Of a stretch of DNA of 64,000 nt, positions 1-64,000 are shown in pieces (position 1 is the first letter of the stretch; the number at the start of each line of letters is the position of its first letter). The notes below the pieces were generated by a model. That model was not told the DNA's origin, made no database searches, and saw only the letters and a list, made by a program, of their open reading frames with translations. The stretch comes from Actinoallomurus soli (lineage in GTDB: Bacteria; Actinomycetota; Actinomycetes; Streptosporangiales; Streptosporangiaceae), in the NCBI RefSeq assembly GCF_024055715.1, contig NZ_JAMXMV010000030.1, positions 1-64,000 of the forward strand. The letters are read 5' to 3'. A program made the translations under genes and the position numbers.

Positions 1-161
1 CCGGGACGCCCGCGCCCCGGTGGACTCGGCGGTGCTGTTCGGGGGGGCGGCCGGGGGGGGGGGGCCGCGCCGACCACCGGGAAGCGGACGGCCCCGCGTA
101 CATCGGCCGTTCGCGGGTAGACGGACTCATCATCCGTCCGCGACAACGAAGGGAACGGTCG
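1..161. other. unassigned leading stretch with a G-run
   Basis: No gene can be supported here. The stretch contains a run of 12 G at 53-64 and a shorter G-run at 41-47. Such runs are prone to length error, so a gene entering from the left could be hidden by a frameshift. Nothing in the translated frames resembled a known family. Confidence 0.4.
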
Positions 162-344
162 ATGGCGATGCCGGGTGACCGAGCCCGTACCCATATCCCC
201 CCACCGCGTGAGATCTGGCCGAGCAGCGAGCTGTTCCGGGAGGTCGGCCGGCTCGTCGCCGAAGAACTCGAACGCCCCGCCTCCCACGTCCGCAGGCGGG
301 ATCCCGAGAACGCCGGCGGTGAGCAGAACCCCGACCGGGCGTGA
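162..344 (+). CDS. small hypothetical protein (60 aa), doubtful
   Basis: A 60-residue reading frame starts at ATG 162, behind a purine-rich AAGGGAA that could act as a ribosome site. The product is charged and has no Cys, signal peptide or membrane segment. A central segment (ELFREVGRLVAEEL) could form a helix. I do not recognise the family. The frame overlaps an alternative one of similar length, so it may not be a gene. Confidence 0.25.
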   Translation: MAMPGDRARTHIPPPREIWPSSELFREVGRLVAEELERPASHVRRRDPENAGGEQNPDRA

Positions 345-472
345 TCTGCGGCGTCCCATGCCGTCATGACGGGTGAATCGGACGCAATGGGCTTTCCGTC
401 ATATGTGGTGACTCGCCATTGCCCGGTCAGTACAGAGGAATGACCTGGTGGAGACCAGGGTAGATCCCGAGC

Positions 473-1000
473 GTGAGCGCTGCGTATACCAGACGGGCAC
501 GCTGGGTGACGTCCGTCGCGCTGGTCGCCTGCGCCGGGACGCTGCTGCTGACCGGCGCGCGTACCGATGAGCGGACCGACCCGCCCGGCCCGGGGGTCCC
601 GTCGGCGGGCCCGGACACCACCGCGCCGGGGGCGGCGTACGCCGACCGCTCCCGCGTCTTCGGACTCGTCATGGCCGGCCCGACGGCGGAGACCGTGCTG
701 TTCGCGCCGGCCCGCAAGGTCCAGCCCGGGGGACCGGAGACGGTGCACCCGGCGGACGTGGGGCGCTACGTGCCGCTGCGGCTGGCGTCCGGGGTGGTGA
801 TCCGGGCGTCCGCCCCGATCGCCAACGACGGCGTCACCGACTGGGTACGCGGGATCCGGCTCACCCCGGAGGAGTTCCGCACCCTGCTCATCAAGCTGCA
901 GACGCGACTCCATCCGCTGCTGGACAGGTCGCACATGTTCGAGCTGTGGTTCGACGGCCGGGGCCGGATCACCCGGATGCAGCACTACTTCAGTCCCTGA
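473..1000 (+). CDS. hypothetical secreted or membrane-anchored protein (175 aa)
   Basis: Starts at GTG 473. The N-terminus is positively charged, followed by one hydrophobic segment (about residues 12-28), as in a signal peptide or anchor. Residues about 30-60 are a Pro/Gly/Asp-rich linker typical of exported actinobacterial proteins. The rest is a soluble domain of about 115 residues ending at residue 175. I do not recognise the domain. The gene lies just upstream of another small exported protein on the same strand (25 bp gap), so the two may be co-transcribed at the cell surface. Confidence 0.55.
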   Translation: MSAAYTRRARWVTSVALVACAGTLLLTGARTDERTDPPGPGVPSAGPDTTAPGAAYADRSRVFGLVMAGPTAETVLFAPARKVQPGGPETVHPADVGRYVPLRLASGVVIRASAPIANDGVTDWVRGIRLTPEEFRTLLIKLQTRLHPLLDRSHMFELWFDGRGRITRMQHYFSP

Positions 1001-1024
1001 GCGGGACGTGGATCGGGGGGCCAG

Positions 1025-1426
1025 ATGAGATTTTCGATCGTCATGGCGGGCGCGCTCTTAGGAGCCGCGCTGGCGGCGACCGGCTGCCGTCAGAGGATCG
1101 AACCGGTGAACCGGGACGTGGACATCTCCCATCACCACACCGCCCGGGCCGGGTTGGCCCATCACCGGCTGTTCCGTGAGGTCCGGCACCGGCGGCCGTG
1201 GCTCTCGGCGTTCCGTGCGGGGGCCACCCCCGTACCGGAGCCGGCGGGAGGGCGACGACGGCCACCGGTGCGGCAGCCGAACGGATGCGCCACGAGCCAC
1301 GGGCCCGGCCACGGCGTCACGGTGCGCTGCGTGGACGGGTCCGGCGACGACATCGACCGTACGCACGAGTCGGTCTTCAGCGGGTCCGGCCGGGACGACG
1401 GGGACGACGGGGACAACGAGGACTGA
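1025..1426 (+). CDS. putative small lipoprotein (133 aa)
   Basis: The N-terminus is a signal peptide ending in a lipobox-like LAATGC, with the Cys at residue 21, so the product is probably lipid-anchored outside the membrane. The mature part is rich in His and Arg and ends in an acidic Asp/Gly tail (GDDGDDGD). No known domain is visible. It follows the preceding exported protein after 25 bp. The composition is low-complexity, so function cannot be guessed. The GC-rich shadow frames are long here, but this is the only one with a sensible export signal. Confidence 0.45.
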   Translation: MRFSIVMAGALLGAALAATGCRQRIEPVNRDVDISHHHTARAGLAHHRLFREVRHRRPWLSAFRAGATPVPEPAGGRRRPPVRQPNGCATSHGPGHGVTVRCVDGSGDDIDRTHESVFSGSGRDDGDDGDNED

Positions 1427-1612
1427 GATCCGCGTCCGGCGTTCGGGGCCGCCGCCCGGCGGCCCCGGGCCCGCGGGCACCTCGTCCGTTCCGGCCGTAC
1501 GCCGTGGGCCGCCCACGGGGTTTCACCTGAGCGCATTCTCATCGCAACGCCGCCGTCGCGCGCTCGGGACAGCATGAGGCGAGCGGCGGATCGTCACTGC
1601 GGAGTGAGCGCG

Positions 1613-1738
1613 ATGGTGAAGAACAGGCGCGGGATGCGGCGGATCACGGCACTCCTGGTCGGGTGCGGTGCGGCCGGACTGGCGATCGGCTGGCGCTATG
1701 CCGAACGCGGGAGCCCGCGGGCTATACCCGGTCGCTGA
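1613..1738 (+). CDS. possible tiny lipoprotein (41 aa)
   Basis: A 41-codon frame starts at ATG 1613, 8 nt after a GGAGTGAG ribosome-site-like stretch. It encodes a basic start, a hydrophobic segment with a lipobox-like LLVGC and a short basic tail. It runs 17 nt into the end of the convergent sulfotransferase gene. The signal is only the export-like N-terminus, so this is tentative. Confidence 0.25.
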   Translation: MVKNRRGMRRITALLVGCGAAGLAIGWRYAERGSPRAIPGR

Positions 1739-2633
1739 GCCGGTAGCCGAGACGGCCGAGCTCCGCCCCGGCGATCTTCTCCACCTGGGTCACCTGTTTG
1801 GGCGTCAGCTCCTCCTGCCACCGGCCGACGCCTCCGTCGTGGATGCCGTACAGCGCGGTGCGGGCGACCCGCTGGCCGAGGTAGTCGGACAGCGCCGAGA
1901 CGACCTCGCGGGGCCGGGCGACGAGCTCCTCGTACCGGATGGTGAACAGCTGCTCCTCGGGCGTCTGCGCGCGCAGCCGGGCGCTGAGCCGGATCGACCC
2001 CCGCCAGCGCAGCGCGCACTTCACCGCGACCCCGGCCTGGGGCCAGCGGGCGCGTTCGGTGACGTCCTCGACCCCGAAGAACGGATTGGGGAAGACCTCG
2101 TCGAGATTGGCGAACCCGGGCCGGAACCACGCCAGGCAACGCTCGTCCGTGAGCATCCCGGCGACGACGTCCCGGCCGTCCCGGATGATCTGGATGAGCT
2201 GCGCGTCGGGGAAGGCGTCGAGGATCACGTCCGTGCTGTAGATCAGGTCCGGGGTGGCGTCGGCGAAGCGCTGGACGCCGCGCGGGTCCGCGCACGTGCC
2301 GTCGGCGCCGATCCGGCCCAGCTCGCGGCAGTCCGCCGGGCACTCGCCGCAGCCCTCCCGCGTGACCTGCCAGGTGTGCGCGTACGCGTCGCGCAGCACC
2401 CGCGCCGCGCCCTGCCCGCGTTCCGTGGCGATCGAGGGCCGCCGGGCGAAGGCGTACACCGTCCGGACGACGCCGGGGCGCCCCAGCGTGACGTGGAATC
2501 CGGTGGAGCGTCTGAGAGCACGGGCGAGGAGGTCGGTTCCCGAGTGGGGCGCGCCCAGGACGAACACCGGGCGGCGGACCTTGGTGCCGTTGACCACCAG
2601 GATGTGGGGGGACGTCGTGCGCATGGGTCCCAT
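1722..2633 (-). CDS. sulfotransferase family protein (303 aa)
   Basis: A PAPS-dependent sulfotransferase would transfer a sulfo group from 3'-phosphoadenylyl sulfate to a hydroxyl or amine. The 5'-phosphosulfate loop is seen at residues 27-34 (LGAPHSGT), right after a beta strand. The 3'-phosphate motif IIRDGRD is at about 149-155. Length is normal for the family. Start chosen at ATG 2633 (a second ATG follows at 2624); the frame stays open to 2786 but the extension is Arg-rich and unlike protein. It lies 159 bp after the GH3 gene on the same strand, so an operon is possible. The acceptor substrate is unknown. Confidence 0.8.
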   Translation of the reverse strand: MGPMRTTSPHILVVNGTKVRRPVFVLGAPHSGTDLLARALRRSTGFHVTLGRPGVVRTVYAFARRPSIATERGQGAARVLRDAYAHTWQVTREGCGECPADCRELGRIGADGTCADPRGVQRFADATPDLIYSTDVILDAFPDAQLIQIIRDGRDVVAGMLTDERCLAWFRPGFANLDEVFPNPFFGVEDVTERARWPQAGVAVKCALRWRGSIRLSARLRAQTPEEQLFTIRYEELVARPREVVSALSDYLGQRVARTALYGIHDGGVGRWQEELTPKQVTQVEKIAGAELGRLGYRLSDRV

Positions 2634-2792
2634 CAGTCTGCCACCCCGGTCAGGTCGCCATCGCCCTGATCGCCACTCATGGGGCCTCTCTCCGGATGCG
2701 TCGGCCGTGCCCACGACCGGTTGACGGACACATCGGATGGTAGTGCCAGGAACCCGGATTTTGCCGCAGTAGCCTGTCCGAAACACGAAGAT

Positions 2793-3962
2793 TCAGGCGG
2801 AGCCGCGGCGCAGGTTCGCGACCCGTGCCCGCGCGGCGTCGGAGCCGCGCCGGTCCAGTCGCCCGGCCCGCAGGGCGCCGGCGAGACCGGAGACCACCGC
2901 CTGCCCGTCGCCGACCCGCTGAGAGCAGACGAGGATGAGGTCCATCCCGGCCCGCGCCGCCGCGACCGCCCGCTCCGCGTACGTGCCGAACCCCTCCAGG
3001 CCGCCCGCGTTGATCGCGTCGCTCACGGTGACGCCACGGAAGCCGATCCGGCCGCGGAGCTCCTCGAGGACCACGGGGGACAGGCCCGCGGGCCGCTTCG
3101 GATCCAGCGCCGGATAGACGGCCCAGGACGGCATCACGAGCCGGACCCCGGCCGTGATCGCCGGGGCGTACGGCGCCTCGTCGACGCTCCGCAGAGTCGA
3201 TCGCGGGACGCTCAGCGTGACGGGGCGCAGGTCGGTGTTCTCCTCGGCGCCGGCCGCGCCCAGCCCGGGAAAGTGCTTCACGGTCGCCGCGACCCCGGCC
3301 CGCTGCTGGGCCGTGACGAACGCGGCGCCCAGCCGGCCGCACACCGCCGGATCCGTGCTGTACGAGCGCCCCAGCCGGTCGGCGAAGTCGCCTTCCGCCC
3401 GATGGACGTCGAGGACCGGCGCGAGGTTGACGTTCATCCCGACGCCCGCGAGCAGCCGCCCGGCCTCGGTACCGGAGCGGGCCGCCGCCGTGACGGGATC
3501 GGACGCCTGGCCGATCTCCTTCTGCGACCTGACCGGACCGCCCGGCAGCCGCCGTACGCGGCCGCCCTCCTGGTCGGTCATCAGCAGCAGCGGATCCGTT
3601 CCCGCCTTCCGCGCGGCCTGCAGCCGCCGGGCCACCGAGGCGATCTGGTCGAGGCCGGAGACGTTGTCGGCGAAGAAGATGACGCCCGCCGTGGTCCCGG
3701 CCTCGATCTGCGCCAGCAGCGCGTCCGGGACGGCCGTTCCGGAGTAGGAGAAGATCACGCGCTGCCCGGCCTGCTGCTCCGGTGACAGGCCGGCCGTCGA
3801 GCCCAGGACGGCCGCGGGCACCGGCGCGAGCGCCGTGACGGTCAGACCGGCGCGGATCGCGTCCCGCCGCGTGAGCGGCCGGGCCGGGTCTTCCGCCGCG
3901 TTCCCCTGCGGCGGGTCTTCCCTCGCGTCCCGCCGGGTCGGCGGCCGGATCGGGTCTTCCAT
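2793..3962 (-). CDS. glycoside hydrolase family 3 (NagZ-like), Tat-type export signal (389 aa)
   Basis: GH3 beta-N-acetylhexosaminidase-like enzyme, probably acting on cell-wall or oligosaccharide substrates outside the membrane. The N-terminus has a twin-arginine motif (LTRRDAIRAG, residues about 31-40) before a hydrophobic stretch, indicating Tat export. The family motif KHFPGLG is present, and the nucleophile Asp is in the VTVSDAI segment. The NagZ His of the usual Asp-Ser-His loop is absent; AEENTD stands in its place, a form I associate with a separate subfamily. Start is ATG 3962; the open frame upstream is a shadow. Sulfotransferase follows downstream. Confidence 0.85.
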   Translation of the reverse strand: MEDPIRPPTRRDAREDPPQGNAAEDPARPLTRRDAIRAGLTVTALAPVPAAVLGSTAGLSPEQQAGQRVIFSYSGTAVPDALLAQIEAGTTAGVIFFADNVSGLDQIASVARRLQAARKAGTDPLLLMTDQEGGRVRRLPGGPVRSQKEIGQASDPVTAAARSGTEAGRLLAGVGMNVNLAPVLDVHRAEGDFADRLGRSYSTDPAVCGRLGAAFVTAQQRAGVAATVKHFPGLGAAGAEENTDLRPVTLSVPRSTLRSVDEAPYAPAITAGVRLVMPSWAVYPALDPKRPAGLSPVVLEELRGRIGFRGVTVSDAINAGGLEGFGTYAERAVAAARAGMDLILVCSQRVGDGQAVVSGLAGALRAGRLDRRGSDAARARVANLRRGSA

Positions 3963-4162
3963 GACGTCCCCCCGCTCGGAGGCCCCTCCGCGGCGGGGGG
4001 CCGCGCGGCCGCCCGCCGCCCGCGTGCGGGCCCCTTCTCCGATTGTGGAACGCCGCCGGGCACGGGACCCCGCCGGGGCCGGTGAGACGGCGATTCCTCC
4101 CGCCGTGACCGGGCATCGGCGCGACCACCCCCGCACCGGGCCGGGCCGGCCCATGGGACGGC

Positions 4163-4936
4163 TCAGTCGCCCATGATGTCGTCGGTCATGCGCTGGTTGC
4201 CGGCCAGCAGCCCGCCGTCGACGGGCAGCGTCGCGCCGCTGATCCACGCGGCCTCGTCGGAGGCGAGGAAGAGCACGGCGGCGGCGATGTCGTCCGGAGT
4301 GCCGACGCGCCGCAGCGGATACCAGCCGGCGACGCGGTCCAGGACGCCGGGACTCTGGCGCTCGCGCTCGTCCCACGCGCTCGTGCGGACCGTGCCCGGC
4401 GCGACCGCGTTGCAGCGGATCCCGCCCGGGCCGTACCGCACCGCGACGCCGCGGGTGAGGCTGAGGACACCCGCCTTGGCCGCGCTGTACGCCTCGTTCC
4501 CGAGATGGGTGAGGCCGTTCACCGAGGCCACGTTGACGATGACGCCGCCGCCCCGCCGCAGCATCGCCGGCAGGACCGCCTGGGTGCACAGGAACGTTCC
4601 CTTCAGGCACAGGTCGACGTCGCGGTCCCAGAGGTCCTCGGGCAGCTCTTCGAACGCGGCGTCGGTCGCGCCCCCGGCGTTGTTGACCAGGACGTCGACG
4701 GGCAGGTCCGCCAGCGCCGCCCGGACGCTCGCGCGATCGGTCACGTCGACGGCGACCGAACGGGCGCCGGGGATCTCACCGGCCGTGCGCTCGGCGCCGG
4801 CGGCGTCCAGGTCGGCGATGAGGACCCGCGCACCCTCCGCTCCGAACCGCAGGGCGATCGCCCGCCCGATCCCGGCACCGCCGCCGGTCACCACCACCGA
4901 ACGTCCTGAGAATCGCATCCCCCGATGATGCAGCAT
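4163..4936 (-). CDS. SDR family oxidoreductase (257 aa)
   Basis: Short-chain dehydrogenase/reductase, cytoplasmic, NAD(P)-dependent. Visible motifs: the TGGGAGIGRAI dinucleotide loop (about 16-26), NNAGG (about 89-93), catalytic Ser in ASVNG and the YSAAK pair (about 155-159), then GTVRT. The C-terminus LPVDGGLL is the usual SDR ending. The ATG at 4936 and a second at 4918 are both possible; neither has a strong ribosome site. The substrate cannot be inferred. A 30-residue remnant of another SDR C-terminus lies directly upstream on the same strand, so this locus once held two SDR genes. Confidence 0.88.
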   Translation of the reverse strand: MLHHRGMRFSGRSVVVTGGGAGIGRAIALRFGAEGARVLIADLDAAGAERTAGEIPGARSVAVDVTDRASVRAALADLPVDVLVNNAGGATDAAFEELPEDLWDRDVDLCLKGTFLCTQAVLPAMLRRGGGVIVNVASVNGLTHLGNEAYSAAKAGVLSLTRGVAVRYGPGGIRCNAVAPGTVRTSAWDERERQSPGVLDRVAGWYPLRRVGTPDDIAAAVLFLASDEAAWISGATLPVDGGLLAGNQRMTDDIMGD

Positions 4937-4960
4937 CGGTTCACGGCCCGATCGGGCAGG

Positions 4961-5055
4961 TCAGCGGCCCGGAAACGCGCCCCCGTTGATGTGGATCGCC
5001 TGGCCGGTGATGCGCCCGGCCGCCGGAATCCGGACGGGACGGGCGAGGAGTGACC
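4961..5055 (-). pseudogene. remnant of an SDR C-terminus
   Basis: On the minus strand a frame ending at TGA 4961-4963 reads AAGRITGQAIHINGG and then AFPGR before the stop. ITGQ..H..GG is the classic C-terminal signature of SDR enzymes. No SDR core precedes it: the upstream bases hold no Rossmann motif or catalytic YxxxK. It is best read as the decayed end of a second SDR gene, left between the intact SDR and the LD-carboxypeptidase gene. The rest of this 320-bp gap (to 5257) shows nothing else apart from the ribosome site of the next gene. Confidence 0.55.
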
Positions 5056-5257
5056 GGCGGGCTCCGGATCGTTAAGGGACGGCGAACACCGTATGATCGC
5101 ATTGCCGCGTGATCCGCGAGCCGATCGGGGACGTTGCTGACCGCATCGTGTCAGGGGTGCGCTGACACCACAGGCTCGGTCGCGCGACACCTCACCTCTT
5201 CCGCTGCGGGGGTTGTTGGTGCCATGCTCTGACGCAGCACATAACAAGGAGGGGCGG

Positions 5258-6214
5258 ATGCGCGACCCCGGGGGCGGTCAGCCATCGTCGCTGCACGCCG
5301 GGGATCGAGTCGCCGTCGTCGCCCCCAGTGGCCCGGTCGACTCCGACCGCCTCGAGCGCGGTGCCGCGGTGCTGCGGAGCCTGGGCCTCGAGGTGACGTT
5401 CGGGCGGCACGTGCTCGACGTCGCCCCCGGTCTGCCGCACCTCGCCGGCACCGACGCCGACCGCGCGGCCGACCTGCAGGCGGCCTGGTGCGACCCGGAG
5501 ATCGCGGCCGTCTTCTGCGCGCGCGGCGGATACGGCGCCGCGCGGGTCCTCGACCACCTCGACTGGGCCGCGCTCGGCCGCGCGGCACCGAAGCTCCTGC
5601 ACGGGTCCAGCGACATCACCGCCCTGCACGTCGCGTTCGGGCGGCGCCTCGGGGTGGCGACCTCGTTCGGGCCGATGGTCGCCTCCCTCATCGCCGACGC
5701 GGAGCCGGAGGCGCTCGACCACCTGCGGGCCGCCCTCTTCGACCGGGGCGCCCCGGTCGCCGGCACGCACGCGCTGCGCGCGGGCCGCGCGACGGGCACC
5801 CTGACGGGCGGGAACCTCGCCCTCCTGACCTCCTTGCTCGCCACGCCGTACGCACCGGAGCCCGCCACCGGCCGCATCGCCTTTCTCGAGGACGTCGGCG
5901 AGGCGCCCTACCGCGTCGACCGCATGCTCACCCAGCTCCGCCAGGCGGGCTGGTTCGACGGTGTCGCCGGGATCGTGCTCGGCACCTGGACCGGCTGCGG
6001 CGACCTCGACGCGGTGTTCGCCGACCGTCTCGGCCCGCTCGGCGTGCCGATCCTCGCGGGCGTGCCCGTCGGGCACGGCCCCCGGCAGCTCACCATCCGG
6101 CTGGGTGCCTCCGTCATGCTCGACGCGGACGCGCTCGTACTTCATCCGGGCGTGCCGGACGCCCGGGGCCGGCGGTCCGGACCTCCGGGCGCCTTCGCGG
6201 GGGAGACACCATGA
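5258..6214 (+). CDS. LD-carboxypeptidase, peptidase family S66 (318 aa)
   Basis: Serine peptidase of the LdcA/MccF family, which cleaves the terminal D-amino acid from muropeptide tetrapeptides during wall recycling, or inactivates peptide-nucleotide antibiotics. The nucleophile Ser is in GSSDIT (about 116-121). The Glu is in LEDVGE and a His follows in the GHGP segment near the C-terminus, matching the S66 Ser-Glu-His triad. Start at ATG 5258 is fixed by a strong AAGGAGGGG site; an upstream ATG at 5213 has none. The stop overlaps the next start (ATGA), so the two genes are translationally coupled. Confidence 0.88.
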   Translation: MRDPGGGQPSSLHAGDRVAVVAPSGPVDSDRLERGAAVLRSLGLEVTFGRHVLDVAPGLPHLAGTDADRAADLQAAWCDPEIAAVFCARGGYGAARVLDHLDWAALGRAAPKLLHGSSDITALHVAFGRRLGVATSFGPMVASLIADAEPEALDHLRAALFDRGAPVAGTHALRAGRATGTLTGGNLALLTSLLATPYAPEPATGRIAFLEDVGEAPYRVDRMLTQLRQAGWFDGVAGIVLGTWTGCGDLDAVFADRLGPLGVPILAGVPVGHGPRQLTIRLGASVMLDADALVLHPGVPDARGRRSGPPGAFAGETP

Positions 6215-7074
6215 CGACGTATGAACGCCGCGACCACCGGCCCGCCCCGGCCGGAGGTGACGACCGGGCCCTCGACTCGCTCGTCGTGCTGGTGGCCGAG
6301 AGCCACGGGTACGGCTGCCGACCCGTCCAGAACGACGCGATGCTCCTCGACGGCCCGCAACGTCTCCACATCGGCATGCGCAACCTGCGCCAGCTGGCCC
6401 GGCAGGTGCCGCGCGACGACTGGCCGGCCCTGGTCGCCGACCATGTCGGCACCATCATCACGGCGATCGAGGAGCCGCTCGACCTGCGCGACTTCCCGCT
6501 GGTGCGCGGGCTGCTGCGGGCCCGCGTCTATCCGGCCGAGGCCCGCACGGGCCGCCTCATCTGCCGGCCGTTCGCGCCGGGGCTCATCGAGGCGATCGTC
6601 GCCGACACCCCCACGACCGTGCGCACCATCGTCACCGACGACGCCGTGACGTGGCCGGTGACGGCCGACGAGCTGTTCGCCGTCGGCCGCGAGGGCGTGC
6701 GCGCCGACGGCCCGCTGGAGTGCGACGTCATCGACGACACCGGCATCCGCGTTCTGGAGGGGCAGACGTTCTACGCCGCGACGCACCTGCTCTGGCTGGA
6801 CGCCTACCTCGACCCCGGGCCGTACGGCGCGCTGGCCGTCGCCCCCACCCGGAGCGCGATCGCCGCCTGCGCCATCCGCAAGAACACCGCGCTGATCACG
6901 GCCGAGCGCCTGCTCGCCTTCGCCAGGAACGCCTACGACGAGGGGCCCGGGTCCCTCACCCCGGAGCTGTTCTGGAGCCGGGACGGCAGGCTCACCCTCC
7001 TGGAGACCCGCACGATCGGCGGCCGCCTGGTGCTGCCCGCCGACTTCATGCGCTTCCTCGACAGCCTCCCGTAA
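6211..7074 (+). CDS. conserved hypothetical protein (287 aa), resembles DUF1444
   Basis: Starts at ATG 6211, overlapping the LD-carboxypeptidase stop as ATGA, so the products are probably made together. It is a soluble protein without signal or membrane segments. The sequence has a His/Leu-rich start (HIGMRNLRQLARQ) and regularly spaced hydrophobic strands ending in LVLPADFMRF. It resembles DUF1444/YtpQ-type proteins of unknown role, but I hold that loosely. The coupling to a wall-recycling peptidase suggests a shared process, not a known one. Confidence 0.7.
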   Translation: MTTYERRDHRPAPAGGDDRALDSLVVLVAESHGYGCRPVQNDAMLLDGPQRLHIGMRNLRQLARQVPRDDWPALVADHVGTIITAIEEPLDLRDFPLVRGLLRARVYPAEARTGRLICRPFAPGLIEAIVADTPTTVRTIVTDDAVTWPVTADELFAVGREGVRADGPLECDVIDDTGIRVLEGQTFYAATHLLWLDAYLDPGPYGALAVAPTRSAIAACAIRKNTALITAERLLAFARNAYDEGPGSLTPELFWSRDGRLTLLETRTIGGRLVLPADFMRFLDSLP

Positions 7075-7173
7075 CCTGGCCACCTTCCTGGCACGATCCA
7101 CCGCGAATCAGGCTCTCTACGGCGCGCGGTTACGTATCCTGCTGAGGCGTTCGATCGACGGGAGGTCCGGGGC

Positions 7174-7641
7174 ATGGCGGTCCGAGTCCGTGACGTGGTC
7201 CGTGAGGTCGTAACGGAGGTCGCGCCGCAGGAGCTGCCGGTCGCCGAGGCGCTGGAGGCGTTCGACGACGACACGATCGTCCGGCGGCTGAGCCACCCCG
7301 GCCGGCGCCGCGAACCCCTCGGATTCGGCCTCGGCGAGCTCGTCGTCACCGTCACGCCGGTGCTGTGGATCGTCCTCGACGAACTGATCCGCAAGATCAC
7401 CGGGCAGGTGGGCAAACGGCTGTCCGGCCGGTGGCGGCGGAAGCGGCCGCCACGGACCATCCCCCCGCTGTCGCGGGCGCAGCTGGAGCTGGTGCGCCGC
7501 CGCGTGCTGGAGCTGGCGCCCGCCCGCGGCGTCGAGGCCCGGCAGGCCGAGGCTCTCGCCGACAGCCTTGTGGCCCATCTGGTGCTGACGGCCGGTGAGG
7601 CCGATGGGGACACCCCGGCGATCGACGATGCGGCCGGCTGA
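7174..7641 (+). CDS. hypothetical protein (155 aa), partner of the M48-like gene
   Basis: Starts at ATG 7174 behind GGGAGG. The product has an acidic N-terminal part (about 1-45) and one hydrophobic segment (LGELVVTVTPVLWIVLDEL, about 55-73). A very basic stretch (GKRLSGRWRRKRPP) and a helical C-terminus follow. I do not recognise the family. It overlaps the following peptidase gene by 14 nt, so the two are an operon. It may be a small membrane-associated partner of that peptidase. Confidence 0.65.
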   Translation: MAVRVRDVVREVVTEVAPQELPVAEALEAFDDDTIVRRLSHPGRRREPLGFGLGELVVTVTPVLWIVLDELIRKITGQVGKRLSGRWRRKRPPRTIPPLSRAQLELVRRRVLELAPARGVEARQAEALADSLVAHLVLTAGEADGDTPAIDDAAG

Positions 7642-10399
7642 CCGAGAGCCCGCGCCGGGCACCACCGCCCGTTTCGTCCTGCTCATCGCCGTCATGGCCG
7701 TCTCCACGGGATACATGGTGACGGAGGGCTGGCTGCCACAGGATCGGAGCAGCGGGCACGTCGACGAGGGGCTCGGCTGCCTGCTCGCGGCCGGGGCGGA
7801 CCCGGGCGCCGGCCATCTCGACAACGAGCTGGCCATGATGCGTTACCCGCGGGCATTAGCCGACTGCACTCATCACTACGTCGTCCCCGCCCCGTGGTGG
7901 TGGTCGGCATCCATCGTCGCCGGTGTCGCGATCCTCGCCTGGCTGCTGTACCTCTTCCTGCCCGCCTGGAAGGGACGCCGCGGGAGGGTCGTGCCGTTCG
8001 AGGCCGACGCGGAGCTGCGGGACCTCGTACGGATCGCGGGCTTGGAGCACGCGCCGCGCTTCGTCCTCGATCCCGCCGCCTCCCGGGTGGGCGCGGTCGT
8101 CTTCGGTCGCCGCGGCCGGTACACCGTCCGGCTGAGCGGCGGGCTGATCGTCCGGCGCGCCGCCGAACCGGAACTCTTCCGCGCCGTGGTGCTCCACGAG
8201 CTCGCGCACCTGCGCAACGGGGACGTTCCGGTGACGTATGCGACGGTCGCCCTGTGGCGGGTGTTCGCGGCCACGGTCCTGTTGCCCTTCGCCGTGTATG
8301 AGGCGAAACTCCTGGTCGAGGGGGTGGACAGCGAGAATCCCTTCGCGGCCGGCACGCGCCCGGCGACCGCCCGGGACCTCACTCTGGCGGCCTTCCTGCT
8401 CGTCCTGGTGATCCTGGCACGTGCCGACGTGCTGCGGGTTCGTGAGGCGTACGCGGACCGGACCGCGGCCGGGTGGGGCGCCGACCCACGGGCCTGGACG
8501 CCCGTAAAGGCCGGAGTGGTGCGCCGGCTGGGCCGGCTCCTGAGCCCGCATCCTCACTGGGCCGAGCGGCGGCGATGGCTGACCGACCCGGCGCCGCTCT
8601 ACGGAGTCGCGGCCCTGCCACTGTTCCTCACCGGCGCGGCGGCGATGCTGGTCGCCGGGCTCCTACCGGATCTGACCGGAACATTCCACATCCCCGGCCA
8701 CGCCGTCCGGCGGGCCGCACCGGCGGTGGGCACCGCCCTGATGACGCTGATCGCCGGCCGGGCGGTCTGGCGTGCCGCCTGGTACGCGGGACGGCACGGT
8801 ACCGCCACCCCCCGCAGGCAGGGGGCGATCGCGGGTTTCTGGCTCGGCGTCGGCATGGTGGCCGGGGAGTCGATGCTGTCACGGACCGCCGGGACCCACC
8901 TCCTTCCCCGCCATCCGCTCGCGCTTCTCATCGTCCTGGCCATCGGCCTCGTGACGCTGGCCTGGACGGCGGAATGCGCCGCGCTGTGGCTGCGGTCCGG
9001 CGGCCGCCGGTTCTCGGACAACCTCGTCATCTGGCTGGGACTGGCCCTCATGGCCACGGTGCTCGCGGCCTGGCTGGCCTGGTGGCAGGCACCCGGGCTC
9101 CTCCTCGCGACCGGGAACATGGTGACGCACGGGCAGCTCCGTACCCTGATCGATCGCATCGCACCGCCTCCGGCCGCCACCGGACCCTACCGATGGCCGG
9201 CCGTCCTTGACGCCATGCAGGGGCTGTACTGGTTCGCGGATCGGTGGTCGCTCACCGCCGCGTCGGCCGCGCTGTGGAGCTGGTCGCTGTTCGCCCGCCT
9301 GCGGGGCGCCGACCGGCCCCGCACCCGCGTCGTTGCGGTCGTCGCGGTGAGCGGGGCTCTACTGACCTTGGTACTGACGGCGGCGGCACGGGCCCAGTTG
9401 CACACGTGGATGCCCCCGATGGCGCAGCGGTTCGGTCAGTATTTCTACGTTTACCTGGGGCTCATGACGCTGACCGCGGTCGCCGGGACCGCGCTGACCG
9501 GGCTGTCCGCGCTGCGCTGGACCCTGCCCACCGTGCTGGCCGGCGCGGGTTTCTCCGCCCTGCTCGGCGTCGCCGGACAGTTCGTCCTGGCCTCGCTCGA
9601 CGGCTGCCTCGGTCCGCTGAACGTCACGTCGACAACCTGCGTCGGCTGGCGGCCCCTCTGGTCCGTGCGGGAGATCCCGCATTTCGTCGCGTACTTCGCC
9701 GTGACGCTGGGGATCGCCGGCGCCGGCCTCCTCGGCGCGGTTGTTCGTCTGCTCGCCGGCGCGTGGCGGCCGGGCCGCGAAGACCCAGCCGCCAGCGGGG
9801 CGCGGGAGGGGGGAGACGGTCGTCGTCCCTGGCTGCGCCTGACCGGGATCGCCCTCGCTCTGGCGGCCGTCGCGGCGGGTACGGCACTGGCCGTGCCGGC
9901 ACCGGCAGGTAAGGGCGCCGCCGCGCAGGCGGTGACCGTGCCTCTGGCGGCACCCGAACCGCCCTCCAGCCCGAAGATCCATGCCTGGCAGCTCATCGCC
10001 TGGCTACGGTACGGCGGCGGCTCGATGACGAACCGCCTCCTGCGCGATTTCCAGACGTACGACCAGGTGTTCTCGGAGGCTCACGGCGGCGGAATCACCG
10101 ACGGAAGTTTGAAGGCGGCCTGCGCGGCAGTGCAGGCCGACACGTATCCGCCGGACCGCTATTTCCCGGTCCCCGACATCGCGCTGCAACGCACGTGGGC
10201 GTCGGTGCTCGCCCAGGTGCGCGGGAGCGCGGGCGACTGTGCCGCGGCACTCGACGCCCACGACATGACACGCCTCCTCATGGCGACTCGATCGATGCTC
10301 ACCGAGCAACAGACCCTGATGGCGATGTTGAAACGCCTCGAGCAGAGCATCAAGCCGTACGGCACCGGGCCGTCGAGCCCGCCCCGCCGGCTCCACTAG
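7628..10399 (+). CDS. large polytopic membrane protein with M48-type zinc peptidase motif (923 aa)
   Basis: The zinc-binding HELAH (residues 190-194) in VVLHELAHLRNGD is the M48/BlaR1-type peptidase signature, on the cytosolic side of a polytopic protein. Helices are seen near residues 15-35, 95-112, 215-235, 255-270 and then many more through the middle and C-terminal half. A soluble tail of about 130 residues follows the last helix (after about 765). Start is taken at ATG 7628; in-frame ATGs lie upstream within the preceding gene. M48 members of this size are unusual: HtpX is about 300 aa. Role unknown; regulated proteolysis is a guess. Confidence 0.75.
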   Translation: MRPADREPAPGTTARFVLLIAVMAVSTGYMVTEGWLPQDRSSGHVDEGLGCLLAAGADPGAGHLDNELAMMRYPRALADCTHHYVVPAPWWWSASIVAGVAILAWLLYLFLPAWKGRRGRVVPFEADAELRDLVRIAGLEHAPRFVLDPAASRVGAVVFGRRGRYTVRLSGGLIVRRAAEPELFRAVVLHELAHLRNGDVPVTYATVALWRVFAATVLLPFAVYEAKLLVEGVDSENPFAAGTRPATARDLTLAAFLLVLVILARADVLRVREAYADRTAAGWGADPRAWTPVKAGVVRRLGRLLSPHPHWAERRRWLTDPAPLYGVAALPLFLTGAAAMLVAGLLPDLTGTFHIPGHAVRRAAPAVGTALMTLIAGRAVWRAAWYAGRHGTATPRRQGAIAGFWLGVGMVAGESMLSRTAGTHLLPRHPLALLIVLAIGLVTLAWTAECAALWLRSGGRRFSDNLVIWLGLALMATVLAAWLAWWQAPGLLLATGNMVTHGQLRTLIDRIAPPPAATGPYRWPAVLDAMQGLYWFADRWSLTAASAALWSWSLFARLRGADRPRTRVVAVVAVSGALLTLVLTAAARAQLHTWMPPMAQRFGQYFYVYLGLMTLTAVAGTALTGLSALRWTLPTVLAGAGFSALLGVAGQFVLASLDGCLGPLNVTSTTCVGWRPLWSVREIPHFVAYFAVTLGIAGAGLLGAVVRLLAGAWRPGREDPAASGAREGGDGRRPWLRLTGIALALAAVAAGTALAVPAPAGKGAAAQAVTVPLAAPEPPSSPKIHAWQLIAWLRYGGGSMTNRLLRDFQTYDQVFSEAHGGGITDGSLKAACAAVQADTYPPDRYFPVPDIALQRTWASVLAQVRGSAGDCAAALDAHDMTRLLMATRSMLTEQQTLMAMLKRLEQSIKPYGTGPSSPPRRLH

Positions 10400-10516
10400 G
10401 TCCTGTCCCACGCTGTCCTACTGCGCGCGGTACCCAGGCGGCGCCTCGCCGCGTCGTCGGTCGGCAGCCAGAACCCAGGCCGCTCCACGAGGATCCGGGA
10501 CCGGCCCCGGAGCGGG

Positions 10517-12319
10517 TCAGGAGGCCGCGCGGGCGCGGCGGACGCCGTCGTGACCGTCCAGGTCGTAGGCGGTGAGGACGAGGGGCACGTGGCTGAACGC
10601 CTGCGGGAAGTTGCCGACCTGACGGCGCAGCCGCGGGTCGTACTCCTCGGCCAGCAGGCCGACGTCGTTGCGCAGGTCGAGCAGCCGCTCGAACAGCTCG
10701 CGGGCCTCGTCGACCCGGCCGATCTGCCGCAGCGCGCCGGCGAGCCAGAAGCTGCAGGCGAGGAACGCCCCCTCACGGCCCGGCAGCCCGTCGACCCCCT
10801 GGTCCTGCTCTCCGGTCTCGTACCGCTGGACGAAGCCGTCCACGGTGAGCTCCCGCTGGATCGCCTCGACCGTGCCGACGACGCGCGGGTCGTCGGGGGG
10901 CAGGAAGCCGACGCGGGGGATGAGCAGCAGGGCGGCGTCGAGCTCCTTGGACCCGTACGACTGGGTGAACGTCCCCCGGTCGGAGTCGAACCCCTTGGCG
11001 CACACCTCGCGGTGGATCTCGTCGCGCAGGGCCCGCCACTTGTCGAGCGGGCCCTGCCGGTCGAACCGCTCGATCATCCGTACGGCGCGGTCGACCGCCA
11101 CCCACGTCATGACCTTCGAGTGCACGAAGTGCCGCCGGGGGCCGCGGACCTCCCACAGCCCCTCGTCCGGGTCGCTCCAGTGGTCCTCGAGGAACTCCGT
11201 CAGCGCGCGCTGCAGCGACCAGGCGTGCCGCTCGGGCTGGATGCCGGTGTTCAGCGCGAGGTACAGCGAGTCGGCGACCTCGCCGAAGACGTCGAGCTGC
11301 AACTGCTTGGACGCGGAGTTGCCGACGCGGACCGGCCGGGAGTCCTCGTACCCCGGCAGCCACGGCAGCTCGTACTCCTCCAGCCGGCGTTCGCCCGCGA
11401 CGCCGTACATGATCTGCAGGTCCTCGGGGGTGCCGGCCACGGCGCGCATCAGCCAGGCCCGCCAGGCCTTGGCCTCGTCGCGGTAGCCGCTGCGCAGCAG
11501 GGCCTCCAGGGTCATCGTCGCGTCGCGCAGCCAGCAGAAGCGGTAGTCCCAGTTGCGCACGCCGCCGACGTCCTCAGGCAGCGAGGTGGTCGCGGCGGCG
11601 ATGATGCCGCCGGTGGGCTCGTACGTCAGGGCCTTGAGCGTCGCCAGCGAGCGGACGACCGCGTCGCGGTACCGGCCGTCGTAGGTGCACTGGCGGGCCC
11701 AGCCCGTCCAGAAGCGGTCCGTGCCGTCGAGGGCCTCGTACGGGTCGACGTCACGGGGCGCGGGCAGGTGGGAGGGGTGCCAGGTGCAGACGAACGGCAG
11801 CGAGTCGCCCTCGCAGACCACGAACGTCGCCCGGTGCGCGAAGTCGCGGCCCTCCAGTTCGATCGGGCTGCGCAGCCACACCGAGTCTGGCCCGGCGGTG
11901 GCGGTGAGGTGGTCGCCGATGCGGCGCATCCAGGGGACGACCCGGCCGTAGTCGAACCGGAGCCGCAGGTCGAGGCGCATGGGCACCCGGCCGGACACGC
12001 CCTCGATGATGCGGACGACGTCGGCGGCCTCGCCGCGCTCGGGCATGAAGTCGATGACCCGGACGGTGCCGTCCGGGGTGTCCCACTCGGTCTCCAGGAT
12101 CATCGTGTCGCCGCGGTAGCGGCGCCGGGTCGCCCGTCCGCCGGAGACCGGGGCGATCTGCCAGCGGCCGTTGTCGGGCGTCCCGAGCAGCCCGGCGAAG
12201 CAGGCGGGGGAGTCGAAGCGGGGCAGGCACAGCCAGTCGATGGAGCCGTCCAGCCCGACGAGCGCGCAGCTGAACAGGTCGCCGATGAGCGCGTAATCCT
12301 CGATGCGTCCGGGCAACAT
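10517..12319 (-). CDS. glycoside hydrolase family 15, trehalase/glucoamylase-like (600 aa)
   Basis: Cytoplasmic (alpha/alpha)6-barrel hydrolase. The N-terminus IEDYALIGD..ALVG.DGSIDWLC.PRFDS is the hallmark of the actinobacterial GH15 group that includes mycobacterial trehalase. The central motif NWDYRFCWLRDA and the C-terminal FLACSFWLAGAL are also present. Length fits (about 600-670 aa). Start at ATG 12319 follows GAGGGGG closely; the upstream extension in frame is not needed. It is divergent from the MFS transporter gene across 151 bp, so the two may share a control region for sugar use. Substrate may be trehalose or another alpha-glucoside. Confidence 0.88.
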   Translation of the reverse strand: MLPGRIEDYALIGDLFSCALVGLDGSIDWLCLPRFDSPACFAGLLGTPDNGRWQIAPVSGGRATRRRYRGDTMILETEWDTPDGTVRVIDFMPERGEAADVVRIIEGVSGRVPMRLDLRLRFDYGRVVPWMRRIGDHLTATAGPDSVWLRSPIELEGRDFAHRATFVVCEGDSLPFVCTWHPSHLPAPRDVDPYEALDGTDRFWTGWARQCTYDGRYRDAVVRSLATLKALTYEPTGGIIAAATTSLPEDVGGVRNWDYRFCWLRDATMTLEALLRSGYRDEAKAWRAWLMRAVAGTPEDLQIMYGVAGERRLEEYELPWLPGYEDSRPVRVGNSASKQLQLDVFGEVADSLYLALNTGIQPERHAWSLQRALTEFLEDHWSDPDEGLWEVRGPRRHFVHSKVMTWVAVDRAVRMIERFDRQGPLDKWRALRDEIHREVCAKGFDSDRGTFTQSYGSKELDAALLLIPRVGFLPPDDPRVVGTVEAIQRELTVDGFVQRYETGEQDQGVDGLPGREGAFLACSFWLAGALRQIGRVDEARELFERLLDLRNDVGLLAEEYDPRLRRQVGNFPQAFSHVPLVLTAYDLDGHDGVRRARAAS

Positions 12320-12470
12320 CGCCCCCTCATGTGTCGGATCCCCGTCGTACCGTAGCGTGGCACGAGCCGGGCGCACCGCTTAAGGCCGGTACCACATCGT
12401 TGTTTATCGCCTGATCGGTCGGTTACGTCTCCCCTGTCCCTCGCGGCGGTGCGAGGACCAAGGAGATGAC

Positions 12471-14036
12471 ATGCACGAGACCGGTGGCCCGGCGTCTCCG
12501 CCGGACGTCGTCCGCAGCCTGGTACCCGCCCGGATCGACCGGCTGCCCTGGTCGCGGTTCCACACGCGGATGATCGTCGCGCTCGGCGTCGCCTGGGTGC
12601 TGGACGGGCTGGAGATCCAGATCGCCAGCATCGTGGGGCCGGTCCTGCAGCACCACGGCACGCTGGGGCTGAGCTCCCGCGCCGTCGGGTTCGCCGCGAC
12701 GGTCTACCTGCTCGGCGAGGTCGTCGGCGCGCTGGTGTTCGGCCGGCTGTCCGACCGGCTCGGCCGCCGCAAGCTGTTCATCGCCACGCTCGGGCTGTAC
12801 CTGGCGGCGAACGCCCTCACCGCCCTGTCGTTCAACTACGGGATCTTCCTGCTGTTCCGGTTCATCGCCGGCATGGGCATCGGCGGGGAGTACGCCGCGA
12901 TCCACTCGGCGATCGACGAGCTGATCCCCGCGCGGTACCGGGGGCGGGTGGACCTGGCCGTCAGCGGCACGTACTGGTTCGGCGCGATCCTCGCGTCCCT
13001 GGGCGAGTACGTCCTGCTGAACCCGCACCTGCTGCCCCAGAACCTCGGCTGGCGGATCGGCTTCTTCATCGGCCCGGTGATCGGCGTGGGGATCTGGACG
13101 CTGCGCAGGACGCTGCCGGAGAGCCCTCGATGGCAGCTCATGCACGGGCGCGCCGACGAGGCGGAGGAGACGGTCGCGCAGATCGAGCGCGAGGTGGAGG
13201 CGACCGGCCACCGGCTGCCACCCGTCGACGAGAGCCGGTACCTCGACGTCCACCCGCACGAGTCCGTGTCGTTCCTGACCGTCGGGCGCACGCTCTTCCG
13301 CGAGTACCCGTCGCGGTCGCTGCTCGGCGCCACGCTGATGATCAGCCAGTCGTTCCTCTACAACGCGATCTTCTTCACGTACGGCCTGGTGCTCAGCCAC
13401 TTCTACGGGGTGGCCGATCACGACGTGCCGAAGTACTTCTTCGCCTTCGCGGCCGGGAACCTGCTCGGGCCGCTGGTGCTGGGGCCGTTGTTCGACACGA
13501 TCGGCCGCAAGCGCATGATCGCCGGGACGTACCTGTTCTCCGGCACGCTGCTCGCGGTCAGCGGCTACCTGTTCAAGCTGGGCGAGCTGTCCGCCCTGAC
13601 CCAGACGATCCTGTGGTCGGTGATCTTCTTCGTCGCCTCGGCGGCGGCGAGTTCCGGCTACCTGACCGTGAGCGAGATCTTCCCCCTGGAGCTCCGCGCC
13701 CAGGCGATCGCGCTCTTCTTCGCGATCGCCCAGGTGTTCGGCGCCCTCGGCCCGACCATCTTCGGCGCGCTGATCGGCGACAAGGACCACCCGGACCCCG
13801 GCCGGCTCTTCATCGCCTACCTGATCGCGGCGGGGATCATGCTCGTCGCCGGAGTGGTGGAGGCGGTCTACGGCGTCCGGGCCGAGCGTGCGTCGCTGGA
13901 GGACGTCGCGACGCCGCTGTCGGCGGCGCGCCGGACCGCCGAAAAGGTCGGCCGGCGGCTCGACAACGGCACCGGGCCGACCGGTACCGGGCCGACGGGC
14001 ACGGGGCCCGCCGGAGCGGGAACGGCGGGAGCCTAG
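12471..14036 (+). CDS. MFS transporter, sugar/aromatic-acid:H+ symporter type (521 aa)
   Basis: Twelve-helix major facilitator. The loop 2-3 motif GRLSDRLGRRK (about 98-108) and the second-half copy LFDTIGRKR are clear, as is PESPRW after helix 6. The start at ATG 12471 has an AAGGAG site 5 nt upstream. The C-terminus ends in a repeated Gly-Thr-Gly-Pro tail (NGTGPTGTGP) that probably hangs in the cytoplasm and may vary in length. Divergent from the GH15 gene, and convergent with yczE (3 bp apart). Substrate not predictable; sugar or organic acid. Confidence 0.87.
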   Translation: MHETGGPASPPDVVRSLVPARIDRLPWSRFHTRMIVALGVAWVLDGLEIQIASIVGPVLQHHGTLGLSSRAVGFAATVYLLGEVVGALVFGRLSDRLGRRKLFIATLGLYLAANALTALSFNYGIFLLFRFIAGMGIGGEYAAIHSAIDELIPARYRGRVDLAVSGTYWFGAILASLGEYVLLNPHLLPQNLGWRIGFFIGPVIGVGIWTLRRTLPESPRWQLMHGRADEAEETVAQIEREVEATGHRLPPVDESRYLDVHPHESVSFLTVGRTLFREYPSRSLLGATLMISQSFLYNAIFFTYGLVLSHFYGVADHDVPKYFFAFAAGNLLGPLVLGPLFDTIGRKRMIAGTYLFSGTLLAVSGYLFKLGELSALTQTILWSVIFFVASAAASSGYLTVSEIFPLELRAQAIALFFAIAQVFGALGPTIFGALIGDKDHPDPGRLFIAYLIAAGIMLVAGVVEAVYGVRAERASLEDVATPLSAARRTAEKVGRRLDNGTGPTGTGPTGTGPAGAGTAGA

Positions 14037-14039
14037 AGC

Positions 14040-14804
14040 CTAGGCGGCGTCGCCGCATTCGGCGGGCACCGGCGCGGCCGGGAGGGCGTCGTCCTCCGGA
14101 TGCCCGCGCGTCTTCGTACGGGGCGCGGCCTTGATCTCCAGCATCGGGATGAAGACGTGCGTGAGCGGGCCGATCGTGACCGCGTAGATGAGCGTGCCGA
14201 TGCCCACGGTGCCGCCCAGCAGCCAGCCCGCGGCGAGCACCGTCAGCTCGATGCCGGTGCGGACGACGCGGATCGAGTGGCCGCGGGCCGCCAGGCCGGT
14301 GGTCAGGCCGTCGCGGGGTCCCGGCCCCAGCCCGGCCCCGATGTAGCACCCGGTCGCGAACCCGGCGACGAGGACCGCCGCGACGAGGTAGCCCCACCGC
14401 ACGGCGACCGCCCGGGGGTCGGGGAGCGCCCAGAGGAAGAAGTCGGCGAACGCGCCGACGAGGAGCGCGTTGCTGATCGTGCCGACGCCGGGCCGCTGAC
14501 GGAGCGGGATCCACAGGGCCATCACGGCGACGGCCGCGATGATGATCCAGGTGCCGATCGACAGACCGGTATGGCGGGCGAGCCCCTGGTGAAGGGTGTC
14601 CCACGGGTCGTTGCCGAGCCGCGAGGCCACTTGCAGGGCGATCCCAAGCCCGTAGAGGGCCAATCCAACGTACAGCTGGGCCAATCGGCGGGCGATCAAC
14701 GGTCTCCTCCGCTCACATCTGTCCAGGCCGGGCGCTGGAAGTGGCGCCGGGCCCCGGTCTGCCGCCGATTCACTCACGGAAGTGGCTTGCTCTTTAAGGG
14801 CCAA
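14040..14804 (-). CDS. yczE: YczE-like membrane protein (254 aa)
   Basis: Polytopic membrane protein of the YczE/YyaS/YitT group. About five helices are visible, with the conserved segment GLGIALQVASRLGNDPWDTLHQG near residues 52-75 (family-typical DPWD). The start ATG 14804 is 17 bp from the divergent MocR-type regulator. Known in actinobacteria and Bacillus: yczE is commonly paired with the regulator YczR, whose target it is. Transport substrate unknown. It ends 3 bp from the convergent MFS gene. Confidence 0.85.
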   Translation of the reverse strand: MALKEQATSVSESAADRGPAPLPAPGLDRCERRRPLIARRLAQLYVGLALYGLGIALQVASRLGNDPWDTLHQGLARHTGLSIGTWIIIAAVAVMALWIPLRQRPGVGTISNALLVGAFADFFLWALPDPRAVAVRWGYLVAAVLVAGFATGCYIGAGLGPGPRDGLTTGLAARGHSIRVVRTGIELTVLAAGWLLGGTVGIGTLIYAVTIGPLTHVFIPMLEIKAAPRTKTRGHPEDDALPAAPVPAECGDAA

Positions 14805-14818
14805 TCCGGAAAAGTGGC
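14778..14818. promoter_or_regulatory. candidate YczR operator between yczE and yczR
   Basis: Two copies of A(A)GTGGC lie in the same orientation at 14781-14786 and 14812-14817. A further copy, GGAAGTGGC, lies near 14736. The second copy also forms an inverted repeat with GGCCA at 14799-14803 (GGCCA, 10 bp, TGGCC). MocR-type regulators usually bind repeated sites in such divergent intergenic regions, so this is a plausible operator. It is inferred from position and repetition only. Confidence 0.4.
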
Positions 14819-14821
14819 CAT

Positions 14822-16240
14822 ATGACTTCCCGGACCATCAATGCCACGGGTCTCGCCCGGCTGCTCGGCGGCACGCCCGAGGGCCGCCCGCTGTACGCGG
14901 TGCTGGCCCGGGACGTGCGGGGCCTCGTCCTCGACGGCCGCCTCCCGCTGCGCACGCGGCTGCCCGCCGAGCGGGACCTCGCGGCTGCGCTGGGCGTGAG
15001 CCGGACGACGGTGACCACCGCGTACGACGCCCTGCGCGCCGAGGGGTACGTCGAGAGCCGCCAGGGCGCGGGCAGCTGGACGGCGCTGCCCGCCGGCAGC
15101 GCGAAGGCGGCCCGTCACGGCCTCGCCGAGGACCGCTCGCTGATCGACCTGGCCCGCGTCGCGCCGCCGGCTCCCCGGGGCTTCGAGGACGACGCCGCCG
15201 CCGCCGTGGCGGAGCTTTCGCCGTACGCCTGCGGACCCGGCTACGAGCCGCTCGGCCTGCCGGCGCTGCGCGAGGCCGTCGCCGCGCGTTACACCGCGCG
15301 CGGCGTCCCGACGCTGCCGGAGCAGATCCTCATCACGACCGGGGCGCAGCACGGACTGTGCCTCGTCCTCCAGGCGTTCGTCAGTCCGGGAGACCCCGTC
15401 CTCGTCGAGTCGCCGACGTACCCGCACGCCCTCGACGCGCTGCGCCGGGCCGGGGCGCGCCTGGTGCCCACGGGCGTCAACGCCGGCTGGGACGCCGAGC
15501 TCATCACGAGCGGCCTGCGCCAGTCCGCCGCCCGCCTGGCGTACCTCATCCCCGACTTCCAGAACCCCACCGGGCTGCTGATGGACGACGAGGTCCGCGC
15601 CGCGCTGGTCGCCGCCGCGCGCGCCACCGGCACGTACGTCATCGGCGACGAGACCTTCGCCGAACTCGCCCTGGACGACGTCGCGCGGCCGCGTCCGCTG
15701 GCCGCCCACGACACCGACGGACGCGTGATCAGCATCGGGTCGGCGTCCAAGGTGCTGTGGGGCGGTCTGCGCATCGGCTGGGTCCGGGCGACGCAGGCCC
15801 TGGTCCGCAGGCTGGCCGAGGCCCGCGAGGCGGTCGACCTGGCCAGCCCGGTGTTCGAACAGCTCATCGCCGCCCGGCTTCTCCGCCGCATGGACGCGGT
15901 CGCCGACGAGCGGCGCGCGATGCTGCGGGAGCGTCGCGCGGTCCTCGCCGAGGCCCTGCGCGGCGAGTGTCCCGACTGGACGTTCACCGTCCCGCCGGGC
16001 GGGCTGTCACTGTGGGTCCGGCTGCCGGGGACGTCGAGCACCGCGCTCGCGGCCACCGCGGGCCGGTACGGCCTGCACGTCGTGCCCGGCACGGCCTTCG
16101 GCGTGGACGGCGTCCTGGACGACCACCTCCGCGTGCCCTACGTGCTCCCGCCGGAGACGCTGCGGGACGCCGTCTCCCGGCTCGCCGCGGCCTCCCGCGA
16201 GGCGGTCGGCGCGCCGCGTCCCCGGCCCGCCTTCGTCTAG
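14822..16240 (+). CDS. yczR: MocR-type regulator: GntR HTH fused to aminotransferase fold (472 aa)
   Basis: Residues about 18-85 form a GntR winged helix (LPAERDLAAALGVSRTTVTTAYDAL). The remaining 350 residues are a fold-type I PLP aminotransferase domain: ITTGAQHGL, PDFQNPTG, and SIGSASK with the PLP lysine at about K310. Such proteins use PLP as a ligand and act as regulators. The divergent yczE, 17 bp away, makes YczR the likely identity. The start at ATG 14822 leaves only the short operator region. The gene ends inside a long inverted repeat that also stops the facing hydrolase gene. Confidence 0.87.
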   Translation: MTSRTINATGLARLLGGTPEGRPLYAVLARDVRGLVLDGRLPLRTRLPAERDLAAALGVSRTTVTTAYDALRAEGYVESRQGAGSWTALPAGSAKAARHGLAEDRSLIDLARVAPPAPRGFEDDAAAAVAELSPYACGPGYEPLGLPALREAVAARYTARGVPTLPEQILITTGAQHGLCLVLQAFVSPGDPVLVESPTYPHALDALRRAGARLVPTGVNAGWDAELITSGLRQSAARLAYLIPDFQNPTGLLMDDEVRAALVAAARATGTYVIGDETFAELALDDVARPRPLAAHDTDGRVISIGSASKVLWGGLRIGWVRATQALVRRLAEAREAVDLASPVFEQLIAARLLRRMDAVADERRAMLRERRAVLAEALRGECPDWTFTVPPGGLSLWVRLPGTSSTALAATAGRYGLHVVPGTAFGVDGVLDDHLRVPYVLPPETLRDAVSRLAAASREAVGAPRPRPAFV

Positions 16241-16298
16241 GGCCTGTCTCGAAGCCCCGCCGTCCTCCTGCGTGGCGCGGGCTTTGAGACAGGCCCTA
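16238..16298. terminator. bidirectional terminator containing both stop codons
   Basis: A long inverted repeat: GGGCCTGTCTCGAAGCCC on the left (16240-16257) and GGGCTTTGAGACAGGCCC on the right (16279-16296), with one G/A mismatch. Both flanking genes end in TAG, and both TAG codons are the outer ends of the repeat. The convergent genes yczR and the hydrolase therefore share one hairpin of about 20 bp. There is no U-tract, as is common for actinobacterial terminators. Confidence 0.8.
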
Positions 16299-17201
16299 AC
16301 GCGTCGCGTCGGGCGCGGACGACTGGTCGATGTGCTCCGCGATGAGCCCGGCGAACTCCTCCGGCCGGGTGAGGAGCCCCCAGTGGGACGTTGCGACGGG
16401 CCGTACGCGCAGCCGCTCGGTGAACGGCCGTGGCGCCTCGGCCGCCAGCGCCGGGGTCGCGTACACGTCACCGGTCGGCACGATCACCTGCGTCGGCACG
16501 GTCACCCGCGGGGACACGCCGGCCCGGCGGGCGGTGCGGCTCCGGCCGAGCATGTTCGCCCGATAGAGGTTCAGCCCGGCCACGGCGTCCTGGAGGAGGG
16601 TGGGCGCGGGGTGCCCGCCGCCGCGCGGCACGCCCTCGGCGCGTTCCAGGAGGCGGCCCCACCGGCCGGCCAGCCCGCGCCTCCAGACCAGTTCCGGCAC
16701 GACCGGTACCTGGAAGGCCGCGAGGTACCAGGATCGCAGCAGCTGCCGCGCGACGGGAGGGACGCCGGACAGCCGCCGCGGGCGCGTGCGGAACCAGTAC
16801 GCGGCGTGGTCCAGGCAGGGCCCCGAGATGGACGTGAAGGAGGCGAACCGGCCGGGCGTCTCCCGCACGGCCTCCCAGGACTGGATCGACCCCCAGTCGT
16901 GGCCGACCAGGTGCGCGGGCGCGCCGGGGGAGACGGCGTCGAGCACGGCGCCCAGGTCGGCCGTCAGGTGCTCGAACCCGTACGCCTCCCGCCGCGCCGG
17001 GCGCGAGGACGCGCCCGCACCCCGCACGTCGTACGCCACCACGTGGAAGCGGTCCGCCAGCCGTGCGGCGACCGCGTCCCACACGGCGTGCGTGTCCGGG
17101 TAGCCGTGCACCAGCAGCACCGTCGGCCCGGAGCCGCGCTCGTACACCGCCAGGTCGACGCCGTCGCCGTGGATCCTGCGGGTTCGCGTGTCGTCGGACA
17201 T
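16296..17201 (-). CDS. alpha/beta hydrolase, epoxide hydrolase/dehalogenase type (301 aa)
   Basis: Alpha/beta-hydrolase with HGYPDTHAVWD oxyanion segment (about 35-45) and the nucleophile elbow GHDWGS (Asp nucleophile, about 105-110). Asp at that position marks the epoxide hydrolase and haloalkane dehalogenase branch. SHWG near the C-terminus supplies the catalytic His. ATG 17201 is preferred; a GTG at 17210 is in frame. Cytoplasmic, no signal peptide. Substrate unknown. It runs 22 bp after fdhD on the same strand, so it might be read from the fdhD promoter. Confidence 0.85.
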   Translation of the reverse strand: MSDDTRTRRIHGDGVDLAVYERGSGPTVLLVHGYPDTHAVWDAVAARLADRFHVVAYDVRGAGASSRPARREAYGFEHLTADLGAVLDAVSPGAPAHLVGHDWGSIQSWEAVRETPGRFASFTSISGPCLDHAAYWFRTRPRRLSGVPPVARQLLRSWYLAAFQVPVVPELVWRRGLAGRWGRLLERAEGVPRGGGHPAPTLLQDAVAGLNLYRANMLGRSRTARRAGVSPRVTVPTQVIVPTGDVYATPALAAEAPRPFTERLRVRPVATSHWGLLTRPEEFAGLIAEHIDQSSAPDATR

Positions 17202-17223
17202 GGCGCCCACCGTAGGACCGCGG

Positions 17224-18033
17224 TCAGTCCTTGATCCGCTCGGCCCCCGTGTAGACGTTCATCGAGTGCCCGCGCAGGAAGCCGACGAGGGTCATGCCGG
17301 CCTCCTCGGCGAGTTCGGCCGCGAGCGAGGACGGCGCGGACACGGCCGCGAGCGCCGGGATGCCCGCGAGCATGGCCTTCTGCGTGAGCTCGAACGACGC
17401 GCGGCCGCTGACCAGGAGCACGTGCCCGGCGAGCGGGAGCCGCCCGTCCTTCAGCGCCCAGCCGACCACCTTGTCGACCGCGTTGTGCCGTCCGACGTCC
17501 TCGCGCAGCACCACCAGCGTGCCGCTCGCGTCGAACAGCCCGGCCGCGTGCAGGCCGCCGGTCCGCTCGAAGACCCGCTGCGCCTCTCGCAGCGCGTCCG
17601 GCAGGGCGGCCAGGACGTCCGGGTCGAGGACGGTCGTGTCCGACCGGATGTCATGGCGCGCCCGTTGCCGGAGCGCGTCGATGCTGGTCTTGCCGCACAC
17701 CCCGCACGCGCTCGTCGTGTAGAAGGAACGCTCCACCGAGACCTCGGGCGGGGCCACCTCGGCCGCGAGCGCGACGTCGACGACGTTGAACGTGTCCGTG
17801 TCGGCGCAGTAGCGCATCGCGGCGACGTCCTCCGGCGCCCGGATGACGCCCTCGGCGTACAGGAAACCGGTGACCAGGTCGAAGTCGTTCCCCGGCGTCC
17901 GCATGGTGACCGACAGCGGGTGCCCTCCCAGCCGGATCTCGAGGGGTTCCTCGACGACGAGCGTGTCCGGCCTCGCCCGGCGTCCTCCTTCGTCGATGTG
18001 CGCGATCCGGCGTCGCACGGTCACTCGGCCCAT
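17224..18033 (-). CDS. fdhD: FdhD, formate dehydrogenase sulfurtransferase (269 aa)
   Basis: FdhD transfers sulfur from the cysteine desulfurase IscS to the bis-MGD cofactor, needed for active formate dehydrogenase. The essential loop CGVCGK is seen with Cys at about 110 and 113. Other conserved parts: EEPLEIRL near the start, [30 protein letters not shown], and the C-terminal RG.SMNVYTG. Start ATG 18033 gives the normal length. It is divergent from fdhA, 134 bp away, so enzyme and maturation factor share a control region. Confidence 0.95.
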
Positions 18034-18103
18034 GATCCGACCGTACCCGGGAAACGCCGACGTAGGCCCGCCGGGGCTTCCGGGAAAAGTGCGGTGCACG
18101 GTG

Positions 18104-18110
18104 CTATAAA
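18104..18110 (+). promoter_or_regulatory. candidate -10 element upstream of fdhA
   Basis: TATAAA at 18105-18110 stands out in a GC-rich context, 57 bp before the fdhA GTG start and in the intergenic region shared with fdhD. No convincing -35 hexamer lies 17 bp upstream (GGGAAA there), so an activator or another sigma factor may be needed. Confidence 0.3.
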
Positions 18111-18167
18111 GAGCCGGGAAAGGGGAAGTGGTCGACGGCGAGCGCGATCCGGGAGGGGGCGGCAGAC

Positions 18168-21100
18168 GTGGGCATCGAGTCCTGGCCGGTGTTCCGGCAG
18201 CTGACCGGCACCGACCCGCTGGGGCGCGGCCGGGCCGCCCGTTCCTCGCGTACGGACGCCCTGCGGGCGCGCACCGAGCAGGCCGACCGGGTCGTCGACT
18301 CGATCTGCCCCTACTGCGCGGTCGGCTGCGGGCAGAAGGTCTACGTCAAAGACGAGAAGGTCGTCCAGATCGAGGGCGACCCGGGCTCGCCGATCTCCCG
18401 CGGCAGGCTCTGCCCCAAGGGCTCGGCCAGCAAGCAGCTCGTCACCTCGCCGACCCGGCAGACCAAGGTCCTCTACCGCCGGCCGTACGCCACCGAGTGG
18501 GAGCCGCTGGACCTCGACGAGGCGATGGACATGATCGCCGACCGGGTCATCGCGGCCCGTCGCGAGGGCTGGCAGGACACCTTCGAGGACAAGCCCGTGC
18601 GCCGCACCATCGGCTTCGCGAGCCTCGGCGGCGCCACCCTCGACAACGAGGAGAACTACCTCATCAAGAAGCTCTGGACCGCCCTCGGCGCGATCCAGAT
18701 CGAGAACCAGGCGCGTATTTGACACTCCGCCACCGTCCCCGGTCTGGGGACCAGCTTCGGTCGTGGCGGCGCGACGACGTTCCAGCAGGACCTCGCGAAC
18801 TCCGACTGCATCGTCATCCAGGGTTCGAACATGGCCGAGTGCCATCCGGTCGGGTTCCAGTGGGTGATGGAGGCGAAGGCGCGCGGGGCGCGGATCTTCC
18901 ACATCGACCCGCGGTTCACCCGCACGAGCGCGGTGGCGCACCGGCACATGCCGATCCGCGCCGGCAGCGACATCGTCCTGCTCGGCGCGCTGATCAACCA
19001 TGTGCTGAGCGGCGGGCACGACCTCCGTGAGTACGTCCTGCGCTACACCAACGCCTCGGTCATCCTGAGCGAGGACTTCCAGGACACCGAGGACCTCGGC
19101 GGCCTGTTCTCCGGCTACGACGCCGAGACCTCCTCGTACGACCCGGAGACCTGGGCGTACGCCGGGGGAGAGCAGGAGGCGCCGGCCGCCGGAGCGCGCG
19201 ACGAGCAGGAGAAGGGCGACGACCCGGACGGCGGCACGAGTCAGGGCGACGGTCCGGGCGGACCGTCGGGCCGCATCACGCAGGAGCACGGCCCCGGCGC
19301 CACCTACGAGGCGACCTCGTCGCAGACCGGCCACGCGGACGAGCGCGACGAGACGCTGCGGCACCCGCGCTGCGTCTACCAGGTGCTGAAGCGGCACTTC
19401 GCGCGCTACACACCGGAGATGGTCGAGCAGATCTGCGGCATCGCGCCGGACGACTTCGCCGAGCTCGCCGACGCGATCGTGGCGAACTCCGGGCGCGACC
19501 GCACCACCGCCTGGGTCTACAGCGTGGGCTGGACCCAGCACACCGTCGGCGCGCAGTACATCCGCACCGCCTCGATCCTGCAGCTGCTGCTCGGCAACAT
19601 CGGGCGGCCCGGCGGCGGCATCCTCGCCCTGCGCGGGCACGCGAGCATCCAGGGCTCCACGGACATCCCGACGCTGTTCAACCTGCTGCCCGGTTACCTG
19701 CCGATGCCGTACGCCCACCACCATGAGGACCTCGACACCTACCTCGAACGCGCCGCCGGGGACACCGGCTTCTGGGGGCGCAAGCGGTCCTACATGGTCA
19801 GCCTCCTCAAGGCGTGGTGGGGCGACGCGGCGACCGCCGAGAACGACTTCTGCTTCGACTACCTGCCGCGCCTCACCGGGGACCACGGCACGTACCACAC
19901 GGTCCTCGACCAGATCGAGGGCAAGGTCAAGGGCTACTTCCTGCTGGGGGAGAACCCGGCGGTGGGCTCGGCGGCCGGCCGGCTGCAGCGCCTCGGGCTG
20001 GCCGCGCTCGACTGGCTCGTCGTACGCGACCTGCAGCTCATCGAGAGCGCGACGTTCTGGAAGAACTCCCCGGAGATCGAGACCGGTGAGCTGACCCCCG
20101 AGGGGATCGGCACCGAGGTGTTCTTCCTGCCCGCCGCCTCCCATGTGGAGAAGGACGGGACGTTCACCAACACCCAGCGGCTGCTGCAGTGGCACCACAA
20201 GGCGATCGACCCGCCGGACGACGCCCGCAGCGACCTGTGGTTCATCTACCGGCTGGGCCTGCGGATCCGGGAGCGACTGGAGGGCTCCGCCGACCCCGTC
20301 GACCGGCCGGTCCTCGACCTGACGTGGGACTACCCGGAGGAGGGGCCGCACCACGACCCGTCCGCGGAGGCGGTGCTGCGTGAGATCAACGGCTACGACG
20401 CCGACGGGAACATCCTGTCCGGGTTCACCGCGCTGAAGGACGACGGTTCGACGTCCTGCGGCTGCTGGATCTACTCCGGCTGCTACACCGACGGCGTGAA
20501 CCAGACGGCCCGGCGCAAGCCGGGATCGGAGCAGTCCTGGGTGGCGCCCGAGTGGGGCTGGGCCTGGCCGTCGAACCGCCGCATCCTCTACAACCGCGCC
20601 TCCGCCGACCCGCAGGGCCGCCCCTGGAGCGAGCGCAAGGCGTACGTCTGGTGGGACGGCGAGCAGTGGACCGGCCACGACGTCCCCGACTTCGAGAAGA
20701 CCAAGCCGCCGTCGTACGAGCCGCCGCCGGACGCGAAGGCCGAGGCCGCGCTCGCCGGGACCGATCCGTTCATCATGCAGACCGACGGTAAGGGCTGGCT
20801 GTTCGTGCCGCGCGGCCTGGTCGACGGGCCGCTGCCGGCCCATTACGAGCCGCACGAGTCCCCGGTGGAGAACCTGCTGTACAAGCAGCAGGGCAACCCC
20901 GTCCGGCAGACCTACGACCGGCCCGGCAACCGGTACGAACCGGTCGACAGCGACGTCTACCCGTACGTCTTCACGACCTACCGGCTGACCGAGCACCACA
21001 CGGCGGGCGGCATGAGCCGCTTCCTGCCGTACCTGTCGGAGCTGCAGCCGGAGATGTTCTGCGAGGTGTCGCCGGAGCTGGCCGCCGAGCGGGGCCTGGT

Positions 21101-21419
21101 CCACGGTGACTGGGCGACCATCATCTCCGCGCGCACCGCCATCGAGGCGCGCGTCCTCGTCACCGACCGGGTCCGGCCGCTGCGGATCCAGGGCCGGGTC
21201 ATCCACCAGATCGGGCTGCCGTACCACTGGGGTTCGGCCGGCGCCGTCCGCGGCGACTCCGCCAACGACCTGCTGCCGATCGTGCTGGACGCCAACACCC
21301 ACATTCAGGAGAGCAAGGCGGCGACCTGCGACATCCGACCCGGACGCCGCCCGCAGGGGCCGGCCCTGCGCGCCCTCGTGCGACGCTACCGCCGCATGGC
21401 CGGGATCCCGGAGGACTGA
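18168..21419 (+). CDS. fdhA: selenocysteine-containing formate dehydrogenase alpha subunit (1083 aa with Sec at 185)
   Basis: Catalytic Mo/W-bis-MGD subunit that oxidises formate to CO2. It starts at GTG 18168 behind GGGAGGGGG. One [4Fe-4S] site is given by C47-x2-C50-x3-C54 and C82. The first segment ends NQARI, then TGA (18720-18722), then [17 protein letters not shown]; formate dehydrogenases have Sec or Cys at this spot, so the TGA is read as Sec185. The open frame continues to 21419. Residues about 330-394 are an acidic, low-complexity insertion. No Tat signal is seen, so the active site is probably cytoplasmic. fdhB and an NrfD-type gene follow. Confidence 0.95.
18720..18760 (+). promoter_or_regulatory. 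bacterial SECIS hairpin at the Sec codon of fdhA
   Basis: The TGA at 18720-18722 is followed after 18 nt by GGTCTG. GTCCCC (18735-18740) pairs with GGGGAC (18746-18751) around the five-base loop GGTCT. A lower CCG/CGG pairing (18727-18729 with 18758-18760) is possible. The E. coli fdhF SECIS has the same loop GGUCU, with the G also 18 nt after UGA. SelB would bind the loop and bring Sec-tRNA to the ribosome. The GGTCTG bases also encode Gly-Leu, so part of the match is protein conservation. Confidence 0.85.
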
Positions 21420-21424
21420 ACGGA

Positions 21425-22261
21425 ATGAGCAACAGCCTGTACGGCCCCCTCCCGGATGTCGCGGAGGACGCCGGCTACACCGGCGCGCCCGAGCGCCGCG
21501 GGTTCTTCACCGACACCTCGGTGTGCATCGGCTGTAAGGCCTGCGAGGTCGCCTGCAAGGAGTGGAACGCCGTCCCCGACGACGGGTTCGCGCTGACCGG
21601 CATGTCCTACGACAACACCGGCGCGCTCGGCGCCAGCACCTGGCGGCACGTCGCGTTCGTCGAGCAGACCCGGCCGCGTCAGGTCGGCGACGGGGGCGAC
21701 ACCCGCTGGCTCATGGCCTCTGACGTGTGCAAGCACTGCACGCATGCCGCCTGCCTCGACGTCTGCCCCACGGGCGCGCTCATCCGCACCGAGTTCGCCA
21801 CCGTCGTCGTCCAGTCCGACGTCTGCAACGGCTGCGCCTACTGCGTGTCCGCCTGCCCGTACGGCGTCATCGACCGCCGCGAGGACGACGGGCGGGCGTG
21901 GAAGTGCACGCTCTGCTACGACCGGATCGGCGACGGCCTCGAACCCGCCTGCGCCAAGGCGTGCCCGACCGACTCCATCCAGTACGGCCCGCTCGACGAA
22001 CTGCGCGAGCGCGCCAGGGCCCGGCTGGACGCGCTGCACGAGGAGGGCGTGACGGAGGCCCGCCTGTACGGCGAGGACGAGAACGACGGCGTCGGCGGTG
22101 CCGGTGCCTTCTTCCTGCTGCTCGACGAGCCGGAGGTGTACGGCCTGCCGCCGGACCCGGTCGTCACCACCCGCGACCTGCCGGCCATGTGGAAGTGGGC
22201 CGGCGGCGCGGCCCTGGCCCTGGCCGGCGGAGTGGCCCTGTCGTTCCTCGGGAGGCGCTGA
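21425..22261 (+). CDS. fdhB: formate dehydrogenase iron-sulfur (beta) subunit (278 aa)
   Basis: Electron-transfer subunit with four [4Fe-4S] sites: CIGCKACEVACK (about 36-47), CKHCTHAACLDVCP (about 102-115), CNGCAYCVSACP (about 134-145) and CTLCYDRI..CAKACP (about 161-183). One C-terminal helix (about 256-274, AGGAALALAGGVALSFLG) ends in Arg-Arg and should anchor it to the membrane. It starts 5 nt after the fdhA stop. The stop overlaps the next start (TGATG). It passes electrons from the catalytic subunit to the NrfD-type subunit. No Tat signal is seen. Confidence 0.93.
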   Translation: MSNSLYGPLPDVAEDAGYTGAPERRGFFTDTSVCIGCKACEVACKEWNAVPDDGFALTGMSYDNTGALGASTWRHVAFVEQTRPRQVGDGGDTRWLMASDVCKHCTHAACLDVCPTGALIRTEFATVVVQSDVCNGCAYCVSACPYGVIDRREDDGRAWKCTLCYDRIGDGLEPACAKACPTDSIQYGPLDELRERARARLDALHEEGVTEARLYGEDENDGVGGAGAFFLLLDEPEVYGLPPDPVVTTRDLPAMWKWAGGAALALAGGVALSFLGRR

Positions 22262-23259
22262 TGCAGCCGGATCGGGACGAACGGCGCACCGGGCGACGAG
22301 AAGAGCGACGCGGCGGAAGAGGAGGCGGAGGCGGAGGCCGTGAGGAGCGCATGGTCCCGCGCGCGGAGTTCCGCTCCTACTACGGCCGCCCGATCCTGAA
22401 GAAGCCGCGCTGGAAGGCCCCGCACATGCCGGGCTACCTCTACCTGGGCGGCCTGTCGGGCGCCTCCTCGACGATGGCGGCGCTGGCCGACGCCACCGGA
22501 CGGCAGCGGCTGGCGCTGACCGGCAGGATCACGGCCGCGGCGGCGGGCACGGCGGGCGCCGGGCTGCTCGTCGCCGAGCTCGGGCGGCCCGAGCGGTTCC
22601 TCAACATGCTGCGCATGTTCAAGCCGACCTCGCCGATGAGCGTCGGCTCATGGATCCTCGCCGGTCAGGGCGGGTTCACGATGGCGGCGGCGGCGTCCGC
22701 CGTCACCGGGATCGCCCCCGGCCTCGGCCGGGCGGCCGGCGCGGCGGCAGCGGTGACCGGTCCCCTCGTCGCGACCTACACGGGCGTCCTGCTGGCCGAC
22801 ACCGCGGTGCCCGCCTGGCATGAGGCCTACCGGCATCTGCCGCTGCTGTTCGCGGGCAGTTCCCTGGCGAGCGGCGGAGCGGTCACCATGATCGCCACCC
22901 CCCGCGGCGACGCGGGCCCCGCGCGCCGGATGGCGCTCCTCGGCGCCGGTCTCGAACTGGCCGCCGCCGGAGCCCTCGAACGCGGCATGGGCCTGCGCGA
23001 ACGCCCGGAGCTCGTCTCCGAGCCCTACCGGACCGGACGCGCAGGCGTCCTCTTGCGCACCGGTCGGGCGCTGACCGTCGTGGGGGCGGTCGGCGCCGTC
23101 GCGGCGAGCCGGAGCCGGGCGGCCGGCGTCATCGCCGGCCTCGCGCTCACCGGAGGCGCGCTGTGCACCCGGTTCGCCGTCCTCTACGCCGGGCACGCCT
23201 CGGCGGAGGACCCCAAGTACACGGTGATCCCCCAGCGCGAACGCCGCACCGTGTCCTGA
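22261..23259 (+). CDS. nrfD: NrfD/PsrC-type membrane subunit (332 aa)
   Basis: Polytopic quinone-site membrane subunit of the NrfD family, replacing the cytochrome b subunit of FDH-N/O. The N-terminal 30 residues are a charged Arg/Glu/Gly tail. The conserved segment WKAPHMPGYLYLGGLSGASS follows, then LGRPERFLNMLRMFKPTSPMSVGSW and about eight helices. ATG 22261 overlaps the fdhB stop. With fdhA-fdhB it would send electrons from formate to the quinone pool. The operon ends at a strong hairpin just downstream. Confidence 0.88.
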   Translation: MQPDRDERRTGRREERRGGRGGGGGGREERMVPRAEFRSYYGRPILKKPRWKAPHMPGYLYLGGLSGASSTMAALADATGRQRLALTGRITAAAAGTAGAGLLVAELGRPERFLNMLRMFKPTSPMSVGSWILAGQGGFTMAAAASAVTGIAPGLGRAAGAAAAVTGPLVATYTGVLLADTAVPAWHEAYRHLPLLFAGSSLASGGAVTMIATPRGDAGPARRMALLGAGLELAAAGALERGMGLRERPELVSEPYRTGRAGVLLRTGRALTVVGAVGAVAASRSRAAGVIAGLALTGGALCTRFAVLYAGHASAEDPKYTVIPQRERRTVS

Positions 23260-23262
23260 GCC

Positions 23263-23294
23263 GTGTGGCCCGGACCTCACGGTCCGGGCCACAC
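23263..23294 (+). terminator. terminator of the fdhA-fdhB-nrfD operon
   Basis: A perfect 14-bp hairpin: GTGTGGCCCGGACC (23263-23276), loop TCAC, then GGTCCGGGCCACAC (23281-23294), four bases after the nrfD stop. GTTCTGT follows, a weak U-containing tail. It probably also limits read-through from the convergent LppU-like gene. Confidence 0.85.
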
Positions 23295-23368
23295 GTTCTG
23301 TGCCGGGGCGGTTCGAGTCGTGCGGCCTCGGCCGTCGGCTCGCCGCGGAGCGACTTCCCTCTCCGGGC

Positions 23369-24145
23369 TCAGAGCTTCTTCATACAGAGGACGAAGCTCA
23401 GGATGGTGATGTCGTTCTTCCGGCGGTACTTCGCCGTGGAACCGGCGACGTTCTTGCACTTGTCCCAGTCGGACGTGCCGGTGTACCGCTTCAGCACCTT
23501 GTACGTCCCCGAGTGGCACGTCGTCTGCACCAGGTGCGGGGCGGAGTCCGTGCCGGCGTTGCGCACGCAGTCGCCCGGCTGCACCGTCGCCGCCGCGTCC
23601 AGGGTCGGGGAGGACGTGGGCACGTCGGGGCTGTCGGTCGGGCTCGGCTCGACCGTCGGATAACCCCCCGTGGGCGCGCCGGTGGGCACGCTGAACGACG
23701 GCGTCGGAAGGGAGATGGGCTTCTTCGAGTGGCCGTCGCTGCTGAGGGCCCACGCGATCGCGCCGCCGCCGCCGAGCACGACCAGCGCCGCGACGATCGC
23801 CACCACGATGATCGGGCCGTTGTTCTTGCGCGGCGGCCCCGGAGGCGGCCCCCACCCGCCCGGACCGGACGGCTCAGACGGACCGAAACCTCCACCTCCG
23901 CCGCCCCACGGGCCGCCGGGCGGAGGCTGCTGACCGCCGCCGCCGTACGGGTCGCTCGGGTAGTAGGGCTGCTGCCCTCCCTGGCCGGGGTAGGGCTGCT
24001 GACCCGTGCCTCCCTGGCCCGGGTAGGGCTGCTGCTGTCCCGGATAGCCTTGGCCGGGGTACGGCTGCTGCGGAGGGTAGCCGCCCTGACCCTGCGGTTG
24101 GTTCGAGTACGGCCCCTGGCCGTAGCTCTCAGGTGATTCGTGCAC
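23369..24145 (-). CDS. membrane-anchored LppU-like protein with Pro/Gly/Gln-rich N-terminus (258 aa)
   Basis: The N-terminal ~95 residues are low-complexity repeats of PYPGQG/QQPYPG type. A single helix follows (NNGPIIVVAIVAALVVLGGGG) and then a Ser/Thr/Pro linker. The C-terminal ~75-residue domain has spaced Cys (QPGDCV, TTCH, KCKNV, FVLCM), as in the LppU/SCO3897 family of actinobacterial envelope proteins. Start placed at GTG 24145, which has GAGGGG 9 nt upstream; an ATG at 24193 has no site. Function unknown; the repeat length may vary. Confidence 0.75.
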   Translation of the reverse strand: MHESPESYGQGPYSNQPQGQGGYPPQQPYPGQGYPGQQQPYPGQGGTGQQPYPGQGGQQPYYPSDPYGGGGQQPPPGGPWGGGGGGFGPSEPSGPGGWGPPPGPPRKNNGPIIVVAIVAALVVLGGGGAIAWALSSDGHSKKPISLPTPSFSVPTGAPTGGYPTVEPSPTDSPDVPTSSPTLDAAATVQPGDCVRNAGTDSAPHLVQTTCHSGTYKVLKRYTGTSDWDKCKNVAGSTAKYRRKNDITILSFVLCMKKL

Positions 24146-24184
24146 GGACGACCGCCCCTCGTTGCAATACCCCACGAAAGCTGT

Positions 24185-24242
24185 ACTAGCCAACTAGTCT
24201 GCGGGCCGATGTGCAAACCGGCCTTTACCTAAGACGTTAGGT
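24185..24242. promoter_or_regulatory. two palindromes upstream of the LppU-like gene
   Basis: ACTAG-CCAA-CTAGT (24185-24198) and ACCTAA-GACG-TTAGGT (24227-24242) lie 40-97 bp upstream of the GTG start in a locally AT-richer stretch. Both have four-base spacers, as dimeric regulator sites often do. No matching regulator is visible nearby, so the role is inferred from symmetry and position. Confidence 0.35.
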
Positions 24243-24296
24243 TTCGAGTCCCGGATCCCGCCGATCCGTGCCTGACCGAAGCCGGACAGTACCGGA

Positions 24297-24938
24297 TCAC
24301 GCGTGGTCCTCGTGCCCGCGGGCGCGCGGCATCCGCCACCGCAGGCGGAGTGCCAGCAGCCGGACCCCGAACGCCAGCGCGGCGGTGACCAGGGTCACGA
24401 GGTAACCGCGCGCCCCGAGCAGGTACGCGCCGGTGGCGGTCCCGGCGCCGAGGAGGGCGGGGATGATGTACAGCTGCCGGTCGTGGAGGACGTTCGGCAC
24501 CTCCCGCGCCAGCACGTCCCGCAGGATGCCGCCGCCGATCGCCGTCGTCACGCCCAGCGCCGCCGCGGCCGGCGCCCCCAGCCCGTACGTCAGCGCCTTC
24601 ATCGCGCCGGCCACACTGAACAGCCCCAGTCCCGCGGCGTCGAGCACCAGCACCGTCCGGCGGATGCGCTCCAGGTGCGGATGCCAGACGGCGGTCAGCG
24701 CCGTGGCCACGATCGGCACCGCCGTGTAGCCCACGTCGCGGAACGCCGCCGGCGGCACGGCCCCGATGACGAGGTCGCGCAGCACCCCGCCGCCCAGCGC
24801 GGTGATCTCCGCGAGCACGGCCATCCCGACGACGTCGAAGCGCTTACGAACGGCGACGAGCGCGCCGGTGACCGCGAACACGAAGATCCCGGCGAGGTCG
24901 ATGACGTACTCGACTTCGGTGCCGTGGACGGAGCTCAC
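24297..24938 (-). CDS. trimeric intracellular cation channel (TRIC/YadS-YicG, UPF0126) family protein (213 aa)
   Basis: Seven-helix membrane protein made of two repeats. Each carries the family motif: ALGGGVLRDL in the first half (about 44-53) and AIGGGILRDVL in the second (about 130-140). These glycine-rich helices line the pore in bacterial TRIC homologues. YicG-type members are considered K+ or small-molecule channels. Length (213 aa) is normal. ATG 24938 is followed by a membrane-compatible start. It is separate from the formate genes but between them and selD; no functional link is evident. Confidence 0.88.
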   Translation of the reverse strand: MSSVHGTEVEYVIDLAGIFVFAVTGALVAVRKRFDVVGMAVLAEITALGGGVLRDLVIGAVPPAAFRDVGYTAVPIVATALTAVWHPHLERIRRTVLVLDAAGLGLFSVAGAMKALTYGLGAPAAAALGVTTAIGGGILRDVLAREVPNVLHDRQLYIIPALLGAGTATGAYLLGARGYLVTLVTAALAFGVRLLALRLRWRMPRARGHEDHA

Positions 24939-25007
24939 AGTCGGATCATGCCGTGTCCGCCGTCGTTCGGGGCACGGGGGGTGGCGAGGCCGTGACGTAC
25001 GGGCGTG

Positions 25008-26015
25008 TCACCGCACGATCAAGGCGGTGGCCCCGCGCGGGACGAGCTCGCCCACCAACGGCGCGCCCGGTATCTCACCGGCGATGAGGAGCCCCCCGGA
25101 CGTCTGGGCGTCCGCGAGCAGCAGCCGGTCCTCCTCCGGCACCTTGCCGAAGTCGGCGTGCGGCGTCACCCAGGCGAGGTTGCGGCGGGTACCCCCCGAG
25201 ACGTACCCCTCGCGCACGGCGTCGCGCGCGCCGTCGAGATAGGGAACGACCGCGGCGTCGACCACGGCGGTGACACCGCTCGCCCGCGCCAGCTTGTACA
25301 GATGCCCCAGGAGCCCGAACCCGGTGACATCGGTCGCACAGCGGTGACCGTGCTCCAGCGCCGCCCGTGACGCCTCGGCGTTGAGCGTCGTCATCGCCGC
25401 GACGGCCTGCGGGAACACCTCACCCGTCGCCTTGTGCCGCGTGTTCAGCACTCCGACGCCGAGCGGCTTGGTGAGGGAGAGCGGCACGCCGGGCCGCCCG
25501 GCGTCCAGGCGCAGCAGCCGTTCGGGATCCGCCAGGCCGGTGACCGCCATGCCGTACTTCGGCTCTGGATCATCCACGCTGTGCCCGCCCGCGACATGGC
25601 AGCCGGCCGCGCGTGCGACGTCGAGACCGCCGCGCAGCACCTCGCGCGCCAGTTCCATCGGCAACGTGTCACGGGGCCAGCCGAGGAGATTGACCGCGAC
25701 GACCGGAGCGCCACCGACGGCGTAGACGTCCGACAGGGCGTTCGTCGCCGCGATCCGTCCCCAGTCGTACGGGTCGTCGACGACCGGGGTGAAGAAGTCG
25801 GCGGTGGCCACCACCGCTCGGTCACCCTGGATCCGCACCACCGCCGCGTCGTCGCCGTCGTCCAGCCCGATCAGCAGATCGTCCGGACGCTCCGTGTCGA
25901 TCAACCCGGCGACGATCTCCTCCAGCTCACCGGGCGGGATCTTGCAGGCGCATCCGCCGCCGTGCGCGAACTGCGTCAGGCGGTACGCCGCCCCGAGCGC
26001 TTCACTGCTGCCCAT
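25008..26015 (-). CDS. selD: selenide, water dikinase SelD (335 aa)
   Basis: Makes selenophosphate from selenide and ATP, the Se donor for Sec-tRNA. N-terminal RLTQFAHGGGCACKI has the catalytic Cys22 and Lys25, matching Cys17 and Lys20 of E. coli SelD; some homologues have Sec there, this one has Cys. Later motifs: DDAAVVRI, ATADFFTPVVDDPYDWGRIAATNALSDVYAVGG, and the C-terminal DAQTSGGLL. Start ATG 26015. It is divergent from the DUF6412-yidC-tRNA-Sec cluster, 95 bp away, which groups two Sec functions around one control region. Confidence 0.95.
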   Translation of the reverse strand: MGSSEALGAAYRLTQFAHGGGCACKIPPGELEEIVAGLIDTERPDDLLIGLDDGDDAAVVRIQGDRAVVATADFFTPVVDDPYDWGRIAATNALSDVYAVGGAPVVAVNLLGWPRDTLPMELAREVLRGGLDVARAAGCHVAGGHSVDDPEPKYGMAVTGLADPERLLRLDAGRPGVPLSLTKPLGVGVLNTRHKATGEVFPQAVAAMTTLNAEASRAALEHGHRCATDVTGFGLLGHLYKLARASGVTAVVDAAVVPYLDGARDAVREGYVSGGTRRNLAWVTPHADFGKVPEEDRLLLADAQTSGGLLIAGEIPGAPLVGELVPRGATALIVR

Positions 26016-26110
26016 ACGGCGAACCTATCGCGGCGGCGGCCCGCCTCCGGCGACGCCCGGATTCCCCCCGTCGCGGGAACCGGGCGCGCGGCGGGCGCGT
26101 CTGGTAGAGC

Positions 26111-26377
26111 ATGGGCCGGATGCTCGCCGCCGTCGTCGCGGCGATGATCGCGTGGTGGGATCTCACCGACGCGCCGGCCTCGTCCGCCGTCCTCGTCGTG
26201 GCGGCGACCCTGGCCGTCGCCGGCCTCATCGTCCTGGTCGCCCACCGCGTCCCGGTGATCCTCACGGCGGGCCCGCCCATCCGCGCCGCCGCGCTGCGCG
26301 AGCGCGCGGGCCGCTCGGCGCTCCTGCGTCTCCGCGACCCTGACGCGCCCGGCCGCCCTCGAGTGCGAGCCCCGTAG
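26111..26377 (+). CDS. small membrane protein, DUF6412-like (88 aa)
   Basis: A short protein with an amphipathic start and two hydrophobic stretches (about 4-20 and 25-48), then a basic Arg-rich tail (RERAGRSALLRLRDPDAPG). This composition and its place directly before a YidC paralogue match DUF6412 proteins of actinobacteria. It may assist the insertase, but this is inference. The start ATG 26111 is nearest to a usable ribosome site; an ATG at 26120 is also possible. Confidence 0.65.
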   Translation: MGRMLAAVVAAMIAWWDLTDAPASSAVLVVAATLAVAGLIVLVAHRVPVILTAGPPIRAAALRERAGRSALLRLRDPDAPGRPRVRAP

Positions 26378-26500
26378 GGACACGCGTACGCCGCACCGCC
26401 CCCGATACCGTCCGCGTCTCCCGGCGCGGCCGATGCGGGACCGGCCCTGTGCGGCCCCCCGCCGTCCCCACCGACCAACCGCCGAAGGGTCGTCTCTCTC

Positions 26501-27205
26501 ATGCTCGCCGTTCTCGACGGTCCCGTACGCGTGGCGTACGACCTCGTCACCGGACTCGTGTCCGCCCTGCACCCGCTCACCGGGGACCTCGGCGCGGCCC
26601 TGGCCATCGTCGTCTTCACCGCCGGGGTCCGCCTCGCCCTCCACCCGCTCAGCCGCCGCCAGGCCGCCGCGGACCGCGCCCGCCGCCGGCTCGCCCCGAA
26701 GGTCGAGGCGCTGCGCGAACGTCATCGCGACGACCCGCTCCGCGCCCATCAGGAGGTGACCGCGCTGTACCGGGCCGAGGGCACGTCGATGTTCGCCGGG
26801 TTCGGCCCGGCGCTGCTGCAGATGCCGGTCTTCGCCGTCGTCTACCGGCTGTTCCTGTCCCCGGCCGTCGGCGGCCATGCCAACCTGCTGCTCGCTCAGA
26901 CCCTCTTCGGCGTCCCGCTGGGGAACCGATGGCTCCTGTCGTCCGGCGCCTTCGGCCCGCACGGCCTGGTCTTCCTCTCCCTGTTCGTCGCGCTGGCGGC
27001 GGTGGCGTGGTGGACGTCGCGCCGGATTAACGCCGACCGGCCGGCCCCGGCCGAGCCGGTCGGCCGGATGATGCGCCTGCTGCCCTTCGGCACCGTCGTG
27101 GTCGCCGCATACGTTCCACTCGCAGCCGTTCTGTACCTGCTGACGTCGACCGCGTGGAGCACCGCCGAGCGCGCCCTCCTGTGGCGCGGGGGCACCGCGG
27201 GCTGA
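26501..27205 (+). CDS. yidC: YidC/Oxa1-family membrane insertase paralogue (234 aa)
   Basis: Compact Oxa1-type insertase with about five helices. Visible: TGDLGAALAIVVFTAGVRLALHPLSRRQAAA near the start, then a coiled charged segment (KVEALRERHRDDPLRAHQEVTALYRAEG). FGPALLQMPVFAVVYRLF follows. The hydrophilic-groove Arg (GVRLALHP) is present. It lacks a signal peptide and is shorter than the main YidC, as accessory copies are. It follows the DUF6412 gene and ends 14 bp before tRNA-Sec, so they are probably one transcript. Confidence 0.9.
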   Translation: MLAVLDGPVRVAYDLVTGLVSALHPLTGDLGAALAIVVFTAGVRLALHPLSRRQAAADRARRRLAPKVEALRERHRDDPLRAHQEVTALYRAEGTSMFAGFGPALLQMPVFAVVYRLFLSPAVGGHANLLLAQTLFGVPLGNRWLLSSGAFGPHGLVFLSLFVALAAVAWWTSRRINADRPAPAEPVGRMMRLLPFGTVVVAAYVPLAAVLYLLTSTAWSTAERALLWRGGTAG

Positions 27206-27219
27206 GTAGGCTCTGCGGC

Positions 27220-27315
27220 GGAGGCGGGAGGGTGCCTGGTGGCCCTCGTGGTCTTCAAAACCATTGGTCGGCGCTCGGCGTCGACGGCGGGTTCGATTCC
27301 CGTACGCCTCCGCCA
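27220..27315 (+). tRNA. selC: tRNA-Sec (anticodon TCA)
   Basis: 96-nt tRNA. The acceptor strand GGAGGCG (27220-27226) pairs with CGCCTCC (27305-27311), then G and an encoded CCA (27313-27315). The anticodon loop CTTCAAA sits in stem TGGT/ACCA, with TCA at 27255-27257. A long variable arm follows (around CGGCGCTCGGCGTCG), as in tRNA-Sec. The T arm is GCGGG-TTCGATT-CCCGT. The 8th acceptor pair is G:A. It decodes the UGA in fdhA with SelB. It is only 14 bp after the yidC stop. Confidence 0.93.
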
Positions 27316-27852
27316 CCAGCCTCAGCGCCGCGCTGACCGGCGCGAACCGGCAGCGAACCGGCAGCGAACCGGTCCTCTCGTCGTGCGGACGACGCGAATG
27401 TTCGGCGCTGAGCCCCGCCCACACGCTCGGCGGCACTCCGCCCCCGCTCGCGTCGCATGAAGAACGGACGGCGCTCGCGCCTTCCTGCCCCTCCCGGGCC
27501 TGGTGGGCAGGGAGAGACTCACCTCTCATGTGTCACCCGCTCATGTGTCACCCGCGCCGCCTTGGGTCCTCTGAAGACAGCGCGGTTTCAGGCGGGCGGT
27601 ATCGGCGCGGATGCCAGCCGGGATCGCCTGAATACCGGCCGACGGAACTGAATGCCCAGCCAAGTCCTTCCGGGCCGGTACCGCAATTACACGAAGGTGG
27701 AATTCAGAGGTTAGTGCTGATCAGGGCGCCGATTGTCCGGCCGTTTGACTTTGAGGCGCGTCGAGGTGAGGCTGGTCAGTCAAAGCGGGCCGACCGACTC
27801 AATTCAGTCGCATGTCACTGACTTTTCCGAACCTCTCTGGCGGAGGAAGATA
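27316..27852 (+). other. 537-bp non-coding stretch with short tandem repeats
   Basis: No gene is supported. It holds three 11-bp copies of GCGAACCGGCA (27342-27374, last one altered). It also has a hairpin CCTGCCC/GGGCAGG (27484-27511) and two perfect 15-bp tandem copies of TCATGTGTCACCCGC (27536-27565). The right part (after about 27640) is more AT-rich than the surroundings and leads to the ribosome site of the GH78 gene. It may hold that gene's promoter. No tRNA-end duplication marking an integrated element was found. Confidence 0.5.
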
Positions 27853-30051
27853 ATGAATCGCGCAAGACCCGGGCGGGTCGGATCCACCGCCCGCGCACTG
27901 CTGACAGGCGCCGTCGGCGCGGCGCTCGTCCTCCCCGGCGCTGCGTGTGCGGGGCCGGGCGGCCGGCAGAGCCTGGCGGCGAACGCCGTGGCCTTGTCGC
28001 GAACGGCGACGGCGCCGGATCTGGACTGGCGGTCGCACGTGCTGGCGGTTCCCGGCCGATATGTACGGCCACGTTCGGTCACGGTCGAGGGAAGCGCGGG
28101 GAAGGTGACGAATCCCGATGGACTGCGCGCCGAAGGCGGTGGAACGACCACGCTGACGACGACCGGAGACGGCGGCGTGCGGCTGATCGTCGATCTCGGC
28201 GTCCTCGCGAGCGGACGCATCGAACTCGGCGTCCGGAAGGCGTCCGGTGCGCCGATCCGGATGTCCTACGCCGAGGGCCGTCAGTTCCTCGGCCGCTGGG
28301 GCGACGGAGACACCGACCCGGACGACTTCTTCTATCACGGCAAGACGCTGGGGACGGATGACGATCCCGATGGGCGCGCCGACGTGTTCAAGCCGACGAG
28401 TCATCCCACCGTCCTACGGAGTCCCGGACTGCGCGGCTCCCAGCGATACATAGCGATCACGCTGGACGGGCCGGGCACCGCGACCTTCGACTTCGTCCGG
28501 GTGCGGCAGACCAATCGTGCGAGCGCCTACGACGGACACTTCCTGTCCAGCGATCCCGTCCTCGACCGCGCGTGGTACGCCAGCGCGTACGGGATCGACC
28601 TGTCGACGGTCCGGGACACCCGTAAGAACCCGGGCGCGCGGTGGGTCATCGTCGACGGTCCTAAGCGGGACCGGGTCGTCTACGCCGAGGATCTCCAACT
28701 GGTCGCGCAGGCCGCGTACTACCAGAGCGGCGCGTACCGCCGGATCGTCCGTGACAGCCTGAATCTCTTCGCCTGCCAGCAGGAGCCCGATGGCGGACTC
28801 CCGGCGGCCTCGCGCATCGACGTCCCGTGCGACCTCGGTCACCCTGGACCGCCGGACGGCTCACCGAAGGGGTTCGAGCCGCCCGGTGACGCGGGCATGG
28901 TCCGGCTCGACAGTTTCACCGCGTGGTGGGTGGTCGCCCTCGACGACTACCTCCGGTACACCGGGGACGCCCGGTTCGTGAAGTCGATGCTGCCGGTCGC
29001 TCGTCGGGCGGTGCGTCTCTTCGCCGCCCACCCGGCGGACGGCGTGCTCTTCCGCACCGGGACGTACGCCGGGAAGCCCGGCTACAACTGGCACCCGCCG
29101 GACAAGGCCGACGGCGTCGACGCCTACACGAACGAGGCCTATTACGGCGCTCTGCGCGCCCTGGCCTCTCTCGAACGGTCGGTGGCCGGAGACGCCGTGG
29201 CGGCGAGGTCGCTCGATGCACGCGCGACGAAGGTGCGCGCCGCGATCCTCCGGACCTTCTGGGACGCCAAGGCGGGGGCCATGCTCCTCAACACGGATGA
29301 TCCACGGCGGACTCACAGCTCCGACGCCAATTCCGGAGCCCTGGCGTTCGGGCTGCTCAGCCCCGAACAGGCGAAGAGCGCCATGGCCTTCCTGAAGCGG
29401 CGGCTGGGAACTCCCTACGGAACGGCGACCGGGGAGTATCCCGACGATCCGTACATGACGCGGCAGCTGTCCCCGTACATCATGGCGCGGGAGTCCCTGG
29501 GACGTTTCGAGTACGGCGACGGCACCGGAGCGCTGAGTCTCATCCGTACGGCCTGGAACCACATGATCGAGAACGGGCCAGGTACTCCGTGGGAGCAGTC
29601 GGCGGCCGATGGGACACCCGGGGGAGCGGGGACCGGGACCGGCGGTGGGGCCGACCTCGCTCACGCATGGAGCACCGCTGTGCCCGCGCTGTCCATGGAT
29701 GTTCTCGGCGTGCGGCCGGTGAGCGACGGATACGCCCGCTGGACGGTCAGCCCCGACCCCGTCGACCTGTCCTGGGCCCAGGGGACCGTGCCCGTGCCCG
29801 GCGGGGCCATCTCCACCGCGTGGAAGCGCGGCAAGGACGACGGTTCGTTCACCCTGAGCGTCGCGGCGCCGGAGCACACCACCGGGCGGGTCGCGATTCC
29901 GACCTTCCACGGCGACCGCACCATCGCGATGGACGGCCGGATCGCATGGCGGGACGGCCACCCGGTCCGCGGCGTGCACGCGCATCGGGAGGGGGATCGA
30001 ATCGTGTTCGAACAGGTGCGGGGCGGTCACACCTTCGCCTGGAGCGCGTAG
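27853..30051 (+). CDS. secreted GH78-like alpha-L-rhamnosidase family protein (732 aa)
   Basis: The N-terminal signal (RALLTGAVGAALVLPGAACA) is of Sec type, with a Cys at about residue 36 that could be lipidated. A beta domain (about 50-230) precedes a six-hairpin catalytic domain: VIVDGPKRDRVVYAEDL (with the acidic general-acid region), DSFTAWWVVALDDYL, and YNWHPPDK. The C-terminal beta domain starts near LDVLGVRP. This layout is that of GH78. ATG 27853 follows GGAGGAAG, so the longer frame is rejected. It would act outside the cell on rhamnosides. The next exported hydrolase follows after 156 bp. Confidence 0.8.
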   Translation: MNRARPGRVGSTARALLTGAVGAALVLPGAACAGPGGRQSLAANAVALSRTATAPDLDWRSHVLAVPGRYVRPRSVTVEGSAGKVTNPDGLRAEGGGTTTLTTTGDGGVRLIVDLGVLASGRIELGVRKASGAPIRMSYAEGRQFLGRWGDGDTDPDDFFYHGKTLGTDDDPDGRADVFKPTSHPTVLRSPGLRGSQRYIAITLDGPGTATFDFVRVRQTNRASAYDGHFLSSDPVLDRAWYASAYGIDLSTVRDTRKNPGARWVIVDGPKRDRVVYAEDLQLVAQAAYYQSGAYRRIVRDSLNLFACQQEPDGGLPAASRIDVPCDLGHPGPPDGSPKGFEPPGDAGMVRLDSFTAWWVVALDDYLRYTGDARFVKSMLPVARRAVRLFAAHPADGVLFRTGTYAGKPGYNWHPPDKADGVDAYTNEAYYGALRALASLERSVAGDAVAARSLDARATKVRAAILRTFWDAKAGAMLLNTDDPRRTHSSDANSGALAFGLLSPEQAKSAMAFLKRRLGTPYGTATGEYPDDPYMTRQLSPYIMARESLGRFEYGDGTGALSLIRTAWNHMIENGPGTPWEQSAADGTPGGAGTGTGGGADLAHAWSTAVPALSMDVLGVRPVSDGYARWTVSPDPVDLSWAQGTVPVPGGAISTAWKRGKDDGSFTLSVAAPEHTTGRVAIPTFHGDRTIAMDGRIAWRDGHPVRGVHAHREGDRIVFEQVRGGHTFAWSA

Positions 30052-30207
30052 CACGCCACGGTGCGGACGCAGGGTGTTCAGCGCGGTCACGGCGGCCCCG
30101 CCATCGGGAGCCCGCCGAAGTTGCAAGGCCGGTGATTTCCCTGATTCCCGGCCGAGGCGGACGGTCGACACTGTGCTTCCCTGACCCCGGTTCCCCAGGA
30201 GGCACCC

Positions 30208-31734
30208 GTGCGCCTACCCGTTCGGTTCCCGTGGCGGCGGTCGATCGCCGCGGCGCTGGGAGCGGTGCTCTGCGCCGTCTTCCTCGGCGCCCCGGCGGCG
30301 ACCTCGGCCGCCCGGGCCGCAGTCGCCGGCCCGACCATCACGCTGCCGCCCACCGGCGACCACGGCTTCCCGTTCCTCGCCGCGGCGGAGGACCTCGGCT
30401 CGTTCGGTTACACCGAGAGCGAGTACTTCATCTCCGGCACCGCCACGGCCTACGCGCCGTCCGGAATCTGGACCTCGGACGGCCGATGGGGCGTCCGCGC
30501 GTCCCTCCGCGCCCCGTACCGGACCCGGATCCTCGTCCGCCGGCCCACCGACCCGGCGAAGTTCAACGGCACCGTCGTCGTCGAGTGGCTCAACGTCAGC
30601 GGGCAGATCGATCTCTCTCCGGACTACTGGTTCGCACGGGACGAACTGCTCCGCAAGGGCTACGCCTGGGTCGGTGTCTCGGCGCAGGCGGTCGGCGTGA
30701 ACGGCGGCCTCGGCCAGATCCACGGTCTCAAGGGCTGGGACCCGGAGCGGTACGGCACCCTCTTCCATCCCGGCGACGCCTTCTCGTACGACATCTTCTC
30801 CCAGGCCGGGCAGGCGCTGCGCACGCCGAACGGGCCCGACCCGCTCGGCGGGCTGCACATCAGGACGCTGCTCGCCGACGGCGAGTCGCAGTCGGCCGGG
30901 TTCATGACGACGTACGCCGACGCCGTCCAGCCGGTGGCGCAGGTCTACGACGGCTTTATGATCCACAGCAACAGCGCCGTCGCCGCGCCGATCACCGGCA
31001 ACGCCGCCGACACATTGCTGATGCCGAACCCGTCCCGCATCCGGACCGACCTGTCCGTACCGACGTTCGTGGTGCTCACCGAGACCGACGTCCCGCTCGC
31101 CTTCGCCGCCCGGCAGCCCGACACGAACCGGGTGGTGCACTGGGAGCTGGCCGGCACCTCGCACGGCGACCAGTGGGCGTACGACCTCGGCAACCCGACC
31201 GTGCAGAAGTCCGCGGGCTCCGCCGCGCCACAGCCCGACTGCGCCGCGGGGTCGGCCCCGTACAACGACGGGCCCGGTCACTACGCGATGAACGCCGCGC
31301 TGCGCCACCTGGCCGACTGGGCGCAGGGCGGGGCCCCGCCGCCGAGCGGGCCCGCGCTGAACGCCGACGTGCGCGACCCGAGCACCGGTCTGGCCACCGG
31401 AGGGATCCGGCTGCCCGACGTCGCGGTGCCGACCCGTACGCTCACCGGGCTGCGGGACACCAGCGGCGGCGGCGTCTTCTGCGGACTGTACGGCGCGAGC
31501 GATCCCTGGAACGGCGACGCCGACCCCTGGGACCGGCACAACGCCGGTGACCCGTCCGACCCCGCACCTCCGCTGAACACCGAGCCGGTGCTCAGCCGGC
31601 TCTACCCGACCCACGCGGACTATGTGGGCAAGGTACGGGCGGCCGCGCAGGCGTCGGTGAACGCCGGGTATCTCCTGCCGGAGGACGCCACGACCATCGT
31701 CACCGCCGCGCAGAACTCCAGCATCGGCGGCTGA
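30208..31734 (+). CDS. secreted alpha/beta hydrolase-domain protein (508 aa)
   Basis: A cleavable signal peptide (about 1-37: MRLPVRFPWRRSIAAALGAV, then ATSAARA). The mature protein has GTVVVEWLNVSGQID, then a large loop, the nucleophile elbow GESQSAGF (Ser about residue 231), and AGTSHGDQW with the probable catalytic His. It matches the large actinobacterial alpha/beta hydrolase-domain family (Abhydrolase_10 type). GTG 30208 follows AGGAGG. Substrate unknown; ester or lactone. Co-directional with the GH78 gene, so it may be induced with it. Confidence 0.8.
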   Translation: MRLPVRFPWRRSIAAALGAVLCAVFLGAPAATSAARAAVAGPTITLPPTGDHGFPFLAAAEDLGSFGYTESEYFISGTATAYAPSGIWTSDGRWGVRASLRAPYRTRILVRRPTDPAKFNGTVVVEWLNVSGQIDLSPDYWFARDELLRKGYAWVGVSAQAVGVNGGLGQIHGLKGWDPERYGTLFHPGDAFSYDIFSQAGQALRTPNGPDPLGGLHIRTLLADGESQSAGFMTTYADAVQPVAQVYDGFMIHSNSAVAAPITGNAADTLLMPNPSRIRTDLSVPTFVVLTETDVPLAFAARQPDTNRVVHWELAGTSHGDQWAYDLGNPTVQKSAGSAAPQPDCAAGSAPYNDGPGHYAMNAALRHLADWAQGGAPPPSGPALNADVRDPSTGLATGGIRLPDVAVPTRTLTGLRDTSGGGVFCGLYGASDPWNGDADPWDRHNAGDPSDPAPPLNTEPVLSRLYPTHADYVGKVRAAAQASVNAGYLLPEDATTIVTAAQNSSIGG

Positions 31735-31915
31735 CCTCAGAGGGGTCCGGCCGCGAGCCCCGTCCCGGGATCGGCCCGGGGCGGGGCCGTGCGCGGGCCG
31801 CATCGGCCCGGACGCCGCGCCGGCCAGATCGCGGACGGCCCGCGGTCGGCGCGGTCGCCTGTTCGCCGGCGGTGGCCTCACTGGTCGGCGGTCGCTTCAC
31901 CGGCCGGCGCCGGCC
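31735..31915. other. 181-bp GC-rich gap without a gene
   Basis: Between the stop of the exported hydrolase and the stop of the convergent HxlR gene. It contains complementary GC-rich segments that could form hairpins, but no single clear arm pair stands out. I see no coding signal. Confidence 0.3.
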
Positions 31916-32377
31916 TCATCGGCCGGCGGCCCATTCCACTTCGTTGATGTGCCGCTCGGCCCGGTCCCGTATCGCCGCCAGCGGTTCCGTCACGGTACGG
32001 CCGAGGTCGGTGAGGCGGTACTCCACCCGGGGTGGCACCGTGGGGTGGGCCGTAAGGGCGACCAGTCCGTCACGCTCCAGGCTGCGCAGCGTCTGGGTGA
32101 GCATCTTGTCGCTGACCCCGTCGATCTCCGCGCGCAGTTCGGAGAACCGTCGCATCCCCTCGGCCAGTGAGCCGATGATCAGCGCCGTCCACTTGTCGGC
32201 GATGCGGTCGAGCGCGGCCCGTGACGGGCACGGCGCGCTGTGGACGTCGGCGGGCTTGCCGTCGGGCAGCCAGGCCAGCGCGGCACGGCCGGGCGTTCCC
32301 GGGCGGGGGCGACGGACAGGGGGAGCCTTCGGCATGAGGTCAAACCAACCGAGGGAAAGCGACTTGCTACGCGTCAT
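31916..32377 (-). CDS. HxlR-family winged-helix regulator (153 aa)
   Basis: HxlR/MarR-like transcription regulator. The core WTALIIGSLAEGMRRFSELRAEIDGVSDKMLTQTLRSLERDGLV (about 63-107) is the winged helix; PPRVEYRLTDLGRT is the wing. An N-terminal Cys in SAPCPSRA is typical of redox-sensing family members. The start is uncertain: ATG 32377 (used here) or 32335; neither has a clear site. It lies 19 bp after the glycosyltransferase-like gene on the same strand, so it probably belongs to that operon and may autoregulate it. Confidence 0.85.
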   Translation of the reverse strand: MTRSKSLSLGWFDLMPKAPPVRRPRPGTPGRAALAWLPDGKPADVHSAPCPSRAALDRIADKWTALIIGSLAEGMRRFSELRAEIDGVSDKMLTQTLRSLERDGLVALTAHPTVPPRVEYRLTDLGRTVTEPLAAIRDRAERHINEVEWAAGR

Positions 32378-32395
32378 CCTGATCGTCGGCCGCCT

Positions 32396-33637
32396 TCAGC
32401 CCAGCGGAATGATCTTCGCGATCACCGACGGGATCGGGTCGCCGCCGAGTGCCTCCCGTAGTTCCCGGACGCCCTCGGCACGCCGAGCCGTGCCGAGGGA
32501 GAGGTGGTGTTCGATCCGTTCGTTGAAAGTCCTCCGGAACCGCCGGTACAGCCCGTCGTCCTGGCGGATACGACCGGCGATCCGTACGAGGGCCGCGGTT
32601 CCGGCAAGGTCGTCCTCGGGCACGGGGTGATCCGGCAGGACGTCGGCGAATCGGCCGGCGGAGCGGCCGAAGAGCGTGCCGTCGAGCCGCCGCACGGTGA
32701 AGACGTGCGCGTAGTGCTGTTCGGGCAGCCCGAGCGGCAGCCGCCCGAGGGCCATCGCCTCATGCAGCGCGGTCAGGCCTGGAGCGATCAGGTAGTCGGG
32801 GACGGCCGCCGCGCACCGCAGCAGCTCCCGCTGGGGCAGGAGACGGAAGTCGGCGCGGCGACCCGCGACCGAGAAGGTCCGCTCCCGCCCGGGCCCGTAG
32901 GGGCCGCCGCAGACCAGCACCCGCGCGAACCGCGGCCAGTCCCGCAGCAGGTCCGGGATCCACCGGTGCAGCAACCGCAGGTAGTCGTCGTTGACGTCGA
33001 AGTCCAGCAGGAAGTTCTTGAAACCGCCGACGTTGATGAGGAGGTCGCATCCGGGGGCGGCGTCCTGCGGCACCTCCCGTACGCCTTCCAGGTCGATGAT
33101 CGAGCCGGTCAGGTGGATCTCGGGGCCGGGCCCGAGAGCGGCGAACGCGGCGGCGCGCTCGGGAACGCCGGGAAAGGTCTGCACGACACTGTGCGCGGCG
33201 AGCAGATGCGCCGCGACGATGCGTTCGTGCGGGGACAGGCCGGCCAGATGCCGGGCCGCCGCGGCGAAGGACGAGCGCGGCAGGCTCGCGCACAGGCGCT
33301 GGACGGCGGCCAGCGGGCGGCGCAGTGACCAGAAGCCGAACAGGCTGTCCACCACCACGGCGGGGCGGCCGACGGTGGCCGCCCGCAGGACCAGGTCCGC
33401 CTCCATCACCGAGATCACCAGGTCACCGGACCCGACCAGGTCATCGATCGCCGTAGACACGGCCCCCGGCGGCCGCTCGTGCAGCTCGTCGAACGCGTCG
33501 GCGTTCCGGTGCGCGAAGGCGGCCGCCACGCCATCGCCGACGAACACCCGTTCGTGGCCGGTCAGCAGCCGTGAGACGGCGACGAGCTCGGCCGCCGGTC
33601 CGAAGCCGCAGCCTTGCGCCCCCATGATGATCCGCAT
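32396..33637 (-). CDS. glycosyltransferase GT-B-like protein (413 aa)
   Basis: Sequence starts MRIIMGAQGCGFGPAAELVAVSRLL, the N-terminal Rossmann half of GT-B enzymes. The C-terminal half has VLVCGGPYG, then a segment like the donor loop: APGLTALHEAMALG followed by LGLPEQHYAH. This resembles GT28/GT1 enzymes. There is no signal peptide. It starts 2 bp after the alpha/beta hydrolase stop, giving tight coupling. Donor and acceptor are unknown; a small-molecule (natural-product or lipid) acceptor is possible. Confidence 0.65.
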   Translation of the reverse strand: MRIIMGAQGCGFGPAAELVAVSRLLTGHERVFVGDGVAAAFAHRNADAFDELHERPPGAVSTAIDDLVGSGDLVISVMEADLVLRAATVGRPAVVVDSLFGFWSLRRPLAAVQRLCASLPRSSFAAAARHLAGLSPHERIVAAHLLAAHSVVQTFPGVPERAAAFAALGPGPEIHLTGSIIDLEGVREVPQDAAPGCDLLINVGGFKNFLLDFDVNDDYLRLLHRWIPDLLRDWPRFARVLVCGGPYGPGRERTFSVAGRRADFRLLPQRELLRCAAAVPDYLIAPGLTALHEAMALGRLPLGLPEQHYAHVFTVRRLDGTLFGRSAGRFADVLPDHPVPEDDLAGTAALVRIAGRIRQDDGLYRRFRRTFNERIEHHLSLGTARRAEGVRELREALGGDPIPSVIAKIIPLG

Positions 33638-33639
33638 CG

Positions 33640-34455
33640 TTACCGTCCCCGGGACGGGGCCGTCGCCGCGAGCACCTCGATGAGCCGGCCGGCGAAGCCG
33701 ACCGGGTCCTTGGCGTACCCCATGTGACCGCCGGGGAAGAGGACCGGCCGGTGGCCGAGCCGCTCGGCGAGGGCGACCACCGGACGGTGGACGGCGTACG
33801 TCCGGGAGGCTTCGCCGCCTGCCGTCACGACCCGGCCCGCGACCGCCTCGAGAGCGGTCAGGTCGGGCACGTGGCGGGTGAACGGCCGCATGACGTGGGC
33901 GAGGAAGAACGTGCTGTTGTCGTGTGCCCGGGGCAGCGCCGGCGCGGGGCTTCCGCCGAAGATGGCGCTGAGCCTGTCCAGCGCTGCGGTGACGCCCTCC
34001 TGCCGGAAGACCTCGTGGACGTCCTCGAAGAAGGCCCGGTGCTCTTCGGCGTCCGGCAGCAGCGCCATCGCGGGCGGCTCGTGCACGACGACCCGCTGGA
34101 TCCGGTCCGGCCGGCCCATCGTGAGTTCGAGCGCGGCCAGCCCGCCCGAGCAGCTGCCGAAGACGCGCACCGGCTCCCCACCGGCGGCCACATGGTCGAT
34201 CAGGCGGGCGGCGTCGTCGGCGTGGACCTCGACCCGTTGGTCGACCGGCGGTCCGTGCAGGACACTGCGGGAGTTGCCGCGCGGATCGTAGGAGATCACC
34301 CGGTGGCGGGCGGCCAGGACCGCCGCCGACTCTTCGAACACGGTCGCGTCCGAGGACCCCGCGGCGATCAGTAACAACAGGGGGCCCGTCCCACGGACCT
34401 CGTAATGCAGGCTCGCGCCGGGCACGGCGAGCCTGCCGACTTCGACGGCGGCCAT
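33640..34455 (-). CDS. alpha/beta hydrolase (271 aa)
   Basis: Cytoplasmic alpha/beta hydrolase with LLLLIAAGSSDATVFE (oxyanion region), YDPRGNSRS, and nucleophile elbow GSCSGG (Ser). The C-terminal PGGHMGY supplies the His. ATG 34455 has a GGAG site; ATG 34470 upstream has only pyrimidine-rich sequence. It is the first gene of a hydrolase, glycosyltransferase-like, HxlR run on the minus strand. The run resembles a small detoxification or antibiotic-tailoring set, but the substrate is not visible. Confidence 0.82.
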   Translation of the reverse strand: MAAVEVGRLAVPGASLHYEVRGTGPLLLLIAAGSSDATVFEESAAVLAARHRVISYDPRGNSRSVLHGPPVDQRVEVHADDAARLIDHVAAGGEPVRVFGSCSGGLAALELTMGRPDRIQRVVVHEPPAMALLPDAEEHRAFFEDVHEVFRQEGVTAALDRLSAIFGGSPAPALPRAHDNSTFFLAHVMRPFTRHVPDLTALEAVAGRVVTAGGEASRTYAVHRPVVALAERLGHRPVLFPGGHMGYAKDPVGFAGRLIEVLAATAPSRGR

Positions 34456-34611
34456 GACGCTCCAGGACATTCGAGGAGGACAGCCATCATCGCACAAAGT
34501 CACGGGAGTTAACCGGAAAGTACGCGCATGTGGTCAAGGATGTGCTCTCATGGTCCGGCCGGATCGCTCACCGACCGTGAGCGACGCGTCACGGATGACG
34601 GAGGAACCTCC

Positions 34612-35139
34612 ATGGCCGACCACGGAACTCCAGCGCGTGTCCTCGTCGCGGCGAGCGCAGCGGTGCTCGGGGCGATCGTGCCGAGCGCGCGCCCGGCCGC
34701 CGCGGAGTCGCCCGCCCTCCTGCAGTGCCAGGGCACCGAGACCGTCGCCTACCGGCCCGGAGTGCTCCTGCGGCCCCGGAACATCGAGATCACGACCGCG
34801 GGGCGTTTCGGCTCCTGCGTCGGCGGCGGGGCGATGACGAGCGGGGCGTACGCGGAGCGCTTCACCATCTTCGCGGGCTGCGGCGATCTGCTCGACGGCT
34901 TTCGGGCCCGGCGCACGTTCCGGTGGAACACCGGAGACACGAGCGTCCTCGACGCGACCGGAAGCAGCACCGCCGTGGCCGGTCAGGTCATCACCACGAT
35001 CACCGGCCGCATCACCCGGGGTCGTTTCACGGGCCGGACGGCGATTCAGACGGTCACGCTTCCACAGCCGAGCGCGGTGCGCTGTCTCACCACCGGCCTG
35101 ACGAACGCGACGGGAGTGACGACGCTCAGTGTCGCGTGA
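34612..35139 (+). CDS. secreted hypothetical protein (175 aa)
   Basis: A Sec signal peptide (about 1-31, RVLVAASAAVLGAIVPSARPAAA) is followed by a Cys-containing beta-rich domain: LQCQGTE, GSCVGGG, FAGCGDLL and VRCLTTG. The four Cys could form two disulfides in the exported protein. I do not recognise a named family. ATG 34612 has GGAGG 9 nt upstream; a 28-codon extension in frame lacks a site. Stand-alone gene, divergent from the alpha/beta hydrolase operon across 156 bp. Confidence 0.7.
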   Translation: MADHGTPARVLVAASAAVLGAIVPSARPAAAESPALLQCQGTETVAYRPGVLLRPRNIEITTAGRFGSCVGGGAMTSGAYAERFTIFAGCGDLLDGFRARRTFRWNTGDTSVLDATGSSTAVAGQVITTITGRITRGRFTGRTAIQTVTLPQPSAVRCLTTGLTNATGVTTLSVA

Positions 35140-35236
35140 ACTCGTCTGAGCGAGAAGTCATCGCCGCGGCGGCACGGCCGGCGTTCCGCGTCCGGCCCGG
35201 GCGATCGGCTTCTCCGCCGGTGCGGGGGGACGGTGC

Positions 35237-35437
35237 TCAGACGGTGGTGTGGCCGCTGCACACGTGCCACGACGGCGCCTCGGCCTGGAGGAGCACCGCG
35301 TCGCATCCGGAACATGACCACACGCCGTCGGGCACGACGACGTTCCAGGTCGCCGCGTCGTCGCGTGCGCAGGCGAGGCGGTACGCGCGGAGGGAACGGC
35401 GCGTCAGGGCTCTACAGAACTCGGCCACACGAGACAT
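35237..35437 (-). CDS. small Cys/His protein, possible zinc ribbon (66 aa)
   Basis: A small protein with WSCSGCDAVLL followed by WHVCSGH, that is C-x2-C and C-x2-H pairs, as in zinc-binding mini-proteins. The N-terminal half is basic (RALTRRSLRAYRLAC). Start at ATG 35437, with GGGAG about 8 nt upstream; a longer frame begins at 35467. Not assigned to a family. Confidence 0.45.
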   Translation of the reverse strand: MSRVAEFCRALTRRSLRAYRLACARDDAATWNVVVPDGVWSCSGCDAVLLQAEAPSWHVCSGHTTV

Positions 35438-35651
35438 GAGGGGGACTCCCGCTGGACAAACCGTCATAAATCAGACTGTCTGTCGAGCGTAGCGGACGGG
35501 AGGACCGCCTCTGGCCAGGGGTTTCCTCGTCCCCTGGGTGACCGGTGAGGTCTTCCCCGGCCGATGGAACCCCCGGGCCGGGGCGTGCGGTCCGCCGCGC
35601 TTCGCGTCCCCTTCTCGATTCTCCCTGCCCGTGTCCGGCCGTCATCGACGG
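35438..35651. other. gap without a gene
   Basis: Part of a 344-bp gap between the small Cys/His gene and the acetate-transporter gene. No protein-like frame is convincing here. The right part of the gap holds the two hairpins annotated separately. Confidence 0.35.
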
Positions 35652-35704
35652 CGCCGTCCTCCGGAGCGGGCCGCCCGCTGGGCCGCTCGCTCCGGAGGAC
35701 GGCG
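35652..35704. terminator. 17-bp perfect hairpin downstream of the acetate-transporter gene
   Basis: CGCCGTCCTCCGGAGCG (35652-35668) is exactly complementary to 35688-35704, with a 19-nt loop. It is the outer of two hairpins after the minus-strand transporter gene. Confidence 0.65.
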
Positions 35705-35727
35705 ACGCGACCTCTGAGGGCGGAAGG

Positions 35728-35756
35728 CTCCGAGGGCGGCTGTGCCGCCCTCGGAG
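35728..35756 (-). terminator. 13-bp perfect hairpin, terminator of the acetate-transporter gene
   Basis: CTCCGAGGGCGGC (35728-35740), loop TGT, then the exact complement (35744-35756). It lies 26 bp after the transporter stop codon (35782). With the outer hairpin it makes a double stop. Confidence 0.75.
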
Positions 35757-35781
35757 GAGCGTCCGCGGTCGCGGGAGCCGG

Positions 35782-36600
35782 TCACTGGCCGATCTTGACC
35801 CCCGGCTGTCCGTACTTGTACTCCAGGGGCCGGGTGATCCTCCGGCCCGGGATGTTGGCCGCCGCCCTGTACTTGCCCAGCGGCAGCATGGTCCGCCCGA
35901 AGCTGCCCTCCAGCATCATCGCGCCGGCCACGTACAGAGAGGCCGCGGCGGACGCCACGAAGAGCCAGCCCGCGATGATGACCGGCCATGACGCCCCGGC
36001 GAAGAAGCCGGCGGCGGCGAACCCGGTCCCCACGGCCAGCAGAACGAGCACGAGGCTCAGGCCCATGCTCTCGGCCGTCGCGGCCATCGCGCAGAGACCG
36101 GTGATCACGCACAGCGCGATCAGCCAGAACGCGAACGGTGTGTTGGCGACCCCGATCCGCGGTGCCAGCACGATGGGGAAGGCCCCCGCCGCGACCATCA
36201 TGAACATGAGGCCGAACGCGAGCCAGAACGCCCCCCAGATCCCGTGTACCGCGGTGGCCAGGCCGTCTCGGGCGCGGTAGGACCACATGCCCGCCAGGAA
36301 CTGCGCGAGCCCGCCGGCGGTCAGCACGAAGGGGAACAGGATCACCGGGCTGAGTGCGCCCCCGTACCATCGCGCCATCCACGCGCCGACCATCAAGGTC
36401 GCCGTCGCCAGCCCGAAGAGACCGAGGATCGACGGCGCGGCGATCGGCTGCAGGAACACCCGGCTCCTGTCCTGCCAGAACGAGAATTCGCGTTGCTCGG
36501 TCTCCATCTCCCCGCCCGTGGGTGTACCGGCGGTCTCGTGCCCCCTGGCTCCGGTTCCCGTGGGTCTGTTATAGGCGCCTTGGCCCCTTGATTCGGTCAT
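35782..36600 (-). CDS. GPR1/FUN34/YaaH-family acetate-type transporter (272 aa)
   Basis: Six-helix membrane protein of the acetate uptake porter family (SatP-like). After a hydrophilic 50-residue N-terminus, IAAPSILGLFGLATATLMVGAW is close to the family motif NPAPLGL. Conserved features include LAQFLAGMWSY, then GIWGAFWLAFGL. The C-terminal ~40 residues are soluble and basic. It may move acetate, succinate or a related small acid. The gene stands alone; its 532-bp upstream region is the largest gap in this part. Confidence 0.88.
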   Translation of the reverse strand: MTESRGQGAYNRPTGTGARGHETAGTPTGGEMETEQREFSFWQDRSRVFLQPIAAPSILGLFGLATATLMVGAWMARWYGGALSPVILFPFVLTAGGLAQFLAGMWSYRARDGLATAVHGIWGAFWLAFGLMFMMVAAGAFPIVLAPRIGVANTPFAFWLIALCVITGLCAMAATAESMGLSLVLVLLAVGTGFAAAGFFAGASWPVIIAGWLFVASAAASLYVAGAMMLEGSFGRTMLPLGKYRAAANIPGRRITRPLEYKYGQPGVKIGQ

Positions 36601-37132
36601 GGCATCCTCCCCCCTAGCTCACGGATGCCCGAACTGTCCATACCGCGATTCCACCCGCCAAAAACCTCTTATGGGTAGATATTGGTGTATTGGCGCACCT
36701 TTATCCGTCGCCGCTTCAGTCACGGAAGTTCCGTCTCGCACCCATGGCCACCTGCGGTGAAGCGGGCCGGCGGCGAGAAGAGAGAAATCTTCTCGACCCG
36801 CTGCGCGGGCCGAGGTAACCGATCTTTTGATGGGGATTCGCGCATCGCCGACGCGAGGATTCGCCGAGCATTTCGCTCCCACTTCCGCGTCGAGGCGTAC
36901 GAGCGCCGGAGCGTGGGACGGTCGGCTCCTCCGCGTACCGGGCACTGTCGCCGCCGTCCGCCGTCCGCCGCCCGCCGTCGGCCGCCCGCCGTCGGCCCGT
37001 CGGCCCGATCCTCGCCGCTCGGTGATGGCGGAGACGAGCCCGTGGCGGACCGGCGCTACGGTCAGGTGGCGGCGAAACGCCCGGCGCGGGCGAGGACGTC
37101 CGCCGGGATCGCGAACGGAGGTTGAGCAGTCG
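36601..37132. other. 532-bp gap between transporter and phosphatase-like genes
   Basis: No convincing gene. The left third is AT-richer (TTATGGGTAGATATTGGTG around 36668-36686), a plausible promoter region for the acetate transporter. The middle has repeated CCGCCGTC/CCGTCGGC units (about 36953-37010), a low-complexity stretch that yields long meaningless frames. GGAGG at 37117-37121 is the likely ribosome site of the next gene. Confidence 0.45.
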
Positions 37133-37888
37133 GTGCAGATCACTTACGCGACCCGGGCGGCCCCCGGCACCGTCAACGAGGACTGTGTGGTCGCCGGTCC
37201 GGATTGGGCGGTCGTGCTCGACGGGGCCACCGCGCCCCCCGGCGTGGACAGCGGTTGCGTCCATGACGTCGCGTGGCTGGTGCGGCGGCTCGCGGGTGCG
37301 CTGAGCGCCCGGCTGGCCGAGGCCGCCGGCGGCCCGCTCACCGACCTCGTGGCCGACGCGATCGAGCAGGTCCGCGCGTCGCATGGCGGCACCTGCGACC
37401 TGGCCAATCCGGACAGTCCGTCATCCACTCTCGCGGTGACGCGCCGGCGCGACGGCCAGGTCGAGTGCCTCGTCCTGGCCGACTCCCCGATCGCGGTACG
37501 CGGTCGTGACGGCCGGATCCGGATCGTGGAGGACGATCGCCTCGCGCACCTGCCGGGCGGGCGCCCGTACACGCTCGAACTCGTTCGGGCGCACCGGAAC
37601 CGGCAGGGCGGCTTCTGGGTCGCGGGCAGCACTCCGGAGGCCGCCCATCAGGCGGTGACGGCGGCCTTCCCGGAGCCGGAGGTCGACCAGGTGGCGATGT
37701 TCACCGACGGAGTGACCCGGCTGGTCGAGCACTACGGGTACGACTGGCCGAGTCTGCTGGAGACCGTGCGAACCGGCGGTCCGGCACACGTCATCGGCCT
37801 CGTGCGGCAGGCGGAGCGGGCGCGGCCGATACCGGGAGCGAAACCGCACGACGACGCGACCGCGCTGCTCGCGACCATGCCGACCTGA
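37133..37888 (+). CDS. PP2C-like phosphatase-domain protein (251 aa)
   Basis: Resembles a stand-alone PP2C-type serine/threonine phosphatase domain: NEDCVVAGPDWAVVLDGATAPP has the DGA-type metal site (canonical DGMGG is altered). SSTLAVTRRRDGQVECLVLADS and MFTDGVTRLV follow, and the C-terminal PHDDATALLA has the final Asp pair. No membrane or sensor segment. GTG 37133 is used; the frame is open further up but repetitive. ATPase-like use of the fold is possible. Substrate unknown. Confidence 0.72.
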   Translation: MQITYATRAAPGTVNEDCVVAGPDWAVVLDGATAPPGVDSGCVHDVAWLVRRLAGALSARLAEAAGGPLTDLVADAIEQVRASHGGTCDLANPDSPSSTLAVTRRRDGQVECLVLADSPIAVRGRDGRIRIVEDDRLAHLPGGRPYTLELVRAHRNRQGGFWVAGSTPEAAHQAVTAAFPEPEVDQVAMFTDGVTRLVEHYGYDWPSLLETVRTGGPAHVIGLVRQAERARPIPGAKPHDDATALLATMPT

Positions 37889-37906
37889 CGACCCCCGCCT
37901 CTCCGG

Positions 37907-39421
37907 TCACCCGTGGTCGCCGGGTCGAGCGGCCTCAGTGATCCGCTGAGCCGCGGCGGCTCGGGTCGGCGTGCCCTGCCGCGCCGCCCGCCGGCCCAGC
38001 AGGGGGACGAGCGAGATGAGCAGCCCGCCGACGGCCACGGCCGTGACGAAGACCAGGCCGGGCCGGTACTGCGCGAGCATGGCGGCGGGGGAGTGGGATT
38101 GCGGTGTCGTGTCGTCGCCGGTGATGAGGGCGGTGGTGACCGCCAGGACGAGCGCGGAGCCGACCTGACCGGCCGTCTGCACGAGCCCGGCGGCGAGCCC
38201 CTGCTCGTCGTCCTCGACACCCGCCGTCGCCTGCACGTTGATGGACGGGAACCCGAGGGCGAAGCCGGAGCCGAGCAACAGCACCGTCGGCAGGATGGCC
38301 AGCGCGTAGACCGGATGCGTGTCGACGCGCAGGAACAGCAGGTAGCCGGCCGACATCGCGACCAGCCCGCCGACGATGAACCGGGCCGTGCCGAAGCGGT
38401 CGATCATCGCCCCCGTGAACGGCGCGCTGAGCACCACCAGGAGCCCGGCGGGCAGCAGCGCCAAGGCCATCGTCAGCGGCGCCCAGCCGAGGACGGACTG
38501 CAGGTACAGCGTGACGACGAACTGGAACGAGGTGTACGAGCCGAGCAGCGCGACGATCCCGAGGTTGGCGCGTACGAGCGTGCCCTTGCGCAGGATGCCC
38601 AGCCGGACCAGCGGGTGCCGAACCCGGCGCTCGACCAGGAGGAACGCGCCGAGCAGCACGACGACGGCGCCGAACAGCGCCAGCGTCACCGGGGCGGTCC
38701 AGCCGCGGTCCGGGGCGGACACCAGGTCGTATACCAGAAGCAGCATCGCCGTGGTGGACGTGAGCGCCCCGAGGACGTCGTGGCCGCCTTCGGAGGCCGG
38801 GCGGTCACGCGGGATCAGCGACAATCCGGCGACGAGCGCGATGAGCGCGATCGGCACGGGCATCAGGAAGGTCCAGCGCCAGCCGAGCCCGGTCATGAGC
38901 CCGCCGAAGATCAGTCCGAACGAGTAACCGCTGGCGCCGAACACGGTGTAGATCGAGAGCGCCTTGTTGCGCGCCCGGCCCTCGGCGAACGTGGTGGTGA
39001 TGATCGACAGGCCGGTGGGCGCCGTGAAGGCGGCGCTGACCCCCTTGATGAACCGGGTGGCGATCAGGAGCGGACCCGAGTCGACCAGGCCGCCGAGCAG
39101 TGAGGCGACGGCGAACACCGCCAGCGCGATCAGGAACACCCGCCGCCGGCCGAGCAGGTCGGCGGTGCGGCCGCCGAGCAGGAGCAGCCCGCCGTAGCCC
39201 AGGACGTATCCGCTGACGATCCACTGGAGGCTGGAGGTGGTCAGGCCCAGCGCCCTGCCGATGGACGGGAGCGCCACGCCGACCATCGACACGTCGAGGC
39301 CGTCGAGGAAGAGGACCAGGGAGAGGACGGCCAGGATGCCCCACAGGCGGGTCGGCCACCGGTGAGGGGCGGCCGGGGCACCGGGAAGCGTGCGTGAGTC
39401 AGGGATTGCTGTGGTGGTCAC
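37907..39421 (-). CDS. MFS drug-efflux transporter, DHA2 type (504 aa)
   Basis: Proton-driven multidrug exporter with about 14 helices. LDGLDVSMVGVALPSIGRALG is the family motif D1-like start (about 38-58), GGRTADLLGRRR is motif A, and GLIFGGLMTGLGWRW is the antiporter motif C region. Divergent from a MarR regulator, with two palindromes in the 85-bp gap. Such pairs are usually a drug-inducible efflux pump controlled by the regulator. Confidence 0.88.
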   Translation of the reverse strand: MTTTAIPDSRTLPGAPAAPHRWPTRLWGILAVLSLVLFLDGLDVSMVGVALPSIGRALGLTTSSLQWIVSGYVLGYGGLLLLGGRTADLLGRRRVFLIALAVFAVASLLGGLVDSGPLLIATRFIKGVSAAFTAPTGLSIITTTFAEGRARNKALSIYTVFGASGYSFGLIFGGLMTGLGWRWTFLMPVPIALIALVAGLSLIPRDRPASEGGHDVLGALTSTTAMLLLVYDLVSAPDRGWTAPVTLALFGAVVVLLGAFLLVERRVRHPLVRLGILRKGTLVRANLGIVALLGSYTSFQFVVTLYLQSVLGWAPLTMALALLPAGLLVVLSAPFTGAMIDRFGTARFIVGGLVAMSAGYLLFLRVDTHPVYALAILPTVLLLGSGFALGFPSINVQATAGVEDDEQGLAAGLVQTAGQVGSALVLAVTTALITGDDTTPQSHSPAAMLAQYRPGLVFVTAVAVGGLLISLVPLLGRRAARQGTPTRAAAAQRITEAARPGDHG

Positions 39422-39435
39422 GACAGGGAAGTTAC

Positions 39436-39477
39436 ATGCATGTGCATCAGATGTCCACGCATTAAATGCAGTTGCAT
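39436..39477. promoter_or_regulatory. twin MarR operators (ATGCANNTGCAT)
   Basis: Two palindromes ATGCA-TG-TGCAT (39436-39447) and ATGCA-GT-TGCAT (39466-39477), 30 bp centre to centre, lie between the MFS and MarR start codons. The stretch is AT-rich, as for a divergent promoter. Dimeric MarR proteins bind such sites, and ~30 bp (three helical turns) puts both on one face of the DNA. Confidence 0.75.
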
Positions 39478-39506
39478 CTTCGGGGGGTCGGTGTTATGGT
39501 CCGGGC

Positions 39507-39902
39507 ATGACGGAGACGGGCGAGACCGACCTCGTGCGACGCTGGCGCGACGTCCTGGCCTGTTACAGCACGGTCTCGTGCGCTCTCGACCGTGCGCTGC
39601 AGGAGGCCCACGGGATCGGGATGAGCGAGTTCGAAGTGCTGGACCGGTTGATCGACGCCTCCTGCGGCGACCTCCGGATGCACGACCTCGCCGGTTCGAT
39701 GTACCTCAGTCAGAGCGCGTTGTCGCGGACGGTCGCCCGTCTGGAGCGCGACGGTCTCGTCGAGCGGTCCATGTGCGCCGACGACCGGCGCGCGATCTTC
39801 GTGAAGCTCACCGCCGCCGGGCGGGAGCGCCACTCGCGGGCGCGCACGACCCAGCGCGCCGTCCTCGCCCAGCATCTCGCGGCCGAGCCGGCCCGAGCCT
39901 GA
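39507..39902 (+). CDS. MarR-family regulator (131 aa)
   Basis: Winged-helix regulator: FEVLDRLIDASCGDLRMHDLAGSMYLSQSALSRTVARLERDGLVERSMCADDRRAIFVKLT contains the recognition helix (SQSALSRTVARLE) and the DDRR wing turn typical of MarR. Start at ATG 39507; the in-frame start at 39390 would run through the operators. Likely represses the divergent efflux gene and itself through the two palindromes. Inducer unknown. Confidence 0.88.
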   Translation: MTETGETDLVRRWRDVLACYSTVSCALDRALQEAHGIGMSEFEVLDRLIDASCGDLRMHDLAGSMYLSQSALSRTVARLERDGLVERSMCADDRRAIFVKLTAAGRERHSRARTTQRAVLAQHLAAEPARA

Positions 39903-40022
39903 CCTCGAGGCGGTCCGAGCCTGACCTCGTCGGCGGCCCTCCGCGTACCATCGGGGGAGACCGACCCCCGACCACCCCCCCGCCGCGCGCTCTGGGCCGA
40001 CAGAGGCGGCGGCAGGAGAGCC

Positions 40023-41102
40023 GTGCATCACGGACCGAGCCATCACGGACCAGATCACCTCTCGGGCTCCGCGTATTCGCCCGTCACCGCCCCCGGACGC
40101 GAGCTCCATGCCCTCGGCTATGCCGAGGACCCCATCGCCCGGCCCCTCACCTATCCCGGGCGCCGCCCGCCCGGATCCGGGCTTCTGGTCGACGGATGTT
40201 TCCTCGGCATGCGCGCCGCGTCCGCACCGCTCGTCGTTCGCCCGCCTGCCCGGCCGGACCCCGCCGCCGATGCCGCGACACGCGTCGCCTCCGATGCCCC
40301 AACGGACGTCGCCCACCCTCGGGCAACCGCTGCCGCTCCCGAGGCCGCGGCCGGCACGGCGGTCCATGACGCCGGCTCGGCGGTTCGACCGGCCGCGCAG
40401 CCACCACCCGGGGACTGGCTCATCGATGCGTCGGCGGTGCCGCCGCACGTGTTCGGCGGGCCGGAGATCCCACTGGACGACGCGCTGAGAGCCTGCGGCA
40501 GGCCGGTGATGGCCGAACGCCGGCCGGTGCTCGCCATCGGGTCGAACGCCTCGCCCGCCCAGCTCGTGAGGAAGCTCGCACGGTGGACGCGCGTGGTCGT
40601 CCCCATGACGTACGCCCGCGTGTCCGGGCTGACCGCCGGGGCGTCCGCGCACGTGAGCCGGCCGGGATACGTGCCCGCCGTCCCGGTGCTCAGCCCGGGC
40701 GCGAGCACCGAACTGATCGTCCTGTGGCTCGACGACGAGCAGCTGACGGCCGTCGACCGTACGGAGCCGAACTACCACCGGACACGGCTGCCGGCGTCGG
40801 TGACCGCGGAACTGCCCGGCCGGGGGCCGTTCATCTGTGACCTGTACGCCGGGCGGCACGGCTGCCTGACCGGCGAGGACGGCGCCCCGATCGGCCTGGC
40901 CGGACAGCCCGAGCTGCTGACGGGGCTCCTCGCGGCGTCTCCCCGCCTGGCACGCCTGACCGGCGCCCGTACCGCGGAGGAGTTCGTCGCCCGTGCCCGC
41001 GCCGACGCCCGCCTGCGGGACGGGGTACGGCGGCTGTGGCGCCACGAGGGCGTCGTGCTCGACCAGCCGGAGCTCACCGCGAGGCGCCCCGCGGCACCCT
41101 GA
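40023..41102 (+). CDS. GGCT-like (AIG2/gamma-glutamylcyclotransferase fold) protein with disordered middle (359 aa)
   Basis: GTG 40023 follows GCAGGAG. The C-terminal half has LAIGSNASPAQLVRKLARWTRVVVPMTYARVSGL, resembling the substrate loop (YGSN..P..L) of the gamma-glutamylcyclotransferase-like fold. Residues about 65-135 are an Ala/Pro/Arg-rich spacer of the kind that varies between strains. The N-terminal 60 residues hold a second small motif (HALGYAEDPIARPLTYPG). The stop codon lies inside a tandem 18-bp repeat. Catalysis on peptides is possible but unproven. Confidence 0.65.
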   Translation: MHHGPSHHGPDHLSGSAYSPVTAPGRELHALGYAEDPIARPLTYPGRRPPGSGLLVDGCFLGMRAASAPLVVRPPARPDPAADAATRVASDAPTDVAHPRATAAAPEAAAGTAVHDAGSAVRPAAQPPPGDWLIDASAVPPHVFGGPEIPLDDALRACGRPVMAERRPVLAIGSNASPAQLVRKLARWTRVVVPMTYARVSGLTAGASAHVSRPGYVPAVPVLSPGASTELIVLWLDDEQLTAVDRTEPNYHRTRLPASVTAELPGRGPFICDLYAGRHGCLTGEDGAPIGLAGQPELLTGLLAASPRLARLTGARTAEEFVARARADARLRDGVRRLWRHEGVVLDQPELTARRPAAP

Positions 41103-41208
41103 CCGCTCGCGCAGCCGTGACCGCTCGCGGAGCCGTGACCGCTCGCGGAGCCGTGACCGCTCGCGGAGCCGTGACCGCTCGCCTACCCGTGACGGCTCGC
41201 GCGGCCCT
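41101..41208. repeat. six tandem 18-bp repeats
   Basis: Unit GACCGCTCGCGGAGCCGT. Copies 2, 3 and 4 (41119-41172) are identical; copy 1 (41101-41118) differs by one base; copies 5 and 6 (41173-41208) are degraded. The stop codon of the GGCT-like gene (41100-41102) overlaps the first copy. The unit is a multiple of three bases, and in the other frames encodes repeated Arg/Ser or Thr/Ala/Arg peptides, so a frameshift could add a repeat tail. Confidence 0.9.
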
Positions 41209-41266
41209 GACGGCGTACGGACGGCTCAGTCCGATCGGCTCCCGTACCGCGGCGTCGAGGGATCCG

Positions 41267-41791
41267 TCATTCGCCGACCGTTCCGTCGATCAGCTCGCGT
41301 ACGACGTCGAGCTGCCCGACGTGCCGCGCGTACTCCTGCAGCAGGTGGAACAGGATCCGGCCCAGCGTCGGCCGGACCGCCGGCCGCGCGAACCGGCCGC
41401 CGTCGGACGCCACGTCGGTCAGGCGGGCCGCCGCGACGATCTTCCGGGACCGCCGGCACTGTTCGGCGAAGAACGCCACGACCTCCTCGACGCTCTCGCC
41501 GTCGGCGACGTGCCACCGGCCGTCCGGCCCGTCGTCGCCCCAGGGCTCCCGGACCGGCTCCCCGGCGAACCCCCATTCCAGCCACCGCCGTTCGACGTGG
41601 GCCAGGTGCTTGAGCAGCTCCAGAGGGGTCCATCCGCTGGGCGGCACGCTGCCGCGCAGTCGCCGCTCGGACAGGCCGTCCAGCTTGCGCAGGACGGCGT
41701 CCCGGTAGAAGTCGAGGTACGCGGCGAGCAGCTCGGCGGGATCGCTCATCGTCTGCGGAGGCTCGGGCGCGGCGTTCCTGGGGCCGATCAT
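41267..41791 (-). CDS. DinB-family/DUF664 protein (174 aa)
   Basis: Four-helix bundle protein of the DinB superfamily, thought to bind a divalent metal with a His triad and often to act on thiols. Seen: LLAAYLDFYRDAVLRKLDGLSERRLR, PSGWTPLELLKHLAHVERRWLEWGF (first His), and LLQEYARHVGQLDVVRELIDG (last His). ATG 41791 is used; ATG 41749 is also possible and neither has a strong site. Divergent from the GlxA-like gene across 48 bp. Confidence 0.8.
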   Translation of the reverse strand: MIGPRNAAPEPPQTMSDPAELLAAYLDFYRDAVLRKLDGLSERRLRGSVPPSGWTPLELLKHLAHVERRWLEWGFAGEPVREPWGDDGPDGRWHVADGESVEEVVAFFAEQCRRSRKIVAAARLTDVASDGGRFARPAVRPTLGRILFHLLQEYARHVGQLDVVRELIDGTVGE

Positions 41792-41839
41792 CGTCCGACG
41801 GTATCGGAGCCGGACGCGGGCGGCGCGATGGCGTGATCC

Positions 41840-42847
41840 GTGGGGTACCCGTCGTTGACGCCATCGCGAGCGGCGGGCGAGCCTGGGGAGGTGGACGCGC
41901 CCCCGATCTGTTTCGTCGTCTTCGACGGCTTCCAGTCGCTCGACCTCACCGGACCGTACGAGGTGTTCGACCACGCGGGATACCGGTCGCGGATCGTCGC
42001 TCCGCGGGCCGGGCTCGTACGCTCGCGGAGCGGCCTGCCCGTGTACGCCGAGTTCGGGGTGGACGACGTCGACCCCGGCGGTGTCGACACGCTCGTCGTG
42101 GTGGGCGGCGCGGGCGTCGACGCGGCCCGCCTGAACTCCGCGCTGGTCGGCTGGATCGCGGCGGCGGGGGCCACGGCCCGGCGTGTCACGTCCGTGTGCA
42201 GCGGGGTATTCCTGCCGGCGGCGGCGGGACTGCTGCGCGGCCGGCGGGTCACGACCCACTGGAAGCGCCGCGACCAGCTCGCCGCCGAACATCCGGAGCT
42301 GATCGTCGACTGCGATCCGATCTTCATCCGGGACGGCAGGTTCTGGACGTCCGCGGGCGTGACGGCGGGCATGGACCTGGCCCTCGCGCTGGTCGAGGAG
42401 GATCTCGGCCGCGACGTCGCCCACGAGGTGGCCCGCGAGCTGGTCATGTTCCTGCGCCGGCCGGGGAGCCAGTCGCAGTTCAGCGTCCCCCTGTGGTCGG
42501 CGCAGCCGTCGAGCGACCCGATCCGCGCCGTCGTCGACGCGGTGCACGCGTCTCCGGGGGCCCGCCACGGCATCGGGGACCTCGCCGAGAGGGCCGGGCT
42601 GAGCCCTCGTCACCTGCAGCGCCGGTTCACCGCCGAACTCGGCGTGCCGCCGGCGGCGTACGTCGAACGGGTCCGTGTGGAGGCGGCGCGCCGTGCGCTG
42701 GCCGAGGGGGACGACCCGGTCGAGGCCATCGCCCGGCGGTGCGGCTTCGGAACCGCCGAGACGCTGCGCCGGGCGTTCCACCGGCATGTCGGCGTTCCCC
42801 CGTCCGACTACCGGCACCGTTTCCGATCGACCAGGGAGTGCGCGTGA
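41840..42847 (+). CDS. GlxA-like regulator: DJ-1/PfpI domain fused to AraC HTH (335 aa)
   Basis: Residues about 20-200 form a DJ-1/PfpI domain (VVFDGFQSLDLTGPYEVF, VCSGVFLPAAAGLL with its nucleophile-like Cys). About 235-330 is an AraC-type double helix-turn-helix (DLAERAGLSPRHLQRRFTAELG and AIARRCGFGTAETLRRAFHRH). Start at GTG 41840, or GTG 41891 with GGGGAG nearby. The stop overlaps the next start (GTGA), so it is coupled to a PfpI-family enzyme it may control. Confidence 0.86.
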   Translation: MGYPSLTPSRAAGEPGEVDAPPICFVVFDGFQSLDLTGPYEVFDHAGYRSRIVAPRAGLVRSRSGLPVYAEFGVDDVDPGGVDTLVVVGGAGVDAARLNSALVGWIAAAGATARRVTSVCSGVFLPAAAGLLRGRRVTTHWKRRDQLAAEHPELIVDCDPIFIRDGRFWTSAGVTAGMDLALALVEEDLGRDVAHEVARELVMFLRRPGSQSQFSVPLWSAQPSSDPIRAVVDAVHASPGARHGIGDLAERAGLSPRHLQRRFTAELGVPPAAYVERVRVEAARRALAEGDDPVEAIARRCGFGTAETLRRAFHRHVGVPPSDYRHRFRSTRECA

Positions 42848-43443
42848 CCACTTATGGACTACTGCTGTTCGACGACGTGGAGGAACTGGACGTCGTGGGA
42901 CCGTGGGAGGTCTTCACCGCCTCCTCGATGCTCCGCGACGGAGCCGACATCGCGGTGACCATCGCGGAGAAGTCCGGCGTAGTGCGGTGCAGCAAGGGAC
43001 TCCGGGTGCTGGCCGACCACTCCTTCGGCGACCACCCGCCCCTGGACGTCCTGCTGGTGCCCGGCGGCCAGGGCACCCGGCGCGAGGTGTCCAACCCGAC
43101 CCTGATCGACTGGATCGGACGGACCGGCGCGTCCTGGGTCACCGGCGTCTGCACGGGCGCGCTCCTCCTGCACGAGGCCGGGCATGCGCGGGGGCGCCGG
43201 GTGGCGACGCACCACGCCTTCGAGGACACGTTGCAGGCACGAGGGGACGTCACCGTCGTACGCGACGCGCGTTACGTGGTCGACGGGAACCTCGTCACCA
43301 GTCAGGGCGTCTCGGCCGGCATCGACATGGCGCTGTGGCTGATCGGCCGGCTGCACGGCAGGCAGCACGCCCGGGCCGTGCGCCGATACATCCAGTACGA
43401 GCCCGCCCCCCCGTACCTCGCCGACGAACCCCAGGACGCCTGA
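42844..43443 (+). CDS. DJ-1/PfpI family protein, isonitrile-hydratase-like (199 aa)
   Basis: Glutamine-amidotransferase-like fold. TTYGLLLFDDVEELDVVGPWEVF starts the domain, and VTGVCTGALLLHEAGHARGRR has the nucleophile Cys. THHAFEDT and VSAGIDMALWLI follow. This is closest to the isonitrile-hydratase/ThiJ-like group. GTG 42844 overlaps the stop of the GlxA gene, so the two products are made together. Substrate unknown. Confidence 0.83.
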   Translation: MTTYGLLLFDDVEELDVVGPWEVFTASSMLRDGADIAVTIAEKSGVVRCSKGLRVLADHSFGDHPPLDVLLVPGGQGTRREVSNPTLIDWIGRTGASWVTGVCTGALLLHEAGHARGRRVATHHAFEDTLQARGDVTVVRDARYVVDGNLVTSQGVSAGIDMALWLIGRLHGRQHARAVRRYIQYEPAPPYLADEPQDA

Positions 43444-43623
43444 GCGAAAGGTGATGTGGGCAGCGTCACAAGATGGGAGGCTGCGGGGCCGAACGGGCGG
43501 ATGGGCTGCTATGTATGCGGGGTAGGAATCGGATCGCCCATCCGGGCGATCCGGCTCGCCGCGTCGCGTCCGCTAAGGTATATTTGCATCGCAAGTTTCA
43601 CTAAATGGTGTGACGGCGATTTC

Positions 43624-43652
43624 TTGACACTATTACGGCCGACCTCTATAAC
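43624..43652 (+). promoter_or_regulatory. sigma-70-type promoter of the XRE-DUF5753 gene
   Basis: TTGACA (43624-43629), 17 bp, then TATAAC (43647-43652): a near-consensus promoter in an AT-rich patch, 64 bp upstream of the GTG start. Downstream, CGACCGG (43676-43682) and CCGGTCG (43693-43699) form an inverted repeat with a 10-bp loop in the leader, a possible autoregulatory site. Confidence 0.7.
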
Positions 43653-43715
43653 GGCTATGCTGAGGTAGTAACGCTCGACCGGTGAGGTCTCGCCGGTCGG
43701 CTGGGGAGGAACAAG

Positions 43716-44591
43716 GTGCCCGGGCCCGGAAGTGGCACGGTTCGTAACCGCAGACTGGCAACCGAGTTGCGCCGCCTCCGCGAAAGAGCCGAACTGACCG
43801 GCGATGACGTCGCCGACCGACTCGGATGGTCGGCATCGAAGGTCAGCCGTATCGAGAATGCCCGCCAAGCCCCCCGTCTGGGAGACGTGAGGAGCTTGCT
43901 GGATCTCTACGGTGTCGAGGGCTCCTATCGGGACCAACTGCTCCAGCTGGCCCGGGACGCCGTTCGAAAGGGCTGGTGGGAGGCGTATTCGGACGCCCTC
44001 CCCGAGCAGTACGCCTCCTACATCGGGCTCGAGATGGAGGCGGAGGAGATCCTCCAGTGGGAGACCCAGGTCGTGCCCGGCCTGCTGCAGACGGAGGCGT
44101 ACGCCTCGGCCGTCGAGCAGTGGTCGCACTCGATCGAGGTCATCCCGCCGAGCCGGGTCGACGCGCGTGTGGAGACTCGGCTGGCGCGGCAGTCCGTGCT
44201 CAAGCGCGAGACGCCGCTGCGGCTGTCCCTCGTCCTGGACGAGTCGACGCTGGTGCGCCGGTACGGAGACGCGAGCGTCATGCGCGAGCAGCTCGAACGT
44301 CTCGTGGAGCTGGCCGAGCTGCCCAACGTCACACTTCAAGTGCTTCCACTTGATGGGCCCCATCCGATCGCCACGGGGTCCTTCACGCTTCTGCAGTTCC
44401 CGCAGGTCGGGGGCATCAAGTTCCATGATGTGATCTATATCGAGCATCAGAACGGCTGCTCGTATCTCGAAGAAGAGACCGAGACCTACCGGCATCGGCT
44501 CAGTTTCGAACGACTCAGTGCAGAGGCGCTCCCGCCTGCCGAATCCGTGGAAATGATCTCCAGGATCGCCCGGGATGCGTGGGGATCTTAA
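43716..44591 (+). CDS. XRE-type regulator with DUF5753 domain (291 aa)
   Basis: Helix-turn-helix at about 14-70 (LRRLRERAELTGDDVADRLGWSASKVSRIENARQAP). The rest is a DUF5753 domain with its usual anchors: WWEAYSDALPEQYASYIGLE, QWETQVVPGLLQTEAYA, LPNVTLQVLPL and FTLLQFP. GTG 43716 follows GGGGAGGA. Actinobacterial regulators of this kind are nearly always followed by a small DUF397 gene, seen here 22 bp downstream. These pairs act in development or antibiotic control (WhiJ-type); the precise target is unknown. Confidence 0.9.
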   Translation: MPGPGSGTVRNRRLATELRRLRERAELTGDDVADRLGWSASKVSRIENARQAPRLGDVRSLLDLYGVEGSYRDQLLQLARDAVRKGWWEAYSDALPEQYASYIGLEMEAEEILQWETQVVPGLLQTEAYASAVEQWSHSIEVIPPSRVDARVETRLARQSVLKRETPLRLSLVLDESTLVRRYGDASVMREQLERLVELAELPNVTLQVLPLDGPHPIATGSFTLLQFPQVGGIKFHDVIYIEHQNGCSYLEEETETYRHRLSFERLSAEALPPAESVEMISRIARDAWGS

Positions 44592-44613
44592 TAAATACCG
44601 AAGGGGGGTGATA

Positions 44614-44751
44614 ATGATGGACCAGGCAACCAGGCATCCCGGCGTCATCTGGCGCAAAGGGTCTCGGAGCATGGCCAACGGCGCATGCGTCGAGGTCGCG
44701 TCGGTGCCGCAGGCCGCGTCGGAGGACGACGTGGCTCGGGCGGCGGAGTAG
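44614..44751 (+). CDS. short DUF397 protein, C-terminally truncated (45 aa)
   Basis: Follows the XRE-DUF5753 gene by 22 bp, after AAGGGGGG. The product contains VIWRKGSRSMANGACVEVAS, the first half of DUF397 (W-R/H-K-S-S...CVEVA). The usual second half, with the VAVRDSKDP-like core and the C-terminal W..F, is missing: TAG comes at residue 46 after an acidic DDVARAAE tail. DUF397 proteins are about 60-70 aa. It may be a decayed or divergent partner. Two ATGs start the frame (44614, 44617). Confidence 0.6.
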   Translation: MMDQATRHPGVIWRKGSRSMANGACVEVASVPQAASEDDVARAAE

Positions 44752-44952
44752 CGCCACAACTGAAAAACGACGAATAACTTGTATCGCTCGCAATAGCAAT
44801 ATTGTGAGCGTTTGTGCGTGAATAGCAGTAATGACGGCCCACTTCCCTCGCGGCGCGGCGAGGGAAGTGGACCGATCGGGATCGGCCGCCACGCCGCTCC
44901 CGGACCGACGAGCGCTCGCCGGAGAACGGCGGTACCCGGCCGGGGAACGCGC

Positions 44953-45912
44953 TCAGCCGAGGAAGTCGAACCGCCTGGCCGGTCCCGCGGCCCGGTAGGC
45001 CGCCCAGCTGAGCGCCAGGTCCTGCCACGGCAGGCCGACGGGCGCGTAGACGGTGACCTCGGACGGGTCCGTGCGACCCGGGGCCACGCCGCGCAGCACG
45101 TCCGCGAGCACACCGGCCGCGTGCTCGCGCCCGAGACCGGCGTTGCCGAGCGCTCCCATCGCGACGGCGAGGTCGAGGTCGTCGACGAACGTACGGCTCG
45201 CCCGCAGCAGATCGGCCGAGATCTCCGCCTTGCCGGGCTCGTCCGCGCCGAGGGAGGTGACGTGCGCACCCGCGCCGACGTCACCGGCGTGCAGCAGCGG
45301 TGTTCTCGCCCAGGTCGCCGTCACGATGATGCCCGCCTCCGCGACGCCGGACGGGACACCCTGCCCGGCCCGCGTCGGCACCGCCCGGCCACCGTGCCGG
45401 GCGGCGAAGGCGGCGGCCCGCTCCGGGGAGATGTCGGTGACGACCAGCTCGCGGATCGGCCGCAGGCGGCGCAGGCCGGTGACCACGAGGTCGGCCTGGG
45501 CGCCCGCTCCGATGACGGCGACGGTGTCCGCGTCTGGCCGGGCGAGCGCGTCGGTGCCCAGCGCCGCGGCCAGGCCGGTGCGCCAGGCGGTCACCGTGGC
45601 CGAGTCGAGCAGCGCGAGCAGTTCCCCGGTCCGCAGGTCGTGCAGGCAGACGACACCCCGCAACGCGGGCGTCGCGTCCGGGAACTTGGCGTTGACCTTC
45701 ACCGTGTAGGCCGGCACGCCCTCGATGAGGCCGGGGATGAGCGCGGTCGCGGTGCCGGGCCCGGGCAGGTCCGTCCGGACACGCTGGGGCCGTACGGGGC
45801 CGGAGGACGCCAGGAAGCCCGCGCGGAGCGCGTCCAGGCACGCCCGGGGGTCGAGGAGCGTCTCCAGATCGCTGCGGCTGAACAGTACGGTCACCGGACG
45901 ATCTTCGTTCAT
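44953..45912 (-). CDS. ornithine cyclodeaminase/mu-crystallin family protein (319 aa)
   Basis: NAD(P)-dependent OCD/mu-crystallin fold. The N-terminal part has GLIEGVPAYTVKVNAKFPDATPALRGVV with the substrate Lys. The Rossmann loop is TVAVIGAGAQADL (about 130-142), then VVTDISPERA and SLGADEPGKAEI. The family includes ornithine cyclodeaminase, ketimine reductases and amino-acid dehydrogenases used in siderophore or natural-product routes. ATG 45912 is used; the open frame above it is a shadow. Divergent from selA across 295 bp. Confidence 0.86.
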   Translation of the reverse strand: MNEDRPVTVLFSRSDLETLLDPRACLDALRAGFLASSGPVRPQRVRTDLPGPGTATALIPGLIEGVPAYTVKVNAKFPDATPALRGVVCLHDLRTGELLALLDSATVTAWRTGLAAALGTDALARPDADTVAVIGAGAQADLVVTGLRRLRPIRELVVTDISPERAAAFAARHGGRAVPTRAGQGVPSGVAEAGIIVTATWARTPLLHAGDVGAGAHVTSLGADEPGKAEISADLLRASRTFVDDLDLAVAMGALGNAGLGREHAAGVLADVLRGVAPGRTDPSEVTVYAPVGLPWQDLALSWAAYRAAGPARRFDFLG

Positions 45913-46044
45913 CCGCGCGCCTGAGGGACACCGCAGGGGCGTCCTGAGCGCCGGCGGAACGTCCGGAGGCCGGGAAGGCGGGAGAACGACGCCCGGGGAC
46001 GGGGCGGGAGGGGAGTGTCCGAGGCGTGAAGGGGGCCGGAGGGG

Positions 46045-46124
46045 CGCCCCCCCGGGGCCGGGGCTCCCCGGGGAGGCGCCCCTCCGGCCCCGGGGAGGCG
46101 CCCCCCGGGGCCGGGGCTCCCCGG
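46045..46124. repeat. GC-rich direct repeat upstream of selA
   Basis: A 27-bp block (CGCCCCCC..GGCTCCCCGG) at 46045-46071 recurs at 46099-46124, with one C missing. The intervening bases are complementary to both, so strong hairpins can form. This occupies the middle of the 295-bp gap between the divergent ocd-like gene and selA. Role unknown; a structured leader or recombination product. Confidence 0.7.
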
Positions 46125-46207
46125 CAGGCGTACGGCGGCGGGAGACGCGGCGACCGGGGGCCGAGCCGTCTTGGCGTCCGGGGCCGTGCTGGTCATAGGT
46201 TTCTGCC

Positions 46208-47512
46208 ATGGACTCTCGACGCCGGGTTCCGCGTACGGACGCCGTGCTCGCCGACCCGCGGCTCGCCGAGGCGAGTCTCCGGCTGGGGCGGGGGATCGTG
46301 AAGTCCGCCGTCGTGGCGGCGCAGGAGCGGGCGCGGCGCGGCGAGATCGCCGCCGAGAGCGTCGCCGACGCGGCCGTGGCGGCCCTGCCGTCCCACGCCG
46401 CGACGCTGCGCCCGGTGATCAACGCGACGGGCGTCCTGCTGCACACCAACCTGGGCCGCGCCCCGCTGTCCGCCGCAGCCCGGGAGGCGGTGCTCGCCGC
46501 CGCCGGCTGCACGGACGTCGAGTACGACCTGGAGACGGGGCGCCGGGCCCGGCGAGGCGGCGGCGCCCTGGCCGCACTCCTGGAGGCGTGCCCGGCCGCC
46601 GAAGCGGCCCACGTCGTCAACAACAACGCGGCCGCCCTGGTGCTGGCCTCCACCGCCCTCGGCCGCGACCGGGAGATCGTCATCAGCCGCGGCGAGATGG
46701 TGGAGATCGGGGACGGCTTCCGCCTCCCCGACCTGCTCGTCTCCACCGGCGCACGGCTTCGCGAGGTCGGCACGACCAACCGCACGACCGCCGCCGACTA
46801 CGCGGCCGCGGTCGGCCCCGAGACGGGGTTCGTGCTCAAGGTGCACCCGTCCAATTTCCGCATCGAGGGGTTCACCGCGCAGGCGCCGGTGCGCGAGCTG
46901 GCGGGGCTCGGCGTCCCGGTCGTGGTCGACATCGGCTCCGGGCTGCTCGCCCCGGACCCGGCCCTGCCCGAAGAGCCGGACGCCGCCACCGCCCTGCGGG
47001 ACGGCGCCGACCTCGTCACCGCCAGCGGCGACAAGCTGCTGGGCGGCCCGCAGGCCGGCGTGCTCCTCGGCCGCACGGACCTCGTCGAACGCCTGCGGCG
47101 CCACCCCCTCGCCCGTGCGCTCCGCGTCGACAAGCTGACCCTCGCCGCGCTGGAGGCCACCGTCCGCGGTCCCCGTACGCCCACCGACGAGGCCCTGCAC
47201 GCGGACGTTCGCGTCCTGCGCCTGCGGGCCGAGCGGCTCGCCAAGGGCCTCCCGGAGCACGACGCGCTGGCCGTCGAGTCGACCGCCCGGGTCGGCGGCG
47301 GGGGAGCGCCCGGGGTCGGACTGCCCAGCGCGGCCGTCAGCCTGCCGGCGTCGTACGCCGTCCCGCTCCGCCGGGCCGGCGTCGTCGGACGGCTGGAGTC
47401 CGGCCGTCTCCTCCTCGACCTTCGTACCGTTCCCGCCGACCTCGACGACGGCGAACTGGCGCGGCGGATCGAACGGGCGGTCGCGGCGGGGGAGGAACGC
47501 CCATGCACGTGA
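46208..47512 (+). CDS. selA: SelA, L-seryl-tRNA(Sec) selenium transferase (434 aa)
   Basis: PLP enzyme converting Ser-tRNA(Sec) to Sec-tRNA(Sec) with selenophosphate. Seen: VINATGVLLHTNLGRAPLS (about 75-93), ARRGGGALAALL, VVNNNAAALVLA, GEMVEIGDGFRLPD, and the PLP lysine in SGDKLLGGPQAG (about K276). Length is typical of bacterial SelA. ATG 46208 has only a weak site. The stop overlaps selB by 10 nt, so the two are translated together. Together with selD, selC and selB in this window it completes the Sec machinery. Confidence 0.95.
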   Translation: MDSRRRVPRTDAVLADPRLAEASLRLGRGIVKSAVVAAQERARRGEIAAESVADAAVAALPSHAATLRPVINATGVLLHTNLGRAPLSAAAREAVLAAAGCTDVEYDLETGRRARRGGGALAALLEACPAAEAAHVVNNNAAALVLASTALGRDREIVISRGEMVEIGDGFRLPDLLVSTGARLREVGTTNRTTAADYAAAVGPETGFVLKVHPSNFRIEGFTAQAPVRELAGLGVPVVVDIGSGLLAPDPALPEEPDAATALRDGADLVTASGDKLLGGPQAGVLLGRTDLVERLRRHPLARALRVDKLTLAALEATVRGPRTPTDEALHADVRVLRLRAERLAKGLPEHDALAVESTARVGGGGAPGVGLPSAAVSLPASYAVPLRRAGVVGRLESGRLLLDLRTVPADLDDGELARRIERAVAAGEERPCT

Positions 47513-49233
47513 TCGCCACCGCGGGCCACGTCGACCACGGCAAGTCCACGCTCGTACGGGCGCTGACCGGGATGGAGCCGGACCGGTGGGCCGAGGAGCG
47601 CCGGCGCGGCATGACCATCGGCCTCGGGTACGCCTGGACGACGCTGCCGTCGGGGGACCGGATCGCGCTCGTCGACGTGCCGGGCCACGAGCGGTTCGTC
47701 ACCACCATGCTGGCCGGCGTCGGGCCGGTGCCCGCCGTCATGTTCGTGGTCGCCGCCGACGAGGGCTGGATGCCGCAGTCCGCCGAGCACCTCGCGGCGA
47801 TCGACGCCCTCGGCGTCCGCCACGGCCTGCTCGTCGTCACCCGCGCCGACCTCGCCGACCCCGCCGCCGCCCGCGACGAGGCGGCGGCGGAGATCGCCCG
47901 TACCGGCCTCGGGCGGGTCGAGGCGGTCACCGTGAGCGGCGCCACGGGCGAGGGGCTGCCCGCCCTGCGGGACGCCCTCGACCGGCTCGTCGCCCGCCTT
48001 CCCGCCCCCGACGCCACCGCGCCCGTACGTGTCTGGGTGGACCGGGCGTTCACGATCAAGGGCAGCGGCACGGTGGTCACCGGCACCCTGCCCGCGGGGA
48101 CGCTCCGCGTCGGCGACGAACTGCGGCTCGACGGCCGCCCGGTACGCGTCCGGGCCCTGCAGACGCTGAAGGAGACCACCGAGACCGTCTCCGCCGTCGC
48201 CCGGGTCGCGATCAACCTGCGCGGCGTCGACCGCGACCAGGTCGCGCGCGGCATGGCGCTGACGAGCGACGAGTGGACCGTCACCGATCTCGTCGACGTC
48301 CGCGTCCACGGGACCGAGGCGTCGGCGCTGCCCCGCGAGCCGGTCCTGCACATCGGCTCCGCCGCCGTCCCCGTACGCCTCCGTCCACTGGGGGAGGACA
48401 CGGCACGGCTGGCGTTGACCCGGCCGCTGCCGCTGCACATCGGCGACCGCGCGCTCCTGCGCGACCCCGGCGCCCGGCGCGTCGCGGGGGTGACCGTCCT
48501 CGACGTACGGCCCCCGGTGCTGCGGCGGCGCGGCGCCGCCGTCGACCGCGCCCGCGAACTGGCGGCCGGGGTCCCGGACGCCGGGGCACTGCTGCGCCGG
48601 TACGGCCTGGTCCGAATTCCCGACCTCCAGGCCATGGGCGTCGCCCCCGAGGGCGAGCCGGTCGCCGGGGACTGGCTCGCCGACCCGGAGCACTGGGCGG
48701 GGCTGCGCCGCAGGCTGGCCGAGGAGGTCGAGCGCCACGACGCCGCCGACCCGCTCGACCCGGGGCTCCCGGTCGAAGCGGCGCGCGGCCTGCTGGGCGT
48801 GCCCGACCGGCGGCTGGTCGACGCGCTGGCCCGCCCGCCGCTCCGCCTGGACGGCGGCCGGGTGCGCGGTCCGGCCGAGGCCGGCCTCCCGGCGCCGGTG
48901 GCGGGCGCGCTCCGGCGGCTGCGCGACGATCTCGAGAAGGACCCGTTCCACGCTCCGGAGGCCGGCCGGCTCGCGGAGCTGGGCCTCACCGGCCGCGCCC
49001 TCGCCGCCGCCGTACGCGCGGGCGCGCTGCTGAGGATCGCCGACGGCATCGTCCTGCTGCCCGGAGCGGACACCGACGCCGCCCGCCTGCTGGCCGGGCT
49101 GCCGCAGCCGTTCACGGTCAGCGAGGCCCGCCGCGCGCTCGGCACCAGCCGGCGGGTCGCCGTCCCGCTGCTGGAACACCTCGACCGGCGGGGCCTCACC
49201 GAACGCGCCGGGGACCGGCGCCGCGTCCGCTGA
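47503..49233 (+). CDS. selB: SelB, selenocysteine-specific elongation factor (576 aa)
   Basis: GTPase that carries Sec-tRNA to UGA by binding the SECIS hairpin. N-terminal EF-Tu-like domain: GHVDHGKST (8-16), DVPGH, and a switch I of RRGMTIGLGYAW. Beta-barrel domains II-III follow (about 175-340, FTIKGSGTVVTGT). The C-terminal ~230 residues are the winged-helix RNA-binding part (ending FTVSEARRALGTSRRVAVPLLEHLDRRGL). The canonical effector segment is altered. ATG 47503 lies inside the end of selA behind GGGGAGG. Length is normal for actinobacteria. Confidence 0.94.
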   Translation: MHVIATAGHVDHGKSTLVRALTGMEPDRWAEERRRGMTIGLGYAWTTLPSGDRIALVDVPGHERFVTTMLAGVGPVPAVMFVVAADEGWMPQSAEHLAAIDALGVRHGLLVVTRADLADPAAARDEAAAEIARTGLGRVEAVTVSGATGEGLPALRDALDRLVARLPAPDATAPVRVWVDRAFTIKGSGTVVTGTLPAGTLRVGDELRLDGRPVRVRALQTLKETTETVSAVARVAINLRGVDRDQVARGMALTSDEWTVTDLVDVRVHGTEASALPREPVLHIGSAAVPVRLRPLGEDTARLALTRPLPLHIGDRALLRDPGARRVAGVTVLDVRPPVLRRRGAAVDRARELAAGVPDAGALLRRYGLVRIPDLQAMGVAPEGEPVAGDWLADPEHWAGLRRRLAEEVERHDAADPLDPGLPVEAARGLLGVPDRRLVDALARPPLRLDGGRVRGPAEAGLPAPVAGALRRLRDDLEKDPFHAPEAGRLAELGLTGRALAAAVRAGALLRIADGIVLLPGADTDAARLLAGLPQPFTVSEARRALGTSRRVAVPLLEHLDRRGLTERAGDRRRVR

Positions 49234-49325
49234 GACCTCCCACCGGGCATTAATTCGGTTGAACCGGGCACCGCCTGTCTGGCGTCATAGACCCGGCTCA
49301 CCGATGATCTGGAGAGGAGATGGTG

Positions 49326-50519
49326 ATGCCGTACCGCACGATGAAGGGCGGCCACGTTCCGATCCGGATGTGGACCGACCCGGCGGACGTCGAGACGGTC
49401 GCGCTCGACCAGCTGCGCAATGTGTCCAACCTGCCGTGGGTGCACGGCCTCGCGGTCATGCCCGACGTGCACTACGGAAAGGGCGCGACGGTCGGCTCGG
49501 TGATCGCGATGCGCGACGCCGTCGCGCCGGCCGCGGTCGGGGTGGACATCGGCTGCGGGATGACCGCGGTCAAGTCCAGCCTCACGGTCGAGGACCTCCC
49601 CGAGGATCTGAGCCGCCTGCGCGCGAAGATCGAGAAGGCCGTCCCGGTGGGGCGCGGGGCGCACAAGACGCCCATCGACCCGTCCGCGATCCCCGGGCTC
49701 AAGGAACGCGGCTGGTACGACTTCTGGAGCCGGTACGACGAGCTGGCGCCGGTGGCGCGGTCCCGCCGGGGCAAGGCGTCATCGCAGCTCGGCACGCTCG
49801 GCTCGGGCAACCACTTCCTGGAGGTGTGCGCCGACGACGAGGGCTCGGTCTGGATCGTGCTGCACTCCGGCTCCCGCAACATCGGCAAGGAACTGGCGGA
49901 GTACCACATCGAGGCCGCGATGCGCCTGCCGCACAACCAGGATCTGCCCGACCGCGACTTGGCGGTCTTCGTCAACGGCACGCGCAGGATGGAGGAGTAC
50001 CGCCGGGACCTGTTCTGGGCGCAGGACTACGCGCGGCGCAACCGCGCCGTGATGATGGCCCTCACGCAGAACGTCGTCACGCGGTTCTTCGCCGGCAAGC
50101 GGGTCCGCTGGGAGGACGTCATCTCCTGCCACCACAACTACGTGGCCGAGGAGGTCTACGACGATGTCGAGCTGCTCGTCACCCGCAAGGGCGCGATCCG
50201 CGCGGGCGACGGCGACCTCGGCATCATCCCCGGCTCGATGGCGACCGGCACGTACATCGTGCGCGGCCTCGGCAACGAGAAGGCGTTCAACTCCGCGTCG
50301 CACGGCGCGGGCCGGCGGATGAGCCGTAACCAGGCGAAGCGCTCGTTCACCGTGGACGACCTGATCGAGCAGACCAGGGGCGTGGAGTGCCGGAAGGACT
50401 CCGGGGTGATCGACGAGATCCCGGGGGCGTACAAGGACATCGAGTCCGTGATCGAGGCGCAGTCCGACCTCGTGGAGGTCGTCGCCCACCTGCGCCAGCT
50501 GATCTGCGTGAAGGGCTGA
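49326..50519 (+). CDS. rtcB: RtcB-family RNA-splicing ligase (397 aa)
   Basis: RtcB joins 2',3'-cyclic phosphate (or 3'-phosphate) and 5'-OH RNA ends using GTP and Mn2+. Seen: VMPDVHYGKGATVGSVIAM, VGVDIGCGMTAVKSSL (metal-binding Asp and Cys), LGSGNHFLEVCADD, LHSGSRNIG, SCHHNYVAEE, the guanylation-type SHGAGRRMSR His and the C-terminal DIESVIEAQSDLVEVV. Start at 49326 is favoured over 49320, which abuts the GGAGAGGAG site. It is 92 bp after selB on the same strand. A tRNA-repair role near tRNA-Sec use is only a guess. Confidence 0.9.
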   Translation: MPYRTMKGGHVPIRMWTDPADVETVALDQLRNVSNLPWVHGLAVMPDVHYGKGATVGSVIAMRDAVAPAAVGVDIGCGMTAVKSSLTVEDLPEDLSRLRAKIEKAVPVGRGAHKTPIDPSAIPGLKERGWYDFWSRYDELAPVARSRRGKASSQLGTLGSGNHFLEVCADDEGSVWIVLHSGSRNIGKELAEYHIEAAMRLPHNQDLPDRDLAVFVNGTRRMEEYRRDLFWAQDYARRNRAVMMALTQNVVTRFFAGKRVRWEDVISCHHNYVAEEVYDDVELLVTRKGAIRAGDGDLGIIPGSMATGTYIVRGLGNEKAFNSASHGAGRRMSRNQAKRSFTVDDLIEQTRGVECRKDSGVIDEIPGAYKDIESVIEAQSDLVEVVAHLRQLICVKG

Positions 50520-50525
50520 GAGATT

Positions 50526-50614
50526 CCCGCCGGGTCGCGGCCCGGCGGGGACCTCGAAGGGCTCACCGGGAGCCGTTGAGCCGTCCCCACCGGGAAGGTG
50601 GGGACGGCTCCGGC
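50526..50614. repeat. multi-hairpin repeat, copy 1
   Basis: Three hairpins in a row: CCCGCCGGG/CCCGGCGGG (50526-50549), GGCTC-ACCGG-GAGCC (50560-50574) and a 14-bp stem GAGCCGTCCCCACC/GGTGGGGACGGCTC (50578-50610) with loop GGGAA. Located right after rtcB and before the methyltransferase. A close copy lies at 51649-51730. It may terminate rtcB, but the extent of similarity suggests a dispersed element. Confidence 0.8.
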
Positions 50615-50659
50615 GTATCCATGACGTGGGGGGTGGCCGCGCGAGGCAAGGATTGGGCG

Positions 50660-51487
50660 ATGGAGACACCTGAGGTCGCGCCAGAGATCATCGATTACTA
50701 CACCTCGGCCTACGACGAGGTGTTTCGCCTGTCGTCCGTGGCGCACGGGCGGCTGGAGCTCCTCCGCACCCAGGAGCTGCTTCGACGCCATCTGCCCGCA
50801 GCACCGGCCGCCGTGCTCGACGTGGGAGGCGGTCCTGGGGTCCACGCGCGGTGGCTCGTCTCCCACGGCTATACGGTGCACCTGGTCGATCCGGTCGAAC
50901 GACACCTACAGCAAGCCCTTGCCTCGACCGCGTGTACCGCCGAGCTCGGCGATGCCCGAGCCCTTACGGCCACGGACAGCTCGTACGACACTGTTCTCTT
51001 GCTCGGCCCCCTTTATCACCTGACTGAGCGGACCGACCGCATCCAGGCCCTGCGCGAAGCACGGAGGGTGCTCCGGCCTTCCGGGTTGATGGCGGCTGCA
51101 GCGATCAGCAGGCACGCCGGGCTGCTCGACCTGGCGGCGACCGCTCGTCTGGAACCGGACTCCGCTGACAGCCTGCTTCCCGTGCTCGCATCTGGACGCC
51201 ATGACGGCCGGCTCGGATTCACGACCGCGTACTTCCACACCGCCGACGAGCTCAGGACGGAGGTGATCGACGCCGGGTTCACCGACGTCCGGCTCTACGG
51301 AATCGAAGGACCGGCGTGGCCTACGCTCAAGGGCATCGAGACGCATACCGGCGAGTCGCCGACCGACTCTCCGTTGCTCGAATCGGCCCTCACCGCCGCC
51401 CGTATCGCCGAGTCCGACCCTGCTCTCATCGCCTCCAGCTCCCACATCCTGGCCGTCGGCCGCACACCCGCCGACTCCGGTTCGTGA
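50660..51487 (+). CDS. class I SAM-dependent methyltransferase (275 aa)
   Basis: Motif I is VLDVGGGPGVHARWL (about 54-68), the SAM-binding loop; VHLVDPVERHLQQA is motif II and SYDTVLLLGPLYHLTE is motifs III-IV. The C-terminal half has REARRVLRPSGLMAAAAIS. ATG 50660 has AAGGAT just upstream; a longer start at 50621 overlaps the hairpin repeat. Its wobble positions are less GC-rich than those of its neighbours (for example GCAAGCCCTTGCC). The gene sits between the two copies of a hairpin repeat, so it may have arrived as an insertion. Substrate unknown. Confidence 0.8.
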   Translation: METPEVAPEIIDYYTSAYDEVFRLSSVAHGRLELLRTQELLRRHLPAAPAAVLDVGGGPGVHARWLVSHGYTVHLVDPVERHLQQALASTACTAELGDARALTATDSSYDTVLLLGPLYHLTERTDRIQALREARRVLRPSGLMAAAAISRHAGLLDLAATARLEPDSADSLLPVLASGRHDGRLGFTTAYFHTADELRTEVIDAGFTDVRLYGIEGPAWPTLKGIETHTGESPTDSPLLESALTAARIAESDPALIASSSHILAVGRTPADSGS

Positions 51488-51648
51488 ACCGAAGCACCCG
51501 AGCGGGAGCATGCCCTGGTACGGCGGCACGCCTGGTCCTGACAGGAGTCGGCTCAGCTCTTGTCCGAGACCGGACCATACTCCGAGGCGTCAACCCTGCG
51601 ATGTAGCCGGCGGGCGGATGAGCGGCATGCGGGCAAAGCACAAAATCT

Positions 51649-51730
51649 CCGCCGGGCCCGGCGAGCGCCTTGAACGGCTCACCGGGAGCCGTAGAGCCGT
51701 CCCCGCCGGGAAGACGGGGACGGCTACGGG
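51649..51730. repeat. multi-hairpin repeat, copy 2
   Basis: Near-copy of 50526-50614: palindrome CGCCGGGCCCGGCG (51653-51666), GGCTC-ACCGG-GAGCC (51676-51690), and an 11-bp stem AGCCGTCCCCG/CGGGGACGGCT ending at 51725. It lies 4 bp beyond the stop codon of the minus-strand DUF4232 gene, so it may also end that gene's transcript. Between the methyltransferase stop (51487) and this repeat there is no other gene. Confidence 0.8.
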
Positions 51731-51734
51731 GTGC

Positions 51735-52238
51735 TCAGTCCAGCCAGGGCTTGAGGGCGCCTACCTTGATCTTCTTGGAGCTCGGGGTGTTCGAGGTCCA
51801 GCGGATCGTCTTGAAGGTTCCGGCCTTGGGCGACACCGTGACCCGGACGTACGCCGGGTGGAAGGGGTGCTTGCCGCCCGTCGTGAAGGTCAGATGGAAC
51901 ACCGCCTCTCGCCCGGCACCGACCAGGGCCTGGCCCTTGGCGCCCTGGTAGACGCCGATGACCTTGTGCTTCTTGTTCAGCAGCCGTACGACCGGCCGGC
52001 CGCTGAGCAGGCAGGTCTTCTTGCTCTTCGTGCTGATCGATAGCGGCTGGTCGACCTTTTTGCCCACGACGTAGCCGTGGGCGAACTGGAGGACCAGCTT
52101 GTTCTTGGCGACCGAGCAGGCCGGCGCCTTCGCCGTCGTCGCGGCCTGCGCCGGTGACGCGAGACCGGCTACCGCGATGGCGCCGGCGACGCCGGTCATC
52201 GCGAGCGTGGTGCTGAGCTTCACCTGGGTGACTCTCAC
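51735..52238 (-). CDS. secreted DUF4232-type protein (167 aa)
   Basis: Sec signal peptide (about 1-32: LSTTLAMTGVAGAIAVAGLASPAQA) and a mature domain rich in Lys. ACSVAKNKL and TCLLSGRP supply two Cys that probably form a disulfide; FHLTFTTGG and TSNTPSSKKIKV are further strands. This matches the DUF4232 family of exported actinobacterial proteins of unknown role. ATG 52238 is used. Divergent from moaA; its terminator region overlaps the hairpin repeat. Confidence 0.82.
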   Translation of the reverse strand: MRVTQVKLSTTLAMTGVAGAIAVAGLASPAQAATTAKAPACSVAKNKLVLQFAHGYVVGKKVDQPLSISTKSKKTCLLSGRPVVRLLNKKHKVIGVYQGAKGQALVGAGREAVFHLTFTTGGKHPFHPAYVRVTVSPKAGTFKTIRWTSNTPSSKKIKVGALKPWLD

Positions 52239-52445
52239 TCTCCATCGGATACGGCTCCCGCTGCGCGCGGGAGGGACGGGTGCCCCGTCCAGAGACCATG
52301 ATCATTTAGAGGGGCGGTACGAGGGGCGATTTCGGGATAAGTGATGAGGACGGTTGTCCGGGAGGGCCCGGCGGCGGCCGCGCGTTGTCGGCGCGACGGC
52401 ATAGGCTTGAGTGTCCGTATCGAAAGAGGGGGTTCGTCCTTGTTG

Positions 52446-53429
52446 ATGGACGGGTTCGGCCGGGTGGCCACGGACCTTCGCGTGTCCCTCACCGACCGGT
52501 GCAACCTGCGTTGCACGTATTGCATGCCCCCCGAAGGCCTCGAGTGGCTGCCCAAGCCGGAGCTGCTCACCGACGACGAGGTCGTCCGGCTCGTGCGGGT
52601 GGGCGTCGAGCGCCTCGGCATCACCGAGGTCCGCTACACCGGAGGCGAGCCGCTGCTGCGCCGCGGTCTGGTCGACATCGTCGCCCGCACCACGGCGCTG
52701 CGCCCGCGCCCGCAGGTGTCGCTGACCACGAACGCCATCGGGCTCGTCCGCCTGGCCGAGCCGCTGCGCGAGGCCGGCCTCGACCGGGTGAACGTCTCCC
52801 TCGACACCCTTGACCGCGACACCTTCGTACGCCTGTCGCACCGGGACCGGCTGGCGGACGTCCTCGCCGGGCTCGCCGCGGCGCAGCGGGCCGGGTTGCG
52901 GCCGGTGAAGGTGAACACCGTGCTGATGCGCGGCGTCAACGACCACGAGGCCGCGGACCTCCTGCGGTTCTGCCTGGAGCACGGGTACGAGCTGCGGTTC
53001 ATCGAGCAGATGCCGCTCGACGCCCAGCACGGCTGGCGGCGGGAGGACATGGTGACCGCCGACGAGATCCTCGACCGGCTCGCGCCGGAGTTCACGCTCG
53101 TGCCGGACGACACGGCCGTACGCGGCAGCGCGCCGGCCGAGACGTTCGTCGTCGACGGCGGCCCCGCGCGGGTCGGCGTCATCGGTTCGGTCACCCGGCC
53201 GTTCTGCGGAGCGTGCGACCGCGTCCGGCTGACCGCGGACGGCCAGATCCGCAACTGCCTGTTCGCCCGGGAGGAGTCCGACCTGCGCGCCGCCCTGCGG
53301 TCCGGCGCCTCGGACGACGACCTCGCCGAGCGCTGGACGGCCGCGGTGGCGGCCAAGCGCGCCGGTCACGGCATCGACGACGTCGGCTTCCTGCAGCCCG
53401 CGCGCCCGATGTCCGCGATCGGCGGGTAG
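52446..53429 (+). CDS. moaA: MoaA, GTP 3',8-cyclase (327 aa)
   Basis: First enzyme of molybdenum cofactor synthesis, a radical-SAM GTP cyclase with two [4Fe-4S] clusters. N-terminal C19-x3-C23-x2-C26 (DRCNLRCTYCMPP) binds the SAM cluster. C-terminal CGACDRVRLTADGQIRNCLF binds the second cluster with three Cys, and the last residues are GG. ATG 52446 is used; in-frame TTG at 52440 is better spaced from AGAGGGGG and may be the true start. Followed after 10 bp by the DUF3467-mobA set, so this is a cofactor operon serving the formate dehydrogenase. Confidence 0.95.
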   Translation: MDGFGRVATDLRVSLTDRCNLRCTYCMPPEGLEWLPKPELLTDDEVVRLVRVGVERLGITEVRYTGGEPLLRRGLVDIVARTTALRPRPQVSLTTNAIGLVRLAEPLREAGLDRVNVSLDTLDRDTFVRLSHRDRLADVLAGLAAAQRAGLRPVKVNTVLMRGVNDHEAADLLRFCLEHGYELRFIEQMPLDAQHGWRREDMVTADEILDRLAPEFTLVPDDTAVRGSAPAETFVVDGGPARVGVIGSVTRPFCGACDRVRLTADGQIRNCLFAREESDLRAALRSGASDDDLAERWTAAVAAKRAGHGIDDVGFLQPARPMSAIGG

Positions 53430-53439
53430 AAAGGGACGC

Positions 53440-53751
53440 GTGACCGAGCAGCCGCAGGAACACCGGGTCGAGATAACCGTGCCGCCCGAGCACGAGGTGG
53501 GGGCGTACGCCGGGTTCGCGTCGGTGTGGCGCACTCAGGACTCGTTCGTCATTGACTTCTCCACGGCGGTGCGCCCGCCGGAGGTGATGCGGGACGACGA
53601 GAGCGGCGCCTCGTACGTCCACGTCCCCGCGCAGGTGGTGTCCCGGGTGCGGATTCCGCCGAGCCAGGTCTGGGAGCTGATGAAGTCCCTCGAGCAGAAT
53701 CTCAGCGCGTACGAGCGGGAGAGCGGCAAGAGCGCGCATGACGAGGGATGA
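53440..53751 (+). CDS. DUF3467-like protein (103 aa)
   Basis: Starts at GTG 53440, 10 bp after moaA. The sequence (YAGFASVWRTQDSFVIDFSTAVRPP, then RVRIPPSQVWELMKSLEQNLSAYE) matches the DUF3467 type: a beta-rich N-terminal half and a helical C-terminus. Function unknown. It overlaps mobA by 14 nt, which suggests a role near cofactor assembly, but this is context only. Confidence 0.75.
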   Translation: MTEQPQEHRVEITVPPEHEVGAYAGFASVWRTQDSFVIDFSTAVRPPEVMRDDESGASYVHVPAQVVSRVRIPPSQVWELMKSLEQNLSAYERESGKSAHDEG

Positions 53752-54322
53752 CGCGTACGACGCCGTGATCCTCGCGGGCGGGGCCGCGTCACGGTTGCGC
53801 GGCGCCGACAAGCCCGGCCTGCTCGTCGGCGGGCGGACGCTGGTGGAGCGCGTCGGCGCGGCCGTGGCGGACGCGCGGCGGATCGTGCTCGTCGGGCCGA
53901 GCCGCCCCGAGCTGCCCGCCGCGATCAGCGTCCGTGAGGACCCGCCGGGAGGCGGGCCGGTGCCCGCCCTCCGCGCCGGTCTGGCGCGGGTCGAGGAGCC
54001 CTGGGTGGCCGTACTCGCCGCCGACCTGCCGTTCCTCACCGCGGACGACGTGGCGGCTCTGCACCGACGCGCCCGCGGCCGGGACGGGGCGGTGTACGTC
54101 GACGGCGAAGGCCGGTCCCAGTGGCTGACCGGCATGTGGCGGACCGCGGCCCTGCGCACCGCTCTGGCCGGATATCCCGGTGCGTCGCTGCGGGGGCTGA
54201 TGACGCCGCTCGATCCGGTCCGCGTACGGGCCGCCGAACGCCGCCGGCCCGCGTGGTACGACTGTGACACGGAGGACGACGTCGCGCAGGCGTCCCGGCT
54301 GATCGAGGAGAACAATGCTTGA
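53738..54322 (+). CDS. mobA: MobA, molybdenum cofactor guanylyltransferase (194 aa)
   Basis: Attaches GMP from GTP to molybdopterin to give the MGD form that formate dehydrogenases use. The nucleotidyltransferase start AVILAGGAASRLRGADKPGLLVGGRTLVERV (about 8-38) has the LAGG..R..G.DK motif. AVLAADLPFLTADDV carries the metal-binding Asp. ATG 53738 overlaps the DUF3467 gene; the end overlaps the DUF6457 gene by 8 nt. It is the direct partner of the bis-MGD enzyme encoded by fdhA in this window. Confidence 0.92.
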   Translation: MTRDDAYDAVILAGGAASRLRGADKPGLLVGGRTLVERVGAAVADARRIVLVGPSRPELPAAISVREDPPGGGPVPALRAGLARVEEPWVAVLAADLPFLTADDVAALHRRARGRDGAVYVDGEGRSQWLTGMWRTAALRTALAGYPGASLRGLMTPLDPVRVRAAERRRPAWYDCDTEDDVAQASRLIEENNA

Positions 54323-54560
54323 CGAGTGGCTCGACACGGCATGCGCCGAACTCGGCATCGACCGCGCGGAGGTCGACCGTGATCTGGTCCTCGACCTGGC
54401 CCGCGACGTCGCGCACGGCGTGGCCCGGCCCGCCGCTCCTCTCACGGCCTACCTGCTCGGCCTGGCCGTGGGCCGCGGCGAGCCCGCGCGGGACGCTGCG
54501 GCCCGCGTCACCGCGCTCGCGAACGAGTGGCCCGCACGCCGTGAGGCCCGGCCCTCGTAG
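54315..54560 (+). CDS. DUF6457 protein (81 aa)
   Basis: A short, acidic, helical protein (LDEWLDTACAELGIDRAEVDRDLVLDLARDVAHGVARPAAPLTAYLLGLAVGRG) matching the DUF6457 proteins found beside mobA in actinobacteria. It begins inside the end of mobA (8 nt). Function unknown; probably expressed with the cofactor genes. It ends 2 bp from the convergent DUF1275 gene. Confidence 0.8.
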   Translation: MLDEWLDTACAELGIDRAEVDRDLVLDLARDVAHGVARPAAPLTAYLLGLAVGRGEPARDAAARVTALANEWPARREARPS

Positions 54561-54562
54561 CC

Positions 54563-55372
54563 TCATGACCGCCGGGGCCGGGGAACGCCCCGGCCCGCGG
54601 CCATGGCCGCCACGGCCGTGAGGGCGGCGGCCAGGGGCAGCGCCGGGGCGATCGGGCGCAGCCAGGCGAGCAGGGCCGCCTCCAGGGCCGCACCGCTCAA
54701 CGCGGCCGCGAGCGCCGCGGCGCGCCGTCGCATGACGTGCGGTGCTCCGGTGGTGGCCGTCTCGGTCATGAGCGCGGTCAGCGTTCCGGTGAGGTAGGTG
54801 GTCGCGGCTCCGCTCACGGCCAGGGCGTTGACCGCCGTGCCCTGAACGCCCATCGCCACGGCGGCCACGGCGATCAACGCGACCTGCGGGCCGGTGCCGG
54901 GACGGCCCGCCGCGGCGAGCCAGCCGGCGAGCACGGCGGTCTGCGCCGTGGGCACGGCGGCCAGCGCCGTGATCACCCGGCCCGGCCATGGCCCGGAGCC
55001 CGCGGGCGACGTGTCCCGCAGCCACCGGGCGGCGCCGAGCACTCCGGCCGCGTACGCCGCCAGAGAGACCGCGGAGCGTACGACGCCGCCCGCGTCGGCG
55101 TGCACGACGGCGACGCCGAGCAGCACGAGGTTGCCGGTCATGACGCTGGTGAACACCGCGCCGAGCGCCACGAAACTGAACGCGTCAGCAGCCCCCGAGC
55201 CCAGCGCGAGCAGGATGACGGCCGCCGTGACGGCCCCCGCCCGTGGCGCGACCGCCGGACGTACCTCCCACCCGGAACGGAGCGGCCGGGCGAACCCCCG
55301 GGCCCGCGCCGGCCATGCGAATCGTCTCCGCGGGCTCACGCAGGTCGTGTTCCCGCCCGCCGTCGTTCCCAT
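54563..55372 (-). CDS. DUF1275 (YoaK-like) membrane protein (269 aa)
   Basis: Six-helix membrane protein: LLALGSGAADAFSFVALGAVFTSVMTGNLVLLGVAV is the YoaK/DUF1275 signature (about 55-90), and QGTAVNALAVSGAATTYLTGTLTALM is its second-half copy. ATG 55372 is used, though its ribosome site is weak. The first 40 residues are a basic, low-complexity N-terminus, and a GTG about 11 codons on could be used instead. Transport function is undefined in this family. Confidence 0.83.
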   Translation of the reverse strand: MGTTAGGNTTCVSPRRRFAWPARARGFARPLRSGWEVRPAVAPRAGAVTAAVILLALGSGAADAFSFVALGAVFTSVMTGNLVLLGVAVVHADAGGVVRSAVSLAAYAAGVLGAARWLRDTSPAGSGPWPGRVITALAAVPTAQTAVLAGWLAAAGRPGTGPQVALIAVAAVAMGVQGTAVNALAVSGAATTYLTGTLTALMTETATTGAPHVMRRRAAALAAALSGAALEAALLAWLRPIAPALPLAAALTAVAAMAAGRGVPRPRRS

Positions 55373-55419
55373 CCCGGTGTGTGGCCGTGCAGGTGCGTGG
55401 CCGTGCAGGCTGCCGCCGG

Positions 55420-55626
55420 CTAAGGCAGATCGTCGACCGGGATCATGTCGCGGAGGAAGCCGCGTCGTGCCAGGAACGTGCTCAGATGCTCCTTGTGGTC
55501 GTCGCAGGCCAGCCAGACCTTGCGCCGTTCGGCATCGTGGATCTTCGGGTTGTTCCAGCGCAGTGCCCACCGGGCGTCGGCCCGGCAGCCCTTGGCGGAG
55601 CACTGGAGGGGTTCGGCAGCGGTCAC
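55420..55626 (-). CDS. small Cys/His actinobacterial protein (68 aa)
   Basis: Cys/His pattern: QCSAKGCRADARWALRWNNPKIH, then RRKVWLACDDHKEHL and a C-terminal FLARRGFLRDMIPV. The spacing C-x4-C..C-x2-H suggests a zinc site. The family is widespread in actinobacteria; function unknown. It lies 47 bp upstream of the DUF1275 start on the same strand. Confidence 0.75.
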   Translation of the reverse strand: MTAAEPLQCSAKGCRADARWALRWNNPKIHDAERRKVWLACDDHKEHLSTFLARRGFLRDMIPVDDLP

Positions 55627-55841
55627 CTCCCCAGTCTGGCCGATCCGCGAACCGGGCGCGCCCCGGCCGGACCGGTGCGGACTGCCGCGCAGCTCACGCC
55701 ATTCACCCTGACTGTGGGTATTCGTAGTGATTTGTTTGGGCTGTGGGCGTCCGGGTACGCGGGGCGCAACGGTTGAGCAGACAGCCGATCCCGCGCGGGC
55801 GGGGCTGTCGCTCGCCCGGGGTCGGCGGATGAGGAGGCAAC

Positions 55842-56426
55842 GTGCCGTCCGATCGTGGGTCCCGGGACGTCATCGACGTGCTCACCGGAGATCACCGTCG
55901 CGTGAAGGAGATGTTCGTCCGCGTCATCGCGCTCCCTCCCGGAGACAGACGACGCCGCTATGTCGTGGCGAGCGTGATCACCGAGCTCATGCGCCACGCC
56001 GAGGCGGAGGAGAAGTACCTCTACCCGGCGGTCCGGGCTCACGTGCCGGACGGAGACCGGCTCGCCGCGGAGAAGATCGCGGACCATGCCCTGACCCGGC
56101 AGACGATCAACGAGCTGGACGGGCTCGACCCCTCGGACGCGCGGTTCGACGAGGTGTTCCGCCGCCTCATCGGGGCCACCCGGGAACACCTCGCGGACGA
56201 GGAGACGAACCTCTTCCCGCGGCTGGCCGGCGCCTGCGACACCGACACGCTTCACGACCTCGGTACCAAGGTCGAGCGGGCCAGGCGGGCGACGCCCGTG
56301 TGGCCGTCCGTCGAGCCGGCCGACGTTCCGCCGCTCGGCGGCTGGTACGGGCCCGGGCCGGTCGACCACCGGGGCCCGGGGCTGGACGGCCGGCCGGCGA
56401 CCGGCTCCGGACCCCGTACGTGGTGA
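55842..56426 (+). CDS. hemerythrin-domain (HHE) protein (194 aa)
   Basis: HHE cation-binding protein that binds a di-iron site and senses or stores oxygen, iron or reactive species. The His/Glu ligands are in DVLTGDHRRVKEMF (first), LMRHAEAEEKYLYPAV (HxxxE) and IADHALTRQ, then ATREHLADEETNLFP (HxxxE). A ~50-residue disordered tail (PGPVDHRGPGLDGRPATG) follows the domain. GTG 55842 has GAGGAGG 5 nt upstream. Convergent with the Mrp operon. Confidence 0.87.
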   Translation: MPSDRGSRDVIDVLTGDHRRVKEMFVRVIALPPGDRRRRYVVASVITELMRHAEAEEKYLYPAVRAHVPDGDRLAAEKIADHALTRQTINELDGLDPSDARFDEVFRRLIGATREHLADEETNLFPRLAGACDTDTLHDLGTKVERARRATPVWPSVEPADVPPLGGWYGPGPVDHRGPGLDGRPATGSGPRTW

Positions 56427-56500
56427 ACGGCCTTCGAGCCGCCCAAGCCGTGAGCGGGCTCCGGCACTCTGACGCGGTGAACGAGCCCTTAGGCGGTGCA

Positions 56501-56515
56501 GGGGCTCTGAGCCCC
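56501..56515. terminator. short palindrome at the end of mrpD
   Basis: GGGGCTC-T-GAGCCCC abuts the mrpD stop (56516) on its 3' side. A weaker pairing with GAGCCC at 56483-56488 is also possible. It is short for a terminator but well placed between convergent genes. Confidence 0.4.
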
Positions 56516-58267
56516 TTACGCGGTGAACAGGAGCAGCCCGAACAGCGCCACTCCCGCGGTGAGCCACGCGGCGTACTCCCCGACATGCCCGGAGTGCGCC
56601 GCCCGCAGGCGATCGATCACGGGCCGCAGGATGCGCGGCACCGGCTGGTGTAGGCCCAGCACGGCGACCACCGCCGCCAGGACCACCCCGGCCGCCCCGC
56701 CGACGAGGCCGGCCGCCGTCCACGGATGGAGCGGCGCTGACGCCGCGTGCCAGGCGCCGCCGGACAGCACCGCCGACACGTACCCGTCGTGGTCGACGAA
56801 GAGCCCCGCCGCGTGCGAGACGCCGTGGAGGAGTCCGGGGATGAGGCCCAGCAGCACGGCGCCGCCCGCGAGGATGACGCCCGGCGTGAGCATGGTCCAG
56901 GGCAGGCGCGACATCCTCGGCCCGGTCTCGCTGTCCTCGTGCTCGGCCGTCCCGCCGCCGGACGGGCCCACCCCCCGGAAGACGCGGAGCCAGACCCGCA
57001 GCACCGCGCCCGCCGTCAGCGCGGACGCCACCACGCCGACCGGCGCGGCCCACCACCAGCCGGCGCGCTGGGCGGCCTCGTCCATGACGGCCTTGCCGGC
57101 CCACAGCCCCGAGGGCGGCACCCCTGCCAGGCCCAGCCCGCCGACCAGGAAGACGGCACCGGACGCCCGCAACCGGAGGCCGCGGCCGTGCAACTCACGT
57201 TCGTCGAGGGTCTCGAACCGGTTGAGCAGCGTCCCCGCCGCGATGAACAGCGCGGACTTCACGCCCGCGTGCCCGAGCAGGTAGTACGCGGCACCGGCGA
57301 GGGAGTCATGGTCGAGCGCCGCGACGCCGAGCAGGATGACGCCGACGTGGCTGACGGTCGAGTAGGCCAGCAGGCGCTTGACGTGCCGCTGCAGGACGCA
57401 CATGACCCCGCCCAGCAGGGCGGTGACGACGCCGAGGAAGGCCAGGGCGGGACGGGCTCCGGGGACGGCTCCCGCGAAGGTCGCCCAGTACGTCCGCGCG
57501 ATCGCGTAGACGCCCAGTTCCACCATGACGCCCGAGAAGAGCACGCACACCGGTGTGGGGGCGACCGCGTGCGCGTCCGCCAGCCAGAAGTGGAAGGGCG
57601 CCGTCGCCGCCTTGACCAGGAAACCGGTGCAGACCAGCGCGAACGCGACGGTCACCAGGCGATGGTCCTGACCGGGGAGCCGCGCACCCATGGCCGCGAA
57701 GTTCAGCTGCCCGGTCCGGGCGTACAGCAGCCCGATCCCCATCAGCGTGACGTACGCGCCGAGCGAGTTGATCACGCCGAAGTTCAGCGCGCCGTGCACC
57801 GTCCGCGGCTCCTCGGCCTTGTAGCCGGTCAGGACGTAGGCGATCACGCTCATCAGCTCGAAGAACACGAAGGCGTCGAACAGGTCGCCGGTGAGCACGA
57901 ACGCGCACATCGCGGCGGTGAACAGGAGCATGAGCGCGTGGTAGATCGCCTGCACCTCGACCAGGTACCGCCAGGAGAACACCAGGGCCGCGAGCGTCAG
58001 AACGGCGACGAGGAGAGCGAGACCCGCCGACATCGGGTCGGCGACGAGGGGGATCCCGACGCTCACGCCGCCGCGCGGCGGCCATCCCCCGAGCCACGTC
58101 ACGACCGGGTGCCGGAGCGCGGTCGCCAGCACGATGCCGAGCAGCACCGTCACGGCGAGGATCGTTCCGGTCGCGACCGCGTCGACGACCGGGCGCGGCA
58201 GCCGGCGGCCTCCCGCGGCGAGCATGATCGCGATCAGGACGGGCGCCGCGATCGCGGCCTGGACCAT
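56516..58267 (-). CDS. mrpD: Mrp-type antiporter subunit D / NuoN-like proton pump subunit (583 aa)
   Basis: Polytopic protein of about 14 helices homologous to complex I antiporter subunits. Seen: LFDAFVFFELMSVIAYVLTGYKAEE with the key Glu; KAATAPFHFWLADAHAVAPTPVCVLFSGVMVELGVYA with the conserved Lys region; and LLAYSTVSHVG. Starts at ATG 58267, overlapping the mrpC stop (TGATG). It is the last and largest gene of the operon and the only NuoL/M/N-like subunit here. It would exchange Na+ (or K+) for H+. Confidence 0.92.
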   Translation of the reverse strand: MVQAAIAAPVLIAIMLAAGGRRLPRPVVDAVATGTILAVTVLLGIVLATALRHPVVTWLGGWPPRGGVSVGIPLVADPMSAGLALLVAVLTLAALVFSWRYLVEVQAIYHALMLLFTAAMCAFVLTGDLFDAFVFFELMSVIAYVLTGYKAEEPRTVHGALNFGVINSLGAYVTLMGIGLLYARTGQLNFAAMGARLPGQDHRLVTVAFALVCTGFLVKAATAPFHFWLADAHAVAPTPVCVLFSGVMVELGVYAIARTYWATFAGAVPGARPALAFLGVVTALLGGVMCVLQRHVKRLLAYSTVSHVGVILLGVAALDHDSLAGAAYYLLGHAGVKSALFIAAGTLLNRFETLDERELHGRGLRLRASGAVFLVGGLGLAGVPPSGLWAGKAVMDEAAQRAGWWWAAPVGVVASALTAGAVLRVWLRVFRGVGPSGGGTAEHEDSETGPRMSRLPWTMLTPGVILAGGAVLLGLIPGLLHGVSHAAGLFVDHDGYVSAVLSGGAWHAASAPLHPWTAAGLVGGAAGVVLAAVVAVLGLHQPVPRILRPVIDRLRAAHSGHVGEYAAWLTAGVALFGLLLFTA

Positions 58268-58608
58268 CACTCCAGCGGCCGGAGCTCGTCCGGATCGATG
58301 GTCCCGCGCCGCTTCGCGACCTGGACGGCCAGCGCGAGCAGCAGGGCCGTCGCCGTCGCGTTCACCACGATGTCGGTCAGCGTCATCGCCTGCACGACGG
58401 GGTCGACGACCTTTCCGGTGGGCTTGATGTCGGAGAACACCGGCGCGGTTCCGCCCTTGCGGTAACCGATGGCCAGCAGCAGGACGTACGTCGCCGACTG
58501 CGTCACCGACAGGCACACGACGACATGCACGAGGTTCCGGCTCGTGACCATGCCGAAGATCCCGGCGAGCAGGATCCACCCGGCGGCGAGATACGGCAGG
58601 TGGCTCAT
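58267..58608 (-). CDS. mrpC: Mrp-type antiporter subunit C / NuoK-like (113 aa)
   Basis: Three-helix subunit homologous to NuoK: LPYLAAGWILLAGIFGMVTSRNLVHVVVCLSVTQSATYVLLLAIGYRKG, with PVVQAMTLTDIVVNATATALLLALAV as the third helix. ATG 58608 is preceded by AAGGAGG and overlaps the stop of an upstream micro-ORF (ATGA). It also ends on the mrpD start, so translation is probably coupled along the operon. Confidence 0.92.
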   Translation of the reverse strand: MSHLPYLAAGWILLAGIFGMVTSRNLVHVVVCLSVTQSATYVLLLAIGYRKGGTAPVFSDIKPTGKVVDPVVQAMTLTDIVVNATATALLLALAVQVAKRRGTIDPDELRPLE

Positions 58609-58738
58609 GCGTCCTCCTTCGTCGGAGGAGTGACCAGAGGCGCTGTGCTCATGATTCGCTCGCGGCGCTCGCTCATGCGTCCTCCTTCGTCGGAGGAGTG
58701 ACCAGAGGCGCTGTGCTCATGATTCGCTCGCGGCGCTC
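58603..58738. repeat. two perfect 68-bp tandem copies between mrpB and mrpC
   Basis: The segment 58603-58670 is repeated without change at 58671-58738; a 13-base partial third copy (GCTCATGAGTCCT) overlaps the end of mrpB. Each copy carries a ribosome site and a start codon on the minus strand, so the duplication created two micro-ORFs annotated separately. Confidence 0.95.
58605..58676 (-). CDS. micro-ORF 2 of a tandem pair (23 aa)
   Basis: ATG 58676 to TGA 58605, 24 codons. It begins MSERRERIM and ends PPTKEDA. AAGGAGG near its end sets up the mrpC start, and its TGA overlaps that ATG (ATGA). Identical to micro-ORF 1. Its hydrophilic peptide has no membrane segment, so it is more likely a translation-coupling device than a working subunit. 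Confidence 0.5.
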   Translation of the reverse strand: MSERRERIMSTAPLVTPPTKEDA

Positions 58739-58744
58739 GCTCAT
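58673..58744 (-). CDS. micro-ORF 1 of a tandem pair (23 aa)
   Basis: ATG 58744 to TGA 58673. Its ATG overlaps the mrpB stop (ATGA), and GGAGG in the last codons of mrpB provides its ribosome site. It encodes the same 23 residues as micro-ORF 2 and ends on that frame's ATG. It therefore forms a link mrpB, ORF 1, ORF 2, mrpC with a 4-nt overlap at every joint. Confidence 0.5.
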   Translation of the reverse strand: MSERRERIMSTAPLVTPPTKEDA

Positions 58745-59439
58745 GAGTCCTCCGTTCCCGCGTCGTCCGTGCGTACGAGAAGGGCCTGCTCGAAGAACTT
58801 GGCGAGCACCAGGACGAACGCGCAGCCGACCTCCAGCCCGACCACCGAGTTCATCGGTATCAGCAGCCCGGCGCCGGCCAGGCCGAGCACCACGAAGGCG
58901 CCCGCGCCGAGCGCCTCCGCCGACTCGAAGACCGGTACGGGACGCAGACGCGCCAGCGCCGGGTAGTCGCCGGTGAGGTAGAGGAGGTGCAGGGCGGTGC
59001 CGAGCACGACACCGCCCTGGAAACCGCCGCCGGGGGAGAGGTGGCCGTGCGCGACGATGTACACGCCGACCAGGAGCGTCACCGGCAGCAGGAGATATCC
59101 CGTGAGACGGAGCGCGTCGAACACGTCGGCGGGTCCGTACCCGTGCTCGCCCGCCTCCTCTTCACGCTCCCGCCGGACCATGCGCAGCAGGATGACGGCG
59201 CCCAGCGCGGACGCGAACAGGATCAGCTCCTCGCCGACGGTGTCGAAGGCACGCTGGTCGAAGTTGACCGACGAGACGACGTTCTTCGTCTTCTCGGCGA
59301 TCGCCGAGGTCACGGCGCGCTCCCCGTACGGGTGGAACCGCCCGCCGAAGTCCGGCAGGCGGAACGCCGCCAGGACGAACAGGATCACGAGACCGGCCGC
59401 GCCGACGGCGAAGACGGCGAACCGCGTCCGGCGGCTCAC
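58741..59439 (-). CDS. mrpB: MrpA C-terminal segment fused to MrpB (232 aa)
   Basis: The first ~95 residues (VSSVNFDQRAFDTVGEELILFASALGAVILL) match the MbhE-like end of MrpA. Residues about 105-225 are MrpB: LLPVTLLVGVYIVAHGHLSPGGGFQGGVVLGTALHLLYL and NSVVGLEVGCAFVLVLAKFF. Such fusions occur in the split-MrpA version of the operon. ATG 59439 overlaps the preceding gene by 4 nt. The stop overlaps micro-ORF 1. Total about six helices. Confidence 0.88.
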   Translation of the reverse strand: MSRRTRFAVFAVGAAGLVILFVLAAFRLPDFGGRFHPYGERAVTSAIAEKTKNVVSSVNFDQRAFDTVGEELILFASALGAVILLRMVRREREEEAGEHGYGPADVFDALRLTGYLLLPVTLLVGVYIVAHGHLSPGGGFQGGVVLGTALHLLYLTGDYPALARLRPVPVFESAEALGAGAFVVLGLAGAGLLIPMNSVVGLEVGCAFVLVLAKFFEQALLVRTDDAGTEDS

Positions 59440-59687
59440 CGGCGTTCCCCGTGCTGCTTGCGGATCGCGTGGATCGCCAGGATCACCACCAGGGGGACCA
59501 CGACCGTGCCCACGGCGATCTGGGACAGCGCGACGTCGGGGGCCTGCAGGACCAGGAACAGGACGCCGAGCGTCACCCCGTACGCGGACAGCACGATGGC
59601 CTGACGGGCCGGGTCGCGGGTCAGCACGACCGCCGTCGCCATGACGACGACCAGCGCCAGGGCCACGACGAGGACGGCCTCACTCAT
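59436..59687 (-). CDS. MbhD/DUF4040-like subunit (83 aa)
   Basis: Three-helix protein: VLVVALALVVVMATAVVLTRDPARQAIVLSAYGVTLGVLFLVLQAPDVALSQIAVGT is the MbhD/DUF4040 motif, the segment found at the C-terminus of long MrpA. Here it is a separate gene; the large NuoL-like N-terminal half of MrpA is absent. ATG 59687 overlaps mrpG by 8 nt; the end overlaps mrpB by 4 nt. Confidence 0.85.
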   Translation of the reverse strand: MSEAVLVVALALVVVMATAVVLTRDPARQAIVLSAYGVTLGVLFLVLQAPDVALSQIAVGTVVVPLVVILAIHAIRKQHGERR

Positions 59688-59949
59688 CGGGGCCCCGCCG
59701 CGCGCGTGCGGTGGCGACGACGGTCGCCGGTCCGGTGCCGACGAGCAGCACGCCGATGAACACGAGCTTGAACACGTCGTGCCAGGACGACCACGGACGC
59801 AGGGCGAGTCCCGCGACGACCAGAGGGGCGGCCAGGACCGCGGCCGGCCCGATGAAGTGCAACCGTGCGAACAGGTCACGGGTCAGCGCGAGCCGGAGCG
59901 CGCTGAGCGCGGCGACCGCGACTCCGGCCCAGATCAGTACGGCGCTCAC
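59680..59949 (-). CDS. mrpG: Mrp-type antiporter subunit G (89 aa)
   Basis: Three-helix subunit. ALSALRLALTRDLFARLHFIGPAAVLAAPLVVAGLAL has the conserved RLHF..KA-like region. Its short C-terminus is basic. GTG 59949 is the only suitable start and overlaps mrpF by 4 nt. The subunit is essential in known Mrp complexes but has no catalytic role assigned. Confidence 0.87.
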   Translation of the reverse strand: MSAVLIWAGVAVAALSALRLALTRDLFARLHFIGPAAVLAAPLVVAGLALRPWSSWHDVFKLVFIGVLLVGTGPATVVATARARRGPDE

Positions 59950-60191
59950 AGGGTCCGTCCGATGAAGCGGGCGTAGACGAGCGAGCCCGCGAACGACAGC
60001 AGGCCGAGCACCAGCGCCACGTCGAGGTAGGCGGGCCGGTGGTACGCGGCGGACAGGAGCAGGAGGACCATCGTCGCCGTCGGCCCCGCGAGGATGAGTC
60101 CGGTCAGCCGGTCCGCCGGATCCCCCCACAGGGTCGTGAGCAGAGCGGGCCCGACGGCGGCGACGAGCAGGACCAGCGCGGCGGTCATCAT
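59946..60191 (-). CDS. mrpF: Mrp-type antiporter subunit F (81 aa)
   Basis: Small three-helix protein: GPALLTTLWGDPADRLTGLILAGPTATMVLLLLSAAYHRPAYLDVALVLGLLSFAGSLVYARFI, matching MrpF (DRL and the ALV.A.L.F segment). ATG 60191 with a second ATG at 60188; the mrpE stop lies within them. Co-translated with mrpE and mrpG. Confidence 0.88.
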   Translation of the reverse strand: MMTAALVLLVAAVGPALLTTLWGDPADRLTGLILAGPTATMVLLLLSAAYHRPAYLDVALVLGLLSFAGSLVYARFIGRTL

Positions 60192-60592
60192 GGGGTGAGC
60201 TCCCGTTCGACGGGGGAGGAGCGGTCCTCCGCACGGTGGACCTGAAGGGTGTCCCGGTCCGGGCGGACCCGGGTGACATAGGTGCCCGGCGACAGCGACA
60301 GGAGGAGGGTCAGCACGCCGTCGCGGTCGGATCGCATCGGGATCTCGGCGAACCGGCCGTGCCGGGCCGGTAGCAGCAGCACCACGGAGTCGCGGACGAT
60401 CTGCGGGGGGAGCAGGAGCAGGACACGGAGCCGGGGGCGGCCGATCGCCAGGTCGGTCAGGAGGGCCCGCCGCGTGGCGACGGCCGCCGTGGCGCAGAAC
60501 GCGGCCGCGGCGGCCCCGACGACGAGCTCGGTCACCGAGACCGTCGAGATGATCCCCAGGTAGACCACGTACAGGGCCGCCCACCACACCAC
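60188..60592 (-). CDS. mrpE: Mrp-type antiporter subunit E (134 aa or slightly more)
   Basis: Two N-terminal helices (VVWWAALYVVYLGIISTVSVTELVVGAAAAAFCATAAVA) and a cytoplasmic part with PRLRVLLLLPPQIVRDSVVLLL and LTLLLSLSPGTYVTRVRPDRDTLQVH, the MrpE domain. No ATG is available; GTG 60592 or 60589 is used, or the protein begins inside the CDF gene's end. Overlaps mrpF at its stop. N-terminus uncertain. Confidence 0.82.
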   Translation of the reverse strand: MVWWAALYVVYLGIISTVSVTELVVGAAAAAFCATAAVATRRALLTDLAIGRPRLRVLLLLPPQIVRDSVVLLLPARHGRFAEIPMRSDRDGVLTLLLSLSPGTYVTRVRPDRDTLQVHRAEDRSSPVERELTP

Positions 60593-60612
60593 CGGCTCGA
60601 CGACGGATCGCG

Positions 60613-61644
60613 TCAGGCCGGACGTTCGACGGTCGTGCCCGGGTCGTCCGCGCGCGTTCCCTGGCCGTCTTCGTCCGAACACGAATGGCCGTATACCCGT
60701 TCGCCCGACCCGAAACCCGGACGCCGCCCGGCGTCGCGCTGCCGCGTCGGGTCGATGAACACGTGCGGGGTCACGGACAGCCGCTCCCCGACCCGCCGGT
60801 CGATGTCCTCGGCCATCTCCTCGACCCGTTCGGCGGTCATGTCGTCGGCGAAGCTCGCCCGCGCCGCGATGAGGAGGTGGTCGGGGCCCAGCCGCATCGT
60901 CAGCAGCTCGGCCACGTCGTCGACGCCCTCTGTGGCGTTGATCTCCTCGGCGATCAACCGCTGCTCGTCGGGGTCGGCCGCGTGGCCGATGAGCATGTCC
61001 CTGCTGTCGCGGCCGAGGCGGTACGCGACGACGATGAGCAGCACGCCGACCGCGACGGACGCGGCACCGTCCCACACCGAGGAGCCGGTCAGCTGGGTGA
61101 GGACCAGACCGCCCGCGGCGAGGACGAGACCGATGACGGCGGCGGTGTCCTCGAACAGCGCCGCCTTGACCGTCATGTCCGGGCTGCGGCGGACGTGGTC
61201 CAGGACCTCCCGGCCCTGGTCCGCGGCCTCCTGGCGCATCTGGTGAACGGCACGGGCGAACGAGATGCCCTCCGCCACGAACGAGACGGCCAGCACGATG
61301 TACGCGACCAGCGGATCCTCGTGGCCGTGGGGCCGCAGCATCGCGAGGATGCCCTCGAACACGGAGAATCCGGCACCGGCCACGAAGATCCCGAACGCCG
61401 CCAGCAGCGACCAGAAGTATCGCTCCTGCCCGTAGCCGAACGGGTGGTCGCGGTCCGGCGGCCGGTTGCTCTGCCGCAGCGACGTCAGCAGGAAGAGCTG
61501 GTTGAGGGTGTCGGCGAGGGAGTGGGCCGCCTCGGCGAGCATCGCGCTCGACCCGGAGATCAGGCCGGCGACCAGCTTGGTCGCCGCGACCACGAGGTTG
61601 GCGGCGCCGGCGACGAGGACCGTACGACGGGTTGACCGATTCAT
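60613..61644 (-). CDS. cation diffusion facilitator transporter (343 aa)
   Basis: CDF metal-ion exporter for Zn2+, Co2+, Fe2+ or Mn2+ against protons. Six helices: VLVAGAANLVVAATKLVAGLISGSSAMLAEAAHSLADTLNQ holds the HxxxD metal site in helix 2; the helix 5 site falls near VKAALFEDTAAVIG. The cytoplasmic C-terminal domain (about 215-300, LTMRLGPDHLLIAARASF) follows, plus a charged tail of about 40 residues. ATG 61644 is used. It ends 21 bp before mrpE, so it is probably read with the cation antiporter operon. Confidence 0.88.
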   Translation of the reverse strand: MNRSTRRTVLVAGAANLVVAATKLVAGLISGSSAMLAEAAHSLADTLNQLFLLTSLRQSNRPPDRDHPFGYGQERYFWSLLAAFGIFVAGAGFSVFEGILAMLRPHGHEDPLVAYIVLAVSFVAEGISFARAVHQMRQEAADQGREVLDHVRRSPDMTVKAALFEDTAAVIGLVLAAGGLVLTQLTGSSVWDGAASVAVGVLLIVVAYRLGRDSRDMLIGHAADPDEQRLIAEEINATEGVDDVAELLTMRLGPDHLLIAARASFADDMTAERVEEMAEDIDRRVGERLSVTPHVFIDPTRQRDAGRRPGFGSGERVYGHSCSDEDGQGTRADDPGTTVERPA

Positions 61645-61880
61645 GGGGATTCCGTTACCCGCGCACGACCCTTCGATACGCGCCCGCCCGATCCAGGTCG
61701 GCCCTGCGCGGACGGTGGTCCGGCGTGGTCGTTCCACCTCATGTGACACACCCGGGCGGCCGGAGACCGGAAATGGCCGGACGGCGATCGGATAGATACC
61801 AAGGGTGGATCCGCTGACATAAGGCAGCATCTAATGTGATTGAGCTCACGTCCCCTGTCCCCGAAACTCAGGATCTGCTG

Positions 61881-62813
61881 ATGATCGAGGCGAAGAACCT
61901 CACGAAACGCTACGGCGACAAACTCGCCGTGCAGGATCTCTCCTTCACCGTCGAACCCGGGAAGGTGACCGGATTCCTCGGACCGAACGGCGCCGGGAAG
62001 TCGACGACGATGCGACTGCTTCTCGGGCTCGACCGGCCCGACGGCGGTGACGCGACCATCGACGGCCGGCACTACCGGGACCTGCCGCGGCCGCTCTCGG
62101 TGGTCGGGGCGCTGCTCGAGGCGCGGGCCGTCCACACCGGGCGCAGCGCCTACAACCACCTGCTGTGCCTGGCCCAGACCCAGGGCATCGGCGCCGAACG
62201 GGTCCAGGAGGTCATCGACCTGGTCGGCCTGCGGGAGGTCGCCCGCAAGCGCGCCGGAGGCTTCTCCCTGGGGATGGGCCAGCGGCTCGGCATCGCGGCG
62301 GCCCTGCTCGGCGACCCGTCCGTGCTGATCCTCGACGAGCCGGTCAACGGTCTCGACCCCGAGGGCATCCTGTGGATCCGCAACCTGATGAAGTACCTCG
62401 CGGGTGAGGGGCGGACCGTCTTCGTGTCGAGCCATCTGATGAACGAGATGGCGGTCACCGCGGAGCATCTCATCGTCATCGGCCGGGGCCGTCTCATCGC
62501 GGACTGCTCGACGGAGGAGTTCATCGAGCGCAGCGCCGAGCAGCAGGTGGTCGTCCGCAGCCCGGACGTGGAGCGGCTCGCCACCGTCCTCGGCGAAGAG
62601 GGCGGCAAGACCACCCTGGACGGCGACGGAGTGCTGCTCGTCTCCAACCTGGAGGCTCCGCGCATCGGCGAGCTCGCCGCCGCCGGCGGCTTCGTCCTGC
62701 ACGAGCTGACCCCCCGGCGAGGTTCGCTGGAGGAGGCGTTCATGGAGCTGACCCGCGACAGCGTCGAGTACGGCACGGCATCGACCCCGAACGCCGAAGG
62801 AGACCCGCGATGA
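61881..62813 (+). CDS. ABC transporter ATP-binding protein (310 aa)
   Basis: BcrA/DrrA-type ATPase. Walker A GPNGAGKST (about 34-42), signature SLGMGQRLGIAAALL, Walker B VLILDEPVNGLDP, and switch His in VSSHLMNEM. The C-terminal ~80 residues are the export-type regulatory extension. ATG 61881 follows AGGAT; a GTG at 61836 is in frame but lacks a site. It ends inside the start of the permease gene (ATGA), so both are translated together. Likely exports a drug or lipid. Confidence 0.88.
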   Translation: MIEAKNLTKRYGDKLAVQDLSFTVEPGKVTGFLGPNGAGKSTTMRLLLGLDRPDGGDATIDGRHYRDLPRPLSVVGALLEARAVHTGRSAYNHLLCLAQTQGIGAERVQEVIDLVGLREVARKRAGGFSLGMGQRLGIAAALLGDPSVLILDEPVNGLDPEGILWIRNLMKYLAGEGRTVFVSSHLMNEMAVTAEHLIVIGRGRLIADCSTEEFIERSAEQQVVVRSPDVERLATVLGEEGGKTTLDGDGVLLVSNLEAPRIGELAAAGGFVLHELTPRRGSLEEAFMELTRDSVEYGTASTPNAEGDPR

Positions 62814-63646
62814 CCACCGTCACGAGCACGACGGCGGGGCCGGCCGTTCCCGCCGACCACCGGCCGGGCTTCCACCACCTGCTGCTCAGCGAGTGGACCA
62901 AGATCAGATCAGTGCGCTCGACGGTGTGGTCGCTGATCCTGCTGGTCGTCATCGACCTGGGCTTCACCGCCCTCTTCGTGGGCATCATGGTGAGCCAATG
63001 GGACAAGGCGTCGCCCGCGGACCACGCGAACGCGGTCGCCGACCCGACGAACGCGATCCTCGGCAGCGGCTTCTTCCTCAGCCAGCTGACCGTGTGCGTC
63101 CTCGGCGTCATGGTGATGGCGTCGGAGTACTCCACCGGGATGATCCGGGCCAGCCTCCTGGCGGTGCCCCGGAGGCTGCCCATGCTCGTCGCCAAGGCGA
63201 CCGTGTTCGGGCTGCTGATCCTCGTCCTCGGAACGGTGGTGTCGTTCGCCTCCTTCTTCATCGGCGCGCCGATGCTCCATTCCAAGGTCGCCGTGTCCCT
63301 CGGCGACCCGGGGGTCCTGCGCGCCGTCATCGGCGGCGGTCTGTACCTCGCCGTGCTGGGCCTGTTCGCGATGGCGCTCGGCGGGATCATCCGCCACACC
63401 GCGGCGGGCATCACGGCCGTGATCGGGTTCGTCCTCGTCCTGGAGCCGCTGGTCCAGTTGCTCCCGGGCAGCTTCGGCAAGCACGTGCACGCGTACCTGC
63501 CGTCCGAGGCGGGTCATCTCATCGCCCAGGCGCACCAGGCCAAGGACGACCTCCTGACGCCGTGGCAGGGCTTCGGGGTCTTCTGCGTCTGGACCGCGGT
63601 GCTGCTGGTGATCGCGGCGATCGTGCTCAAGCGGCGCGACGCCTGA
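62810..63646 (+). CDS. ABC-2 type permease (278 aa)
   Basis: Six-helix permease partner of the ATPase gene, starting at ATG 62810 within its last codons. Helices near 34-58, 85-106, 130-160, 180-200, 205-225 and 250-275. A conserved start HHLLLSEWTKIRSVRSTVWSL precedes helix 1, as in drug-export ABC-2 pairs. Substrate unknown. Transcription probably ends at the hairpins from 63752. Confidence 0.85.
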   Translation: MTTVTSTTAGPAVPADHRPGFHHLLLSEWTKIRSVRSTVWSLILLVVIDLGFTALFVGIMVSQWDKASPADHANAVADPTNAILGSGFFLSQLTVCVLGVMVMASEYSTGMIRASLLAVPRRLPMLVAKATVFGLLILVLGTVVSFASFFIGAPMLHSKVAVSLGDPGVLRAVIGGGLYLAVLGLFAMALGGIIRHTAAGITAVIGFVLVLEPLVQLLPGSFGKHVHAYLPSEAGHLIAQAHQAKDDLLTPWQGFGVFCVWTAVLLVIAAIVLKRRDA

Positions 63647-63751
63647 CGGGCGGCCGCCGGGCCGCGACCATGCGGTCCGGCGGTGTGTCCGCGTGGCCCG
63701 GCGACGTGTCCGGGTGCGGAATCACGACCACCGAATAAGGCTGGAAAAGTG
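63647..63751. other. 105-bp gap after the ABC operon
   Basis: No coding signal and no clear element before the hairpin cluster. Confidence 0.35.
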
Positions 63752-63859
63752 GCGACGCCGGGAGGATACGGGGGCAATCCTCCCGGCGTCGCAATCATCG
63801 GTGTTCCGACGGGGGCCCGGAACACCGGCACGGGCGCTCCGACGGGGGACCAGAGCGCC
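63752..63859 (+). other. three consecutive hairpins with ACGGGGG loops
   Basis: Hairpin 1: a 16-bp stem (63752-63767 with 63777-63792) and loop ACGGGGGCA. Hairpin 2: GGTGTTCCG/CGGAACACC (63800-63826) and loop ACGGGGGCC. Hairpin 3: GGCGCTC/GAGCGCC (63833-63859) and a 13-base loop holding ACGGGGG. The stems differ while the loop is conserved, so the loop is the likely functional part. The first hairpin may terminate the ABC operon; a C-run at 63880-63886 could pair with the loops. Could be a structured leader or trailer RNA. Confidence 0.7.
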
Positions 63860-63888
63860 GGAACAAATCGTACACCGAACCCCCCCTC

Positions 63889-64000
63889 TGTTAGTCAAGA
63901 GATTGTCACGAGCCGATTTCATCGCGCGGGCCGGAAATCTCTTTTCGGTCACCGGTCTTCGGCTCGTACGGGGTGAAGCGGGAGGCCGAGTCCGGCTCGC
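63889..64000 (+). promoter_or_regulatory. possible start of a riboswitch-like leader (truncated by window end)
   Basis: The last ~110 bases contain AAATCTCTTTTCGGTCACCG, then GGCTCGTACGGGGTGAAGCG. GGGGTGAA is a core segment of the ydaO c-di-AMP riboswitch, which in actinobacteria precedes cell-wall hydrolase genes. The conserved 3' half (CCGTCAGCTAACC-type) lies beyond the window, and the 5' GGGGGA..CC part is not clear. So this is a weak call. Confidence 0.25.

Follow-up and report, generated by a model that had tools for sequence, protein, structure and literature searches.

A formate dehydrogenase gene of Actinoallomurus soli with a predicted selenocysteine codon and a hairpin conserved among its Sec-type relatives

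Results

We analysed a stretch of 64,000 nucleotides of Actinoallomurus soli DNA (the window) and conclude from its sequence that fdhA almost certainly encodes the alpha subunit of a molybdopterin formate dehydrogenase (FDH), in which the sel machinery and a hairpin following a UGA codon would place selenocysteine (Sec) at active-site residue 185. The gene and its codon, the conserved Sec/Cys position, a covarying hairpin and the set of sel genes were all observed here. The features within the gene are as follows:

18168..21419, plus strand: fdhA, FDH alpha subunit; GTG start, predicted Sec at residue 185, translated with TGA as U; NF041513 and TIGR01553
18717..18719, plus strand: ATT codon preceding the Sec codon; A/U-ending in 175/178 Sec sites
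18720..18722, plus strand: TGA predicted to be read as selenocysteine; aligned with the Sec of 1kqf and 1h0h; all 208 distinct homologous sites carry TGA, TAG or a Cys codon
18735..18751, plus strand: candidate SECIS hairpin GTCCCC-GGTCT-GGGGAC, 6 bp, loop GGTCT at 18741-18745; six pairs kept in Sec sites, covariation

The reading frame is one gene

An earlier note on this DNA had claimed that the fdhA frame is broken solely by one TGA. This was confirmed, as the frame contains a single in-frame TGA ahead of its terminating TGA and is otherwise open. The read-through protein matched the NCBIfam model NF041513 (formate_DH_Act, for actinobacterial FDHs) over residues 3-1076 with 1968 bits (cut-off 1400), and TIGR01553 with 941.5 bits (cut-off 814.2). 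The part upstream of the TGA occupies NF041513 positions 3-185 and the part downstream positions 187-1066; these are consecutive positions on both flanks, which indicates one protein of one family. It had been set beforehand as a test whether the two halves belong to different families, and they do not, both lying in register on the same model. The ORFs to either side of the TGA both had a GC3 of 0.97.

An ATG at 18831 starts an ORF of 862 aa, so that the region could be taken for two genes, one encoding a 184-residue protein which ends at the TGA and the other this second, downstream ORF. However, both parts fall on a single profile, a split would cut the molybdopterin domain and lose the very residue at which relatives have Sec or Cys, and members of the family in genomes without SelA run through the site with Cys. 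We therefore consider two genes very improbable. The expectation that an automated pipeline would split such a gene did not hold in general: the fdnG genes of Roseomonas and Terrarubrum each carry a single CDS annotation that spans the TGA, while several other plasmid records have no feature under the match. A separate observation concerns the fdhA of locus L158 (genome G393), which besides the TGA has a second in-frame stop (TAG) 457 codons past the site.

Residue 185 corresponds to Sec or Cys in homologues

In alignments with the structures of E. coli FdhN (PDB 1kqf) and of the D. gigas FDH (1h0h), residue 185 falls on the X that denotes Sec. In 16 aligned sequences, with Sec read as C, the invariant residues include the four cluster cysteines C47, C50, C54 and C82 and, at the metal site, residue 185 itself (Sec or Cys) and H186, which bears out the claim that homologues carry Sec or Cys at this position.

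In order to count codons at the site, we pooled three overlapping samples, namely the relatives, the best 80 named loci of a longer list, and the matches from 394 sampled genomes of the class, and merged identical 210-nt sites before counting. Sites were located by a protein motif that puts no constraint on the third base of the preceding codon and misses deviating copies; four of the 75 loci L167-L241 (L220, L221, L229 and L240) gave no site, in the case of L221 and L240 because the coordinates used for G299 were wrong. Eleven of the 147 matching plasmid records were taken: nine proteobacterial of the TGA type, one of the Cys type (Azospirillum) and one actinobacterial of the Cys type (Nonomuraea). 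The FdhN-type locus L054 was excluded from the fdhA counts and is given separately below. The 208 distinct homologous sites carried TGA (163), TAG (15), TGC (27) or TGT (3), that is, 178 Sec and 30 Cys sites.

The A. soli genome has three full-length FdhA members, that of the window (TGA), L050 at C11:1085378-1088566 (TGA) and L047 at C1:230271-233492 (TGT), the latter two being 67-68% identical to the window protein. TGA is one base away from the Cys codons and Cys-type members do exist, as in this very genome, and for this reason we considered whether the TGA could be a nonsense mutation or a sequencing error in a Cys-type fdhA. Such an origin has hardly any probability left, given that TGA is found at most of the homologous sites, including the second copy in the same genome, that only Sec sites keep the hairpin past it, and that the remainder of the frame is open.

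The window contains the sel genes

SelA, SelB, SelD and tRNA-Sec are all encoded in the window, each scoring over its cut-off, together with neighbours of fdhA that are related to formate oxidation:

17224..18099, minus strand: fdhD, FDH accessory sulfurtransferase; PF02634, and NF001943 above cut-off
21425..22261, plus strand: fdhB, iron-sulphur subunit; Pfam Fer4_11 above cut-off, best NCBIfam model TIGR01582 (FDH-beta) below cut-off
22261..23259, plus strand: putative NrfD-like membrane subunit, 1-base overlap with fdhB; position, and a weak TIGR03148 match (26.1 bits, cut-off 347.6)
25008..26015, minus strand: selD, selenide water dikinase; TIGR00476, 387.5 bits, cut-off 125
27220..27311, plus strand: selC, tRNA-Sec with anticodon TCA; RF01852, 75.9 bits, gathering 47, and ARAGORN
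46208..47512, plus strand: selA; TIGR00474, 411.1 bits, cut-off 267.9
47509..49233, plus strand: selB, GTG start, 4-base overlap with selA; TIGR00475, 300.2 bits, cut-off 242.25

As its match is weak, the assignment of the NrfD-like subunit rests mainly on position. The active-site segment of SelD is CACK in the window sequence, without Sec. We also observed a YidC/Oxa1-like 60KD_IMP gene at 26501-27205 (plus strand), between selD and the tRNA-Sec gene. Taken together, the residue 185 column, the two halves in register on one family and the presence of selA, selB, selC and selD in the window support the proposal of the earlier note that fdhA is probably a selenoprotein gene.

TGA-type members occur with SelA and tRNA-Sec

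We then surveyed 41 genomes (that of A. soli and 40 relatives). A TGA-type member was found in 23. All of these had a tRNA-Sec of at least 67.8 bits as well as SelA above cut-off, the SelA of G003 being cut short by the end of its contig. Four genomes had only non-TGA members (G013, G017, G023 and G031), none with SelA or tRNA-Sec over cut-off. Matches to tRNA-Sec barely over cut-off (about 47-54 bits) occur also in genomes without SelA, and the tRNA-Sec cut-off by itself therefore does not discriminate. For SelB, 17 of these 23 genomes exceeded the cut-off (242.25), a less tidy result that counts against the Sec reading; it scored just under cut-off (219-241.5 bits) in G009, G010, G012 and G019, and the search returned none in the TGA-type genomes G003 and G024, both fragmented assemblies. 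A tRNA-Sec lies near fdhA in five of the six TGA-type loci scanned.

Two further observations were made in the survey. G008, G021, G027 and G033 have SelA, SelB and a strong tRNA-Sec, yet no member of the NF041513-type FdhA family, and a SECIS-model search for further selenoproteins in these four genomes gave nothing convincing (best E 0.34). G016 has two SelA genes (contigs C8 and C22), with a strong tRNA-Sec close to each.

A hairpin past the TGA is kept in Sec sites

The earlier note had described GGTCTG 18 nt downstream of the TGA and a 6-bp hairpin with loop GGTCT, and both are present. The motif likewise begins 18 nt past the TGA in E. coli fdhF (NC_000913), so that the asserted identity with fdhF stands for motif and spacing, but the loop predicted for E. 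coli has 4 nt within an interrupted stem, whereas that of the window has 5 nt and closes a continuous stem of 6 bp. Folding the bases past the TGA, a check that the note had suggested, returned the hairpin with an ordinary energy (z -0.79; 43 of 200 shuffles fold as well in this 72%-GC DNA). Energy was accordingly dropped as proof of a SECIS element and, being no better than chance, leaves the support for the hairpin comparative.

All six pairs form in 172 of the 178 Sec sites, the remaining six lacking one pair. None of the 30 Cys sites has all six, and the number of pairs reaches five in three of them. For covariation we used the 92 distinct windows obtained from 125 Sec sites, the 53 other Sec sites being left out. 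Every cell was paired in this set, and one pair occurs as five types (C-G, U-A, U-G, G-U and G-C), while versions of the hairpin slid along the sequence pair at 31-67%. The covariation score exceeded those of all 500 shuffles and of all slid controls, but relatedness can inflate the shuffle test, which makes the contrast with the Cys copies the stronger argument; 13 Cys windows showed no covariation, and their pairing was no higher than in shuffles. A covariance model of the Sec sites scored the two Sec copies of the A. soli genome at 77.8 and 73.9 bits (both are in the training set) and the Cys copy at 34.1.

The loop is GGTCT in 154, AGTCT in 16 and AGTTT in eight of the 178 Sec sites; GGTCT is also found in three of the 30 Cys sites, which counts against the Sec reading. 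The bases of the E. coli fdhF-type SECIS contacted by SelB, which we take to be U17 (bulged), G23 and U24, correspond to T, G and T in 178/178 Sec sites, but the U, as second base of a Val/Ile codon, is able to pair in these genes. The bSECIS criteria given in the available text of PMC13188914 (apical loop of 3-9 nt, G in the first or second loop position, loop 16-37 nt past the TGA) fit the window hairpin with its 5-nt loop. Two further candidates were rejected. Rfam SECIS_3 (RF01989) gave 24.8 bits over the full model length, below the gathering threshold of 63 and counting against membership. A conserved outer helix was likewise discarded, since the 7-bp helix of the window is not kept whole: among 146 distinct Sec windows, two of its seven pairs form in just 30% and 48%.

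These data also bear on whether the UGA could be read by a near-cognate tRNA or be reassigned to an amino acid other than Sec. This is most unlikely, as the site is Cys in relatives rather than Trp or Arg, TGA-type members track SelA and tRNA-Sec, and the hairpin covaries; insertion of Sec is by far the better reading.

The codon ahead of the Sec codon ends in A or U

In the 178 actinobacterial Sec sites the preceding codon was ATT (108), ATA (53), GTT (14) or ATC (3), versus GTC (16), GTG (13) or CTG (1) in the 30 Cys sites, none of which is A/U-ending; as the sites are related and come from overlapping samples, the counts are not independent events. Third-position A/T averages 5.7% in the flanks of the same genes, where ATC occurs 717 times against 14 for ATT and 12 for ATA. 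Ahead of the terminating TGA of these genes an A/T-ending codon was found in 29/109, above the flanks but far below the 98% of Sec sites. Furthermore, six of six FdhN-type Sec genes of Actinobacteria (L054 and L276-L280) have an A/T-ending codon, though only three of them are GC3-rich (0.87-0.97, with 0.44-0.61 in the others). A search of 148 genomes found a single TGA-type UGSC gene, in which the codon is GAT. Three gene families nevertheless share the pattern, and within fdhA it precedes both recoded stops. In contrast to the ATT of window fdhA, GTC precedes the TGA in 11/11 proteobacterial Sec-FDHs (E. coli fdhF and fdnG, and nine genes carried on plasmids, with GC3 of 0.63-0.90).

We read the pattern as a probable 5' recoding context. 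It could mean that actinobacterial Sec insertion uses a lineage-specific 5' element, an A/U directly ahead of the recoded stop and against the GC3 bias, a proposal for and against which we consider the case evenly balanced. As the codon can be ATT, ATA or GTT, what is needed would be either the base as such or a P-site codon-anticodon pair that is weak, by wobble or in some other way. Either might act on release-factor competition or keep the recoded codon unpaired. The predicted unpaired probability of the base ahead of the Sec/Cys codon averages 0.77 in Sec versus 0.28 in Cys sites. Overlap with a start codon (ATGA, TTGA) is disfavoured as the cause, as no such start is formed at the 15 TAG sites, each of which follows ATA. 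We found no prior 5' codon rule in the literature consulted, including the available portions of PMC4513850, PMC12013277 and PMC3834832, though one may have been published.

TAG-type sites

The TAG sites comprise one in G413 (L157 and L273) and 14 in records named Blastococcus, Geodermatophilus, Klenkia and Modestobacter (L070, L075, L076, L080, L081, L084, L090, L091, L098, L100, L105, L115, L125 and L126), genera which we take to be all Geodermatophilaceae. The original report of Sec-UAG in this family is said to be that of Mukai in 2016. In G413, the one TAG genome checked, the match to the tRNA-Sec model has anticodon CTA and lies away from the TAG-type fdhA locus, and no tRNA-Sec was detected beside TAG-type fdhA by ARAGORN in 12 loci or by Rfam in six of these (flanks of up to 10 kb). 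These FDHs have the fdhA family and the hairpin in common with the window, and differ from it in using TAG with anticodon CTA (G413) in place of the TGA and anticodon TCA of the window. That Geodermatophilaceae have Sec-UAG FDHs was reported before, as the available part of PMC5330540 states, citing the original report.

Discussion

Sec insertion itself, electron flow and physiology we infer from the known pathway. SelD would make selenophosphate, SelA would convert Ser-tRNA(Sec) from selC to Sec-tRNA(Sec), and SelB would carry the latter to the ribosome while bound to the hairpin just 3' of the UGA, such that UGA 18720 would be read as Sec and not as a stop. FdhD would mature the FDH cofactor, and FdhB and the NrfD-like protein may pass electrons from formate towards the membrane.

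The window protein matches NF041513 over its full length, and we found nothing that sets it apart from this family. FDH alpha subunits and SelD are the most widespread bacterial selenoproteins, according to the text available of PMC5029168. A close parallel among actinomycetes, likened here by its published description, appears to be Actinomycetospora chiangmaiensis DSM 45062. In the accessible sections of PMC7176365 this strain is described as having a Sec-containing FdhA with FdhB and FdhC, as removing formate in a selenite-dependent manner, and as containing FdhA1, SelA, SelB and SelD at low abundance in its proteome. The same sections tabulate its SelA and SelB in the FDH1 cluster, whereas selA-selB lie about 25 kb from fdhA in the window; they also describe no selenium-independent formate oxidation as encoded, in contrast to the two Sec-type and one Cys-type FdhA of A. 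soli. Because the family has an NCBI model and a Sec-FDH is thus published for an actinomycete, at least in those sections, the window gene is known in kind and less novel than first scored: it is a sound, ordinary example of the Sec-FDHs already known in actinobacteria.

The interest lies in the clean Sec/Cys comparison and in the candidate 5' codon rule. On the sequence evidence, the analysis would settle how the gene of a catalytic selenoenzyme is read, within a genome that has two FdhA of the Sec type and one of the Cys type. The family offers a natural experiment, in which the hairpin is retained after UGA or UAG codons taken to specify Sec, and gone in the Cys homologues. Finally, the strict synonymous constraint on the codon ahead of the Sec codon is directly testable by reporters.
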